64,000 bases of DNA from NCBI RefSeq assembly GCF_921293095.1, contig NC_060259.1:5890001-5954000 (forward strand), read 5' to 3'. The translations under genes were made by a program, and so were the position numbers. The DNA comes from Ischnura elegans (Eukaryota > Arthropoda > Insecta > Odonata > Coenagrionidae). Under the pieces are notes generated by a model, which ran no database searches, had not been told where the DNA came from, and worked only from the letters and a program-made list of their open reading frames with translations. How positions within the stretch are numbered: the stretch's first letter is position 1; every line of letters starts with the position of its first letter. This document shows, in pieces, positions 1-64,000 of this stretch.

Positions 1-1127
1 GGTGAGGGTGAGGAAATAGGTCGAGTGACGACTCGGCAGCAGGTGAGGGTGAGGAAATAGGGCGAGTGACGACTCGGCAGCAGGTGAGGGTGAGGAAATA
101 GGGCGAGTGACGACTCGGCAGCAGGTGAGGGTGAGGAAATAGGGCGAGTGACGACTCGGCAGCAGGTGAGGGTGAGGAAATAGGGCGAGTGACGACTCGG
201 CAGCAGGTGCGGGTGGGGAAATAGGGCGAGTGACGACTCGGCAGCAGGTGAGGGTGAGGAAATAGGGCGAGTGACGACTCGGCAGCAGGTGAGGGTGAGG
301 AAACAGGGCGAGTGACGACTCGGCAGCAGGTGCGTGTGAGGAAATAGGGCGAGTGACGACTCGGCAGCAGGTGCGGGTGAGGAAATAGGGCGAGTGACGA
401 CTCGGCAGCAGGTGCGGGTGGGGAAATAGGGCGAGTGACGACTCGGCAGCAGGTGCGGGTGGGGAAATAGGGCGAGTGACGACTCGGCAGCAGGTGAGGG
501 TGAGGAAATAGAGCGAGTGACGACTCGGCAGCAGGTGCGGGTGAGGAAATAGGGCGAGTGACGACTCGGCAGCAGGTGCGGGTGGGGAAATAGGGCGAGT
601 GACGACTCGGCAGCAGGTGAGGGTGAGGAAATAGGGCGAGTGACGACTCGGCAGCAGGTGCGGGTGGGGAAATAGGGCGAGTGACGACTCGGCAGCAGGT
701 GCGGGTGGGGAAATAGGGCGAGTGACGACTCGGCAGCAGGTGAGGGTGAGGAAATAGGGCGAGTGACGACTCAGCAGCAGGTGAGGGTGAGGAAATAGGG
801 CGAGTGACGACTCGGCAGCAGGTGCGGGTGGGGAAATAGGGCGAGTGACGACTCGGCAGCAGGTGCGGGTGAGGAAATAGGGCGAGTGACGACTCGGCAG
901 CAGGTGAGGGTGGGGAAATAGGGCGAGTGACGACTCGGCAGCAGGTGCGGGTGGGGAAATAGGGCGAGTGACGACTCGGCAGCAGGTGCGGGTGGGGAAA
1001 TAGGGCGAGTGACGACTCGGCAGCAGGTGAGGGTGAGGAAATAGGGCGAGTGACGACTCGGCAGCAGGTGAGGATGGGGAAATAGGGCGAGTGACGACTC
1101 GGCAGCAGGTGAGGGTGAGGAAATAGG
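1..1127. repeat. 41-bp minisatellite array, about 27.5 copies, open at left edge
   Basis: Head-to-tail units of 41 bp, each containing GCGAGTGACGACTCGGCAGC followed by a purine-rich half (GGTGAGGGTGAGGAAATAGG). Units differ mainly at two sites, giving GAGGGTGAGG, GCGGGTGGGG and mixed forms, interspersed rather than grouped. The array stops abruptly at 1127 after a final AAATAGG. As 41 is not a multiple of 3, an apparent 133-residue minus-strand reading frame over its end is a repeat artefact. The full array length is unknown because it begins before the window. Confidence 0.97.
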
Positions 1128-2694
1128 TTTCGTAGGGACACCAAAGAATAACAAGGACCTTTCATTCAACAATCAATGAAAAATATATTCGAGATTCAAG
1201 AATACCTTAGATGCAATTTTACCCTGATGAGTGAAAATGATAGGATTAGTGATGAGTAGATGAACGCTGAAATGATCATGCAATTTGACTTACAATATTG
1301 AAAATAAAATTATTTAAACATAAACCAAAATTCATGCCTTTAAGCAGACTTATCTCAATTGCTACACTTAGTTACTCATTCAACAAATGGGAGGGAATAA
1401 AATCCATCCCTACAACACATCTAACTAATTGCTTCGTGCTAATGCTGATTAATTCTGAACATAAATAATAATGAGGTTGAAGACAAATCACTGAGGGGTC
1501 GGGGCGGCACTCAAGCCGCCTTAACAGTTGTGTATTGCTGCGGATAGGGGCAATTGATTGGACACAGGGATGGTATTACACTGGGGTCAGGGCAATATAA
1601 CATTAGGTGACCTGGATTACCACTAGATGACTCCGTTCCTTGGTGCCGTGGTTTGGGCCGGATGCAGGCTCATCTATTTGGTGCGGTCTCCTTCTTTCGT
1701 GGAAACGGCAATTTCTGTGGCCTGGCTGCCCCTCAAACCTTCCTGGTGACCACTTCAAGATACGGGAGCTGATGGCCTGGCATGCCTCGTCTTCCTTCGT
1801 ACGCTCACTGCTCTTGTCTCTTCTATTCTCTTATTTGCTCGCACGTCTTCTCGAGCAACAACACTCTTAATCATCAGCACCAAAAAAAAGAAGAGCCTCC
1901 TTACATTCCCACCCGTCTTTTATTTGCGCCAAAGTGGAAGAGAGTGTATCGATGCACACGCATAAAAAAGAAGTTGGGGGGAACACTCATTGGGCGCACG
2001 TCACACAACCGCTTCACCTTTGAACAAAGTCCACTCACTCTCCCTCTTCCTTGCATTCTTCCCTCCACTTTGCTTTGGTTAGGGAGGGTATGGAAGCCGT
2101 GGGGCTGCTGAGCTACCTTTTTTCATCAATGGGATACCTTTGGGTAGTCAATTTTCCCGAGCTGGTCCTGTACCCTCCTATCCTTGAGATTTGAACCAAC
2201 TTATAATAGGAGAGCTAGTAAATAGATTGTCAAAATAAATAGAAAAGAGAAGGTTTATTACTAGCTTTGGTTAATTGTCCAACATGGTAAGCTAAGGGGA
2301 AGAGCATTTACCTTCTAATTTATCATAGTCATTTTTGTCTTCAACACTCCGTCTGTGGTATATGTTGAAATCCACCAAGTACTCTTGAGGAGTAGTCTAT
2401 CATCACACTTTAAAACCAAAGCATAGTTTTACCCCATGACAACTGTTTACAGCCATGTCTGCCAAAGTATTTTATCATGGATTCAGTGGAATTCAGCTCG
2501 CATGTTGGCAAAATGTTTTCTGAACAAACACGCTCACGCTCAAAGTGTAATAAACTAAAACAGTGTCTGAATCATGAAAAATCACTGTCACATGGACAAA
2601 GTCTCAATTGCATTGGAACTAGAGGAGATAAAAACTACTGCCAGAGGAACAGTTTGCCCCTAGCCACCAGTAACAAGGGATCAAAAAGGCCCCC
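1128..2694. other. Unassigned stretch, probably intronic
   Basis: No gene, RNA or transposon family was recognised. It holds only short open frames on both strands with no domain signature. It lies upstream of the recognised UBE4B-type exons and is probably an intron of that gene. Confidence 0.4.
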
Positions 2695-3015
2695 TTAGAT
2701 AATGTTGAAGTTGTTTTGGGTTTCCCATCGGATGAGGTTCTCCATCTCTGCCGACGTTTTGATGGCCGTGTTGTCCATCGTCATCAGGGCTTGTCTTCGA
2801 GTTGAGTGACCCGACTTATATAGTTTGGGCTCGTGGTCAGGTGACTCGTGATTGGTCCGCCTTTTTTCACGGGCCTCTCTGATGTATTTAAGCACCGGTT
2901 TCCTGGAGTTGCTTAGGTCGTAACCAGCATCATAATTCATGGTGTCAGTCGCCATTTGAATTTCAATTGCTTCCTTGGTCAGCCTTTCCCAGAATCTGTC
3001 CACATGGCAAAGGAC

Positions 3016-4318
3016 TAGAGATGTGCGAATAGTATCGGCGAATACTCGAATACCTCGAATATTAGAAAGTATTCGATATTCGAGGTTTCGAATAGTTATG
3101 CGAAAAGTACCGCCTCGAATACCTCGAATACTTTGAATTTCGCGTCATACACTGTCGCACGCACGTCGTTGGTAGTTGACTCGGAAAAATGTAGAGAACA
3201 GTAGTCATTTAGTGCTCGCAGCGCCGTTTTACGCAAGTTGACGAATTACATCAAATTCGTGGATTTTAGCGGTGAAAAGAGTTCGACGAGGGGAACCGAA
3301 AATGGTCGGGTGAAAAAATCCGAAAATCCCCGATTCCCCCCACCAGGAGAACCTCAGTGCCGTGGGATAGCAACCTTAGGGCATTTCCCACGATCCGCTA
3401 TCGCCCTCCATTCAGCACTCTCCTCACCCACTCTGACGTTTTCCTCTTCTCCGAAATCAAACAAAAGGTCCCAGCTCGCGCAGGGATCGCATTACGAAGA
3501 CCCCTGCTTCGAAAAAAATATCGAGTTACGAGAACAATAAAAACGTGTTTCACGCCCTCCCCCTTTTTCTCACCCACTGACCTTTTTCTGGCTACCTGCT
3601 TCGAAGTTCCCCATTTCTGGAGGTCAACTGCTGTGTGAGTACCGTGGGATAGTTACATTAGCGCATTTCCCAAGATCCGGTATCACTCTCCATTCAGCAC
3701 TAGCCCACCCCTCTGAGGATTTTCTCTTCTTCGAAATAAAAAAAAGGTCACAGCTCGTGCAGGGATCATATTACGAAGACCTTAGATTCGAAAAAATACC
3801 GGGTTACACGAGAACAATGGAAACGTTTTTCCGGCCCTCCCTTTTCTCCCCCACTGACCTTTTTTTTCCTACCAGCTTCGAAGTTCTCCATTTCTGTGGA
3901 GGTCAACCGCTGCATGAGTCATCTATTAGCACAAAAGGTGTCTAAGAATGACTTTTGTCAATTGATGTTACACCTTTATTGAATTGAAATATTAGTAATG
4001 TGCGCGTAATTTCAAAAAGAATAAGACCAAACACGACGTATTTCTGAGTTTATTTAAGCATTTTACGCAAAGAAATAAATGTCAAAATACGACGGAGACT
4101 TAGCATCAAATTAAAATCATTAGAGATTTGTAAATCAAAATTACTCCCCAAAATCTTGTGTTGCCTGCTGCATAGGCAACCGAGTCAAACATTCCAGCAT
4201 TCATCATTTAGTATTCGAGGTATTCGAAATTCGAGGTATTCGAAATTCGAGGTATTCGAATATTCGAGCAATGATTTAATATTCGAATTCGAGAAATCTG
4301 CTATTCGACCCATCTCTA
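3016..4318. mobile_element. Non-autonomous hAT-type element, copy 1 (8-bp target duplication)
   Basis: 1303 bp. It starts TAGAGATGTGCGAATA and ends TATTCGACCCATCTCTA, giving an inverted TAGAGATG/CATCTCTA terminus. It is flanked by perfect CAAAGGAC at 3008-3015 and 4319-4326. Both ends are rich in ATTCGA words; a 16-bp unit (ATTCGAGGTATTCGAA) is tandemly repeated three times near 4212-4260. No transposase frame is present. Its 8-bp duplication and short terminal inverted repeats fit the hAT superfamily. Further copies lie at 22740-24372 and 44152-48291, with fragments near 10168, 36180, 40228 and 52840. Confidence 0.9.
3360..3923. repeat. 282-bp tandem duplication inside hAT-type copy 1
   Basis: Two adjacent diverged copies, each starting CCGTGGGATAG (3360 and 3642). 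Both pass through CTCCATTCAGCACT, a CCCAGCTCG-like motif and a TCGAAGTTC...GAGGTCAAC segment. The other copies of the family carry this module once. Confidence 0.8.
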
Positions 4319-4794
4319 CAAAGGACCTTTGTGTTCTCCCAGCAAATGGCATGGTTGCGTGATATGCTGTGCTCAGCCACGGTGGATATTTTTGGTTGGC
4401 CTAGCCTGAAATGCCACTGGTGTTCTTTTATCCTGGTAGCGAAAGTCCTGCCTGTCTCACTGACATATACCTGGTCGTATTCACATGGAATCTGGTAGAC
4501 CCCAGGTGTCATGAGGCCGCAGGGATCCTTGGCCATTACGAGTTGGTTTCTAAGTTTTGCAGGTGGGTGAATATGTTTTGATATCGTGTCTCTTGAGTAT
4601 TCTAGCTATTTTGCATGAAACAGTCAAGACGAAAAGTATAACGTCAAAAGTTATATATTTCTCATGGTTATACAGTAGCTACACAGCACTGGTTTGAAAA
4701 CACTGTTGTGAGTGGTCGTGATTTGCCATTAGACTTTTTTATCACTGTTGCTGCAGTAAATATCAAATGAAGGATAGGAATTTTAAAATGCCAA

Positions 4795-5128
4795 AAATCT
4801 AGTGTTACCGTTCATACCAGGGCGAGTGAATTCAGCTCAGAAGGATTTTATGGAAAAGACAAAGTATTACTGTGCAAATTTTAATGTAAAAGACTTGAAT
4901 CTGAGAGACACATCAGTAGCGATACACATAATTAATGTGTGAAGAAAGGGGATCCACAAAACAGCAACTATCATTTAAAAGACCGTCACTCAGTCAAGGA
5001 AAGTGAAGGACGAGAAAGAGGAGTTTGTTGTTGCTACTACTGAAGCATTTTTAAATGCTGGAATTAGTGCAGAGAAACATGATAATGGCAAAATTCAGGA
5101 ATGGCTCTCGAAGTACATGCGTGAAGGG
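4795..5128 (+). pseudogene. Degenerate hAT/CGGBP1-like zinc-finger transposase fragment
   Basis: Conceptual translation across several frames gives a segment with GKVKDEKEEFVVATTEAFLN followed by a DNxKIQEWLSKYMREG-like stretch near 5000-5128. This resembles the N-terminal region of hAT-type transposases and CGGBP1-like proteins. Several stops and frameshifts interrupt it, and it is cut off where the LINE tail begins at 5129. The family assignment is from memory of the pattern and is uncertain. Confidence 0.35.
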
Positions 5129-7680
5129 TAATAATAATAATAATAAGTTTATTAGTCCAGCGATCAAGTACATGATATAGGACAGGTCAGACATGTTACA
5201 GGTTAATTAACAAAATTACAAGAATGAGAAGAAAAAACACTAAAACAATATTATAATCGGTCATTAATGAGATAATCAACTGTGTAGTACATTTTATGTA
5301 GTAAAGTTTCCTTGATTCTGGTCTTAAATATAGAAGAACTGTTAATGCATTTCAATTCATTGGGCAATGCATTGTACAGTTTAAGACCCATTAAGTTAGG
5401 GCCATATGATGCAGTTGCAGTGCGTACATATGGTACATGTAGGTCATTGGAGCTTCTGGTAAAATGATCGTGTACAGCACTGTTTTTATTAAATTGGTTC
5501 AAATTATTATGAGTGTAGAATAACACATGTAAAATATAGACACAAGGAAAAGGTAGAAGGCCCAGCTTTCTAAAAATTGGTTTGCTAGGGGCAAGATAAT
5601 GAGAATTTGCTATTAGTCTAACAGCTCTTTTTTGCATCTTAAAGATTTTGGATGCATGGGGTGAGGAACCCCAGAATAAAATGCCATATGTTAAATGGGA
5701 GTAAATCTGTCCATAGTACAAGGCCATCAGCACGTCTTGGGATACAGTGGATTTTATGGACCGTATTAAAAAACATTTGGAACTTAACTTCTTGGTCAGT
5801 ATATTAATATGAGATTCCCAAGTAAGCGAAGAATCAAGCTGTAGCCCAAGAAATTTCACACATTCCACCTGGGGAATTAATAATAATAATAAATAATAAT
5901 AATATTTATTTATCACCGTTGGCAAAATACAAATGCATGGCTACGTCAAGATTTGCATACAAAAAAAGATGCAATATAAAAAACAAAAGACATTAGGAGA
6001 TGCGTTTACCATAAGTATATATATACAATAAAAATACAGAAAAGGGAAAAACCGTACAATAATACATTTCAATATCACATGTCTTTATGAGAGTCTTCGA
6101 GGTATTCAGAGACACTGTAGTAGCACTTTCTGAATAGAAAATTTTTTACCCTCCATTTAAACCCGGCAGGTGAAGAGAGGGATTTAATTTCCTCAGGGAT
6201 GTGATTATAAATTGTAGAGGCAGAGTGGTAGGGGCCTTTCAGGCAGAGAGAACTTGAGTACTGTTGGGCGTGTATATTATTTCTAGAGCGGGTAGAGTAA
6301 TTGTGGTAAGAGGCATTAGCAGGAAATTTGTCCCGGTTGGAGTGTATGAAGCAAGCACATGTCAAGATATATAAAGAAGGGAGTGTGAGGATTTTGGCAT
6401 TGGAAAAAAGAGGTTTACCTGGGGTACGTATAGGGACTTGAAACATTGCCTTGATGGCTTTCTTTTGTGCAGAAAAGGCTTTACTTGAGGCAGCTGAATT
6501 TCCCCAGAACAAAATGCCATAAGATAAGTGGGTGTGTATTTTGGCGAAATACAGCTTTTTCAAAGTATCTAGAGACACAACTGGTGCTAACATCCTAATC
6601 ATGAAGGTGCCTACAGATACTTTGCTGATTGTTGCTTGAATATGATGTGACCAGTCTAGGGTCTCGGAAATGATAAGTCCAAGGAACTTAGAGGTACTTA
6701 TGCTGTTTCCGTGTGGATTTTTATTTTTACTTGGGAAGAGATCTACCTTATTGGATCTCTTATGCAGAAATTGAAGGAGGACTGTTTTTTCTTCATTGAG
6801 CATGAGGTTATTTTTGCTGCACCATTGTTGCATTTCGTTGACAGTAATATTCCTGAGATGGATTAGGTTTTGGGGACTGTCGGCTGTGATGATAGCAGAT
6901 GTATCGTCTGCATAGAGAATTAATTTGCCATGGGATAGGTGGTTTGGAAGGTCATTGATGAACAATAGGAATAGGAGTGGTCCCAGGAGAGACCCTTGGG
7001 GTACCCCACAGGAGAGTTTCATTGCACTGGATTTAACAGTAGAGTGACTGATGGAATAGCAGACAACTTGCAATTGGTTTTTGATTAATGTGAACACTAA
7101 TAGAATAGTTTGTTTTGTTCTTATTTTTAAAATAGACAATTTGAGACTTATCAACATTAAGATCAAGGAGGTTGTTTGAGCACCAGTTACTTAGATTATC
7201 AGATACTAATTTACATTGATCGGACACCGTGTCTAAGTCAGATGATGAAACAAGAACATTAGTATCATCCGCATACAGAACAGGATGAGCACCCAGAATG
7301 TTTGAGAGAGTGTAGGATAAATCATTAACATAGGTTAGAAACAAAATAGGCCCCAAAATGGAACCCTGTGGGACACCCTGAGTAACCTGTTTTTTATGTG
7401 AGGTGTAACAACCACCATACACTTTGATAACAACTTGCTGGGATCTATTGCTCAGATAGGATTCAATCCAATTATTAGCAATACCACGAATACCAAAACC
7501 ATAAAGTTTTCTTAAGAGTAGTGGGTGTTTCACACTATCAAAAGCCTTGCTGAGGTCAAAGAACATAGCAGCAATTTCTAACTTACTGTCCAATGCGAAC
7601 AGAATATGATTAATAACATCACAGACAGCAGAGTGGGGAGGAGGGTAGTGGGGATTTGCCATCTGCTGATTGTTTTCACC
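5129..7680 (-). mobile_element. Non-LTR retrotransposon A (Jockey/CR1-like RT), interrupted by element B
   Basis: Minus-strand LINE ending in an (ATT)n tail at 5129-5145. Its reverse transcriptase is in two blocks. 7662-7071 carries [39 protein letters not shown] and YADDTNVLV, which are RT palm motifs including the YADD catalytic box. 5895-5251 carries the C-terminal part ([30 protein letters not shown]). The blocks are separated by a second LINE and rejoin around ...INQKPI/PQVECVKF. Endonuclease and ORF1 are absent, so the copy is 5'-truncated and dead. Confidence 0.88.
5879..7070 (-). mobile_element. Non-LTR retrotransposon B, nested in element A
   Basis: Minus-strand, 5'-truncated LINE. 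The open frame 7166-6075 carries CGVPQGSLLGPLLFLLFIND, YADDTSAII, GNSISTSKFLGLIISETLDW and the C-terminal [13 protein letters not shown] motif. Its own beginning, before about 7070, reads into element A. The tail is a (TTA/ATT)n tract at 5877-5910. A short AATT appears at both junctions and could be the target duplication. RT subfamily motifs match elements C and D more closely than A. Confidence 0.85.
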
Positions 7681-8428
7681 AATAATACATCTGGATTACA
7701 GAGAAAAATAAGCAGTAAGAGCTTAAATACTGTGTTACTGATCTAAATTAATAGTACAGTAGATTCCGGTTAATGGGTCCACCGGTTACTTGGGGCAGCC
7801 GCTTAAATGGGGCAAATCTTGAAGAACAGTATCCAATTGCAGAATATCCCAGAGTTTTCTCCGCTTAATTGGGACAGCATGCCGCTTTATTGGGCCATGA
7901 GTCGGCGACATTGACTCTATGCTCACGACCAAATTAAACTTTTTCGTATCAGAATACTGTTTTTTATATTTTCCTTCTTTAATTTAGTCTTATTTTTCTC
8001 AAGTGTACCTATTCTTGCCTTATACTTTAACCTCTTGTTCTTATACTAGTGAGGAATCGGATTCCATTTCCCGACCATGAGACCTCATTCAACGTAGTGA
8101 TATGTTCAAGAGGAGAGGACTCCTGTGGCGGGCTATGGGTGATAGAATGAGCCCGGGATAGTGAGAAAGAACTGATGACACCCGTGGTGAGGGTGTAAGA
8201 GCGAGTACGGGCCAATTTATAGGAATTACTGGCTGATTTTGAGCAGGGAGACAGTTCGAGATGAACAATTTCGCTTACAAAGAGCTTTTTGTTTGCAGCA
8301 TCTTGAGCAAAATTCAACTGACTTATGAAATCTAACCTTTTAATTCCTCTTCCACTATATAACTGAGTAATCACTATTGGAAAATTACATTTCTTCGCTC
8401 TTTTCTTTTTTTCCCATCCCTATCACAG
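7681..8428. other. Mostly unassigned stretch with a pogo/Tigger-like end
   Basis: Apart from the element terminus at 7757, nothing was recognised. The minus-strand frame at 8027-8374 (115 codons) has no domain signature. Confidence 0.35.
7757..7905. mobile_element. Terminal fragment of a pogo/Tigger-like DNA transposon
   Basis: Begins CAGTAGATTCCGGTTAATGG directly after TA (7755-7756), followed by internal repeats of the GCTTAATTGGGACA type. TA plus CAGTAGA-type ends are typical of Tigger/pogo elements. No matching inverted right end was found. Confidence 0.5.
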
Positions 8429-8430
8429 TA

Positions 8431-10165
8431 CACCCATGTCTCGTATAGCGCAAGGGATGCGTTCCTTGGGGTCTTTGCGCTATACGAATTTGCGTTATAC
8501 GAGAGCGTTTTAACATAGGGAAGATAGGGATGCGTTCCTGGTAGCATAGGTCTTTGGTATTAAATTTCCTCTAAAACATCTATATTCCCATAAAAAGCCT
8601 TAGAAAACATTATTTCTATAAATATTTATAGTTTAAAACATCTTTAAAGATAGTATTCACGCATTCAAAGACTTTTATTCACGTTAAAAAAAATTCTTAC
8701 GTGCTTTTGAAATTCCATCCTGTCTTGCGGGTGGGCTAACATCTGCTATCTCAGGGGATCGTAATGCGTTGCCGGCAGTTGACGATTTTTAAAACTAGTC
8801 TAAAAACAACTGTTGTGTCACCCAGGCCCTTTTGTAGCTCATCGAAATGACAGGAAAATGCTACTTTAAATGCCATTTCATAGCTAGCGGAGTTTATGAA
8901 TGATAAATCATTTTAATTTGAAGTCCTCCGAGTCATTAACAGCTACGTGAAACAGTCTTTAAATGCCTTGAAACCTGACCCAGGTTTTCCTTCCCTGAAA
9001 ATGAATGAACGAGAATGCATTCTTTTCCAAAAGAATATCGTCTCGTCAACACTAGATCTAGTTGAGGGGGAAAGGAGCCACTTTCAATAACAGCTTGGAG
9101 TTCATCAGAAAATGTTGTGGTGGCTGCGCTATCAACACTTGCAGATTCACCTGATATCGCCGCACAGAAAATACCTGCTTGCCGTTTAAATTCTGGAACC
9201 AACCGGAGCTTTCACTAAATGTCTCGGAGCGATTACCACTCTCATCTTTTTGTACTGATTCACCATGAACTTTCCGTATGTGTAGACCGCTTGGTTGAAG
9301 TTGGTGCGGCAGAGGTCACTGATATTTTAGCTTCGTCTTTATTCAAAATAAGGCATCGTGAGTTTAAACTTCCATGCAATATCGCTTTGACGCTCTCCAT
9401 TTTCAAAGCAATTGACCTCTCTCAAGTCCTCTTCTAGATTTATGGTTTTTCTTGATAAATTCTTGATTTTTCTACACGCATTCCTATTTTTTGCCATATT
9501 CTCTTGGCTTTTACTCTGTATGGCTCTATCTAAATCACCTTCTTCTGCTGAACTGTATTCCTGAGACGCAGAAGGCCTATGACTGCGGGGAGGGAACGAA
9601 GCCATTGTGTTTGAGACTCTATAGCTGACCCTTTTATGTGTTGATGCTATTCATGCGCAACTCGGCCACCGCTCCATTTCTCCCCCGTGAATACCGATGA
9701 CCTTGAAGGCTTTAGCGTAGACCCTCTACCTGGAAGTCAATCGCCCGGTAACCTACGACGGCAAAAATACGTCTCAAACCCTATTGCTGAAAAAAAAACT
9801 CATTTCCACTAGCCCCACGCTTAATTAACGAACTAAATTATTTATTATCATTCTGTTAAGGAGACGAGATAAATCTTCGGTAGGCCGGCTATCTGGACCC
9901 AATGACGAGTAATACTTTTGGCAATTGCACAGCAATGAATTTCGATTAATATATAAACAAAAAAGAAGATTTGAGGCAAGAAATAATATTAATATGCGTA
10001 AATTGATAGAAATTACGTGTGTACTTAGCGCAAGTTCACGTTTTATCACGAGAGCGTTTAAAATGTTTGATTAGGCTACACTGCGTTGCAATGTTTCCCC
10101 GAGGAACGAATTTGCGCTATATCGAAATTGCGCTAATCGAAATTGCGCTATACGAGACATGGGTT
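8431..10165 (-). mobile_element. Pogo/Tigger-like DNA transposon with TA target duplication
   Basis: 1735 bp. The left end is CACCCATGTCTCGTATAGCG and the right end is its near-perfect inverse, ending CGAGACATGGGTT. TA sits on both sides (8429-8430 and 10166-10167). The ends are bordered by further GCGCTATACGA-type subterminal repeats. A decayed minus-strand transposase lies inside (8936-9605). The right end sits within the CGAATATTCGAG-rich terminus of a hAT-type copy. Confidence 0.8.
8936..9605 (-). pseudogene. Decayed pogo/Tigger-like transposase
   Basis: Two minus-strand blocks. 9605-9339 contains a CENP-B-type helix-turn-helix (NCFENGERQSDIAWKFKL), the DNA-binding module of pogo/Tigger transposases. 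9202-8936 contains a degraded stretch (SGSFPPQLD, then YSFGKECILVHSFSGKENLG) that aligns by eye with the first DDE-domain segment of Tigger proteins. The aspartate-containing motif itself is damaged. Stops and frameshifts separate the blocks and no C-terminal catalytic region remains. Confidence 0.6.
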
Positions 10166-10167
10166 TA

Positions 10168-10217
10168 TTCGGATTCGATATTCGAGTTCGAGAAATCTGC
10201 TATTCCACCCATCTTTA
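10168..10217. mobile_element. Right-end fragment of the TAGAGATG hAT-type family
   Basis: TTCGATATTCGAGTTCGAGA, then AATCTGCTATTC and a degraded CCCATCTTTA, matching the right terminus of the complete copies. It abuts the pogo-like element at 8431-10165, which evidently inserted near this end. The corresponding left part was not found. Confidence 0.65.
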
Positions 10218-10504
10218 ATACTTACTGAATTTAATGTAGCTGGATATATTCTTAATTCTTTTCCAGTGATAAAAATATTAGCATTTATGACAATTAGCTG
10301 GAATTTGTGTATTCTTTTGAAGCGGCATTGTGTTTGCTTTCGGCCATTCTTTCGGACCGCCACTTTCGGAGGTTTGTACTCGGCGCGCACTACGTGAAGA
10401 ACCGGGTTACGGGATTGGACGTCGGTAGCCAATCAGAGAGCCTCTACCATGGGCGATTGGGCTCAGGGAAACTCTCTAGTACACAGAAACTCTGCGAGCA
10501 CAAT

Positions 10505-10767
10505 AACACCGTTTTCAACATCCCTTCCTGATGAGCACTCGCCATATCCATACTGTTGGTCTCCTCCGTACCTCATCTAAAAGTTGCCTCTCCTCACCCA
10601 CCATGTCCAGCACTTCGTCGTTCCTCACAATATTCTACCCCCTATAACACTATTTTCAACATCCCCTCTCCTCTAAGTAATCGCTCCATCCATACCTTCT
10701 GTCTCCTCCGTACCTCATCTAAAAGTTGCCTCTCCTCACCCACCATGTCCAGCACTTGGTCGTTCCT
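10505..10767. repeat. 142-bp tandem duplication at the 3' end of LINE G
   Basis: CTCCTCCGTACCTCATCTAA and the following bases through CCATGTCCAGCACTT occur at 10561 and again at 10703. Each is preceded by a similar TTTTCAACATCCC block. It lies in the C-terminal/3' part of the RTE-like element. Confidence 0.75.
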
Positions 10768-13210
10768 TTTCCTCTCCGTCCATTTCACCCTCTCCATTCT
10801 TCTCCACACACCCACATCTCGAATGCCTCCAATCTTCTCTCCTCCTCCTTCCTCAGTGTCCACGTTTCCACACCGTAGAGAGCTACACTCCAGATCAATC
10901 TCTTCACTAACCTTTTTTTAAGGTCTTGCATAATGAAGAAGCTCCTTCCTGTTCATAAACGCCTCCTTTGCTTATGCAATTCACTTCCTGATGTCCTTGC
11001 TACTGTATCCATTTTCCTCTAATATGCTGCCTAAATAGTTGAATTGCTCAACCTGCTCAAGTCTCTCCCCTCCTACTTTTATCTTGAGTCAAACATTCCT
11101 TGCTTGCTATGCTTTACAAAACCGCATTACCTTGGTCTTCTTGTGATTAATCCTCATCCCATACTCCTCGAACCGCTCGTCTAACGCATCCACTAGAGCC
11201 TGCAGTCCCCTCGCTGACTGGCTAATCAGCACCTGATCATCCGTGAACCTCACCGATTTCAACATCATTCCTCCCAGTTTCACTCCAGCTTCCAACTCAT
11301 CCCACGCTTCTCTTACCATCTCCTCAGCGTATGCGTTGAAAAGCAGCGGCGATAAAGGACAACCTTGTCTCACTCCCCAGCCAATGCTTCCCACCCAGAT
11401 TTTCCACCCACTACCCTCACTTGCACAGTCTGGGCCGTATACAGATTGCAAATCAGTCGCCTATCCCTCCAATCTACATCTATTCTCCTGAGTATATCCA
11501 TCAACTTTACCCAGTTCAACCAATCAAATGCTTTTTCAAAATCCATGAAACAGGCATACACGTCCTGGTCATATTCTAGGTTCCTCTCCACGAGGCACCT
11601 CATTATTGCTATTGCGTCACGAGTTGGCTTCCCTTTTCCAAAATCACACTGATCTTTGCCCAAATACTCGTTTGCTTTAGCCTCCATTCGTCTGTTCAAT
11701 ATCCTCCGTACCACTTTCGCCACGTGCGATATTAGACTAATAGTCCTATAATCTCTGCATTCCACAGCTTTCTTCTTTTTCGGTAGCGGAATTAACACTG
11801 TCTTCACAAAATCCTCCAACCAACATCCCTCCTCATAGGTCCTACGCACTAGATCAAAAAATCTTTTCTTACTCTCCTTCCCTTGATTCCTTAGGAGCTC
11901 GCACGGGATATAGTCCACACTCATTACTTTCCTAGCCTTTATATTACGAAGTGCTCTCTCGATTTCCAAATCTGACATCCCCTGCCCAAGATTGTCCTCC
12001 TCCACTGCACTTTCCTCCTCTATCGTCAATCTCTCCGGCCTGTTTCTTCCATCATACAGATCTTCCACGTATTCCTTCCTTCTACTCTGTACATCTTCTC
12101 GGTTAGCATCCTCCCATCTTTAGTCTTATTTTAAACGTGGCTTATCCTCTTTTGCCGCCCAATAGTGACTTAACTTTGGCGTACAACGTGCCTACCTCTC
12201 CTTCTTTCTGGAACTTTTCCATTTCCTCATACTGCCTTTTCCACCAAGCCTCCCTTGCCCTCTTAGTTTCGTGATGTAATCAATTATTAAGTTCCCTATA
12301 CTTTCATTTGACTATTGACTTCTCCTCCGCTTTGACCGTTCCCATTTTGATATTATCCCACCCTACCTCTACAGTCTGTGTATTTCCAATCTCCCTTGTA
12401 CTAATGTCCACTGGTTCCTAATATTCTCTCCTTATAGTCCCCTTCAGCACTTTTCCTTTCCTTTTTCGGCACCATTTCCTTGCCTTCCTGACTTTCGTAA
12501 GTCTTTTGAATCTTACGTTGAATTTCATGAGCACTAGGTTGTGGACTGAATCTGCATCCACTGCAGGGAAGCTGCACGAGTTTTTCACACTATTCCTAAA
12601 CATCTGTCTTACCGTAATGTAGAACTGATATATCCCCACATCCCCTGGATTTTTCCATGTGTACCTTTGCCCTTTATGATGATTGAACCCTGTGTTTGTG
12701 ATGAATAATTTGTTTCTCCTGTAAAATTCTGCTGCTTTCTCTCCCCTGTCTTTCCGTATTCCTAGTCCAAATTCTCCTATTTCGTGTGTCCATCCCTCCC
12801 TTCCCCGATTGAGGCATTGCAGTCCCCCATCACTACCAGATTTTTCTTACCCGGTGTGTCTCTAATTATTTCCTCGAGCTGTTCATACACCTCATCTACT
12901 TCTTCCTCCCTATGATTACCAGTGGGCATGTAAACTTGAACCACCAAAAGGTTGGTGGGTCACACCTCAATTTATACCACCAGAATCCTATCGCTTACCT
13001 GGTCTACACCTACCACTCTCTTACCCATCTTCCCGTTTTATAATAAAGCTACCCCTCACTGGATTTCCTCCCCACCACTATATATAACCAAGCCTATAGC
13101 CATCACTCCAATATTCGCCACCATCCTTCCATCTCACTTCGCATAATCCTAAGATATCTAACCTCCCTTTATCCATTTCCCTTTTGATATTTTTTAATTT
13201 CCTCACCCTC
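10640..13210 (-). mobile_element. RTE-like non-LTR retrotransposon G (degraded)
   Basis: Minus-strand element with endonuclease then reverse transcriptase. Near 12960-12790 a frame reads VVQVYMPTGNHREEE and VVMGDCNASIGEG, an AP-type endonuclease motif. 12639-12418 continues with a VHNLVLMKFNVRFKR segment. 12068-11370 has RT finger and palm motifs (LIPLPKKKKAVECRDYRTIS, CFMDFEKAFDWLNW). 11451-11107 has GVRQGCPLSPLLFNAYAEEM and FTDDQ in place of the usual FADDQ-type catalytic box. 10863-10642 is the C-terminal RRRQKVWMERLLRGEGML segment. Frames are shifted between blocks, so it is dead. Related elements are common in ticks and hemimetabolous insects. Confidence 0.82.
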
Positions 13211-13756
13211 GTCATTCTTCTTCTTCTCCATCTCCTTTGTCTTCTTTCCTTCATTGCTACGCCTGCTGCTGATGATTATGATAAGTCTCTGCAAGGATTT
13301 CGCATGTTGACGACCCCGAGGACCTTGCCGACCTCACTGCTGTGAACGACTCCCGCCCTTTGCACACCAGTCCCGTTTGATGAGATTCCAAGGCTCATTT
13401 GGTTGTACTCCATGTTTTCAGGGAAGACATAGTTGGTAGGGTTTCCCACTTCCATTCCAACAGTGTTTTTTATGTGACACCATCACGTGGACTACCTTTT
13501 GTCTGGCTCCTACCCTTCGACCTATCTGGCATGGGTGGCCCTATCGGGAATAATTTAGAATTAATGCTGCCAGTGCAGCTGTAGGGGTCATAGGAACTCA
13601 CAAGCCTTTCCACCGCGACAAGTTTGTAGCCCAAGGGAAAGGATTTCTTAATGATCACCTAGATTTAAGTTTTTGTTTAAGAATTTTTCTTCTGCCTTGA
13701 CATATATTTTTCATTACTTATGTGGTATTCATTATTTTTTAACTTTCCTGTTCCAG

Positions 13757-13931
13757 AGATCTTTTAAAATTGATCTCATCAAGGGTGCTGTGGACCACTT
13801 GTTACGGGCAAAAATTAAGACTTCTAGTCAAGTTCGCAAGTTCTTAGAGCTTTCAAGTAAGGCAGAACAAATGGTGATACAGAATATGAAAAAGGAAGTT
13901 GACTATGGTGATGCACCTGATGAGTTCAGGG
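13757..13931 (+). CDS. UBE4B: UBE4B-like exon: end of core region, before the U-box
   Basis: Acceptor TTTCCTGTTCCAG precedes 13757 and donor GTGAGT follows 13931. The 58 codons plus one base encode a helical stretch ([27 protein letters not shown]) ending [10 protein letters not shown]. The final G combines with AT of the next exon to make the aspartate that opens the U-box. Confidence 0.92.
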
Positions 13932-16900
13932 GTGAGTATGAGGTTAAGATGATGAATTGTTATTTTTACAGCATATTTGTGGAGTGGAATTTGAACTGAG
14001 GAAGGGAATCTGAATAATCTCCATTACATCCATCCTTACCATGTAAGCTGCATATTTTATTTGAATTTCAATGTAAGCAAAGATTTTCCCCTTTTAATGT
14101 TTTAAAATAACATCTAATGTATGAAAAGTATCACATGGTTTTGGTTTTCATTTTCTTTCTCCGCTTCAAAATTTTGTCCCTGTAGTTAGCCATTAAGGTA
14201 GTTGAGTAGGTTAATAGACGTTCTTCCTGGCAGAAATTTGATACCATGTTGATTATTGTGCTCAGCAATGAACAAGATGAACTTATTATTTTGTATTTGC
14301 TCTCAAAAGAGTTCATTTCCTTCTTTGAATCCTTATTTCCTTATCAGTGACTTATAATTTCCCTTTTCAGATCCCTTAATGGACACATTGATGGAAGACC
14401 CAGTGAGGTTGCCTTCTGGAAAAATCATGGATCGAGCAGTAATAACTCGTCATTTGCTGAACTCCTGCACTGATCCTTTTAGTAGACAATTACTGAATGA
14501 AGAGATGCTCATGCCAGGTGAGAAATATTCATATCTTCAAGAAGTTAAAAATTTTCTATGTTCCCAGTGCATGCAAAATCTTGAGCTCAGAATATGAATT
14601 GTGGCATAATCCATCCATTTTTTCCTGAGAAGTGGCTGGGTTTTTTGCTCATTTAAAGAATTAAATGATCACTCTGGTTTTACATTCCTTCCCACGTGGT
14701 GCAGGTAAAAATTATGAGTCTATAAAATTACAGCATACGGGATAAACCTCTTCTCTCAACTGCTAAATAAATCCTTAGGGCATAGTAGTGGTAAGTGGCA
14801 GATAGCAGATGTAGATGGGGTAAGCGCATGTGGGGACCTGGTCCTGAGGGACCACTCTACCTGGGGGTAAAAAAAGCAAGTTTTACGAAATTATTAGTGT
14901 TATAAAAGCTTACTTTATTACTTGCCTGTCTTACCAGCCAGCCAGCAAGGTGAAAATTAGATCTTATTGTATTACATGCAGTTTTATTTTATTCTAGTTA
15001 GCCATGTGTTTATGGGGGAAGAATTTTACATATTACTTACCACTATCCAATTAATCCTCAGTCACTTCTTGTAATTTACTCTCTTCCAGAAGTATGTATC
15101 AAGGTCATATTAACCATATACATATTGTGACCCGCCTCTGTCAGGTGTGGGAGGGTTTGTTTGGAGGGATCGTCCAAGACGGGCGGGTCGTGGGTTGGAA
15201 GGAAGGGGAAGTAGTGGGGGGAACAAAGAAGAAAGTGGGGGTGGGGTGGGTTTCTATTGCTGAATGAGGGCTGGCGTGCATAAAATAATAATAATAATTT
15301 TTATTGTTCCTAGAGATCACATGTTCCGGTGACATTGGAAGTCGTCAAAATAAAGTAAATAATTAAAGTAATAGTTACTAATAAATGAAGTGATATAACA
15401 TTTACAATTTTTACAGATAAAAGAAAAAAGTTACAATTTTAGTGGTTGATGGGCAAAGATTACTCCGAGCCCAACATAAAATCCTTCAGGCTATAATAGT
15501 TATTTTCCATTAAATATATCTTCAAAGCATTCTTGAATGGTGTAGGTGGAAGACATTTAATATCATACGGTAGTCTGTTGTATATTTTTGATAGGGAGAA
15601 AAGGGGTCCTTTTTGGCAGAAAGTGCTATGGTAGTCTTTGAGGTGAATGTCATTGGTGGTTCTGGTAGCGTGATTATGGTGAGAACTATTTTTTGGAAAG
15701 TATTCAGGGTTATTCTTAACAAAAGAGGCACAGTTGAGTATGTACAGTGATGGGAATGTTAGTATTTTCAGATCATTGTAAAGAGGTAAGCCAGGTGCTC
15801 GCATAGAAACTCTGGCCATGGCTTTCACTGCACGTTTCTGCATAGAGAAAACTTTGTGGCAGCAGCTAGCATTACCCCAAAAGATGATGCCATAAGTTAG
15901 GTGAGGATATATTTTGTCATAATATATCATCTTCAGAGTATCAATGGTAGTTACTTCAGCCAGCTTTCTTATAATAAATATGCCAGTGGATAGTTTATTC
16001 ATTATATAATCAATATGTGATGACCAGTCAAGGTTGTCAGTGAGGATAACACCTAATAATTTTGTTGAATGTGCCCGGGAAATCACGTGAGGACCAACAT
16101 TTAAGATCATACTTGAGGTACATGGGGACCGGTTGCCATGGAACTGAAGAAAAACTGTTTTGTCAATGTTGACTTGAAGGGCGTTATCATGACACCATTC
16201 TGACATGCTGTTGATACTGCTTTGTGTGGTATTAACTAGGTCGCTCCTATTTACCTCACTTGAAATGATTGAGGTGTCATCTGCATATAGAATGGCATTT
16301 TGGAGGAGGGGTTTGTCTGGCAAGTCATTAATGAAAATTAGGAATAGCAATGGCCCTAGTATAGAACCCTGTGGTACTCCTGCTTTCACAGTAAGGGGAT
16401 TTGACTTAACTACTGTAATGCTTTTTGCTGTTCTGGAGGTATATTTGACAAATTGCTGACGGTCAGTTAGGTATGATGACAACCAGGAGAGAGCTTTCCC
16501 CAAGATGCCCACTGACTGCAGTTTAGAGAGGAGAATTGCATGATTAATTCGATCAAAGGCTTTGCTTAGATCAAAGAAAACACCAGCTGCTAATTTGCGT
16601 TCCTGAAAAGCTGTGCATAGTTGGTTTAATAACTGAAAGATGGCTGTACTTGTGGATTTGGATTTACAGAAACCGTGTTAGGCATTTTTCAGTATTTTAA
16701 AGGTTTTGAGATAACTCATTACACGATGGTAAAAGAGTTTTTCGAATATCTTTGAGAAGGCAGACAGTACAGATATAGGTCTGTAGTTTGCCGAGTCATT
16801 TAGAGGGCCCTTCTTATGAATTGGGGTAATTGAAGCATATTTGAAAAGGTCTGGGAAGACTCCAGAGCATATGGAGGTATTAAATATGTCAGAAAGGGGA

Positions 16901-19900
16901 CCAGCAATGACTTTGGCAACATGCTTAATTATAGGCATGGGTATACCATCAGTACCTGCTGACCAACTATTTTTGAAGGAGTGAATAATGTGAATAATTT
17001 CAGTGTGCGTGCTTGGGAAGAGAAAAATACTCTGTTCGGGGTTGACTACTTTGAAATCAATTGTGGAATTCAGGGTTGAGGGTGAGTAACAGAATTGTTT
17101 ATTGAAGCTGTCTGCAGTGATTGATGGATCAGAGCAAGGAGTGCCATTAAAGAAGATCGGGGAGGGGGTCAGGGTTCCACAGGAGGATTTTGTGTTATCT
17201 TTGATCACTTTCCATGAAGCCTTTATAATGTTGTTTGAGTTTTTTATGTATGTATCAATTTTAATCCTACGTTCATTGTATACCATAGATTTAAGGTCTT
17301 TCCTGGCTACTTTGTAACTGGGAATCAATTCATTTTTACCGCTTTTTATCAGGGAGTAAAGGTTGCGTACATTAGCGGCTCTTTTAAGAACATTCTCAGA
17401 ATATATCTTTTCCTTTAGAGGGAAGATTCTGCTTTTTTTCACATTTAGTGGAAAAGCTGCATTAAAATAGATATGAAAAATGTTAAGAAAGGCACTAAGT
17501 TTTGAGTTCAAATCCAGACTTGAGTATATCTCTTCCCAATTTTCTAGAGATAGATCATGAAGGAATTTTTCCATAGCAGAGTCTGAGAAAGCTCGCTGAG
17601 ACATAGGTACAAGACGAGGTGGGGTGTGGGTTTTGATTTTTATGTTGACATTAATTGCAAGATGGTCTGACATAAGGGAATCAAAAGTAGTACAGGAGAA
17701 ACACAACTTAGGGAGATTGCTAATTATCAGGTCAATGAGGGTTTCGGAGTGGGAGGTTAACCGGGTTGGTTCACTATTCATGACATTTAAACCAAAGGAT
17801 GATAACACATTGAGAAAGGATGACTTATGAGGGGAGTTGCTTGATAGATCAATATTAAAATCACCAAAAATTATGATGCCATCTGTGTTTTTAGAGATGA
17901 GGAAATTAACAGTTTCTGAGAAAAGGTCTAAGAAGTCACGAACTTCACCATTTGGTGAACGATATATCACACAAATAATGTATTTTTGTGAATTCACTTC
18001 TAGGATGGACACTGCGCACTCTAACACAGATTCAACAGAATAACGAAGGCTTACGCTGCAAGTCACGAGTTCAACAAAACATTTAATGCACAAATCAATC
18101 TTGAAGTATACAATAAAACACATAAATTGATCGTTTCTCTTAACCCTAAAAAAACTACTGCTACTGGCCAGTGAAATAATAATGAAAACAATTTCCAATC
18201 AATAAAAGAACAATTAGTCAAAAACTCTGCTTTTAACAAATGTTTGGCATGAATACAAAAACGAAACAGGTGAACTATAAACAACGCCAATATTAAATTA
18301 AACAGTCTGTCCTAAATACTACAATTATTCACGCACACACGGGGAAAAGAGGAGGGCAAAAAAATTTTTAAAAATGCAAGGGAATATTTTCATGATTCTT
18401 ATGGTCTTGAATGGGGGAAAATGGGGCTCTTCGGGAATCTTCTGAATTCAGGGGGGTGGCAGAATGTAGGGTGACAAGAGTACTTATCGGCTCTCTGTGT
18501 CGTGGATGGAGATGGCTTCCTTGGCTGGTTCCGGTCAGGGTCGCTGCATCTACTTTCACTGTGGGCTGAGAGAATCTCTGAACTTGGGCGTCGTGGAGTG
18601 ACTTTCCTCTTTTTTGCACACGGGAAATCTGCGGTGCGTCTCCTCTTTCCTCGCTGTCGCCGTCCTTCACCTTTCTGTCAATCTCCACGCCTCGTTTATC
18701 TTTCTCTCTCTTCCACGGGACTGCAGGGATGCACCTCTGCTGAGCAACCTTGCCTCCGGCTGCCTCTCCATGCCAAATAATGCTTCATCTAGCCGGCTCT
18801 ACTTGGCTTTTATAACCACTTTTGGCGAGGTCAACTTTCTGGGGTTGGGGTTGGTGGGGAAACCCGGAGTGGCGGGTTTCCCTACCAATGTCGTCCATTG
18901 GGGGGGGGGGGGGGGGAATTTTGCCAAAGTTTGTGGAGGGTGGGGGTGGCAAATTGCATCACCCTCCGATCGCTGCGGCCAGGTGTTGTTTTCTTGGGGG
19001 GGATGAGGTGAACCTGGCACTGATCATGTCCACACGGAAAATTCCACTCTTGGAAAGCGGGCGGAAGAATCGTGGGAGGGGGGGGGGGGAAATACACTGC
19101 ACTTGGGTTCGTTCACGTTTCTCTGCATCGTCACACGCATTCACATACAAAATTATGTCAGCCTTCCCTACCTCGTGAACGCCGTTTTGAATGCCCATGA
19201 ACCGCACCAAGCAGCATCGGTTACAACATGTAATGGGAAGATGCAAAATTGTAGGCTGGAGTTATTCGTAATGGTCAACTTGCTCTCTTCCTTAGAAATT
19301 GACTAAAAGTAGATCTGATGAAAGCCAACTTTGATAGCTTAAATCACAATAGAATTGTGTAGAGTATAGATGGGATGTATGGATTGATCCGCCTGCCTTG
19401 GACTCCCATTCCACAATCAAAAGGTATGGTGTATGAAACAAGTGCAGAAGTCCCCCTTGAATGAGATGAAAAGAGCAAGTTGAGTGTGTGAGAGGACTGC
19501 AAGTGGGTGGGTGGGTTTGTGTGAGAGAGGGAACCTCTAAGGTACCTGACGCTGAATTTCATGAAAATAGTGTCAAGAATTTGTCCTCTTGCACCCAACA
19601 CCAGTGACAAACAATAGAAAACAGTGCAACCCTCATGCTCTCCTTGACTTGCGGCAGTTACTGAATAAAAATTTTAAAGCAGCAAATTCGTTCTTATATA
19701 AATCTTGTTAATTTAGCTGGGAAATTTTCAAAACTCTAGTGTTGGCATTTTGTATAAGTTTTTGTCTTTCCTTTATTTTGCATTGTGTTGTTTCGGTGCA
19801 TACATTGATGCAGATGTGTGATATGGCTAGTGAGATGATGCATTGCCACAGTAATGGCTCTGTTGATTGATTGTATGTAGTGGATTGGATGAATCTCAGC

Positions 19901-22900
19901 TTTATCATACTATGTCAAATATTTGATAATAGCATTTATCACCTGGGGATGGTGGTGGAGGCAATTATGTGCTGTTAGTGCAGAATTTTCTTATGCATCC
20001 TCTGCTGTGCAATGTGGATCCCCTCACTATCTTCTAGGTGCACAAATATCAATAAAAATACGTATGCTTGAAGTGTCCTTGTGAACTTTCTTTCTGGATG
20101 GGGTGTGGATGCTTGTGTGGATTCTTACCATGTGGGTGTGGAGTTGATATGGCTGGTGTAGCATTCAGGTGTGGAAATTCAGGTCTTTGTGTGTGTGAGT
20201 TGTGCCTTCAAGTTAACTATTTATGCAATATTAGATGCTTACTAAGCACTTAAAATAAATGTTGAGGACTGTTAATGAGGACAGGAAGGGAGTGAAAATT
20301 AGAAAACACCTCTATCTATCTCTTCATCTATGACTTTTTTTATGCCAACCCTGAGATCATACAGCATTTTCTCATCTTTCCTCATAATATATTTTCCTAT
20401 ATTTCTATACATTTGCCCGTATTTCTCCTTAATAATGGTGCCAAAATCAGTTTGTGAATCTTTCATGAGTCTTGGCCGGTTATTTCCATTTTAAATGATA
20501 TTGATAGGAAATGCACATAATGGCTATGAAATCATCAATCTCCAGCCAAGTTATTACTCCTGTGTCTGGGATTATTCCCTGCTGGTCACAGTTCTCCAAG
20601 GTGGGCAGTTGCAGTTGCTACCATTAATCTTGTGTGCACAAGTAAGTTGCTGAGGTTGGTGGCCACTGATTATAACAGCAAGTTCATTGTATATTGGAAG
20701 CTTGATTGTATGAATTATCAAAGTGAACTGTTGAGGTTGACCTAGTCCACTCATTTTTCATGAAAAACTGCAGATAGTAAGAAAAGCAGTAAAAATCTAT
20801 CATTGTACTGCTGGACTTAAAGTACCATGTGCCAGAGTCCTATGTACTGTCGAGCGTTCCACATTTAGTTGACAGTACAGGCCTTATCGAGAACAGTGTT
20901 GCTAATTATTATTATTAAGCTTCTGCTCTGCAGGCAAGCATCCTCTCAGTGTATGCAACAACACATAACAGAGGACTAAAATGGTGTAGTTCAAAAAGGA
21001 GTTGGGAGCGCATGAAAGATGACGTAAATAAAGAAATTTTTTTGCATAAACTAAAATACCTTTGATGCAATATTAAAGGAAAAGTCTTTTGTTATTCTAT
21101 GTATGTACTTATTCAATATGCACAAGCTGAATAAGGAAAAATCTGTAATTTAAAAAAATAGCAATTAAGTGAAGGAAAATAAAATTTATCGCCACTTCTG
21201 AATGTGATGAAATTTCTATTCCTTCCGTATTCTGCATCGTTTTTTTGGCCCTGGCTTTTGTTTGCCATGAATGGCTGTGTTGTATAAGACAATGATGGTT
21301 ATATCAGATGGATAGTTGGCTTTTAATGAAAATTAACTCTATGACTATGTCCACTTCCTTGACATGCTGATTAATACTAACCAGTGGTTTAAATTTATTT
21401 TTTGCTTCAAGTTAAGTTCACAGAAGGCGCAGTTAAGTTCGCAGTTCATATAAGGTAGTTCAGTGCAAATTCAAATCTCCAATTGTGCGAAAAATCCACA
21501 GAGAAAAAATCATTCGCCTTGACCGGGATTCGAACCCGGATCCCTCGATTTCCGTCCGAGTGCTTTAGCCAGTTAAGCTACTGAGGCGTCATTCTTCCCT
21601 GTGGAAATTGGTGGACTATACCGGACAAGGTGGTATGGACTGCTGAGCATATTATGCGACGAGCAGTCCAAGTCCAAATCGTGCGCACGGCGCCACAGCC
21701 GGAGAGTAAAGTCCGAACTTTGAACACACATAGGTGTTCTCTCTTTGACGAATTTAAGTATACCGGGACTAGCCCCTCGGTAGCTTAACTGGCTAAAGCA
21801 CTCGGCCGGAAATCGAGGGATCCGGGTTCGAATCCCGGTCAAGGCGAATGATTTTTTCTCTGTGGATTTTTCGCACAATTGTGCATTGCGGGTGACTCCC
21901 GTAAAGGTTATCACCGTGGCTAGTCCCGGTATACTTAAATTCGTCAAATCTCCAAGTTTAGTTTTTTAATATCTTATAGGTTTATTCATATAAAAATTCA
22001 AATTTGTTTGCTCAACACGTGGATTTCTCTTGTAACTGCCAGCAATGATACACTTTTGTTCAAATGTGTAGTAACACATCCAAAACATTTCAAATGTAAA
22101 ACAAGTGGGTAGCCCCAATTTATCCACATCTCATCCAGAAACCTCTTCAGACTCTTCACTCGCCGTATTGTTGCTGCATTTTAGTAATTATGTCACTTCT
22201 GAAAAATGAAAAACCTCTCGATACTGATGCTTCCAATTTATTTGCAATCGTGAGCAAAGCGTTTATGGATAAGAGGGGAGTACAATATAGACAAATGCCT
22301 GTTCTACAAAGAACCTAAGGCATCAGGGAGCCAAAATTCCCTTTCCCCTATGAATGTAGCTGTAATATGTGTGCAGTTTGCATGATTGTCTTTAATGTAT
22401 AATTATTACATTTAATACAATTATTTTGAAGTATTTCCAACACACGCAGCTATCTATCACTAATGCCCATGTTTATATGGCTTTGTTCTCGTCTTCACTT
22501 TACGAGGGTTGTTCAATAAGTCCTTAAAATTTCCGAGATATTGTTCTCTTAATATCAAAAAGTAATTTTTCCCAGAAAGCAGAACTCTTGATTAATCAGC
22601 TGTAAGAATTTCAGCTGTATTCGTGCCATAGTTTCATTGTTGTTGCCAATTGAAGTGAGCTACTTTCATTTGTTTCTGAAAATGTATAAAAGTAAGTTTC
22701 GTGCAGTGATCAAACAGTTGTTTTTAAAAGGGTTAACGCTAGAGATGTGCGAATAGTATCCGCGAATTCGAAAATATTCGAAATAATTATGCTTAAGGTA
22801 CAATCTCAAATACTTTGAATTTCGCGCCATACACTGTCACACGTGCGTCGTTGGTAGTTGACTCGGAAAAATGTAGAAAAAACTAGTCGTTCCATGCATG

Positions 22901-25900
22901 CAGCTCCGTTTTAGGCAAGTTGACGAACTACATCAAATTAGCTGATTAGAGTGAAAAGAGTTCGACGTAGGGAACCGAAAATGATCGGATGCAAAAATCT
23001 GAAAATCCCCGGTTTCCCCCACCAGGAGAACCTCAGTGCCGTGGGATAGTAACTACCTAGCACAATTCCCAAAATCCACTACCCCCTCCATCCATCAGCC
23101 CTCGGCCCCTCCTCCGAAGCTTTCCTCCTCTCCAAAATCAAACAAAAGGCCCCAGCTCGCGCAGGGTTCGTATTACAAAGACCATAAATGAAAAGCTTAA
23201 AAATAAAATATCAAGTTACAGCAGAATAATAGAATCGTGTTTCACCCTGCCCTCTTTCTCCCCCACTGACCTTTTTCTGCCTATCTGCTTCGAAGTTCCC
23301 CATTTCTGGAGGTCAACTGCTGCATGAGTCATCTATTAGCCCAAAAGGTGTCTAACTTTGGCAATCGATATTACATCTTTATTGGATTGAAATATTAGTA
23401 ATGTGCGCTTAATTTAAAAAAGAATAAGACCAAACGCGACACATTTCTGACTTTATTTAAGCATTTTACGCTAGGAAATAAATTTCAAAATAGGACGGAG
23501 ACTTAGCATTCTGGCAAAACTCGATATCTTCGCAGCTGAGATTCTCGGAAGTTGATGTGGTATTTTTTCCGAAAACATATATCAAGTTACAATTCATGAG
23601 TTATGCTAAAAGTCTCTATTGTCACAGTCACAGACGAAGGGATATTTTCTCAGAATATTTGATTTCTCCCTGCTAGCAATTCGAATTCATCTGCTTATCT
23701 CGTGAGAACTTCCAAAGATGGACTGAAAATAATTGAAGAAGAAGAAAATCTGGTGTAGAAGTGCATGTATTTTGCAAAACGCCTTGGATTGTCCACTAGC
23801 ACTTGATAGTAGGAGTGGGGTTAAAGCGAGCTACCTGTTGAAAATAAGAAGTTGGATGAAGCCGAGTATCAGATGGGCGTGCCGATGAAATGGCGTTTGG
23901 TAGATACGAATGTATACATCAGACAGAAATCCATCGTAGCAGTGTAAATGTCGTGACGGCATGCAGTCATTTTTTCGTGAGGTGGTGTGTCCCCTTATAA
24001 TATTTGAAAGAGATGTTAGTTGAATCAACTATATGCCCAATTGTTTCCATAAAATTAAAATATTCCATTAATCAGCTAAATTCCTGTTGGAATCCTTTAA
24101 AGGAAATCAAACTTACTCCCCAATATCTTGTGTTTCCTGCTGCATTCATCGTTTTTTTCGTCCATCCCCTTGAAAAACGATAGACAGTGGTTCCACTGTG
24201 TACCTTTTCATTTATGCATTCATCAAGGGAAATAGAAGAAGAAACGCTCGTTTAATATACTTTGCGCAACTCTAGTATTCGATGTATTCGAAATTCGAGG
24301 TATTCGAATATTCGAGCTATGATTCGAATTCAATATTCGAGTTCGAGAAATCTGCTATTCGACCCATTTCTAGTTAATGCCTAAAGAAATCAAAGCTGAC
24401 CTTTATGAAGTTCATGTCATATCTGTTCTTTTGATTGCAACTACTTATTTACAATTGGGTGAATGAATTTAAACGTGGCCGTGCATCCAAAAAATGAGCA
24501 TTGTTCCGGGTGCCCTGTGGAAGTGTCTATCCCTAAATTGATTGACAAAATCCACAATATGGTTTTCAGTGACAGACAAATCAAAGTGCACGATGTAGTT
24601 GATGCCACAGGAATATCGCAATGCACAATCGCCTTAAGATTGCACGAAAAATTGGGTGTGAAAAAAATGTGGACAATATGGCTGCCACGTTTGCTCGCAG
24701 TGGAGAATAAACATAATCGTGTGGTGAACTCCGAGTGTGTTTTGGTGCCTTTCCACCACAGTCCTTAGGATTTTCCACATCTGTATATAGATGTTGTTGA
24801 AATATGGATTCAACACTACACCACAGAGACAAAAAAAGTTGAAAGAATGGAATTCTGACAGAGAACAGGCTCCAAAGTAGGTGATGATGGTAAAATGGAG
24901 GTCAGGTCACGGCAATGACATAGTGGGATGCATGCAGAATAATCTACATCAGTTACTTAAAAAAAGAGAAAAGGCCTTGTTATTGGATCAGTTGATGGTA
25001 GAAATTAAGACAAGCATCCGCATTTGAAAGAGACAAAAAAAGATAAGACAATGCATGGTTGCACACCTACACAGTTTTATTGACCAAAATTATGGAATTT
25101 ATGTTCAAATCGTTACAAAACTTTCTGTATGGGCAAGATTTGACCTCCAATGACTTTTTCTCATTTCCCAACTTCAAAAAAATAGCTTGGTGGACAAAGG
25201 TTAATGTCTAAGGAGTTGGTCATAGCCCAAAATAATGCCTATATAGAGGAGATCCCAAAATGCTACTTTTTGGACGGCTTAAAATGCTTGGAAAAATGCT
25301 TTGATGATGTACCAATACAATAGAGCCTTCGGTTAGGTTTGCAAGATGTGAGTGCTCAAACCAGCTCTGGTAACATTTGACATCAACTTTGTCATGCTCA
25401 TCCATTGAGTTCTTCTTGCATAGAAACACATGCGATGCTCCTTTTATGAGCCCTTTTTCTGTCTGTGCATGTGCAATTGCAAATCGTCCTTAGAATAGAA
25501 TAGAAAATGAAATTTAATATTCCGGTACAAGTTTCTCCCTTAGGAATATAAAGGTTATAAATATAAAGAGTCAGACATATTACAAGAACAAGTAGATTTA
25601 CATTATACATCGATTTCACAGAATGCAACTAAATATATGACAGGGTAGAACAAAAAAAAAACATATGTATATATAATTATCAGCACAACGAACGTATGAA
25701 CTCATAAATACTTCTGATTTTATTGACTTTCGCATCAGCACAATAATCGGTTAAGTTACAATATTCAATTTACATGTAGCAATATTTCATTATATTTCTT
25801 TTTGAATTGTCTTACATTTTTAGATTTTTTTTAAATCGCATGACAATTTATTCCATATGTCGCAGGAGGTGATATAGAAAGATTTAGCGTAAATGGATGT

Positions 25901-28900
25901 TCTATGGTATGGTATGTAGAGTTCTTCCATATGGCGTGTCGGGTGTTTATTTGTTGTAGCATTATATTGTATATTTTTGTGTAAATATGTGGGAAGTTCA
26001 ATCGTAATTAACTTGTACATAAATGTAGCCTTATAAAGTAGGCGCCTATCTTGTATTTTTAACCATCTTAGTTTTTCAAAATATGGTGTCACATGTTCAT
26101 AATATGTGATGTCAAAAATATACCTTATACAGGAATTCTGAATCCTCTGCAGTTTCAGATTTAGTTCATTTGTAAGGTCAGAATGTACCACGTAGCAATA
26201 ATCTACGTGAGGGAAAATAAGATTGTCAACTAATTTTTAGCGAAGAGGGATGGGGATAAGGTGTCTAAATTTTTTAACTGATATAGAGTCTTAAAGACCC
26301 TATGCAAAATGGATTTTATGTGTTCATTCCATGATAAGGTTTTATTTAGTGTAACTCCTAAGTTAGTAACACTATCAGAAAAATGAATTTCGACACCTTT
26401 AACAATTATCTTTGGCAGGGCATTAAGTATAATTCTATTAACATAAACATTACTACCAATGATGATACTTTTGGTCTTGCTGGGATTTAGTTGCAGACAG
26501 TTTTCCTGTGACCACTTACATATATTTCGAATATCATCATTCACCTTATTAATGGCTTCAGTCACATCAGAGGGGTAGCAGTCAATGTAGATCTGAAGAT
26601 CATCAGCGTACATGTGGTATTTGCATCTTAAGATAACTTTAGAAAGATCATTGACATAAATAGAAAACAGAAGGGGTCCAAGGATTGACCCCTGTGGCAC
26701 TCCTTTGGTTACAGGACAATGGTTTGAAAGCTCGCCTTTCGGTCCTCTAACGGCTTGTTTCCTGTTAGAGAGGAACCACAGCATGGCTGAATTTATAGTC
26801 CAACATCATTCAAGCGATTTATTAGAATTTCGTGATTCACCGAATCGAAGGCTTTTGTAAAGTCTAATAGATCCAGCAAGGTTATCTTTTTATGCTCAAT
26901 TGTGAGTCTAGTATCGTCCGTTACTTTTAAAAGGTCAGACTGAGTACCATTTCCTTTTCTGAATCCTGACAGATATTGAACTAACAGGCCGTTTCTAGTG
27001 AGGTGCTCCACGGTGGCATCATGTACAAATCACTCAACAGGTTTTGACAGTGTACTTAGAAGCATGATTGGCCGAAAATCTGACATTACTTTTGGTTGAG
27101 AAATTTTAGGAATCGGCTGAATTTGTGAAGACTTCCAGAGAGTCGGGAAAGTCAAGTAATTTAATGAGCAGTTGAACATATCAAGTATCACGGGCATAGC
27201 GACAGGGGTTAGAATTTTTAAAATTTTATTATTGATCCCGTCAACACCATTAGCATTAGTTTTAATCATTTTTAAATTCCAAAGTAACCCTTCCAGCGTG
27301 TAATGTGGTAGGTACAGTCTATTAAATCCATTTTCTGATGTCAGTTCTTATTTATCATGCAAACTAGCCTCTGCATTAATCCTTGTGTTTACAACATCCT
27401 GGCCTTCGTCGTTTGGTGTACTTAGGAAAAAGGTATTGAGCTCATCAAGATTAAAATTTAGATCGCAAGAGTTTTTCCGGCTTTTCGCAAGACCTAGCAG
27501 CCTTAATTCTTGCCAGGTTAACGGAGCGTCCCATTTATCCTGAAAACATTTGTGATAATATTTCATTTTTGCATTCTAGAGTGTTTGTTTCACACGATTT
27601 CTGAGCAATTTGTATTGTTCGTGAAGAACGGGAAGACGGGTTCTTTGGAAATTTCTCCGTATGCGATTCCTTTGCGTCATCATAAGTCTTATATTTTCAG
27701 TTATCCAGGGGGCTGGGGTCATCTATTAATCCCCTTGCGCTGTGGGCCGTGAACATCAAGTATGTTACATTTTCGTTGAAAATCTCAACTTTGTAATTAA
27801 CACAATGAGAGTTAAAAAAGTCAAGTCAATTCATCATTACAAAGTCTTCTTGGAGCTTACTGTGATCAATATGGCAGAGATCACGTGAACTCAGCTCTAT
27901 TGGTATGTAAAAATTCAACTTATACTGATATTTATGTATATGAAATCGTGTTCTGAAAAAAATTAAACAAGATACTGGCCATATTCTACAACTTTATCAA
28001 TGTCATCCGCAATAAACAGATGGATAAAAGTACTACTGTTTGCTAAATTATGTGTAGTTTTATATTGTACCAGCAAAAGGTTACAGGAAAAAATTAAATT
28101 TAATAATAATAATAATTTATTACCCCTACATTTTGTTTTTACACCTTTATACAAAGAAAACAAGAGAAGGAGCTTTCATTGGTCTCCAAGGTCATAGGAC
28201 GAGAATTGAGCCACTATCAAATAACAAAATGTATGCCAATTAACATAAAATGCAGTCAATGATACATGAGTGTTTAAAATAAATAACATCAAAATAAATT
28301 TTCAACTACTTCTTGAGAGAAGAGCCAGTCTTTAGCAAGTCTTAGGTTTTTGGTTGAGGTTTTATTCTATTCATGTAAGTACTATTGTATGATTTTTTTA
28401 GCATATCACAGTTGAAGTCACCACACAATATAACATTTGTGTATATAGGCAAAAAGGTCAGCAAAGAGGTCTCAAACCCCTCATTCAGGTAACCAGATTT
28501 CGGTGGGTGATAAAGCACCCCAGGTAGCACTTTTCCATATTGGCTCACTAGTTCAGCAAACATGTATTCAGGTTTGAATAGAACACCTTCGGGGGCACTT
28601 AAGATTCGATACGTGAGAGAGTTCAGGACATACACACAGACACCACCACCCACTCTTCCAACACGGTCATTACGAATCAATGCATACCCATCCTATTCAA
28701 CTGCAATAGGAGGGAACACTCAAAATTAGAAATTGTATTTTGTTATTTTAAACCAAAAAGATTTGAATGGAAAACACACACGCCAAATTTCAGAGCTCAA
28801 ATTCGATTTTTAACCGAGATAAGTAGCTTAAAAAGTCTGCTAGGAGCTTTGGCTACGCCCACGACGCGAAACGTATTTCTATTGGCTGATGCTGTGTGAC

Positions 28901-31900
28901 ATGTAAACCTTATGAATGCCATGGGAATAACTCTTGAAGAAGCGTAAACACATTGGGTTCATGGAAATAGTGGCCAAAAGTTTATCATCATGGTGAAACA
29001 AAATGTTAATTTTGTTCTGGCTGATTCTCGAAATGTACTGACATTATCAACTGGGGCTCTGAACAATTTTTTTGTCCCAAAACGAATCATTTCATTGAAA
29101 TGAAACTTCTTAAGATGAAATGTTTACAGTTTTGAGAGAGACAGTAATCACGGCAATTAAAGTGGATGCTTCAATTTGTGGACATACCATTGTAAAATCC
29201 TTTACTTATTAATGGTTTTTAGTTTCCGGATGTAAATTATTAGATAAATAAAAAAATGTGCTATAGTTATACCTTTTTTCTTTCTCTCTGAAGTGAGGAA
29301 GTTCGGGGTTCTCTCTGTTTCTTTTAGGATCAGCATTCAAGTTTCATTGGAACAGCATTTTTAAAGCAGAGGCCTCGCTTTGGTCAGCTGTGATCCTGAT
29401 AATTCTTCAAGTCAGTTTCGTACTAAAAAAAATGGTAAACAGTTGTCATCAGATCAGGATTTTTAGGTGAAAATATCCATTAGTTAAATTTACATCTGAG
29501 TTACACGTACAGTCACTTTCAAAAGTTTTAGGACAAAGTTTGTGGCACCAATTATGCTTCTAAAGGAAATTTAGTATCCTATACTCCTTTCGTAGTTTCC
29601 TGCTGTGCTCCACTAGCATTCCGCTTGTGAGTGAATATATATATGCACTCAAAGGGATAAATTATTTTATACTACAAATTTATCATTCCGCTTCTATTTA
29701 TGCAGGATGTAATAATTATTTAGTATGCATTTACTGCATACTTGAACCGGTTTCCACCCTTACTTTTTATAATACTTATTTTTTGAGTAATTTTATGTTA
29801 CCGAGGCGGCCAAGAGGCCATCGATTTGAGCTGTGCTAGTGAAGGTTGAAGGATCGGGACTGTCCTTCATAATTTTTTCAGCTTGTTCTCTTGTTTTCTT
29901 TCTTATTTACAGGTTTTTTGTATTTGTAATTTTGCTGTCATTGCTAATATGCTTTCATTGAAGCTAATGCAATTTTTTTTAAACTAAGAAAGAAATGGTG
30001 GATAAAATCCTGACGTCGGCGTTAACGTACAGTTTGAAGTCTGGCGAGAGGAGTCACACAATACATTGTTTAATTTGACACTTATTCTTTTTCGATTGAT
30101 GATAGTTCAAACTATATGCTAGTATTCATTCAGTGCGCCTTTGCCTTTGGTTTCTCTGTTATGCTGTAAGATTAGAAAAGTTAAATAAGAAAGAAAAGTT
30201 ATTATTTACTATTTGTGCTTCTATTTATAAATCTGGTGGCACTGTGACTCAAATGTGCTTATTTCTGCTTGCTGTGAGTAATACGATATCGTAGTATTTC
30301 CTGGAGTACAAATTTGTCATCATAATTTATTACTTTGTACTATTTGACACATCGCCAGGTTAGCATCAAAACTGTACAGAAGTTGGCTTTTAATGTGCAA
30401 GATAGAAACAAAGAGTGAAAACCGGGGAAAATATGTAGTAAATTCACACGAAATAATCATTAAACCCAACATAATGATATATTTGCAATTAAAAAGTAAA
30501 ATTTCCTGTTGAGCGTGAATTTATTTGAGAACATACAAAATTTTGCGATGTGTGGCCCAAGACAACAAAAGGAGTAATGGAAACTAAATCCCATTAAGAA
30601 GCAGAGGTGACTTACATTAAAATGGCCCTCACAAATTCTATAACAGCCCATCTCTGAAGGAATATGCTGTCTCCATGCAGCGTCGTACCACCGCCTTCCT
30701 CGGTCTGGGTCGTTTGGCACAACAAAAAAATACTCTTCTTGTGTTTAACGAGAGGTAGATTCACATTAGGCACACAACAGTACACGTAAGGTTTCCTCCC
30801 ACTCATTTAAAATTCCCCGTTTCATCTACCATTTATTTATACTCGAAATAACGCCTACGATAATGCAATCCTTATGCAAGCAATGCGGATATCATGAGGT
30901 TCACACGTCATCAACATGGCGTTGACCGAGAAATACGTTTTTGGCGCGGAAGTTCAAGTTGAAACTTTATACTCTTCTAGTGGCAAAATTATTCAGCGCT
31001 CAGTGGTAAAATTTGGTGAGAGGCTTTCTTACACCCATTGCTTTATAAATCAAGTATAATATTTGATAGGGTATTCCCTTCTATTGAAGGTTTTTTAGTA
31101 ATACAGCAGACTCCCGATTATCCGGCTGCGGTTTATCCGGGTTGCGGATTATCCGTGCATGATTTTAACTCTCGCTCAATTTTTCCCGCGATCTTATAAA
31201 AAAATAAAATTGGACCCAAAATTATCGGAATTACTGCATTAATGCTAGGATACACCAGGCTTATCATTTCCGTCAGAATCCCGTTCGTAAAACGGAAGCG
31301 ATCGCGCGCTAGCTGCATTCAAGGGATCACAGAGTTCGTGTTTTCCAAGCCTAGCAGTGCGCGAACGCACTCCGTGATCACGGATACACGTCCGGCAGCA
31401 GTTGCAACCCGGGCAACTTGTGCGAGACACGACTGCGTGGCGTGGTGCCTGACGGTGTAGTTTCCGACGTCGAGCAGTTTTTTTGAAGCGTTTGTGCAAA
31501 TCACTTTTCTGTATCCGCGATCACACAGCTACGATAGTGTGGTTTTCGAAACCAGGCCTTACATGGAGCATTAATAATACGAGTACAACCATGTTATTGC
31601 CGCTAAAAAGATCGCGAACTGGCGAAGAAAGCTCTCATTGAGTCCGGGAAGCACGCTAATAAAGCAGAATAATGGCATAAATAATAATATATTGTTTGTT
31701 TTACGTAAATTATGATCATTACAAGACATTGGATTTGATGTTTGGGTTATCCGTGTTTTCCGATTATTCGTGCCGTCCCTCCCCATCATTAGCCATTAGG
31801 AGAATCGGGAGTCTACTGTAATTATAATAATAACTTTTATTAGCCCAAGGGATACATTGTAGGCAAGCTCCAAGTATATAAGGCACGGCAAAAAAAAAAC

Positions 31901-34900
31901 ATATCAATGCTAGCAAGACATACACAATCATTGCTGATGTTTTAAGTAGTCATTTACATTACAAAAACAGTAACACAATAGATAATTATAGACTAAATTC
32001 TTGAATACAGCCATTGTTTTTTCTTTTTTTATAAATTGTGGTAGGTGGTTGTACACTTTTACACACATATGACGAGGCCCTTTAGAATACATGGCAAGAG
32101 TAGATGACAGCACATGCATATCATTACACCTTTTTGTCTCATAGTTATGGAAGTTCTTATTTGAGATAAAATCAGCTTCATGCTTTCTTACATGCAGTAC
32201 GGAATAATAAATAAATAATGAAGGCAGAGTTAATATTTTTTGTGACTGAAAAAGATGCCGACAGTGAGCACGAAAAGGTTTATGACAAATCATTCTTAAT
32301 AGCTTCTTTTGTATTATAAGTACAGTATTTAATGAGGAGGGAGTTGCCTACAATATAATCCCGTATGAAATTCTAGAATAGAAAATACCATAGTACAGTG
32401 TTTTCAGTACCTCAAGGCTTTCAGTATGTTTTAAAACAGACAATATATAAAATTTTGAGTTCAATTTTTTACATAAATATGACACATGAACATCCCACTT
32501 TATATTTTGTTCAATATATACTCCAAGAAACTTAAAATTATTCACAACATTAAACTTTTGTAGTTGAGACAGAGTACTATTATTTACAAACTGATTACAT
32601 TTTTCTGAGAAAAACATAGCTTGTGTTTTGTTACTATTTAATACGAGTTCATTGTGATTACACCAGTTTATTATTTGCTGTAACAACAGTTCACTAGCTG
32701 TGATTAAATTTCTTACAGATTTATTAGATGTTACTTGTTCAACCATGTCTCCGAGACGGCAATTAAGTGGTGTTGCTTGCTTGAGAAATGCTTCTAAATT
32801 CATCAATATGACAGAACAGTGGCATGGCACAGTGGCACATTCACATGGCACACCTTCAACAGTTCACTTTGGTCACCGCTCATTTTGAGAATATCGAGAG
32901 ATCCTGAGGACAAGTAATTGTTACTGTTCCTCCCCCTTGCCTTTGCGAACGTAAATTCTGCCACTTATTATCCACAGGAATATAAATTTACCTGCTCTCT
33001 TTAACTCCCTTGCTTGTGCATATAGTCTTCTATAGAATGGGGTGAGAGACTCGTTAACATAAATAGGGCGACTATGTTCGCTAGATAACTCCAGGTCCCT
33101 TGTTTCAAAGTTCCGTTTCTTTACTCTTCTACTGTTCACCAGCTCTTTTGGGACACATTGTCTAACAAAGCGTACAATTATTGTGGGAGGCTGCGAGGTG
33201 CCATTACGTGATGTAATAGCATAAACATAATCAATATGTAAACTGTTCAATGTGACGCCAAGTGCCACCCAGATTTGACAAACTAGTGCTGTAAGTGATT
33301 CACTGTTTGTTCGGGGAGCGCCATGGATCTCCACCACGTTTCTTAGTGAGTCGTGCTCAAGCTGGTGTAGGTGGGATTCGAGCTGACTCATCTGCAAGTT
33401 AGCATGAACAACATCACATGTTAAATTATAGATACGTTCATTTATAGTTTGAATGGCAGCATGCAGTTCAGTTACTGCATTAGTATTTTCTTCAATTGAC
33501 TCCTTGCACCACAACAGAGTTTTCTTTACCTCGCCTTGTTCGTCCTGGATAGCCTTCACCCTTGCCAACAGCTCCCTCAGCAGAGACTTGGTGTCCTCAC
33601 TTTGGGCCTCTGGTTTGTTGGAAGCTGCCCTCACAGGGGTGTCATCCGCTCGGGAAGATCTCACATCAGCAGTACAGGAAATGCAGTACCAGGATCTTTG
33701 TTGTTCTTCAAGAGCATTTAACTCCACCTCTGTAACTTTGGCACAGGTTAGGTGATACACCTCTTGACATTCACCACATGAAACAAGTTTCGACTGCCGT
33801 TTGATGGCAAGGTCTCATTTAGCAATTAGGCATTCGGCATTCCAGTACGAGAGCGACTTAGAGATACGTCCTCTCACGACGAGAGCTGACTCTAGACTGG
33901 GAGGAAGTGGGGGCTGAATGCCCAGCACTATGTAAAAACTATTGACGCCGATGAATGCAGCATCTCTTTGTACATTAGAATACATTGTTAAATAGTGCAT
34001 AGCGCATTATTAATTTTTATGCTGCTATTGACAACACCATCCTCTTGGTCTTATGGAGATTAACATGGGAAATGAATCTCCATAAGAACCCGTACTGTCA
34101 ACTGAATGTGGAATGCTCTATGAACTGGAGGATGAAAAAAGATAAAATTCCTTTTCCGGAAACAGTGAGAAACATGCATTTAGAGGAATGTCAGCAAAAT
34201 ATTCTCTCCACATAGTAAATGACACTTCCACTTCCCTATGAAACTTCTTGCCCCTTAATAAGGATTTAGGCTGTAGCTGTCAGTTTTCTGCTCCTCAAAA
34301 ACTCGGCCGTAAATCGAGGGATCCGGGTTCAAATCCCGGTCAAGGCAAATGATTTTTTTTCTCTGTGGATTTTTCACACAATTTGTGCATTGCAGGTGAC
34401 TCCCGTAAAGTTATCACCGTAGGTAGTCCCTGTATACTTAAATTCATCAAGAGAGAACACCTCTTTGTATTCAAAGTTCAGGCTTTACTCTCCTGTGGCT
34501 GTGGCACCGTGCACACCATTCGGACCACTTGTGGCATAATATGCTCAGTAGTCAGTACCACCTTGTCCAGTACAGTCCACCTATTTCCACTGGGAAGAAT
34601 AATGCCTCAGTAGCTTAACTGGCTAAAGCACTCGGCCTGAAATCGAGGGATCTAGGTTCGAATCGTGGTTAAGGTGAATGATTTTTTCTCTGTGGATTTT
34701 TCGCATAATTCTGCTCCTCAGGTGGTGTGATTTTATTCAAAGTGAATTTCCGACAAGAGAATGCACATATTCCTTACTAGTACATATATAGAATACTTGA
34801 GTGAGTATAGGAGAGTGGAATGAATAGTAAAACACAGAAAAACAAAACATTCTTGGCTTCATTTCTTCAAATTCATTAATTTGTTGCCAAGGACAGCAAT

Positions 34901-37900
34901 GATGGCAGTATGCTCTGAAGTATCACATGAAAGAATTATTTTACAATAAAATCATGACTCTTTCCATAATTTTTAAAGGAAATTCATAAAATATTACATA
35001 TTAATACATAATATGATGTATTATGCCAAAATATATCCTCACCTAACTTAAGGCATCATCTTTTGGGGTAATGCTAGCTGCTGCCACAAAGTTGTCTCTA
35101 TGCAGAAGCGTGCAGTGAAAGCCATGGCCAGAGTTTCCATGCGATCTCCTGGCTAACCTCTCTATAATAATTTGAAAATTCTAAAATTCCCATCACTGTA
35201 CGTACTTAATTGTGCCTCTTTTGTTAAAAATAACCATCAATACTGTCAAAAAATAGTTATCTTCATAATCACGCAATCAGAACCACAATGACGTTCACCT
35301 CAGAGACTACCCCAGCACTTTCTGCCAAAAAGGACCCTTATTCTCCCTATCAAAAATATGCAACAAATTACCACATAGTATCGAATGTCTTCAACCTGTA
35401 CGATTAAGAATGCTCTGAAGAATAATGTACTGAGAAACAACTACCTACTATAGCCTGAAGGATTTCACGTTGGGCTCTGAGTAATCTTTGTCCATCAGCC
35501 ACAAAATATTGTAACTTTTCCTTTAATTTGTAAATATTCCTATACTTCATTTATTGCAACTATTATTATTTTTTGACGACTTCTAATGTCACCGGTACGT
35601 GTGAATTCTAGGAACAATAAAAGTTATTATTATTATTGTCCAACAGGGTTCCCACTCAGCCGTGAAAACCTTAAAACCGTGAATTAGCCGTGAATTTCGT
35701 CTACCGTGAAAAAACCTGGAAAAAGCCGTGAATTTCGTCCAAAACCTTAAAAATCTTTCAATCTTGATAAGAATACCTTCCCAGAAATTTTCAACTTCGT
35801 TCGTAGTGAGCGCACTTCTATTCATTGTGGCGAGCATCGTCGCATGGGTCAGAAAAGCATGGGAACGAATGTTGCCTGAAGGAAAAAAACATCTTTCCCC
35901 AGCGCAGGCCTTTTCTCTCCCCCTCCTTAAATATGACACCACTTCTCATCAGCTTGTTTACTTTCCTCGACTGGCTTGGTTTCCCCTCCCTAGGTCACTG
36001 CTTAGTCCCCCTTCCACCCAATTAGGCTTCCCACTGGCTGCAGCAACCACTTTCGGAACCAAATCTAGATGGCCTTTGTGTCGAAAAATTTGAACGTTTA
36101 TTCAACACTCTCAATCCTGTGATTGGAAGACCGCTAGCCTTGACAACCTGCTATGCGCTGTGGACACTACACTCCCTGCGTTTGAACCATTTCCCAAGGT
36201 CCTTTATCCCCCTCCATTCAGCATTCGCCTCCCCCCTTCTGACGCTTTCCTCTTCTTCAAAATAAAAAAAAAAGTCCCAGCTCGCGCATGGATCGTATTA
36301 CAAAGACCTTAGCTTCGAAAAAAAAAATTGGGTTACACGAGAACAATAGAAATGTGTTTCGCGCTCCTCCCTCTTCTCACCCACTGACCTTTTTCAGCCT
36401 AACTCCTTCAAAGTTCCCAGTTCCTGGAGGTCAACTGCTGCATGAGTCACCTATTAGCCCAAAAAGTATCTAACAATGATATTCAGCAATTGCTATTATG
36501 CTTTTATTAGATTGAGATGTTAGTAATTTGCACGTAATTTAAAAAAACAAGACCAAACACAACGTATTTTAAGCAAGGAAATGGATGGAAAAATATGATG
36601 GTGATTTTTGGCGAAACGCGATATCCTCGTAACTGAGCTTCTCGGCAGCTAATTCTGCATTTTGTTCCGAAAACATGATGTCAGGTTGTTATCAGTTATC
36701 AATTTACGAGCTATACTATAAGTCTCACTTGTCAGAGTTACTGACGAAGGGATATCTTCTCAGGATTTTTGTTTCTCCCTACTAACAATCCGAATTCATC
36801 TGCTCATCTGGCGCTACGCTAATTAGAAAAGAATGGGTATCTTTAGGGTAAAAAATTTCATGGCGCAGTCATATAGTCACGCTTCGCGCTCTGCAGTATG
36901 CTCTGCGTACCCCCGTACGCGATAGCATTAGTTCCGAACTTCACCTCCTACGAGTGGTTCCCTACTTTCCAGGGTGGCTGGACTTCGAACCAGCGAGTTT
37001 TTTCCATGTAGATTTAATAAAGTCAGGTTTCATTTTCACTAGTTTAATTTTATTCGTCTTCGAACCATGGCCCCTCCAAAGAAACCATTGAGAACTTAGA
37101 GAGATGGACTGAAAATAATTGAACATGAAGAAAAGAATCCAGGCTAGATGCGCGTGAATATTGCAGAGCGCCTTGGGTTGTCCGCTAGCACATGACGGTA
37201 GGGATGGGGGTAGAGTGAGCTACCTGGAGAAAGTAAGTAGAGATATGAAGGCGAAGATCCAAGTGGGCGTGCCACTGACGATTAACGCAACATTGTTCAC
37301 GCTTTACACACTACCTCAATTATATTAAAAATATATTCATTAGACAGGAACAATTCAAGTAATAGACTATTTTTGGCCTCCGTGATCCATCTCACAACCA
37401 GTCACTGCGCCGGCGAATGCGGTTGTTTTAGGCACAACATGCACATTGCTCTCGTGAATACGTGTACTGGAAATGATGATAATAATAATAATATAATTTT
37501 ATTTCTGTTGGTTACATTATGCAACATAGAAATCGTCAGGTATACATACATACATAAATATATACAAGGCATAAAATATAGGGTCACATTTTACAACAAT
37601 CACAGTCAATATCAAAATATTCTGCTAAGGTGTAGTATGCTTTCTTAATTAAGAGCTCCTTTAGACATTTTTTAAAATTGGATATGGATGTAATGGATTT
37701 TATGTTCAGTGGTAAGCTATTGTAGATGACTGAAGCTGAGTGAAGTGGACCGTGCTGAGATGAGGACAGAGAATAATGGGGCAGGTGAATGCTATTATGA
37801 TTACGGGTGTGGTAGGAGTGTACTTTGTGGTGAGCTGGGAAATCTTCTGGGTATTGCTTTACAAATAGGGCACAGTTTAGAATGTAGAGGGATGGAACAG

Positions 37901-40900
37901 TAAGAATTGACAGTTTTTTGAATAGGGGTCTGCCAGGGGTACGTGCCCAGTGAGAAATGGGTGGTGGAATCCACGTGGAACCCACGTGGAATCCACGTTG
38001 AGTGGTGGATATTTGGTGGTGGTGGATATTGAGTGGTTGGACCCACGTGGAATCTACGTTGATTTCAAGTGGATTTGTGGTGATTATCATAAAATGTTAA
38101 ACAGAATTTCTAATTTGTGGAACTTAACTCTCTGGTGACATTGCGTCATTTATCATCCTGAAACCACGCTAGTTATGTGAAAATGTATCGCACATTCTAT
38201 TTTTATATAATTCGTGGAAAGGCAGCCATGAGAGCACATGAAAAATCGTAGACACATATATAGAAGGTTTAGATATAGAGTGGTTGAGGTTTTAATGGTT
38301 TTAGGACAGCACCAACTGCTGTTTTAATTTTTCCACCAAATTTCCACGTGGGATCCACGTTGATTCCACGACCAAAAACATGTTGTATCCACGTTAATTC
38401 TCCACGTGGATTCCACCACCCATTTCTCACTGGGTGAGGGAAGACGAAGCATAGCTTTTAGGGCTTGCTTTTGGAGAGAGAAGGTCTTTCTGGAGAGAGA
38501 GTCATTTCCCCAGAATAATATCCCATAAGTGATGTGGGATTGGATTTTACCATGAAAAAGTAATTTCAAGGTGTCTAAGGTGACGATTGGAGCTAATCTT
38601 CTAATGAGGAAGATGCCAGCTGTTATTTTTTTTGTAACATTATTTACATGGTGAGACCAATCCAGGTTTTCATGGATTGTTAACCCAAGAAACTTAATGG
38701 CTTGGGAACGAAGGATGGAGTTATCACTTACTCGGAGTAGGAGGCTGGAAGAGGGAGGACTTCTTTTGTGATGGAACTGAAGATGAAAGGATTTCAGGGA
38801 ATTTATGGTGAGACCATTGGATCTGCACCACTCGTTCATATCAGAGACAGCGGTTCTGCAGAGGTATCCAAGTTCAGTGGAGTTTTTTGATTGTAGCAGA
38901 CATGACGTATCATCAGCATATTGGAGGGGTTTCCCAAGAGTAATTGAATTGGGAAGGTCATTTACAAATATTAGGAAGAACAGGGGTCCAAGTATTGAGC
39001 CTTGAGGCACACCTTGATGAACTTCTAGTGGCTCTGATAGGGTAATTTTGGGACCTTTCGCAGTTTGATAGTTAAATTTGACTTGCTGCTGCCGGTTAGT
39101 AAGGAAGGATTTTATCCAGATTAAGGCATTACCATTGATACCCAGCCTCGAGAGTTTAAAGTACAAAATTTCATGATCAATACTGTCAAAGGCTTTGCTA
39201 AGATCATAAAATATGCCAACAGTGGAATTTCTATTATCTAGAGGCTTGTGGATATAGTTTAGTAGTTGGAATATGGCAGTGATTGTTGATTTTTTGTTTC
39301 GGAAGCCATGTTGACTTTCATGAAGCAATTTTTGTTGTTCCAGAAAACTTACAAGACGATTATAGAAGATTTTTTAAAAAAATTTTGAGAAGCATGAGAG
39401 AATGGATATAGGCCGATAGTTGTATGGATCTGACCGGGAGCCCTTTTTGTATATAGGGGTAACGTGGGCTAACTTAAGATAGTTGGGGAAATATCCATTG
39501 TCAAAAGTGGAATTAATGATGTCTGCCAAGGGATGGCATATGAATTTGTTAGCTGCTTTGATGATTGGAATGGGGATTTCATCAAAACCTGAGGACCATT
39601 TATTTGGAAAGGATTCTATGACTTTTTGAACCTCTTTGGGACAAGTGGGAAAAAGAAAAAAGGACCTAAAGGATGGAGAGCTTTTGGTGAGTAAGGGGTA
39701 TGGGGGAGGGGAGTCAGTGGTTTTTCTGCTGAAAGTTGAGTTGAAATTGGTAGCAATTATTACAGGATCTGTAGTTAGGGTACCATTGAAATTGAATTTA
39801 TCATGCATAGCATTATATTGACCTGATTTGGTGTTGCACTTAATAACATCCCATGCTGATTTTATGGGATTGGTCGAGGAAGTGATGTACATCTCGTTGT
39901 TGATTTTGCGGTGTGTCCTCACTCGCTCTTTGAAGACCTTAAGAGATTGTTTGTAAGAGGCCATTAGGCAATTATCAACATATTTAGCTTCCTGATGAAG
40001 CTCTCGTAGGCGTCGACTCTCAACTACTAGGTCATGGGAGTAGAGCTTTCTTTTGGAGTCTTTTGGTCTACATCTGAGGTATTTCTTGGGGAAAGCTGCA
40101 TTGAAATGCATGGTGAAGGTATCAATGAATTTTTAAATTTGTCTTTTGCATGCCCCGCTTCATAAATATCATCCCAGGTTTCAAGAGCTATTGAATTTAC
40201 AAGGTTAATGATTGATTCATCATCATCATCATGTTTGATGGATTAGAATTTTTACATCAGACTGAAATCCATAATAGCAGTGTAAATGCCGAGTGGAAAG
40301 CAAACATTTTTTTAGTGAGGTGGCGTTTTCCTTCAGAATTTTGAAAGAGATATGGGTCGAATCAACAATATGACCTATGTGTCTTGATAAAGTACTACTA
40401 TTCCTGTTATTATTTAAAATATTGTTTGAAACCTTTAATGAATATCTTAATTACTCGCCAAAATCCTGCGTTTCCTGGGACATAGGCAACCTAGCAAAAA
40501 AATAAAGCATTGATCGTTTTTCCGCATTCATTTTATAATCGTATCGTTATTAGGAAAAAAAATTTCCCCTAGTGGAGTTCCAAAAAAGGAGGGTAGTCTT
40601 AGAATCGTGTTCGTCTTAGATTCGTGCTAATACAGTGTATGAAATTGTTTTTCGATTTATTATGCTCTATAAACAATTTAAATAAAATATTTTCCGTTAA
40701 ATAAGAAATATTGGGGTGGGGGAAATTTGGTTACTGAGCAGTAATAACAACGTGCGCAAAATACAATCTCTCGGCGAGGAATTAAAAAAGGACCTCGGGT
40801 GTCCGGATGGAAGAAGGTCCGAAGGGTATTCGGCGTCCAGACAAGAGGGCGGTTGGGCTGGTCCTGTAGTCGGCCCTGAATTTTGCAAACGATAGATCAC

Positions 40901-42629
40901 GTCATAACAGATATCACGTTTCATCGCGGCGTTAACACTCACGGCGTTTGTCGCGTACGTTAATTTTCTGTTGATATACGGCCAGTGATTTTCTTATTAT
41001 TGGCTTATTAACGGACCGTGAATTTAGCGAAATTGAGACCGTGAAAACCTGAAAAAAACCGTGAAAACCTGAAAAATAACCGTGAAAACCTGGAAAAAGC
41101 CGTGAATTTCATTATTCAGGTAGAGTGGGAACCCTGGTCCAATTACAGTTGTGTAAATGCTATCACTTTCCATGTAATAATACACATTATGTAACTTGTT
41201 CCATTTTTTTTCAAAATCATTTTGTAATTTCATTGCCCAAAGCACTAAGTCCCTGAGGGTGCTTTGGCCATGAAAATATACAGTAATCTTGGAGCCTACT
41301 ATGTTTTTTAGATCCGATAGAAACGATAAAATAAGAGGGATATTTTGTTGTATGAATAGGTATAGGATTTTGTGTTTTCCCAAATAATAATAAAGGACTC
41401 CAAAAATGCCAGGTGGAACTAAAAGTTAAATGCTTCCAACGTGTGCACCTTCTTCTCATTTGATTTTGTCCTGCATATGTATATTTATTTTGTGTCTTTA
41501 TACCCCCCTCCTCTTGTGGCAGCTTGCTGGAGTATGCAGATGGATGAGTATTCATCAAAAATTTTAGCAACCTTGTAGATTAGAGAATAGGACATGTTTC
41601 TTATAGACATATTATTCTCTCACGCTTTTGTTGAACGCTGGTCATATTATAAAGCCTTTTGTCTTCATTTCCATTGCATCTAAGGCCGCAAATATATTCC
41701 AATTCAAACGGGGAGGCTGGTCAAAAAAGGTGGATGGAAGTGGTACAGAAAAAAATTAGTGAAAGAGGATTAGGTGACGAATTGTGTAATGATGAGGAGG
41801 CATGAAAATCAGGAATCTGTTGGCGTAGAACATCAAAAACTGATTTGGATACTAGTGTGCACATGCTGAGCACTAGATTTCATGTGGCAGGCATAGTGGT
41901 TTTTGTTCAGGAAATGCTTTGTCTCAATAAAGGTGATTTACAAACCCTCAACCAAGTCCTTTCACTGCTAACACTCCTGCTGTGATTGAGCATTCTTAAG
42001 ACTTGGCGTGATGGTGAGCCATTGTGAAATTGGGCCTATCAGCTGAAATATTGAATGGGGTAACAGCATTTCAGGTCAATCTTGTTCATTTTTTCTGACT
42101 GGAACTGTGTGACACCTGAAAGGAGGTTTCATGCTCCCCTCTGTAATTTCATTGTGTAGTAAGATCGCCTGTGCTTTTTCTTGCATTTATTCTCTCATTT
42201 TCATTTCAGTGTGCAAATTGGCATTGCAATATAATTCCTGTCAGACTTCAAGATTCTATTTTTCTAAAAGCCATATTTATTAGTAATAATAATATTCATT
42301 GTTATTCCAGTCATGTCACATAGAACTTGTCATTTATATAAAAATAAAGAATTGTAACTTGTATGTATTTCTACTATCTCGATGTCTTTCGTGAGAGCTA
42401 GTAATTACATATAGTGAATGGCCCTACCCATAAAGGTGATGTTTGCAAGCTTATTTTTTTATCTATGCATGCATTAAAAGCTGCCTTCCCTATAAATTTC
42501 ATCCTTCTCTTGCATATTTTAATTATATTTATTTTTCCAGTGGATGATTTAAAAGCAGAAATTCAGGCCTGGAAAGCTAACAAGTGCAAGAAGAAAGCAG
42601 AGAAGGAGAAGGAGGATGCAAAAAATTAA
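13757..42629 (+). CDS. UBE4B: Ubiquitin conjugation factor E4 B-like, last three coding exons (U-box E3/E4)
   Basis: Partial gene: coding exons 13757-13931, 14371-14517 and 42541-42629, joined in phases 0/1/1, give the last 136 residues. Exon 1 ends with [10 protein letters not shown], a hallmark just before the U-box of UBE4 proteins. Exon 2 encodes most of the U-box ([39 protein letters not shown]). Exon 3 supplies the last helix ([14 protein letters not shown]) and a lysine-rich end. The U-box binds E2 enzymes and extends ubiquitin chains on substrates, usually with the Cdc48/p97 unfoldase, in cytosol and nucleus. [12 protein letters not shown] and EIQAW fit UBE4B better than UBE4A. All donors are GTGAG and all acceptors end in CAG. 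The upstream roughly 1000 residues lie before the window. Confidence 0.93.
13932..14370 (+). other. UBE4B-like intron (439 bp)
   Basis: Begins GTGAGTATG and ends CCCTTTTCAG. No mobile element or RNA was recognised in it. Confidence 0.85.
14371..14517 (+). CDS. UBE4B: UBE4B-like exon: U-box core
   Basis: Acceptor CCCTTTTCAG, donor GTGAGA. It encodes most of the U-box fold: the E2-binding loops around [17 protein letters not shown] and [14 protein letters not shown], and the central helix [10 protein letters not shown]. It ends after one base of a valine codon completed 28 kb downstream. Confidence 0.95.
15284..18115 (-). mobile_element. Non-LTR retrotransposon C: nearly intact endonuclease + reverse transcriptase
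   Basis: Minus-strand LINE with one long frame from about 18115 to 15460, broken only by a TAA at 16680-16678; the codons either side are in the same frame. The endonuclease part has [31 protein letters not shown] and SDHLAINVN. The RT part has [25 protein letters not shown] and [18 protein letters not shown] before the stop. After it come [29 protein letters not shown] and YADDTSII, then the C-terminal [17 protein letters not shown]. The 3' end is AGGAACAATAAAAATTATTA plus (ATT)n at 15284-15305. It is 5'-truncated within the endonuclease and ORF1 is missing. A plus-strand 3' fragment of the same family lies at 35045-35637. Confidence 0.92.
18116..19300. other. Unassigned G-rich stretch with poly-G tracts
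   Basis: Contains G homopolymers at about 18900-18917 and 19078-19089 and G-rich flanks. Open frames here on both strands are low-complexity artefacts. It may include the 5' flank of element C, but no domain or repeat family was recognised. Confidence 0.4.
19301..21470. other. Unassigned intronic stretch
   Basis: No coding domain, RNA or mobile element was recognised. AT-rich with only short frames. Confidence 0.4.
21515..21588 (-). repeat. tRNA-like SINE head (minus)
   Basis: Reading the minus strand, box A is TAGCTTAACTGG and box B is GGTTCGAATCC. A D-arm (GCTT/AAGC), an anticodon arm (CTCGG/TCGAG) and a T-arm (CCGGG/CCCGG) can all be drawn. The acceptor stem has mismatches and position 33 is C rather than T, with GGA in the anticodon place. 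It is therefore a pseudo-tRNA promoter for RNA polymerase III rather than a working tRNA. Confidence 0.8.
21774..21846 (+). repeat. tRNA-like SINE head (plus)
   Basis: Same boxes A and B as the neighbouring minus copy (TAGCTTAACTGG, GGTTCGAATCC). The acceptor begins CCCTCGG, which pairs poorly with the 3' TCAAGGC. It lies head-to-head with 21515-21588, about 185 bp apart. Confidence 0.8.
22503..25338 (+). mobile_element. Mariner element with decayed transposase, split by hAT-type copy 2
   Basis: The left end CGAGGGTTGTTCAATAAGTC follows TA at 22501-22502, a typical mariner terminus. The transposase starts at ATG 22682 ([16 protein letters not shown]). It is interrupted at 22740-24372 by a hAT-type element whose removal restores [13 protein letters not shown]. 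Beyond it come [36 protein letters not shown] and [11 protein letters not shown] (helix-turn-helix and linker). Near 25150 a [12 protein letters not shown] block matches the last aspartate motif of the mariner DD34D domain. Near 25240-25320 is a degraded C-terminus. Multiple stops and frameshifts make it a pseudogene. No right terminal inverted repeat was found. Confidence 0.88.
22740..24372. mobile_element. Non-autonomous hAT-type element, copy 2, with a pogo-like remnant inside
   Basis: 1633 bp from TAGAGATGTGCGAATAG to ATTCGACCCATTTCTA, flanked by GTTAACGC (22732-22739) and GTTAATGC (24373-24380), a 7/8 match. It shares termini and core with copy 1. It also carries about 600 bp absent from copy 1, including a degraded CENP-B-type segment near 23715-23830 (GLKIIE-like, then RLGLSTST-like) that is clearer in the related fragment at 37068-37200. 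Confidence 0.88.
25490..27570 (-). mobile_element. Non-LTR retrotransposon E (distinct RT clade), degraded
   Basis: Minus-strand RT in consecutive broken frames. 27269-27030 has [17 protein letters not shown] and [14 protein letters not shown]. 27011-26793 has [19 protein letters not shown]. 26784-26230 has [20 protein letters not shown] and [11 protein letters not shown]. 26191-25820 is the C-terminal part ([29 protein letters not shown]). In-frame stops lie between blocks. Its YADDLQIY motif and C-terminus differ from elements A-D. An endonuclease fragment at 28342-28680 may have belonged to the same insertion. Confidence 0.85.
28098..28330 (-). mobile_element. Short LINE 3' tail fragment
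   Basis: A (TAA)n tract at 28098-28113 followed by sequence reading, on the minus strand, into a LINE-type 3' end. No coding motif was recognised. It separates element E from the endonuclease fragment. Confidence 0.4.
28342..28680 (-). pseudogene. LINE AP-endonuclease fragment
   Basis: Minus-strand frame of 112 codons with [39 protein letters not shown] and [13 protein letters not shown]. These correspond to the middle of the AP-like endonuclease of Jockey/CR1-type LINEs, with GDFN as the metal-binding motif. No RT follows in frame. Confidence 0.75.
28681..30615. other. Unassigned intronic stretch
   Basis: No domain or repeat family recognised. It is AT-rich with short open frames. The right boundary abuts a THAP-like exon on the minus strand. 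Confidence 0.4.
30616..30806 (-). pseudogene. Decayed THAP-domain exon
   Basis: Minus strand, starting ATG at 30806 ([13 protein letters not shown]). After a one-base shift it continues with [20 protein letters not shown] and [11 protein letters not shown], then a donor GTAAGT at 30615. Cysteines, the WYDAAW tryptophan and C-EGHF match the C2CH THAP zinc finger. A frameshift after CVPN and one TAA break the frame. THAP domains are DNA-binding modules of P-type and related transposases and of derived host genes. The remainder was not found. Confidence 0.65.
31104..31818. mobile_element. Non-autonomous Tigger-like element (715 bp)
   Basis: The left end CAGCAGACTCCCGATTATCC and the right end, whose inverse reads CAGTAGACTCCCGATTCTCC, form imperfect terminal inverted repeats of about 20 bp. 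TA lies on both sides (31102-31103, 31819-31820). Subterminal TTATCCG repeats and the CAGTAGACTC ends are typical of Tigger/pogo elements. No transposase is encoded. Confidence 0.85.
31822..34010 (-). mobile_element. Non-LTR retrotransposon F with ORF1 but an internal deletion
   Basis: Minus-strand LINE ending in a TTATTATAAT-type tail next to the Tigger-like element. ORF1 (33785-32921) is largely intact. It is followed within about 70 bp by the RT thumb/C-terminus (32851-32348: [47 protein letters not shown]; 32293-31928: C-terminal part). The entire endonuclease and the YADD-containing palm are missing, so roughly 2 kb has been deleted internally. 33790-34010 may be 5' UTR. Confidence 0.85.
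32921..33785 (-). CDS. LINE ORF1 protein: PHD-type finger, coiled coil, FP-like C-terminal domain
   Basis: Open from at least 33785 ([13 protein letters not shown]). A C-x2-C...H-x2-C...WYCISC pattern makes a PHD-type zinc finger at the N-terminus. A charged helical stretch follows ([20 protein letters not shown] through TVHAAIQ-like heptads). The C-terminal domain has [25 protein letters not shown] and [20 protein letters not shown], and ends [12 protein letters not shown]. This arrangement is typical of ORF1 proteins of CR1/Jockey-type LINEs, which bind the element RNA and chaperone it. The usual start probably lies just upstream of 33785, where the frame is damaged. Confidence 0.8.
34298..34708 (+). 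mobile_element. tRNA-derived SINE tandem dimer, 12-bp target duplication
   Basis: 411 bp flanked by TTCTGCTCCTCA at 34286-34297 and 34709-34720. Order: partial tRNA-like head truncated at its anticodon stem (34301-34347), tail (AATGATTTTTTT and on), body, then a full tRNA-like head (34604-34676) and a second short tail. The unit length from head to head is about 305 bp. It has the same modules as 21481-21945, where they are inverted instead of tandem. Confidence 0.82.
35045..35637 (+). mobile_element. 3' fragment of LINE family C, sense to the host gene
   Basis: Plus-strand copy of the C-terminal RT and 3' UTR of the family seen at 15284-18115. It includes sequence matching the [11 protein letters not shown] and [11 protein letters not shown] region and the 3' end GGAACAATAAAAGTTATTAT. 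The frame is shifted several times. A hAT-type element inserted immediately behind its tail at 35644. Confidence 0.85.
36180..37315. mobile_element. TAGAGATG-family core with pogo-like helix-turn-helix remnant (left part)
   Basis: Matches the interior of copies 1 and 2 (CCCTCCATTCAGCA, GTCCCAGCTCGCGCA, GGAGGTCAACTGCTGCATGA, GACGAAGGGATAT). At 37068-37200 the plus strand reads [10 protein letters not shown], then [14 protein letters not shown], then [15 protein letters not shown] with stops between, a CENP-B/pogo-type DNA-binding domain. The matching right part resumes at 40228-40510 beyond LINE D. The family's termini are not visible here. Confidence 0.7.
37477..40228 (-). mobile_element. Non-LTR retrotransposon D, interrupted by a CCCA-type MITE
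   Basis: Minus-strand LINE related to C. 40111-39374 holds the region before the RT ([49 protein letters not shown]). A TAA at 39376-39374 is the only stop before 39328-38436 ([47 protein letters not shown]). The C-terminus continues at 37945-37584 after the 489-bp insertion. The tail is (ATT)n at 37477-37494. It is truncated in the endonuclease-RT linker, so it cannot move, but the RT is remarkably open. Confidence 0.9.
37946..38434. mobile_element. 489-bp CCCA-type MITE with perfect inverted termini and 2-bp duplication
   Basis: Starts CCCAGTGAGAAATGGGTGGT and ends with its exact inverse; the inverted repeat is perfect for at least 33 bp. TG lies on both sides (37944-37945, 38435-38436). 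The subterminal region is built from CCACGTGGAATCCACGTGG-like palindromic words. It interrupts the RT of LINE D; deleting it with one TG restores the frame ([11 protein letters not shown]), consistent with the same region of elements B and C. It encodes nothing. Confidence 0.93.
40228..40510. mobile_element. TAGAGATG-family core, right part beyond LINE D
   Basis: Matches copy 2 at about 23915-24150 (ACTGAAATCCATAATAGCAG, GTGAGGTGGCG, GAAAGAGATATGGGTCGAAT, CTTAATTACTCGCCAAAATC). Followed at about 40590-40640 by GTCTTAGAATCGTG and GTCTTAGATTCGTGCT, which resemble a pogo-type subterminal repeat. Confidence 0.6.
41143..42540. other. Unassigned end of the giant intron
   Basis: No element or domain recognised. 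It ends with the polypyrimidine tract and acceptor TTTTTCCAG of the last UBE4B-like exon. Confidence 0.45.
42541..42629 (+). CDS. UBE4B: UBE4B-like terminal coding exon
   Basis: Acceptor ATTTTTCCAG. It completes a valine codon and encodes [14 protein letters not shown], the last U-box helix, then a lysine-rich tail [13 protein letters not shown] and TAA. The tail is longer and more basic than the short C-terminus typical of vertebrate UBE4B. Confidence 0.9.
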
Positions 42630-42954
42630 ATCCTTCCCGTCCAGTATATTTGAAGAAGGATTTGGTGTAATTGTTTTCACTGTATGTAACTTCCAGAGCC
42701 TTTGAAATACTTTTCAAGGCCCTTAAGAGATGTTGTAAAAGTCATGCATCATAAATGTCAAGAGTTACCGATTAATGTTCAGTGTTCTATGTTGCTGTAT
42801 TTCCAATACCAAGGATACAGTAATCATTTCCTAACAGGGTTGGAAATATACAATTCCTTGTCTTTCCAGTGTTAAGAGCTCTCGAGCTGCTGAACTTATA
42901 TAAATGTGTTTTGTGTCACAGCACAAAATTACATGTTTTATGTTTTGTAATAAA
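42630..42954 (+). terminator. UBE4B-like 3' UTR and polyadenylation signal
   Basis: AATAAA at 42949-42954, 320 bp after the stop codon and preceded by a T-rich stretch. This is the only canonical signal in the first 330 bp after the stop. Confidence 0.7.
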
Positions 42955-43634
42955 GAGTAAAAAATAATTAGTCTTAAATTATTTGGTAGACAAATAGAGG
43001 AGAAATCTAGCTCTTGCTGTGTTACCTTATTGTTGCTGAATCTGATGTGATGTTTTCCACAGTGAAAATTTTAAATAATTTTGTTTTTTTTTTCTGTTTT
43101 CACATCCTTTGTCTTGTCTACCATCCCTCATCTACTAAGAACGTTCGTTGGCTCATCAAGCCAGTGATTATTTTTTACAGATTATACTGTGTTTAAATGA
43201 TGGATGATATTCAATGTGTGCTTTTTATATTGATTTATTAGCGGAACATTTTAAGAATCAATAAAGCACATGAAACAGTATTTGCCTGACCTCATAAAAC
43301 AATTATTTTTTCGTTCAGTCCCCAGCTATCTGATTTGTGACGAAGCAAGTCTGAACATGAAATTCATCCTCTCCACCTCATTGAAAATTCTTGGAATGAA
43401 CAATATAATTTATATTTTATAAAATAGGCTGTCATTAAATAATTATTAATTATAATATCTCCATTATTAGATTCAATCAGAATTTACTAAAATCAAATAA
43501 TATGTGTTAGTAGCCTTCCTGTGCTCTCTTATTTTCAGCAAATGTTTATACTGTAGGAAAAATTTGATTGTTGCCCACAGCCATCTGAATGGTAATAGTC
43601 CATCCTATTGTGCTGCATTAAAGTAAATATATTT
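42955..43634. other. Unassigned downstream flank
   Basis: AT-rich; no coding domain or repeat family recognised. Confidence 0.4.
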
Positions 43635-43662
43635 TCTTCTCAGGACTTATAAGTCCTGAGAC

Positions 43663-43724
43663 TTTTTGAAGAGACCTTTCTTCTCAGGACTTATAAGTCC
43701 TGAGAAGAAAGGTCTCTTCAAAAA
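43663..43724. repeat. Perfect 62-bp palindrome
   Basis: Arms of 31 bp (TTTTTGAAGAGACCTTTCTT and following) meet at GGACTTA/TAAGTCC with no spacer. A smaller palindrome with the same centre (CTCAGGACTTATAAGTCCTG) lies just before it at about 43640-43661. It could form a cruciform. Confidence 0.95.
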
Positions 43725-43849
43725 TCATTTGTATATATACAATCTTATATACAATCTTAAGATATACAGGGAATGCAAGAGCCAAATCAAGACTGTCAAT
43801 TATTGATTCAGGGAAAGAGTATTACAGTAAAAACTGGGCTAAGGCAACT

Positions 43850-43975
43850 GTACTGTGACTGTGCTATGACAACTCCACTGTGACTGTGCTATGGCAACTC
43901 CACTGTGACTGTGCTATGACAACTCCACTGTGACTGTGCTATGGCAACTGCACTCTGGGTGTGCTATAACTGTAC
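43850..43975. repeat. 25-bp tandem repeat, about 5 units
   Basis: Units of CTATGACAACTCCACTGTGA plus CTGTG, alternating GACAACT and GGCAACT forms. Followed to about 44070 by words of opposite polarity (CACAGTACAG, GCACAGTTACAG), so the whole 43830-44090 region is a weak inverted structure. It ends TTTTTTTGTATGGG, like the inverse of a CCCATAC terminus. Confidence 0.8.
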
Positions 43976-44195
43976 TGTGATGTTTCAATTTAAGTGCAGT
44001 CTAAGTAGAGTCACAGTACAGTCCCTTTAGCACAGTTACAGTGCAGCTTTAGTACAGTCGCAGCACAGATTTTTTTGTATGGGTATTGAGGCATATCCCA
44101 GTTGCTAACATGCACCGGTGACATCTCATGGGGACTTCTGAATATTTTCTCTAGAGATGCGCGAATACTAGAAAGTATTCGAGATATCGAATAAT

Positions 44196-46197
44196 CCCAG
44201 TCAACACAGTGTTCGTAATGAGGTCTTATATGAACTCATACGTTGGACTCCTTTAAGATTCCACATTAAGAGACATGAAAGGGCCTTTAAGACCTCACAC
44301 TTCATGAGGTCACATGACTGATGTCTTTAAGACCGCATACTTCATGAAGTCTTGAAGACCTCACACTTCATGGGGTCTTCAAGGTCTCACACACATGAGG
44401 CCTGAAAAATCAAGTCATGTATATGTTTAATTAATTATAATTTCAATCGTAATTATATATTTCTGCGTGTACAATATTTTTTCTTCCTTCAATTAACTCT
44501 TTATATTAAGAGATGGGTTCGTAAACTTCTCCCTCCGATTCTATTAAATAAGCTGACACTTCCACTTTCCGCTAGGTCCGCCATTGTGTTGTCGTGTTAT
44601 TCTACTGCCTTGAGCTCAAACGTCAAGTTTATGCTTAATATCGTGTGTACTCCATGGCCTAGTTCTTGCTCGTGTTTTTCCTTGTGTCTACGAACGTGAA
44701 TCAGGATCCCATCGGATCTGAGATCGGCACGAACCTTAAGGTTTGAAAAGACAATTGTGGACATCATGATGTGTTACGTGCACGGAGACTTGGAAGGTAA
44801 GTTTCAATGATTTTATGTGTCCGATTCTTTATCCACTTGTTAATGAGAAAATCCATTAATTATACTATTTTAAAAGCTGGTTAAGTTCATGCTTATCATT
44901 GATTATCGGTAAATATATCCATGTAAAATATTTAGGTGGAACACGTTTTGTAACGTGCCTTTGTTGTTGTTCATGTTTCATTTCATTCATTCATCGTATC
45001 CTTATAAATTTGCTGTTATCGCATTTTAAATTATCTCCGCTAATATACACTATCTCGATCATATCTAGTGCGTGGTCAAGCAATGATTTTATTATCTCGG
45101 GTTCACAAAACAGTTTTCCCTAAGATCATTGAAGTTTATAAACTTCTCAGTTCTCAAAATCATGACGTAAACAAACAAAAGTGCTAACCGATTTATAATT
45201 TGCTTGATTTCACTTCGTAATGTAACTTATGGAACGATAAAGCATGGAAATAACGTACACCATGTATTTAAGTTAACTTCTAAGAGCATTATAATGCAAT
45301 AGGAATGTAATTAAGTGTAAGAGTTAATCAAAAGTAGTTCACTAATTCGGTTACTCCTAAAATTAACCAAGTTAAAACGGTCATCTTCGGTGCTAAAACC
45401 GGCCCTGGGAGTATTTAGGGACTGCTAATGAGATAAATAGTCTTTATCTGGTTTATTTGATGTTATTATGTTATCAATTATAACTCTCAACAAACTTAAG
45501 TTCAATGTTTTTTTGCAGCCTCTCTTATGAAATGGAACCCGACATCAGCAAGTAGTGTCGCCTTGGAGAGAGTGGAGAGGCAGTGGCTGTATCAAGCGGA
45601 GACAGCGTAAAGTATGCAGAGAGGAAGAATTCAAAAACTCGTGATGTTTGTTTATTGACTTAATATTATGAAGAATAAATTTATAAATATCATGAAGTTG
45701 TCTATTCCATTTTGTTTTTCTGCCGTATTTCCACCTATGGTTCTCATTAAATGTATTATTTTGCTTTATTTTAATTGGATACGTCGGGTTCTTATGTCAT
45801 CGGAGAATTTTCTTAAATAAAGGTGCGTAAAGTATTTTGAAATCTTAATTAATGGGCTGGTAGGGGCCCCGGCGTTTTTGTAGGCTATTTCAAAGCCATC
45901 TATCGGAATTATTACGAAGTGGGTAATTTTTCTGGTTCTCCAGGTAGTTCCATTATCACACACGTGGAGGCGCCACATTTGCGCCTATATCATATTGGAA
46001 CTGTTATAGGAGTCCTATAAGACCTCTTGACTGAGCTCCTTCAGAGTCGTGTGAGACCGCGAAAAGAATTCCCATACGAGTGCATATGACCTCACGGAGA
46101 CATCATTATGAGGCCATTTGGGACTCTTTTGTAGGAGTCCTACAAATTCGTCAGACTTCTTTATGACCTCATGCATGAGTCATACGTGTTTACTGGG
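44196..46197. mobile_element. 2002-bp CCCA-type element with 2-bp duplication and an internal spliced unit
   Basis: Starts CCCAGTCAACAC and ends GTGTTTACTGGG, imperfect terminal inverted repeats, with AT on both sides (44194-44195, 46198-46199). Comparison with intact family members (GAAATAATTATGC) supports AT as the duplication. Subterminal zones of about 200 bp at each end repeat GAGGTC, ATGACCTCA and CCTACAA-type words in both orientations. The middle carries an exon-intron-exon structure on the plus strand. Confidence 0.82.
44766..45610 (+). CDS. Small spliced open frame inside the CCCA-type element
   Basis: ATG at 44766 opens MMCYVHGDLE, ending at 44796 before a perfect donor GTAAGT. 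A 722-bp intron ends TTTTTTTGCAG at 45518. The second exon (45519-45610) continues in phase (ASLMKWNPTSASSV, RQWLYQAETA) to TAA at 45608. AATAAA follows at 45674-45679. About 39 residues from the first ATG; the frame stays open upstream, so the start is uncertain. No known domain. It could be a captured host gene fragment, a regulator of the element, or a non-coding transcript with an incidental frame. Confidence 0.45.
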
Positions 46198-47175
46198 ATT
46201 ATGCTAAAAGTACAATCTCGAATACTTTGAATTTCGCGTCATACACTGTCGCGCGCACGTCGTGAAATGTCTCGTTGGTAGTTAACTTGGAAACAACATA
46301 GAGGACGCTAGTCGACCAATCGGGGGAAAAAATCCGAAAATCCCCGATTTCACCCACGAAACCCCTCAAAAAAATTAAAATTGGCGGAAAAATGTCGACT
46401 TTTGGGGTACCTTCCGTTACGCATTGAGCTACTGCTCCCGAACCGTTCCAGTCATCGGAAAGATCATCATGGATTCGAATACTACAAGAGTGCGGGCTTC
46501 CCGTGATGTCAGTTTTGTTTCTTTTAAGCCAAACGACGGCTCCGCAATGACGCGTAAAAGTTGATAAAGGATCAAAATTACAGTAAAAAACGGCATATGC
46601 GCGGGCACCTGGCTGAATGCATCAATAAACTTACGGCAAAATATCCTTAAAAGATATCGCCTCGTTAGCAACTCTGATAGGTGAGACTATATTGTAGCAC
46701 AATTCGTAAATTGTAACCTGATATCCTGTTTCGAAAAAAACTGCCGCATCAACTGCGGAGAAGCTCAGCTGCGAGGGTATTGAGATTCGCCAGAAATCAC
46801 CATCGTATTATTCTATTTCCTTGCTTAAATAACGTTAAATATAAGTTGTGTTTGGTATCATTCTTTTTTAATTACGTGCACATTACTTAATTTCAATCCA
46901 ATAAAAGTATAATACCAATGCTGAAAGTCATTTTTAGACACGTTTTGGGCTAATAGGTGACTAATGCAGCAGTTGACCTCCAGAAACGAGGAACTTAGAA
47001 GCAGGTAGGCTGAAAAAGGTCAGCGGACAAGAAAGGGGAGGCATGAAAAAGGATTCTATTGTTCTCGTGTAACTTGATATTTTCTTTCGAAGCCAAGGTC
47101 TTCGTAATACGATCCCTGCGCGAGCTGGGACTTTTTTATATTTATGGGATTAGGAAAGCGTAAGAGGGGGGAGGC

Positions 47176-47229
47176 GAGTGCTGAATGGAGGGGGATAGCG
47201 GATCCGCTATCCCCCTCCATTCAGCACTC
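47176..47229. repeat. Perfect 54-bp palindrome at the inversion junction
   Basis: Centre GCGGA/TCCGC; arms of 27 bp containing GTGCTGAATGGAGGGGGATA and its inverse. The arm sequence is the CCCTCCATTCAGCACT core of the hAT-type family. Confidence 0.95.
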
Positions 47230-47236
47230 CCTCCCT

Positions 47237-47274
47237 TAGCGCATTTCCCAAGATCGATCTTGGGAAATGCGCTA
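47237..47274. repeat. Perfect 38-bp palindrome, adjacent to the first
   Basis: Centre AAGATC/GATCTT with arms TAGCGCATTTCCCAAGATC and inverse, 7 bp after the 54-bp palindrome. Its arm is the family's next core segment (GCGCATTTCCCAAGATC). Confidence 0.95.
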
Positions 47275-48291
47275 TAGCTGCTGTATTCGAATGCTGTAGA
47301 CGTAGTAGTTTTCCTTGGGTTGAGTTGCAAAGTTCATGAAGTTGACAAAACGGCTAATTTTTCAGTGCGCGGAGTCATTTATTGCACTGGCCGTGTCTAC
47401 ATTTTTGATTTTTTTGTAATAAAATAAATCAGAATTTAGGATAAAATTTCCTTTAAAATGACGTATATTTCATTATTATAGCATGCAGTGAAGCCAGGAT
47501 ATAAATTTTCAAAGTACAGCGGCACATATATTTTCATATTTCCTCCCTTGATTTTAAACATCATGGAATTTTCTGTCCTTCCGTAAATGAAATTGAACAA
47601 GTGCCATAAATAATTTGAGTCCATCGACCATCGAGAAACACCTATCTCGATTTTTGTTGTGAAGTTGAGTTTTTATTCTACGGCGGCCGAATTATCGAAA
47701 AATCTCAGTTTCAAGTCATTCAGTCAATGAAATATGGAAATATTATTTATATTAAAGTTATCTTCGCTCACATAACACACGGGTTTATCATTCCGTTTAT
47801 TATACTCTTATTTATCCGTAACGCTCATCCCGACAGACGGCATGCATCTAGGCGTTTCTTTTAATTTCCTCCGTGGGAATGCAGACGAAATTTTTTTCTG
47901 GGGTGTTATTGCACAGAGGAACAATGCACCACTTGTAATTTTTCCTTACTTTACCCATGTTCTCCTTTAAACGCAACGTGGCTCTTCCAAACCTGCAGTT
48001 TGGGCTTGGATCTTGAACTCCTACTGAACTATGACGTCACGGCCAAAGATTAGTGGGGGCGGTATTTTTTAGCCCGCGAAACTCGGGAGACTTTTGGGAG
48101 TCAATTTCTAGTGTATAAACTGAATTTTACGCGGAAAAAAGTATATTGCGGTACTAAGTGTTTACTGTAGTATATCAGCATACTGTTTATAAAAAGTATG
48201 CAATTTCCCTATTCTAGTATTCGAGGTATTCGAAATTCGAGAAATGTTTTAATATTCGAATTCGAGAAATCTGCTATTCGACCCATCTCTA

Positions 48292-49295
48292 TTTTTCACA
48301 TACTCATGGACATCAAGTTGTGGTGTAATATCATCGAGCAGTGAATTATGCATTTAGGACAACATAAAGTTTAATTCTGTTGATATCAACTTGTGTTGCT
48401 AATAATGTAATACCTGTATATTTATTTAGGTGCAATATTTTTAGAAATCATGATCCTCATTGTCTACCTACATTTTTCATACTTCTTTCTACCTGATGCT
48501 GTGCAATAATTACGTATTAAGAGTGTAGGATTTTTATGTATGGCGTATATAGGTTGTTTGAAACGGCATATAAGGGAAACTGGAAGGGAACAAGTTGGAA
48601 TGTAAGGAAATGGATAGAGATGAGACACAAGGGAATCACTGCATTCCACAGTGAACGTGTTCTGTTTTTGTATATGAAATGTAAGTTATATGACCAATGG
48701 AAAAACGTGGCATGTGTTCATCCCCCCGCATCCGCACCTCAGGTTCCATGGTTAAAGCTGTCGATGTTCCATATCTGACTCAAAAAATTGTTCCTTGTCT
48801 TTGAAATCGGTTCAATATCTGACTCGTCCACCTTTTCAATCCTAGAACTTCAGTAAAATATTAGAAACTGATCTGATTCTGGATCAGAGTCAGATACGAA
48901 TATTGTTGGAAACTGTTTGGGCATTTTTTGATGGGAATTTTAACCTTTTCTTGGAATTCTGTAGACAACCCTCTGCAAATATAAAATGAAACACCTCATT
49001 TGGATGAAAGGGACCAAGCAGAATGATCGTCCAGTAGCACTATGACCTTGTTTTTTCCTTTATATGCCATACTTTTAAAAATTTTGGCCTGGTCAAGCTA
49101 ATTTAAGCCCTATTTACGCCCAGTTGAAATATGCTCCCTGAGTGGAGTGTATCAAGCAGAATGATCAGTGAATGAGACTGTTTGGTTAGGTGACTCATAG
49201 ACTTTAATAGTAAATAAATGTACCGTATAATTAAGTAAATTAATGTAACGTATAAGCGTGTGTAAGAGGCGCACCCCTATTTTGAGCATCGAAGC
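48292..49295. other. Unassigned intergenic stretch
   Basis: Between a hAT-type copy and the THAP-carrying element. An 80-codon plus-strand frame at 48536-48778 has no recognisable domain. Confidence 0.4.
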
Positions 49296-49805
49296 TACCC
49301 ACACAGCACAAGAACTCGCGTACATAATGTATTTACCAAGGAAATTGATGTATACTATACATAATGTATTTTGTAACGTATTATTGCTGTATTACAGCGT
49401 TATTATATGTAGGGATTTACATTAAGTATATTGGTGTATCCATACCGGTATAATGCATAAACCTGTGAGTTCATATTAGCGACCAAAAATATAAATGTAA
49501 CATATAGGAGAGTACACTGCCGAGGAAAATTATATTTGTGGATTAATATTCACTCTGAAAACTAATAATTGCCTAGCACATTATCGGTTTTAATGAGTCC
49601 ACTCATAAGATCATCTTTGAGCGAAGTAGTGATATCCTTGAAACCCCTACGTTGTTTACGTGTGAATTTACGTTACATTTCACCACTTTTTAGGGATTTT
49701 TGTGGTGTAAGTTATTGAGAATTGAAGTTTCTGATGATAGTGAATTTTCCTTTATTCTTGAATTTCATTCGCTGGGCTTAAGAAACGTGTGTTTGTGAGA
49801 CATTT

Positions 49806-50876
49806 TTGTTAAAAACGCCTTTCACGTGTTCAGTGCCGGAGTGCGAAGAAAACTCCAGGAGTGGACCCAAAGTTAAGTTTTTAGCTTTCCAAGATATCAT
49901 GAGCTGGAGATCAAGTGGATTCGGGCGATCAGAAGAGACAATTTCATCTCCACGAAAAACAGTAAGGTATGTACCCTTTCACGCTGTAATTATTTGGATG
50001 TAATTTCTAGCTAGATGTGGCTTGGAGATGTTGATGAATGTCTCCAATTCTAAAAGTGGTGATTTAAAATATTGTAGCGGCAATTCGACTGAAAATTCTT
50101 TTATTTTAGTTGTTTTTTGTATTATTTCGTTCAGTAAACGTGTGGTTGAAGGAGTTACTGGGAATTATAATTTAGCAGCCAAGTTTATGGTATCGAATAT
50201 TATTTCTTAGCTTGCCCTTTGGTGTGTTATGCGTCTGAAACTCTGTACTCAGTTAAAAATACTTATTTAACTTAGAATTGAAAAGCTGTTTGAATTATTT
50301 ACGCCCTAAGTTATATACTAGGGTATTTTCGATGAAGCTTCCTGAGTCATTGTATTTTTGGCGTAGTACCGTATATTTCCGGGGATAACACATACCTTTT
50401 AAGGTATTCATGCTTTCGAATTAATTTGAGCTTATGTATCATTTCGCAAGACCAGCGAATACTCACTCAATAAGTTTCATGGAAAGCAATGCTGAGAAAT
50501 TCATTGAGTCTCGTAAGTAACTTATATGCTATTAGTGTGTATGAACCGCCGTGAATGGAGATACGCGTTTTTCTCTTACAATCGTGGGTGATGCAATGAA
50601 CCGGAATTTAGCTGTGTCCGGCTTTTATCATCTCAAATTATCTTATGCTTATATCTAGTTTTTTATAAAAAAAATCATTGAGGTATGTAGTTATCTCCTG
50701 TATTTACCAGCCAAGTCATTAGATATATTTCTCATTCAGAAATGCCTTAAATTGAAAAGACTAAGTAATTTACTTGGTATTTTCTTATTTATTAATTTTA
50801 GGTGTGTGAGCTGCACTTCACATCGAGTGACATCAGAAAAGAATCTGTGGCCTTGCACGAGAAGATGGGGAGATAA
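49806..50876 (+). pseudogene. THAP-domain region of the CCCA-type transposase, two exons
   Basis: The first exon encodes KTPFTCSVPECEENSRSG and then, after a one-base slip in a T run near 49880, FPRYHELEIKWIRAIRRDNF. It ends at 49966 before GTATGT. The second starts at 50802 after TTTATTAATTTTAG, in phase, with VCELHFTSSDIRKESVALHE. C-x4-C, the tryptophan and C-x2-H complete a C2CH THAP finger, a sequence-specific DNA-binding module. The frame begins without an ATG (TTG TTA) and stops at 50876. It is decayed by start loss, frameshift and early stop. Confidence 0.75.
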
Positions 50877-51770
50877 TTCGTGTTGAATTAAGGTGCCGAG
50901 ACTGGAGGAAGGTGCCATTTCTTCAGTTACCAAACTATCATTCAGAAGACAGAAAGACAGTGGTATAAGTGACGTATAGAACTATGGTGGATGTGGATTT
51001 TTTTAAGTGGATGATTGACAATAGACATTCGTTGGAGAAACTATTGAAGATAGTTAGTATGGCTTCTGTCAATGTACTTAAAAATAATTTTTGTTCAAAA
51101 GAGAATGACAATATTTGTTTCAGCAAAGTATTTCATGGTAACAAGAGAGGATTGCAGCTATTATTGTGATTGAATAATGAAAATATAAAATATCTGTATT
51201 TTAATTGTTTTTTTCTTTCCTGCCACTATAATTCATTGTGGTGATTTCCTCATGCATGGTAAGAGCTGAGATGTGATTTAAGAGATATCATATTCTTTAT
51301 ACATATTTTTATGCTGGTGGTTTGGCAGGACTTTCAAATTTTTATTAGATTGATACATCTACTGCAAAGTGACATTGAAACTTTTGCTCATCCCAAACAA
51401 TATTTCAAATGCATAAGCGCCTGGGACTGGTACGTTTTAGTAGCTGAGGTTGGACTATATGTAAATTTTGGCTTTCATTTTGATGAATACGAGCGGAATA
51501 ATAGCAGATGTGTCAATGATGTTATGATTCACTGCCAATTGTCATTGAACAATCTTATTTACTCAGGCTCTAGGGTAAGATTTTCATAGCCCATCTGTCA
51601 TGCAATGTCTAATTCAGTGAAAAATTGAAGAAGAATTTACTCTTAATTAATAGAACCATTTGGGACCTTGTGTGAACACCTTTTACCCTGCTAGAAAGAA
51701 ATTATCTATCCAAGGAAAGTGCATGGAATGCAACCAGGTTTAATCAAATGCTTGGCCTCGCCACACACGC

Positions 51771-52060
51771 TTGGGAACAAGCCTTATCTCTAGGTGGCTG
51801 TGTTACAACCCGTTACTAGCAATCCCTGGCATTAGGATGGTTATGGATTTTCCTCTTGACTGCATGCATTTGCTTTGTTTAGGGGTCATGAGGAAGATAT
51901 TATTAGCTTTTATGAGAGGCAACAAAAATGTTAAGCTTCCAAGCTATGCTTTAATTATTTGTATTGATCGGTTAGTAAGTATTGCACCTCATATCCCCTG
52001 TGAATTTGTTAGGAAAAGACGTTCACTTACATGAACTACTGAGGTTGAAGGCAGCTTGTA
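51771..52060 (+). pseudogene. Transposase segment with DCMHLLCLGVMRKIL motif
   Basis: Plus-strand frame with NPLLAIPGIRMVMDFPLDCM, HLLCLGVMRKILLAF and HIPCEFVRKRRSL, continuing after a frameshift into HELLRLKA. From memory this pattern recurs in large arthropod transposase-like proteins, possibly of the CMC/EnSpm (tnp2) type. A database search is needed to place it. The preceding frame at 51311-51589 may be part of the same protein. Confidence 0.55.
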
Positions 52061-52104
52061 TATGTAATTGTTACAATATAACTGTCATGGAAATATACAT
52101 TTTG

Positions 52105-52269
52105 GTACACCATGTAATTTACGTGGAAAAATACACCACTGTACATCATGTAATTTACGTGGAAAAATACACCACTGTACATCATGTAATTTACGTGGAA
52201 AAATACACTACTGTACATCATGTAATTTTCATGGAAAAATACACTAGTGTACATCATGTATTACACTGG
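52105..52269. repeat. 36-bp subterminal tandem repeat, four full units
   Basis: Units of GTACATCATGTAATTTACGT plus GGAAAAATACACCACT start at 52105, 52141, 52177 and 52213. A partial fifth begins at 52249. They lie about 160 bp inside the right end of the THAP-carrying element and could be transposase-binding sites. Confidence 0.93.
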
Positions 52270-52427
52270 ATTATACGTGTACTAGAGGACATTTGAAGCA
52301 TATTTACAGTGAAAATACACAGAAATTACTGCTGTATTACAATTGAATACAGCATCCGGTCTTCGTGTATTTTGACTGTATTACAGATGCAATACATGTG
52401 TATTCCACCTTGTGTGCTGTATGGGTA

Positions 52428-54060
52428 TAAAGAAAAAAATATTTGCGGCATTTTTTTGATCCTTATATCGGTGTTGCAGACGTATGCCTTGAATGTCGAC
52501 AGTTATCGAAATTTCCTCTTTCAATACCAATTGAATGAGGAAATTTTGATAACTGCGGCGATAATAGCGGCATAAGAGGGAGTGGAAAGATTTCCGATCC
52601 TCTCTTCGCATACGCCGTTGCTCTAAGATGCTAGCCCAACTCACGAACAATTTTGTTTAAAAGCTCTCGCAGGAGTATTGCAATAGAATAGAATTGCAGC
52701 CGTGGAAAATTTTAAGGCAAAACACGACAGACACTTAGCATAAACCTTCCCAAGAGATTCATGGACCACAATCGGGGCAATTTCAGCGCCGTAGCATAAT
52801 AACCAATCAGCCAATGCCTCTGCTTTTTTTTCCTTTCCGAGACCCCACAGGAAAATAGAAAAATATCAAGTTACAGGGGAACAATGGAAACGTGTTTCAT
52901 CCCCACCCCATCTCACCTTTTTCGGTCTACTAGGTTCAATTATCCCAGTCTCTGGAGGCCAAGTGCTAGGTTAACCACCTACTGAGCTCGATGATATCTC
53001 TGATAGCTTATGATGATATGATAGCTTTGAAGGCAACGACGTCACATGCAAGATCGGACGTGTTCTTCCCTTGCTCTTTCGCTCATAGCTTGAAATACGG
53101 AGGGGAGGGAGCGCGCTCCTTCCCCTCGACCACTCCTTCAGCGCTCTTCACTTATTAGCATTTCCGATTTCTTCTGTCCACCATTTAGTCCAACAATGAA
53201 CACACTTGTTTGAATTTTTTAAACAGCAGGTTTTGACACCAATATAATTTTCAGTCGCAAAAATCCTCCATATTAGCGTCTGAAGATGATTTTTGAAAAA
53301 ATCAGGTCCTCAGCGTAATGGAAATTGCTCGGCAAGACAGATGTTGAACATTAACCAGGTATGTCCTTCAAAACTACACGTTTCTTCACGTGACCTTCCA
53401 ATGCCCAACATCTTCTGGCCACAATTCGAATTGGCAATGGGCCAAAGAACATTCATTTCATAATTGGTTGCGGGTCATGGAGCAGATGTTGTCTGGATAA
53501 CAGTCTTATCAGGTGGAGAGCAAAAATCGACCATAAATAACTTGGATGCAGCATTTCACAAAAGGAACAGGCATAATAAAGTAGATTTTCACAAAATGGA
53601 GCAGTTCAACATTTTGGACAGCATATAAAAAGACAACAGAGAAATAAGGATACCAGGAAGAGAATTGCTTTGGCAAAGGATTTAATAACTTAGGAATGAA
53701 GTGCCTAATCGCAGAAGATCATTATATAAAACAAAAGAGAAAAAGCTAGTGAAGAGTTTGATGAGGAATGTACAAAATTAAATGCCGAGGAAAGAGGATT
53801 AGAAAAGACAAGAGGCATTCAAAATTTGGATGTGGAGAAGAATATAGAGGGTGCAATGGACAGAGAGGAATGACAAAGGGAGGACAGGAAATTTCTAGAT
53901 GTGATGCAGAGATAAAAGGGTTTGGATGAAGCAAGTACCGACTGTTGGAAACCATTTTAGAGGGAAGACTTAGGCGAGAGGGGAAAAGGAAAATGGATGA
54001 TTTTGCGGAGAGAATGAAAAGGTATAGGTCTTACGAAGAATTGAAGAGGGAAAATCAATT
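52428..54060. other. Mostly unassigned intergenic stretch
   Basis: Includes an imperfect inverted repeat at 52499-52556 (AGTTATCGAAATTTCCTCTT against its inverse) and the hAT-type fragment at 52840-52985. 53530-54050 is purine-rich with no recognised domain. Confidence 0.4.
52840..52985. mobile_element. Core fragment of the TAGAGATG hAT-type family
   Basis: AATATCAAGTTACAGGGGAA, CGTGTTTCATCCC, CACCTTTTTCGGTCTACTAG and TCTGGAGGCCAAGTGCT correspond in order to the core of copies 1 and 2. No termini present. Confidence 0.6.
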
Positions 54061-54086
54061 TAGAGGATTTGGGGGGGGGGGGGGCA

Positions 54087-54380
54087 GCTAGGAATTAAGG
54101 CTGGGGGGGTTTAGGGGCAAATAATACTGGGGTGTGTGGGGGTATGGACTATCCACCAGGATAAGTGGTAGGTGAGAGATTAATAAATTGCTGAATCTTA
54201 AGATAAATGGTTCAAAATGGTGAGTTTTACGGCTTTCTGAGGGATATTTTATTAATCCTTACACTATTCTATTAGTAATATCAATCAAATTAAGTAAAAT
54301 GGATTACAATTAAAAAATTCTCTGAGCTCTGGGGGGGGGGGGGGGCTTTCACCCCCAAGACCCCCCTCGATGCGCCACTG
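54087..54380. mobile_element. Possible MITE between poly-G tracts
   Basis: The right end, inverted, reads CAGTGGCGCATCGAGGGGGG. The left end reads CAGCTAGGAATTAAGGCTGG after a run of about 15 G. CAGTGGCG ends with a G-rich interior are a common hAT-like MITE type. The poly-G on both sides could be the target duplication but could equally be chance. A second G run occurs inside near 54330. Confidence 0.4.
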
Positions 54381-56188
54381 GGGGGGGAAGCAGGATGATT
54401 TGAAAAGTACTCGATGCAAACATACCTAAACCATTAGAATACCTTTAATAAGAATCAAAAATACAGTAAGACCCAAGGGCAGCAATGATAGAGTAATTGA
54501 AAGAGGTATAAGCAATGAATGCTGAAATGAAAAAATACTTGTTAAATGTATTAGTTAATAATAAAATACTTTTAGAAATTACATTTCAGATACAAAAGGA
54601 ATGCCAATATGTACTTGAAATACATGTATTTTCATCACTAACCATAGGTGTACCTAGTTGCATTTACAGGGAGAGTGGGGGACAGGTCACCTTTGGGCCA
54701 GCAGTAGTTACATTTTTTATTCATTTTTTCAATCTGTAGGTGATTACAACCACCAAACATCCCTGGATGTGAGTATAATCAAATACGGATGGTTCTGGCC
54801 GGCAAGCTTCTTTCAACATGAAATGAATGGTGGTAGACCGCAAAGAATCCACCTATATAGTGAGGTGTGACTACCTAGGAACAAATCCTAATGCTATTGC
54901 TAGTCATCATACACACGTTACCTGCTTTTTTAACCAGTGAGATAGGGGGTCCCGAGTTTTTGGATGTAATTGGGATTACCACTTAAGCACCAATCTCAAG
55001 GTGATCATCAATGGCTTCCAAATTTATTTTGGTTGTGATTGTACAATGAGGAAAAACATAACAAAATCCATAGATGGGACTCATAATACATACATCAAAG
55101 AATGAACCAGGTGAAACACTATGTGATGCCTGCAATACTTCACAATTCTTGACTCATGGTTGGAGGAAACTTCAGTGAAATACAACATGTACAGTTCAAA
55201 AATTGGTAGAAATTTAAATGCAGATTCTGAATTACTTTTTTATACCTCATAAGATGACTGTAATTAACATGAATGTATAGCTGGCATCACAGTCAATCAC
55301 TGAAAAGCTTTTAAGGACAACTTACAAAAATTTTAATCATAGACTTTAATGAAAATATTTAAGAGCAATTGAACCACATTGCACAGCAAAGATGCATATT
55401 AACATAATTCCACTTATGTACACACAATTTTAAGTGCACATCTTTCAGTAGCTTGGAATACCATATACATTATGAATTGTTTCAGTTGACTCAGACAAAG
55501 CTGCCCTATTAAGTACCTATGTAGTAACATAGTAGATCATTAACCATTACAGCATACCATTATTATCAAAACATTGCCGGTAATGGCACACGCATTAGGC
55601 TGGAAGACATTGCATTCCCTTCAGCAATTATCGCTATTTCTGGCCAAACATAACTTGCTTCTATATTTTCTGCAAAAACCAACATAATGTGGCAATTGCA
55701 AGCAGATGATACATTACATTATTGTCAAATCATCACACCAAACACACTAAGTGTTCATACAAAATTTATGGTCACAAAAATTTGGTACCCAATGCTGTGA
55801 CCAAGAGCACTCATCACATTTGTTTCTAGGAGGGGGGTAGGATTTATTAATTGTAAGCATCTAAGGAATCCTCTGATAGTGCTGCCAACTGCTAACAAGC
55901 CCAAAACAAGTAAATGAGGTAAGTTACTACTTTGGCCATTGAAGAACCTTTAATACTGAATAAAAATCAATGCCTATACATGAACTGTCAAGGCACACAC
56001 AGCATTTAGTACTTCATGAGCAACCAAGTGAATGCCTGCAGCACAATATTCTTTTGTTTTACAAATCACAAAACAAAACATTCACACCACAGAATTTAGT
56101 GAACCACTGACTTTTAGAAAATGAAAAAAATGTATTCAAACTAGATTTGTCTTAAATATACTCCAAAAATTGTAAAAAACTTTTCATA
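54381..56188. other. Unassigned stretch containing the probable UBIAD1 3' UTR
   Basis: No domain or repeat recognised. On the minus strand an AATAAA at about 55848-55853 lies some 340 bp past the UBIAD1 stop and is a candidate polyadenylation signal. Confidence 0.45.
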
Positions 56189-56890
56189 TCACTGATTAAT
56201 ATAAGGCAGTTTCTCTGAGTTGATCAGAGTGCATGTTAAAACATACAGAAGCCCAAAAAATAGATTCAGTTGCGCTGTCTTTCGTGGGACTGCTTGCATC
56301 CCACCACTTGAGCGTAGTTCTTTTTCCAGCTGAAAGGCTGCTGGTAGAGTTACAAGGGGCAAAAGGAACCATATGGAGTGATGCAATGACAGAACAACAA
56401 ACATAATATATGGTGTGAATAATAGAAAGGCATACAGTACGTGCGAAACAGTGTGGCCAGCCAAAATAGCCAATGTCACTATGCCAGCCCGTCGATCGGC
56501 TTCTAAGTCCCTCGTATTATTTCCATGAAGAATTGCTTCTGCATTCAAAGCTAAAGGAAGCGCATAGAAAATAGTGGCCCAGCGTGCAGTACCTGCTTGA
56601 GCTAAGAATGCAAAGAGCACAGAGAGCGGGCCGAAGAGCACCAAAACCAACACATCCCCAAGAGCGATGTATTTCAGTCCAATGCCACCAGTGTAGAGGA
56701 AAGATGAGGAGAGACCGCCGAAATATACTAGAGCAAGATGCTCCATTCGAGCTGGAGACAGAGCTGCAAGGGTAACAAATCCGAGACACCCAGCGAGGTA
56801 GAGAAGGCCTCCTAAATTGGCGACTTCCTCAACAGAAAGCAGTGCATCCACTAATGTTCGATCATCGGCCTTTGTTTTGATGTCCACACC
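56189..56890 (-). CDS. UBIAD1: UBIAD1 exon 2 (terminal coding exon)
   Basis: Begins GGT GTG GAC after TTATAG. It contains GGLLYLAGCLGFVTLAAL, the LYTGGIGLKYIALGD turn typical of UBIAD1, the second aspartate motif NTRDLEADRRAG and the C-terminal membrane segment FFGLLYVLTCTLINSE, ending NQ-stop at 56189. Confidence 0.95.
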   Translation of the reverse strand, partial: GVDIKTKADDRTLVDALLSVEEVANLGGLLYLAGCLGFVTLAALSPARMEHLALVYFGGLSSSFLYTGGIGLKYIALGDVLVLVLFGPLSVLFAFLAQAGTARWATIFYALPLALNAEAILHGNNTRDLEADRRAGIVTLAILAGHTVSHVLYAFLLFTPYIMFVVLSLHHSIWFLLPLVTLPAAFQLEKELRSSGGMQAVPRKTAQLNLFFGLLYVLTCTLINSEKLPYINQ

Positions 56891-57700
56891 CTATAATATA
56901 ATGATGAATAATTAAATGCTAGCTTGGTTGCTAACTCACAAATACAGACGAAGAGAATTTCTTATTACGTTTAGACACTTAATCAGAAAAATATTAGTGA
57001 TCGAATGAAGCACACAAAGATGTATGACGAAGATGAAGATACGAGGGAGAGCAATCAGTCAACACTCAATAAATTAATCCTGAAGAAAGCAAGTTAAAGG
57101 GAGTGGATAATCATCTTTCGTAATCAGCACTATTTCATTATAGTTCTAATGAATTTACTTGTACATGAATACAATTCAAGGAAATACTTAGACAAACGTG
57201 CTTAAATAGAGAATGCCATAAGCATCGCGGGTAGATAATTGCACATCAAGTTGGTTAGTTAGCTAAGAATAAAGACGAATGAGAAAGACTGTCATATTGG
57301 CAGCTATTATTAAATTAATGTAGGTAATTATGTTCCCCAATTGCATGTAAATAATATATTACGTTCATCGATAACATACCTTCACATAATCGAAGTATGT
57401 ATTAACAGCATTTCCAGCACCATGTACAGAGAGAACTGTAAATGCCGTAATTAATAGAATCAATAAGCTAAAATCTCCGGTACACTTATGAGCGAGGGCA
57501 GCTCCCAAAAGAGTAGGCATTAGAGATGCACTCAGAGTCCAAGGTCGCAAGGCTAAAACATACGAAGCTAATTTTCTTCTTTTAGAAGTTAAATTCATGT
57601 GGGTTTTATCATCAGCATGATTGTCTTTTTGCTTCTGAGTCTCTTCATCCTCATTTCCCATCCTCAAGGCCCTGCGAGGAACCAAAAAAACTCCTTCCAT
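56189..57700 (-). CDS. UBIAD1: UbiA prenyltransferase domain-containing protein 1 (menaquinone-4 / CoQ biosynthesis)
   Basis: Complete two-exon gene: 57700-57380 and 56890-56189, joined in phase 0 (donor GTATGT, acceptor TTATAG), 340 residues against about 338 in mammals. An N-terminal hydrophilic tail rich in D, E and K (residues 1-45) precedes SYVLALRPWTLSASLMPTLL and about nine membrane segments. The first aspartate motif is NAVNTYFDYVKGVD, spanning the splice site. The second is NNTRDLEADRRAGI. Both bind Mg-prenyl diphosphate in UbiA enzymes. The family prenylates menadione to vitamin K2 and in Drosophila (heix) contributes to quinone supply; vertebrate UBIAD1 also regulates HMG-CoA reductase. 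It sits in ER/Golgi and other membranes. The start is the first ATG of a frame open through the exon. No damage seen. Confidence 0.95.
56891..57379 (-). other. UBIAD1 intron (489 bp)
   Basis: Minus strand GTATGT...TTATAG. AT-rich, with no recognised element. The intron splits the first aspartate-rich motif between K and G. Confidence 0.9.
57380..57700 (-). CDS. UBIAD1: UBIAD1 exon 1 (first coding exon)
   Basis: ATG at 57700 (MEGVFLVPRRALRMGNEDEE). It ends NTYFDYVK at 57380 before GTATGT. A second in-frame ATG 13 codons on is an alternative start. Confidence 0.92.
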
Positions 57701-58489
57701 ATAGATGAAATATTATAGAAGAATCTTCCCAGTTCAAAAATATGAAGATAGCAAGAAATCATCCTATGAACATAAAAACTGAATTCTAGCCACAGAAACA
57801 TGCCAAAATCAACAATTCAATTTCCATTTTACCAAGTTTCAAGAAGAACATAAAAAATTGAGACTTTCGTACCTTTCCTTAATCTTCAGAGTAACAATAT
57901 TACTTGAACAAATGGGTGCTGATGCTATTCCCGTAGAGCCAAACAAACAGCACCGACTTGGAGAGGTTTAATACAACCTGATCATTAGTGTATTCCACCA
58001 GTTCTTCCTATAGTAGAAAAGTTATGAATGACTAAGAAGTACTATCAAATATTGCAGACTGCCGTATTTACCTTATGAAAACATTTAAACGTAGCACGTA
58101 ATGCAGTTCACAATCAACAAGAAAGTGAGAGACAGCTCCTAATAAATTAGATGAATACCTTGAGGGTCAGCTTCATTACACCAATTATTTTTCCACGACT
58201 TCTGACAGTAAATTAGAGACAATTTCATTCCGATAAGTTCACATTATTAACCATTCTGTCACACATGAAAAGATGAGTAACGACGCTAGCAGATGCTCGA
58301 GTACAAAATGAATGGAAAACGCATTAAGGGTTCATTTGTTCTGTAAAGGAAAATCTGAAACGCTGAAAACAACGCCCTCACTGCAGGAATAAATACAATC
58401 GCCATATTGGGTAACATTTCTCCAATTTACGTGGGGCCATTCTGTCAGCTGTGCGGACTAAGCCTTCTGCGTGTAATTGGGACCTCAGT
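57701..58489. promoter_or_regulatory. Probable shared (bidirectional) promoter region of UBIAD1 and the MLF-like gene
   Basis: The two start codons are 789 bp apart and point away from each other. The interval has no mobile element. Near 58395 the motif CGCCATATTGGGTAAC (YY1-like GCCATATTG) and a CCAAT at 58423 are visible. No TATA box is well placed. The minus-strand gene may also have a non-coding first exon here. Confidence 0.45.
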
Positions 58490-59392
58490 ATGGATCAGTT
58501 TAACTTAGCACAGCCGCCGGATGATGAATCATTTTAGTGAGTACGATGAAATGAATTTATGGACATTATTTCTTTAACTCTAAATGTGAGAGTGGGAAGT
58601 AGCTAAAGATTATTTTATATGCGTTTTAATCCCCGTTCCTATCAGTAATTGAACATCTTGTGCTGATGAACCAAATCTTCAATTTTATTTCTAGTGTCAC
58701 GAGTTTAAGTCATTCCATTATTAGGCATTTTTGAATTAGCTTTGAATTATTTTATTTAGTATGGCTACAGTCGGTTACAATGAAAGTAATTGATCGAACC
58801 CTCGAGTCTGAGGTTGTGTCATCTTCCGAGGATGTTGATGTCGTGCATTGCAAGCTCCTTCACTATCGATTTGAGTTATGTTCTTGCAGTTAAAAACGAC
58901 TTTGTTATATTTCCTTTGAAATTTTTGCGTCAAATATGGTCAATGTTACACATAATGGAGTTGACGTGGGAATATAATTTTACATTTGGAATTCAGTGGA
59001 ATTTGAGGGACAAATTTTGCATTTTATTGGCTAGCGGTTGTTATGAAGTCGCCAAACTAAACAGAACGTTTATTTGCTATAAATTTATTCGAAAAAAAAA
59101 TATGTATTGTGAATGCTCTAGGTATACTTATTTGTATATGTTTTCTTCCATATTCCTTAGTATGCGTATGGCAGCAGTCAATCACATGTCACAAATGATG
59201 CAGAGTATGCAAACCATGATGATGAATCCCCATGCTGCTGCAATGGGTATAGACACCTCTGGAATAATGGGGATGATTACACAAACCATGCTAGTCCCTG
59301 CTGTTAGTATGCCAATTCTCCGACCTACAGTTCCTGCCAATCCGTGGGCCGATATGTTTGCTCCCGCTACTGGTAGCAGTTTTCAAAGTATG
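58490..59392 (+). CDS. Probable myeloid leukemia factor (MLF)-like gene, first two coding exons
   Basis: Exon 1 (58490-58536) encodes MDQFNLAQPPDDESF and ends with two bases of a tyrosine codon before GTGAGT. Exon 2 (59161-59392) follows ATTCCTTAG and continues in phase: YMRMAAVNHMSQMMQSMQTM, then MGIDTSGIMGMI and PANPWADMFAPATGSSFQSM, before GTTAGT. The acidic DD-ESF start, the methionine-rich NHMSQMMQSM helix and GSSFQSM are the pattern of the MLF N-terminus, an adaptor that shuttles between nucleus and cytoplasm and stabilises transcription factors such as RUNX/Lozenge in flies. Later exons were not found; the following DNA is transposon. MLF identity is inferred from composition and short motifs; other Met-rich proteins are possible. 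Confidence 0.6.
58537..59160 (+). other. Intron of the MLF-like gene (624 bp)
   Basis: GTGAGT...TTCCTTAG. A long open frame crosses it into exon 2 (58790-59446), but the part before 59161 shows no domain and the splice signals are good, so it is read as intron. Confidence 0.65.
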
Positions 59393-59936
59393 GTTAGTAT
59401 TGATTTCCATTTACTGTACTTATCTGGAAAGGTTAATGTGGCTTAAAGGGTGGGGATCATCCTATGTTAACTATACCACGGCATGCAACTCACCAGCTCG
59501 GATTGTCATGAAATTTAGTGTACCTAATTATTTTACATATGTAATTACAGGATTTAAATTTCTGGCCTCTGTCTTTAGTTGTTCCAAAATTAGAGAAAGC
59601 TGATTTTCAGCCTTTTGTATTGGAAAAATGCATCTGTGGCTGTCGCAAATTCAGTTTGTACTTAAAGATTGTTCAATTTTTCCTAAAATTGAAGTTGGAA
59701 TGGTGAGAATATATTCATGCGCACACAAAATTTTCTCAGAATCCAATCATTGTATCAGATTTATTGTGATCACATTATGAAGGTTCATTCCCACACAGTT
59801 AACGGGCATCTTTAGGACGTCCGGTGACTGTCCGCCAAGTGGCCTACGGACGTCCGTAGGCCGTCTGCATTTATGTCTGCTGGATATCTGCATGTCAGTA
59901 AAAAAAGACGATAAGACTGCCTACATGTCATGCAGG
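59393..59936. other. Unassigned stretch with a diverged transposon terminus
   Basis: 59452-59525 (GGGGATCATCCTATGTTAAC, then ACTCACCAGCTCGGATTGTC) matches the left end of the element at 59937 at lower identity. Nearby 59815-59872 holds a short palindromic GGACGTCCG/CCTACGGACGTCCGTAGG cluster. Otherwise nothing recognised. Confidence 0.45.
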
Positions 59937-60762
59937 GGTCATTCCATGTCAGTTCACCCAGGCATGGCACCCACCGACTCGGATTTTAATGAAATTTTTG
60001 TCACTAGCTACTATCACCTATCTAATGACCCATGTAAAATATTTCTTCTCTCACTCTCATAGTTTGCAAGATATGAGGAGTCAAAGTTTGAGATGTTTGC
60101 TCAGAAGTGGCGCTAGTGGGAGTCAAATTCCAGAGTGCAGGGCACAGGGTAAAAATTCATAACTCAGAAACCACATAACATATTTGAATGAAATTTTGAC
60201 CCCTTGTCTATCCAAGTACATAGCTCCCATAGTAATGTCTTTTATTCCCCTTGCATTGTTATGTTGGCCAAAATGATGTCAACAGTTGTTAATTAACCGA
60301 TTTTTTTAGCTCAAAAACATTACTTCATATTTTCAGAATTATCACCAAAAGGCAGAGCAGTTAACTCATCCAATTTTTTTTTTAATTGAAGGTTAATATG
60401 TGCTCCAATATACTGTGAAATAAAAATGGTGGTGTTTTGACTGCCACTATGAGTATTTCAGGTTTTACTTTTTTTTCTGCCCCTGTGAGAGGGATTTTGG
60501 ACACGTACTGTAAGATAATAAGTATAAGTGTATCCATACCTTCATGAGGATATATTTGAAATATTGGTCAGTAAATCTAAGACCAAACATGTAGTCTAGT
60601 GAATGTGGCTCTTGTTCTTACAATTTTTTTTAATAGCAATACTTGGCTTGTGGCAGCTGAGGGTAAAAAAATCCAAATGGCTCAGAAATGTGAAATGATG
60701 CTTTTTTCCTGGAATTTACCCATTTTTCAAGTGTTTAGTTTATGGAAAAATTGGTATCAAAA

Positions 60763-60940
60763 TACATTAGACTCTTACTGTGCATTAGAGGATAAATGGA
60801 AATACTAATTTAAATAAAATTATTTAAATAATACACTTCAATGTGTTTAAGGCATCTCCCGAACATCTCTGGAGGCTCTCTCGGGCAAACTAAACGCTTT
60901 ACAGTACCACCAATTCCATCACATGGGGATTTTCGATATG
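60763..60940 (-). repeat. Left arm of inverted repeat, carrying the transposase 3' end
   Basis: Minus strand reads SPCDGIGGTVKRLV and onward to LNNFI-stop, the same C-terminal segment encoded on the plus strand at 63835-63939. It is nearly identical except for a few substitutions and one indel, so the 3' end of the gene exists twice in opposite orientation. Confidence 0.88.
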
Positions 60941-61656
60941 GGTGCATAAATTTCACTTTTACATCTTGTTCTTCCTCGTGTTTAGAAAGCACTCATCCAA
61001 AAAACCAGTGGTCATCATAAGCACATGCAATGTACAAGTTTGTTAAGATCTGTGAAAAAGTGATTAAATGAGTCCCGCTGAACTGGAGTTGTACAAATTT
61101 AGCCTCACTTTCACAGAAGAAGTATGGTCTTCCAAACCCTTAGTGATGGAAGAGCTGGCAGAGAAAATGGTATAACTTATAGATATGTAGCAGGTTGTCA
61201 CCAATATCCACATTCCTTGATGGCAACTGGAGTATTAAATTTCTATTTCACTGGGAGAGATAATGCTGACATTATGTGCCACATTGTTTTCTCCCCTGCC
61301 TCACATATGATTGCATTACATGACAAACTTGAGAAGGTAATACAATCCTACCTATTCAGCCTCACTTTTCAGTGTTATTACATCTCCCCAAGGAATAAGA
61401 GAATTAAGTGCAACCTCTAGGAAGAATAAAGTGTATAATGTATCACAGTGAGGGCATGATAAATCAAAATAGATTCTAGGGTACCACTTTTAGTCTTCTG
61501 CCAAGTCTTCTTGTGTAAAGATGCTCCCTGGGTGTCCAAGTTTATTCTGTGTGTACGATCAGTGTATTTTTACCTGTACATTAATTGTGTGTGCTATGAG
61601 TTAGGCAAAGCTGCTCATTGTGAACTTCAACATTAAAAAAGGTTAGTGTCTCCACT

Positions 61657-63939
61657 ATGCTTCAAAATGAGCAAATTGTTGAACTGTGCAGCATTGGAAA
61701 AGTAACTGCATCTGATTGCCTCAAAAAAAGCTACACACCAGTGGTGCAACTGAACAAAATTGAGATCATGAGTATGCTTGAAAAACAGCTGTTATCTCTC
61801 AGAAGTGGTGTACCTGGGGAAGTCCTATCCAATGTCTGCGAACATCACAGAATATACTATTTGAAAAAGTATGAAACCTACCAAATATATTGTCTTGATC
61901 CTTTTAAGAGCCACAAGAAGAAAATATCAAAATCACTGAGAAATGTAAGTCTTGAATTTGCAGAAAAGGCCTGTAAAATCCCAACTCTTCGGAAATTAGT
62001 GCCAGGAATGAAAGTATGCCAGCCATGTAGGGAGGAAGTACAGAAACACTCCAGGTTTGGAAATGAGCTTTCTGATGTTGAAGCAGTAGATAGTGACAGC
62101 AATGATAGTATTTTGAATTTTGAAACAACAGTATCCCAAGAAAAATCAACTAAGCTACTTAACAGAACGCTGCAAGATATAGAGGAGTCACCTTTAAAAT
62201 TTCATGGCATATCATCTCACAGAAGGTCAACCTACGCTAAAAGGAAAGTAGAGTCAGCATGCAGTAATTTTAAAAGGAAAGTTAAAAGACTTCTTGATAA
62301 AGAATTATCTCCAGAAAAGGATGACCCAAAACTGCCAAAAGAACTACTTCAGAAAGTTCATGATATAGATGGGCTCATAGACTTAACCCGTCAACGCCCA
62401 CGGGTGCCATAGGGCACCCAGTGCAGTTCTGAGCCAATGCTCCGGCAATGTATTTAATATGTGAATTTTAGCATACCTTTCAGTGCACATACTTAGTAGA
62501 AGGTTTCCTCCATTATTCAGTCAGTTTGAATTGTGTTCTTTGTGTGAAGTTCATAAGTATCATATTTTTTAAAAGTGAAATATGCGTGAATTTAAAAAAA
62601 ACTTTGGACGCTGACGGGTTAATCAAACAAAAAGTTGACACATCAAGCACCCATCAAGGAAAGGTACATCTGTTATCATTGGTACCAACTTTATGGAGCA
62701 GGAAGAAAGTAATGGAAGAGTTTCATGTGAGTGAGTACACTGCCCGCCAAGCAAGAGAACTTTTCAGAGACAATGGAAAATTAGCTGCACCTGAATTGAG
62801 AAAAGGGAAGGCAAAAATAAAACATTACAATTAGTTAGGACTTTCTATGAAAGTGATGAGTACTCAAGAATGATGCCTGGAAAGAAAGATTCCATAAGTA
62901 TCTCCAAAAATGTACCTGTTCAGAAGAGATTATTACTTGCTAACTTGAAGGAATTGTATTCCACTTTTAAATTTGACTTCCCCAGAATTAAAATTGGCTT
63001 TTCTAAATTCTGCAACCTAGGTCCAAAATGGTTTGTGGTAGCAGGATGTCCTGGAACGCATTCAGTGTGTTTTTGCACAATTCATTAAAATGTCAACCTA
63101 CTGCTTAGTGCCTGTAATGTAGAGGCAACAAGCCAGGACCTAATTGGTTATTTCGTGTGCTCTAGAAATAATAGGGACTGTATACTGCGATATTGCTCTC
63201 AGTGTCCTTCACGTGAAAAATTGAAAAGCTTACTGCTGAAAAAGTTTGAAGAATGTGACCCCGGAGATGAAGTTTCATACAGTCAGTGGGTTTCCAGTGA
63301 CAGATATCAACTGGTGAAGTTCACGGTGAATTTGATGAGTACCTATCAATTTAAATTCAAAGAGTGGAAAAACTGGTGCCCCATTCATTTATTACGAAGG
63401 TACAGGCAAACTACCTTAAGAAAATGAAAGAAAATCTTGGACCCCATGAAGTAGCTGTTCTCTTTGACTTCAGTGAGAGCTACTCATATGTTATCCAGGA
63501 TGAGGCACAAGGGAATCACTGGACAAGTGATAGTTGTACGGTACACCCTGTTGTGATTTATACTCTAGATCACCTGACTAAACAGCTTATTATTTCCAGT
63601 GTATGCATCTTGTCAGATGATTTGGAGTATGATGTAGCTTTTGTTTATGAAACCCAAAGAATAATATTTTGCTTTGTTAAGGAAAATTTTACTTCAGTCA
63701 AAAAATTGAGTTACTTTAGTGATGGTTGTGCAGGACGGTACAAGAACTGCAAAATATTTCTCAATCTTTGCAAGCATTACCAGGATTTCTCCTTAATGGC
63801 ATCATGGACATTCTTTCCTACAAGCAATGGAATATCCCCATGTGATGGAATTGGTGGTATTGTAAAGCATTTAGTTGCCCGAGAGAGCCTCCAGAGATGT
63901 TCGGGAGATGCCTTGAACACATTGAAGTGTATTATTTAA
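61657..63939 (+). pseudogene. DDE-type transposase pseudogene
   Basis: Block 1 (61657-62386): MLEKQLLSLRSGVPGEVLSN, cysteine pairs (KVCQPCREEV) and a basic middle. A 232-bp MITE with TTAA interrupts at 62387; removal restores DL-IKQKVD. Block 2 has EFHVSEYTARQARELFRDNG (helix-turn-helix-like). A frameshift near 62820, a TAA at 63086-63088 and another shift near 63370 follow. Catalytic-looking motifs: VLFDFSESYSYVIQDEAQGN, YFSDGCAGRYKNCKIFLNL, SNGISPCDGIGGIVKHLV. These recur in a large arthropod/cnidarian transposase-like family whose superfamily name I cannot assign with confidence. The reading frame ends inside the inverted repeat. Confidence 0.75.
62387..62618. mobile_element. 232-bp piggyBac-type MITE with TTAA target duplication
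   Basis: Starts CCCGTCAACGCCCACGG and ends GGACGCTGACGGG, imperfect inverted termini, flanked by TTAA at 62383-62386 and 62619-62622. CCC...GGG ends and TTAA sites are the piggyBac signature. Excision with one TTAA restores the host transposase frame exactly. Confidence 0.88.
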
Positions 63940-64000
63940 ATAATTTTATTTAAATTAGTATTTCCATTTATCCTCTAATGCACAGTAAGAGTCTAATGTA

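Follow-up and report, generated by a model that had tools for sequence, protein, structure and literature searches.

Among transposons described so far, the closest to the elements analysed here belong to the group named TRC (Transposon Related to CACTA) in Schistosoma, Aedes, and Tribolium, which comprises animal CACTA elements with CCC termini and 2-bp direct repeats (DeMarco et al., 2006, PMC1636069; published statements here and below are those of the compared passages of each paper). In those passages the 2-bp repeat is present in only 7 of 14 SmTRC1 copies, the aspartate pair of the TRC transposase is spaced 80 residues apart, and a diagnostic motif, [LVI]-D-x-[LM]-H-x3-L-G (box A), is given as present in eumetazoan TRC and three of four fungal elements and as absent from flowering plants (PMC1636069). 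A Hydra element (CCCAGCCAACATTGAC, 2-bp duplication, Repbase EnSpm-4N1_HM) has been filed in the TRC group (PMC4298943), and Daphnia CACTA elements were classified by their terminal repeats with citation of the TRC paper (PMC2884549); in the compared passages on snail–schistosome transfer, CACTA appears only within a citation of that same paper (PMC13155389). At a deeper level, the layout D, D, C(2)C, H(3-4)H, E is described as common to EnSpm, Mirage, Chapaev, and Transib (PMC12730594), and the Pfam families Transposase_21 and DUF1258 as relatively close homologs (PMC3985635).

The plant CACTA elements (En/Spm) resemble the present ones at the superfamily level, namely in a Transposase_21-related DDE transposase. 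Subterminal repeats occur in them too; their duplication is 3 bp long, and their termini are CACTA, whereas the elements here carry CCCA. Flowering-plant CACTA proteins are reported to be devoid of the TRC box A (PMC1636069), unlike the E3-type proteins described below, which possess it. A plant-type CACTA assignment was rejected on the termini, CCCA here in place of CACTA; the published animal TRC ends are without CACTA too (PMC1636069).

The window, that is, the whole stretch of DNA analysed (64,000 nucleotides of Ischnura elegans, contig NC_060259.1), contains three elements, E1, E2, and E3, which very probably belong, as non-autonomous members, to the animal TRC branch of the CACTA (EnSpm) cut-and-paste superfamily. 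When checked against the sequence, their coordinates, CCCA..TGGG ends, and flanking dinucleotides agree with the original prediction. The features, in window positions, are as follows.

37944-37945, unstranded: E1 left target-site duplication TG; TG single in five of five unoccupied LINE copies read
37946-38434, plus strand: E1, 489 bp, MITE-like, apparently non-autonomous, with other copies in the genome
E1 terminal inverted repeat: 34 bp, perfect, CCCAGTGAGAAATGGG...
E1 subterminal units: repeated, of the CCACGTGG type
38435-38436, unstranded: E1 right target-site duplication TG
44194-44195, unstranded: E2 left target-site duplication AT; single AT in two and GT in one of three unoccupied host repeats read
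44196-46197, plus strand: E2, 2002 bp, putative non-autonomous TRC element; ends CCCAGTCAACACAG / CCCAGTAAACACG
E2 subterminal repeats: GACCTCA type
46198-46199, unstranded: E2 right target-site duplication AT
49296-49297, unstranded: E3 left target-site duplication TA; single TA in four and TG in one of five unoccupied host repeats read
49298-52425, plus strand: E3, 3128 bp, putative deletion derivative of a TRC element; ends CCCACACAGCACA / CCCATACAGCACA
49803-49966, plus strand: E3 THAP exon 1 as read; frame broken after LAF, predicted GT donor at 49967
50802-50873, plus strand: E3 THAP exon 2 as read, VCELHFTSSDIRKES..., running to a stop codon; predicted acceptor
51804-52031, plus strand: E3 transposase remnant, 76 aa, box A LDCMHLLCLG
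52105-52260, plus strand: E3 subterminal tandem array, 36-bp unit, 4.3 copies
52426-52427, unstranded: E3 right target-site duplication TA

Upstream of E2, the window also holds a 25-bp tandem repeat, ACTGTGCTATGGCAACTCCACTGTG, in 5.4 copies (43833-43967).

Within the window alone, such bounds are easily mimicked: the dinucleotides on the two sides are equal in 116 of the 1867 CCCA..TGGG pairs separated by 100-3200 bp, and in-window evidence by itself was therefore rejected as proof. When equal-flank pairs up to 6 kb apart are ranked by terminal match, E1 (16/16) and E3 (13/16) both stand out, and E2 (11/16) has a score that six further pairs also reach. The ends, the further copies, the 2-bp duplications, and the unoccupied sites of all three elements are established at the level of the whole genome (1.72 Gb), in which copies were sought by scoring the best 40 of 816 E1, 165 E2, and 1291 E3 candidates. 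Within that sample each element is multicopy, and its other copies have the same ends, with CCC on both termini of the copies read, the far ends of L024 and L025 included. This genome-wide collection, which the original prediction had called for, upheld the 2-bp duplication: of 35 copies read, 34 have the same dinucleotide on both sides (17/18 for E1, 10/10 for E2, and 7/7 for E3), the sole unequal copy being an E1 with flanks AT/CT. One E1 copy lies inside a run of G and is thus uninformative on duplication length. Two copies, L024 with flanks TT and L025 with flanks CC, were read apart from the 33 tabulated ones, of which 32 have equal flanks; the E3 tally omits L026-L028, whose E3-like portion sits within a different element. 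As a control, the 33 tabulated copies were compared with one another, and 182 of the 1056 pairings between copies gave agreeing flanks. The duplicated dinucleotide is variously TA, AT, TG, AA, AG, CT, AC, GG, TT, or CC, and this variation among copies shows that it is duplicated rather than being a fixed target.

The same variability removes several familiar superfamilies. Tc1/mariner/pogo would need a fixed TA duplication, and here TG, AT, AA, AG, CT, AC, GG, and others are found. Kolobok and piggyBac, which duplicate TTAA, were rejected on a duplication that is here 2-bp and variable. Apart from these comparisons, one locus places two of the elements in contact: at L011:1489-3491 a copy of E2 lies within the apparent terminal repeat of an E1 copy (CATTTCTCACTG|E2|TGGG), and E2 seems to have jumped into the end of E1.

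Unoccupied sites were sought by joining the flanks of each element with one copy of the dinucleotide and running the product against the genome. For the LINE that hosts E1, 11 of 41 matches cover positions 1-400 over exactly 400 bases; the E2 junction is spanned by 14 of 44 matches, and that of E3 by 38 of 68, two further long matches being the window's own flanks and the others short. A second copy of the dinucleotide occurs in none of the 13 unoccupied sites read (five for E1, three for E2, five for E3), so that these sites speak for the 2-bp length and not for another, which the prediction had named as its refutation. At two of the 13, the dinucleotide departs by one base from that of the window (L051, GT for AT; L057, TG for TA), differences that fit divergence of the host repeats. 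The claim that the LINE frame is restored without E1 is arithmetically sound, insert plus duplication amounting to 491 bases and 39373-38096-491 to 786, a multiple of 3.

Only E3 of the three had been credited with THAP and transposase-like sequence, and this is confirmed. Its two THAP exons, joined with an X at the frame break, match PF05485 (E 3.1e-10, 41.1 bits), and its 76-aa remnant is 87% identical to residues 322-397 of L044, a relative with an open frame of 672 aa. A tblastn search with three relatives as queries located no stretch of E3 that bears the catalytic aspartates and glutamate; with just 76 transposase residues left as well, E3 is best read as a deletion derivative, and the window copies of all three elements look non-autonomous. 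A Pfam scan of the window fragments of E2 and E3 gave no family over cut-off, and a search of solved structures returned a single match at E 0.96, which is not meaningful.

Elsewhere in the genome the remnant matches at least 150 places (the best 150 of 333 candidates were scored), several of them with open frames of about 670-740 aa. The left end of the L044 element matches that of E3; its right end was looked for and not found. Three such E3-type proteins, L044, L069, and L071, all share, in order, N-x-D-G, C-D-x-P-A, CxxC, L-D-Y-M-H-x3-L-G, HxxxH, and F-x-[FY]-E, and thereby display the CMC layout D, D, C(2)C, H(3-4)H, E by both motif and order. Their first two aspartates lie 78, 80, and 80 residues apart, and the TRC motif reads LDYMHL[LV]CLG in all three, next to LDCMHLLCLG in E3 of the window.

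In Pfam scans, L044 and L069 gave no Transposase_21 (PF02992) match; DUF4218 scored E 0.14 and 0.19 on them, below cut-off, and L069 drew two other sub-threshold families. Two further proteins of the genome, L045 and L070, serve as a bridge. Transposase_21 matches L045 at 2.4e-12, over cut-off, and L070 at 1.1e-4, below it, while DUF1258 scores 1.1e-6 and 6.3e-6 on the same two, so that the closer family is Transposase_21 for L045 and DUF1258 for L070. The strict TRC motif fails in both, a P replacing [LVI] at its start (PDYMHxxLLG). In hhalign comparisons, E3-type and Transposase_21-type proteins of the genome align over 293 columns with a probability of 99.4% (E 2.3e-21) and over 284 columns with one of 99.5% (E 2.9e-22), and a single control protein, pogo-like by eye, gave 0.1%. 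Through the bridge proteins L045 and L070, the E3-type proteins thus appear homologous to Transposase_21, as far as profile comparison can tell.

E2, in whose window copy no coding remnant of this kind was seen, is joined to the same enzymes through its ends. In a pattern search the left end of E2 occurs 112 times in the genome and the right end 97 times, with none for a reversed-pattern control. For 87 of the 100 left ends listed, out of the 112, a right end lies no more than 30 kb away; the resulting pairs measure 1.6-2.1 kb in 62 cases and 9.8-25.8 kb in eight. Counting 149 of the 150 E3-type and all 43 Transposase_21 matches, an E3-type transposase match falls inside two of the 87 pairs (C14 and C17; 0.028 expected) and a Transposase_21 match inside three (C9; 0.008 expected). 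The three C9 copies share flanks and are best counted as one insertion. The flanks of the enclosing E2-ended elements are AC/AC, AA/AA, and CT/CT, and it is inside the C14 element that the L069 ORF lies; in L071 the transposase match is 2.9 kb from an E2-like end with three mismatches. E2 and E3 are both linked in this way to TRC-type transposase genes, and the proposal that they belong together now has shared transposase homology behind it besides the ends. The C9 copies themselves, at 103.77, 104.91, and 105.35 Mb, show the same flanking bases as read and a CT duplication, a triplication attributable to segmental duplication or to an assembly effect.

E3-like sequence also travels in other company. 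A family represented by L029-L033 and L035-L042 begins CCCTAGTAGCAC, ends CCCTAGTAGCACAAAAAGG, and has equal 2-bp flanks at 13 of 13 loci tested, its members measuring 2.8-2.9 kb at 11 loci and 3.1 and 7.3 kb at the other two. Inside this CCCTAG family lie the 2160 bp with which an E3-like element starts: a TRC element has become lodged within a second one and has been amplified together with it. At one locus, a transposase-like frame that is pogo/Tigger-like by eye occupies L030:5600-7141, downstream of the nested element.

The Aedes aegypti TRC has a 10-bp inverted repeat, CCCAGTCAAC, identical to the first ten bases of E2, and like the elements here it has 2-bp direct repeats and the TRC transposase motif; it is 9.2 kb long, against the 2 kb of the non-autonomous E2 (PMC1636069). 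The first 12 bases of the Tribolium castaneum TRC, CCCTAGTAGCAC, are those that start the CCCTAG family; the two depart after base 12, and the Tribolium element, also with 2-bp direct repeats, is about 5.2 kb (PMC1636069). Hydra Spongebob (EnSpm-4N1_HM), assigned to TRC/CACTA, has CCCAGCCAAC.. ends and a 2-bp duplication, as here, its terminus departing from that of E2 after CCCAG (PMC4298943).

Several observations weigh against placement in TRC: the E3-type proteins L044 and L069 have no Pfam Transposase_21 match; the ends are CCCA and not CACTA; the bridge proteins L045 and L070 match DUF1258 as well and depart from the strict TRC motif; E1 is without an autonomous partner among the elements recovered, and one of its 18 copies has unequal flanks; and in the founding paper only 7 of 14 SmTRC1 copies show the 2-bp repeat. 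The first two of these, the scanned E3-type proteins being without a significant Pfam family and the termini without CACTA, would favor a new and unnamed superfamily of DNA transposons characterized by CCCA ends and 2-bp duplications. Such a superfamily is nevertheless scarcely credible given the CMC catalytic and zinc-motif layout and the TRC box A of the E3-type proteins, their profile match to Transposase_21-type proteins, and termini identical to the published Aedes and Tribolium TRC ends. The suggestion of an unnamed or poorly described group has accordingly lapsed, TRC having been described in 2006 with CCC termini and 2-bp repeats (PMC1636069). A finer question is whether these CMC transposons belong to the Mirage group instead of TRC/EnSpm. 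Both L045 and L070 also match DUF1258, which PMC3985635 equates with Mirage, and L070 scores it above Transposase_21, so that Pfam does not cleanly separate the EnSpm and Mirage branches here. The best match of L045 is nonetheless Transposase_21 (2.4e-12 vs. 1.1e-6), and the TRC motif in the E3-type proteins, together with published TRC ends on E2 and the CCCTAG family, makes a Mirage assignment very unlikely.

The placement of E1 is a matter of its own. That the three elements form one group stands insofar as they are three members of one kind; E1 joins the other two by its ends, duplication length, and subterminal repeats only, and on this sequence evidence it would agree with TRC in all three respects. 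It might instead be a MITE of another superfamily that has CCCAGT ends and a 2-bp duplication by coincidence, E2 and E3 alone being TRC: no autonomous partner came to light in the searches made, and its match to the E2 ends ceases after CCCAGT. Since the CCCAGT ends are held in common with E2, the 2-bp duplications are variable in 17 of 18 copies, and the subterminal repeats resemble those of E2 and E3, coincidence is an unlikely explanation, and we retain E1 as a probable TRC element.

The THAP exons permit a less decided reading. Of 12 loci tried, five E3 copies had both anchors found, and each of these carries its THAP exons upstream and in the same strand orientation, with junctions that are donor- and acceptor-like when read by eye. 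Tentatively, then, a THAP-type domain could be the N-terminal part of this TRC/CACTA transposase lineage, reading its subterminal repeats. The exons could also, at a little under an even chance, be a captured or separate gene instead of providing the transposase with its N-terminal DNA-binding part, since the core ORF of L044 is open by itself and visual inspection of the preceding 1 kb revealed no THAP frame; the same-strand, splice-like arrangement in the five E3 copies argues the other way. The passages compared place THAP with hAT-like and P-element transposases, not CACTA (PMC3985635, PMC5753468), and contain no statement joining a THAP domain to a CACTA or EnSpm transposase.

Taking E1, E2, and E3 as TRC elements, we infer a cut-and-paste chemistry. 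Full elements elsewhere in the genome would make a CMC-type DDE transposase, which would cut at the CCC..GGG ends and excise the element; insertion with a 2-bp stagger would then leave the 2-bp duplication. The same kind of transposase may also move E1, and the subterminal repeats and the THAP domain may help the enzyme recognize the ends.

The find is well supported but ordinary, in that the TRC group is already known; E1, E2, and E3 open no new superfamily, and the THAP exons are of minor interest. What the three elements add to the TRC branch of CACTA is a set of families whose boundaries are well defined and for which the same genome offers both unoccupied sites and open transposase frames. 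That branch was first described from few elements, and its rule of CCC termini plus 2-bp duplications is now supported by more copies than in the founding paper.
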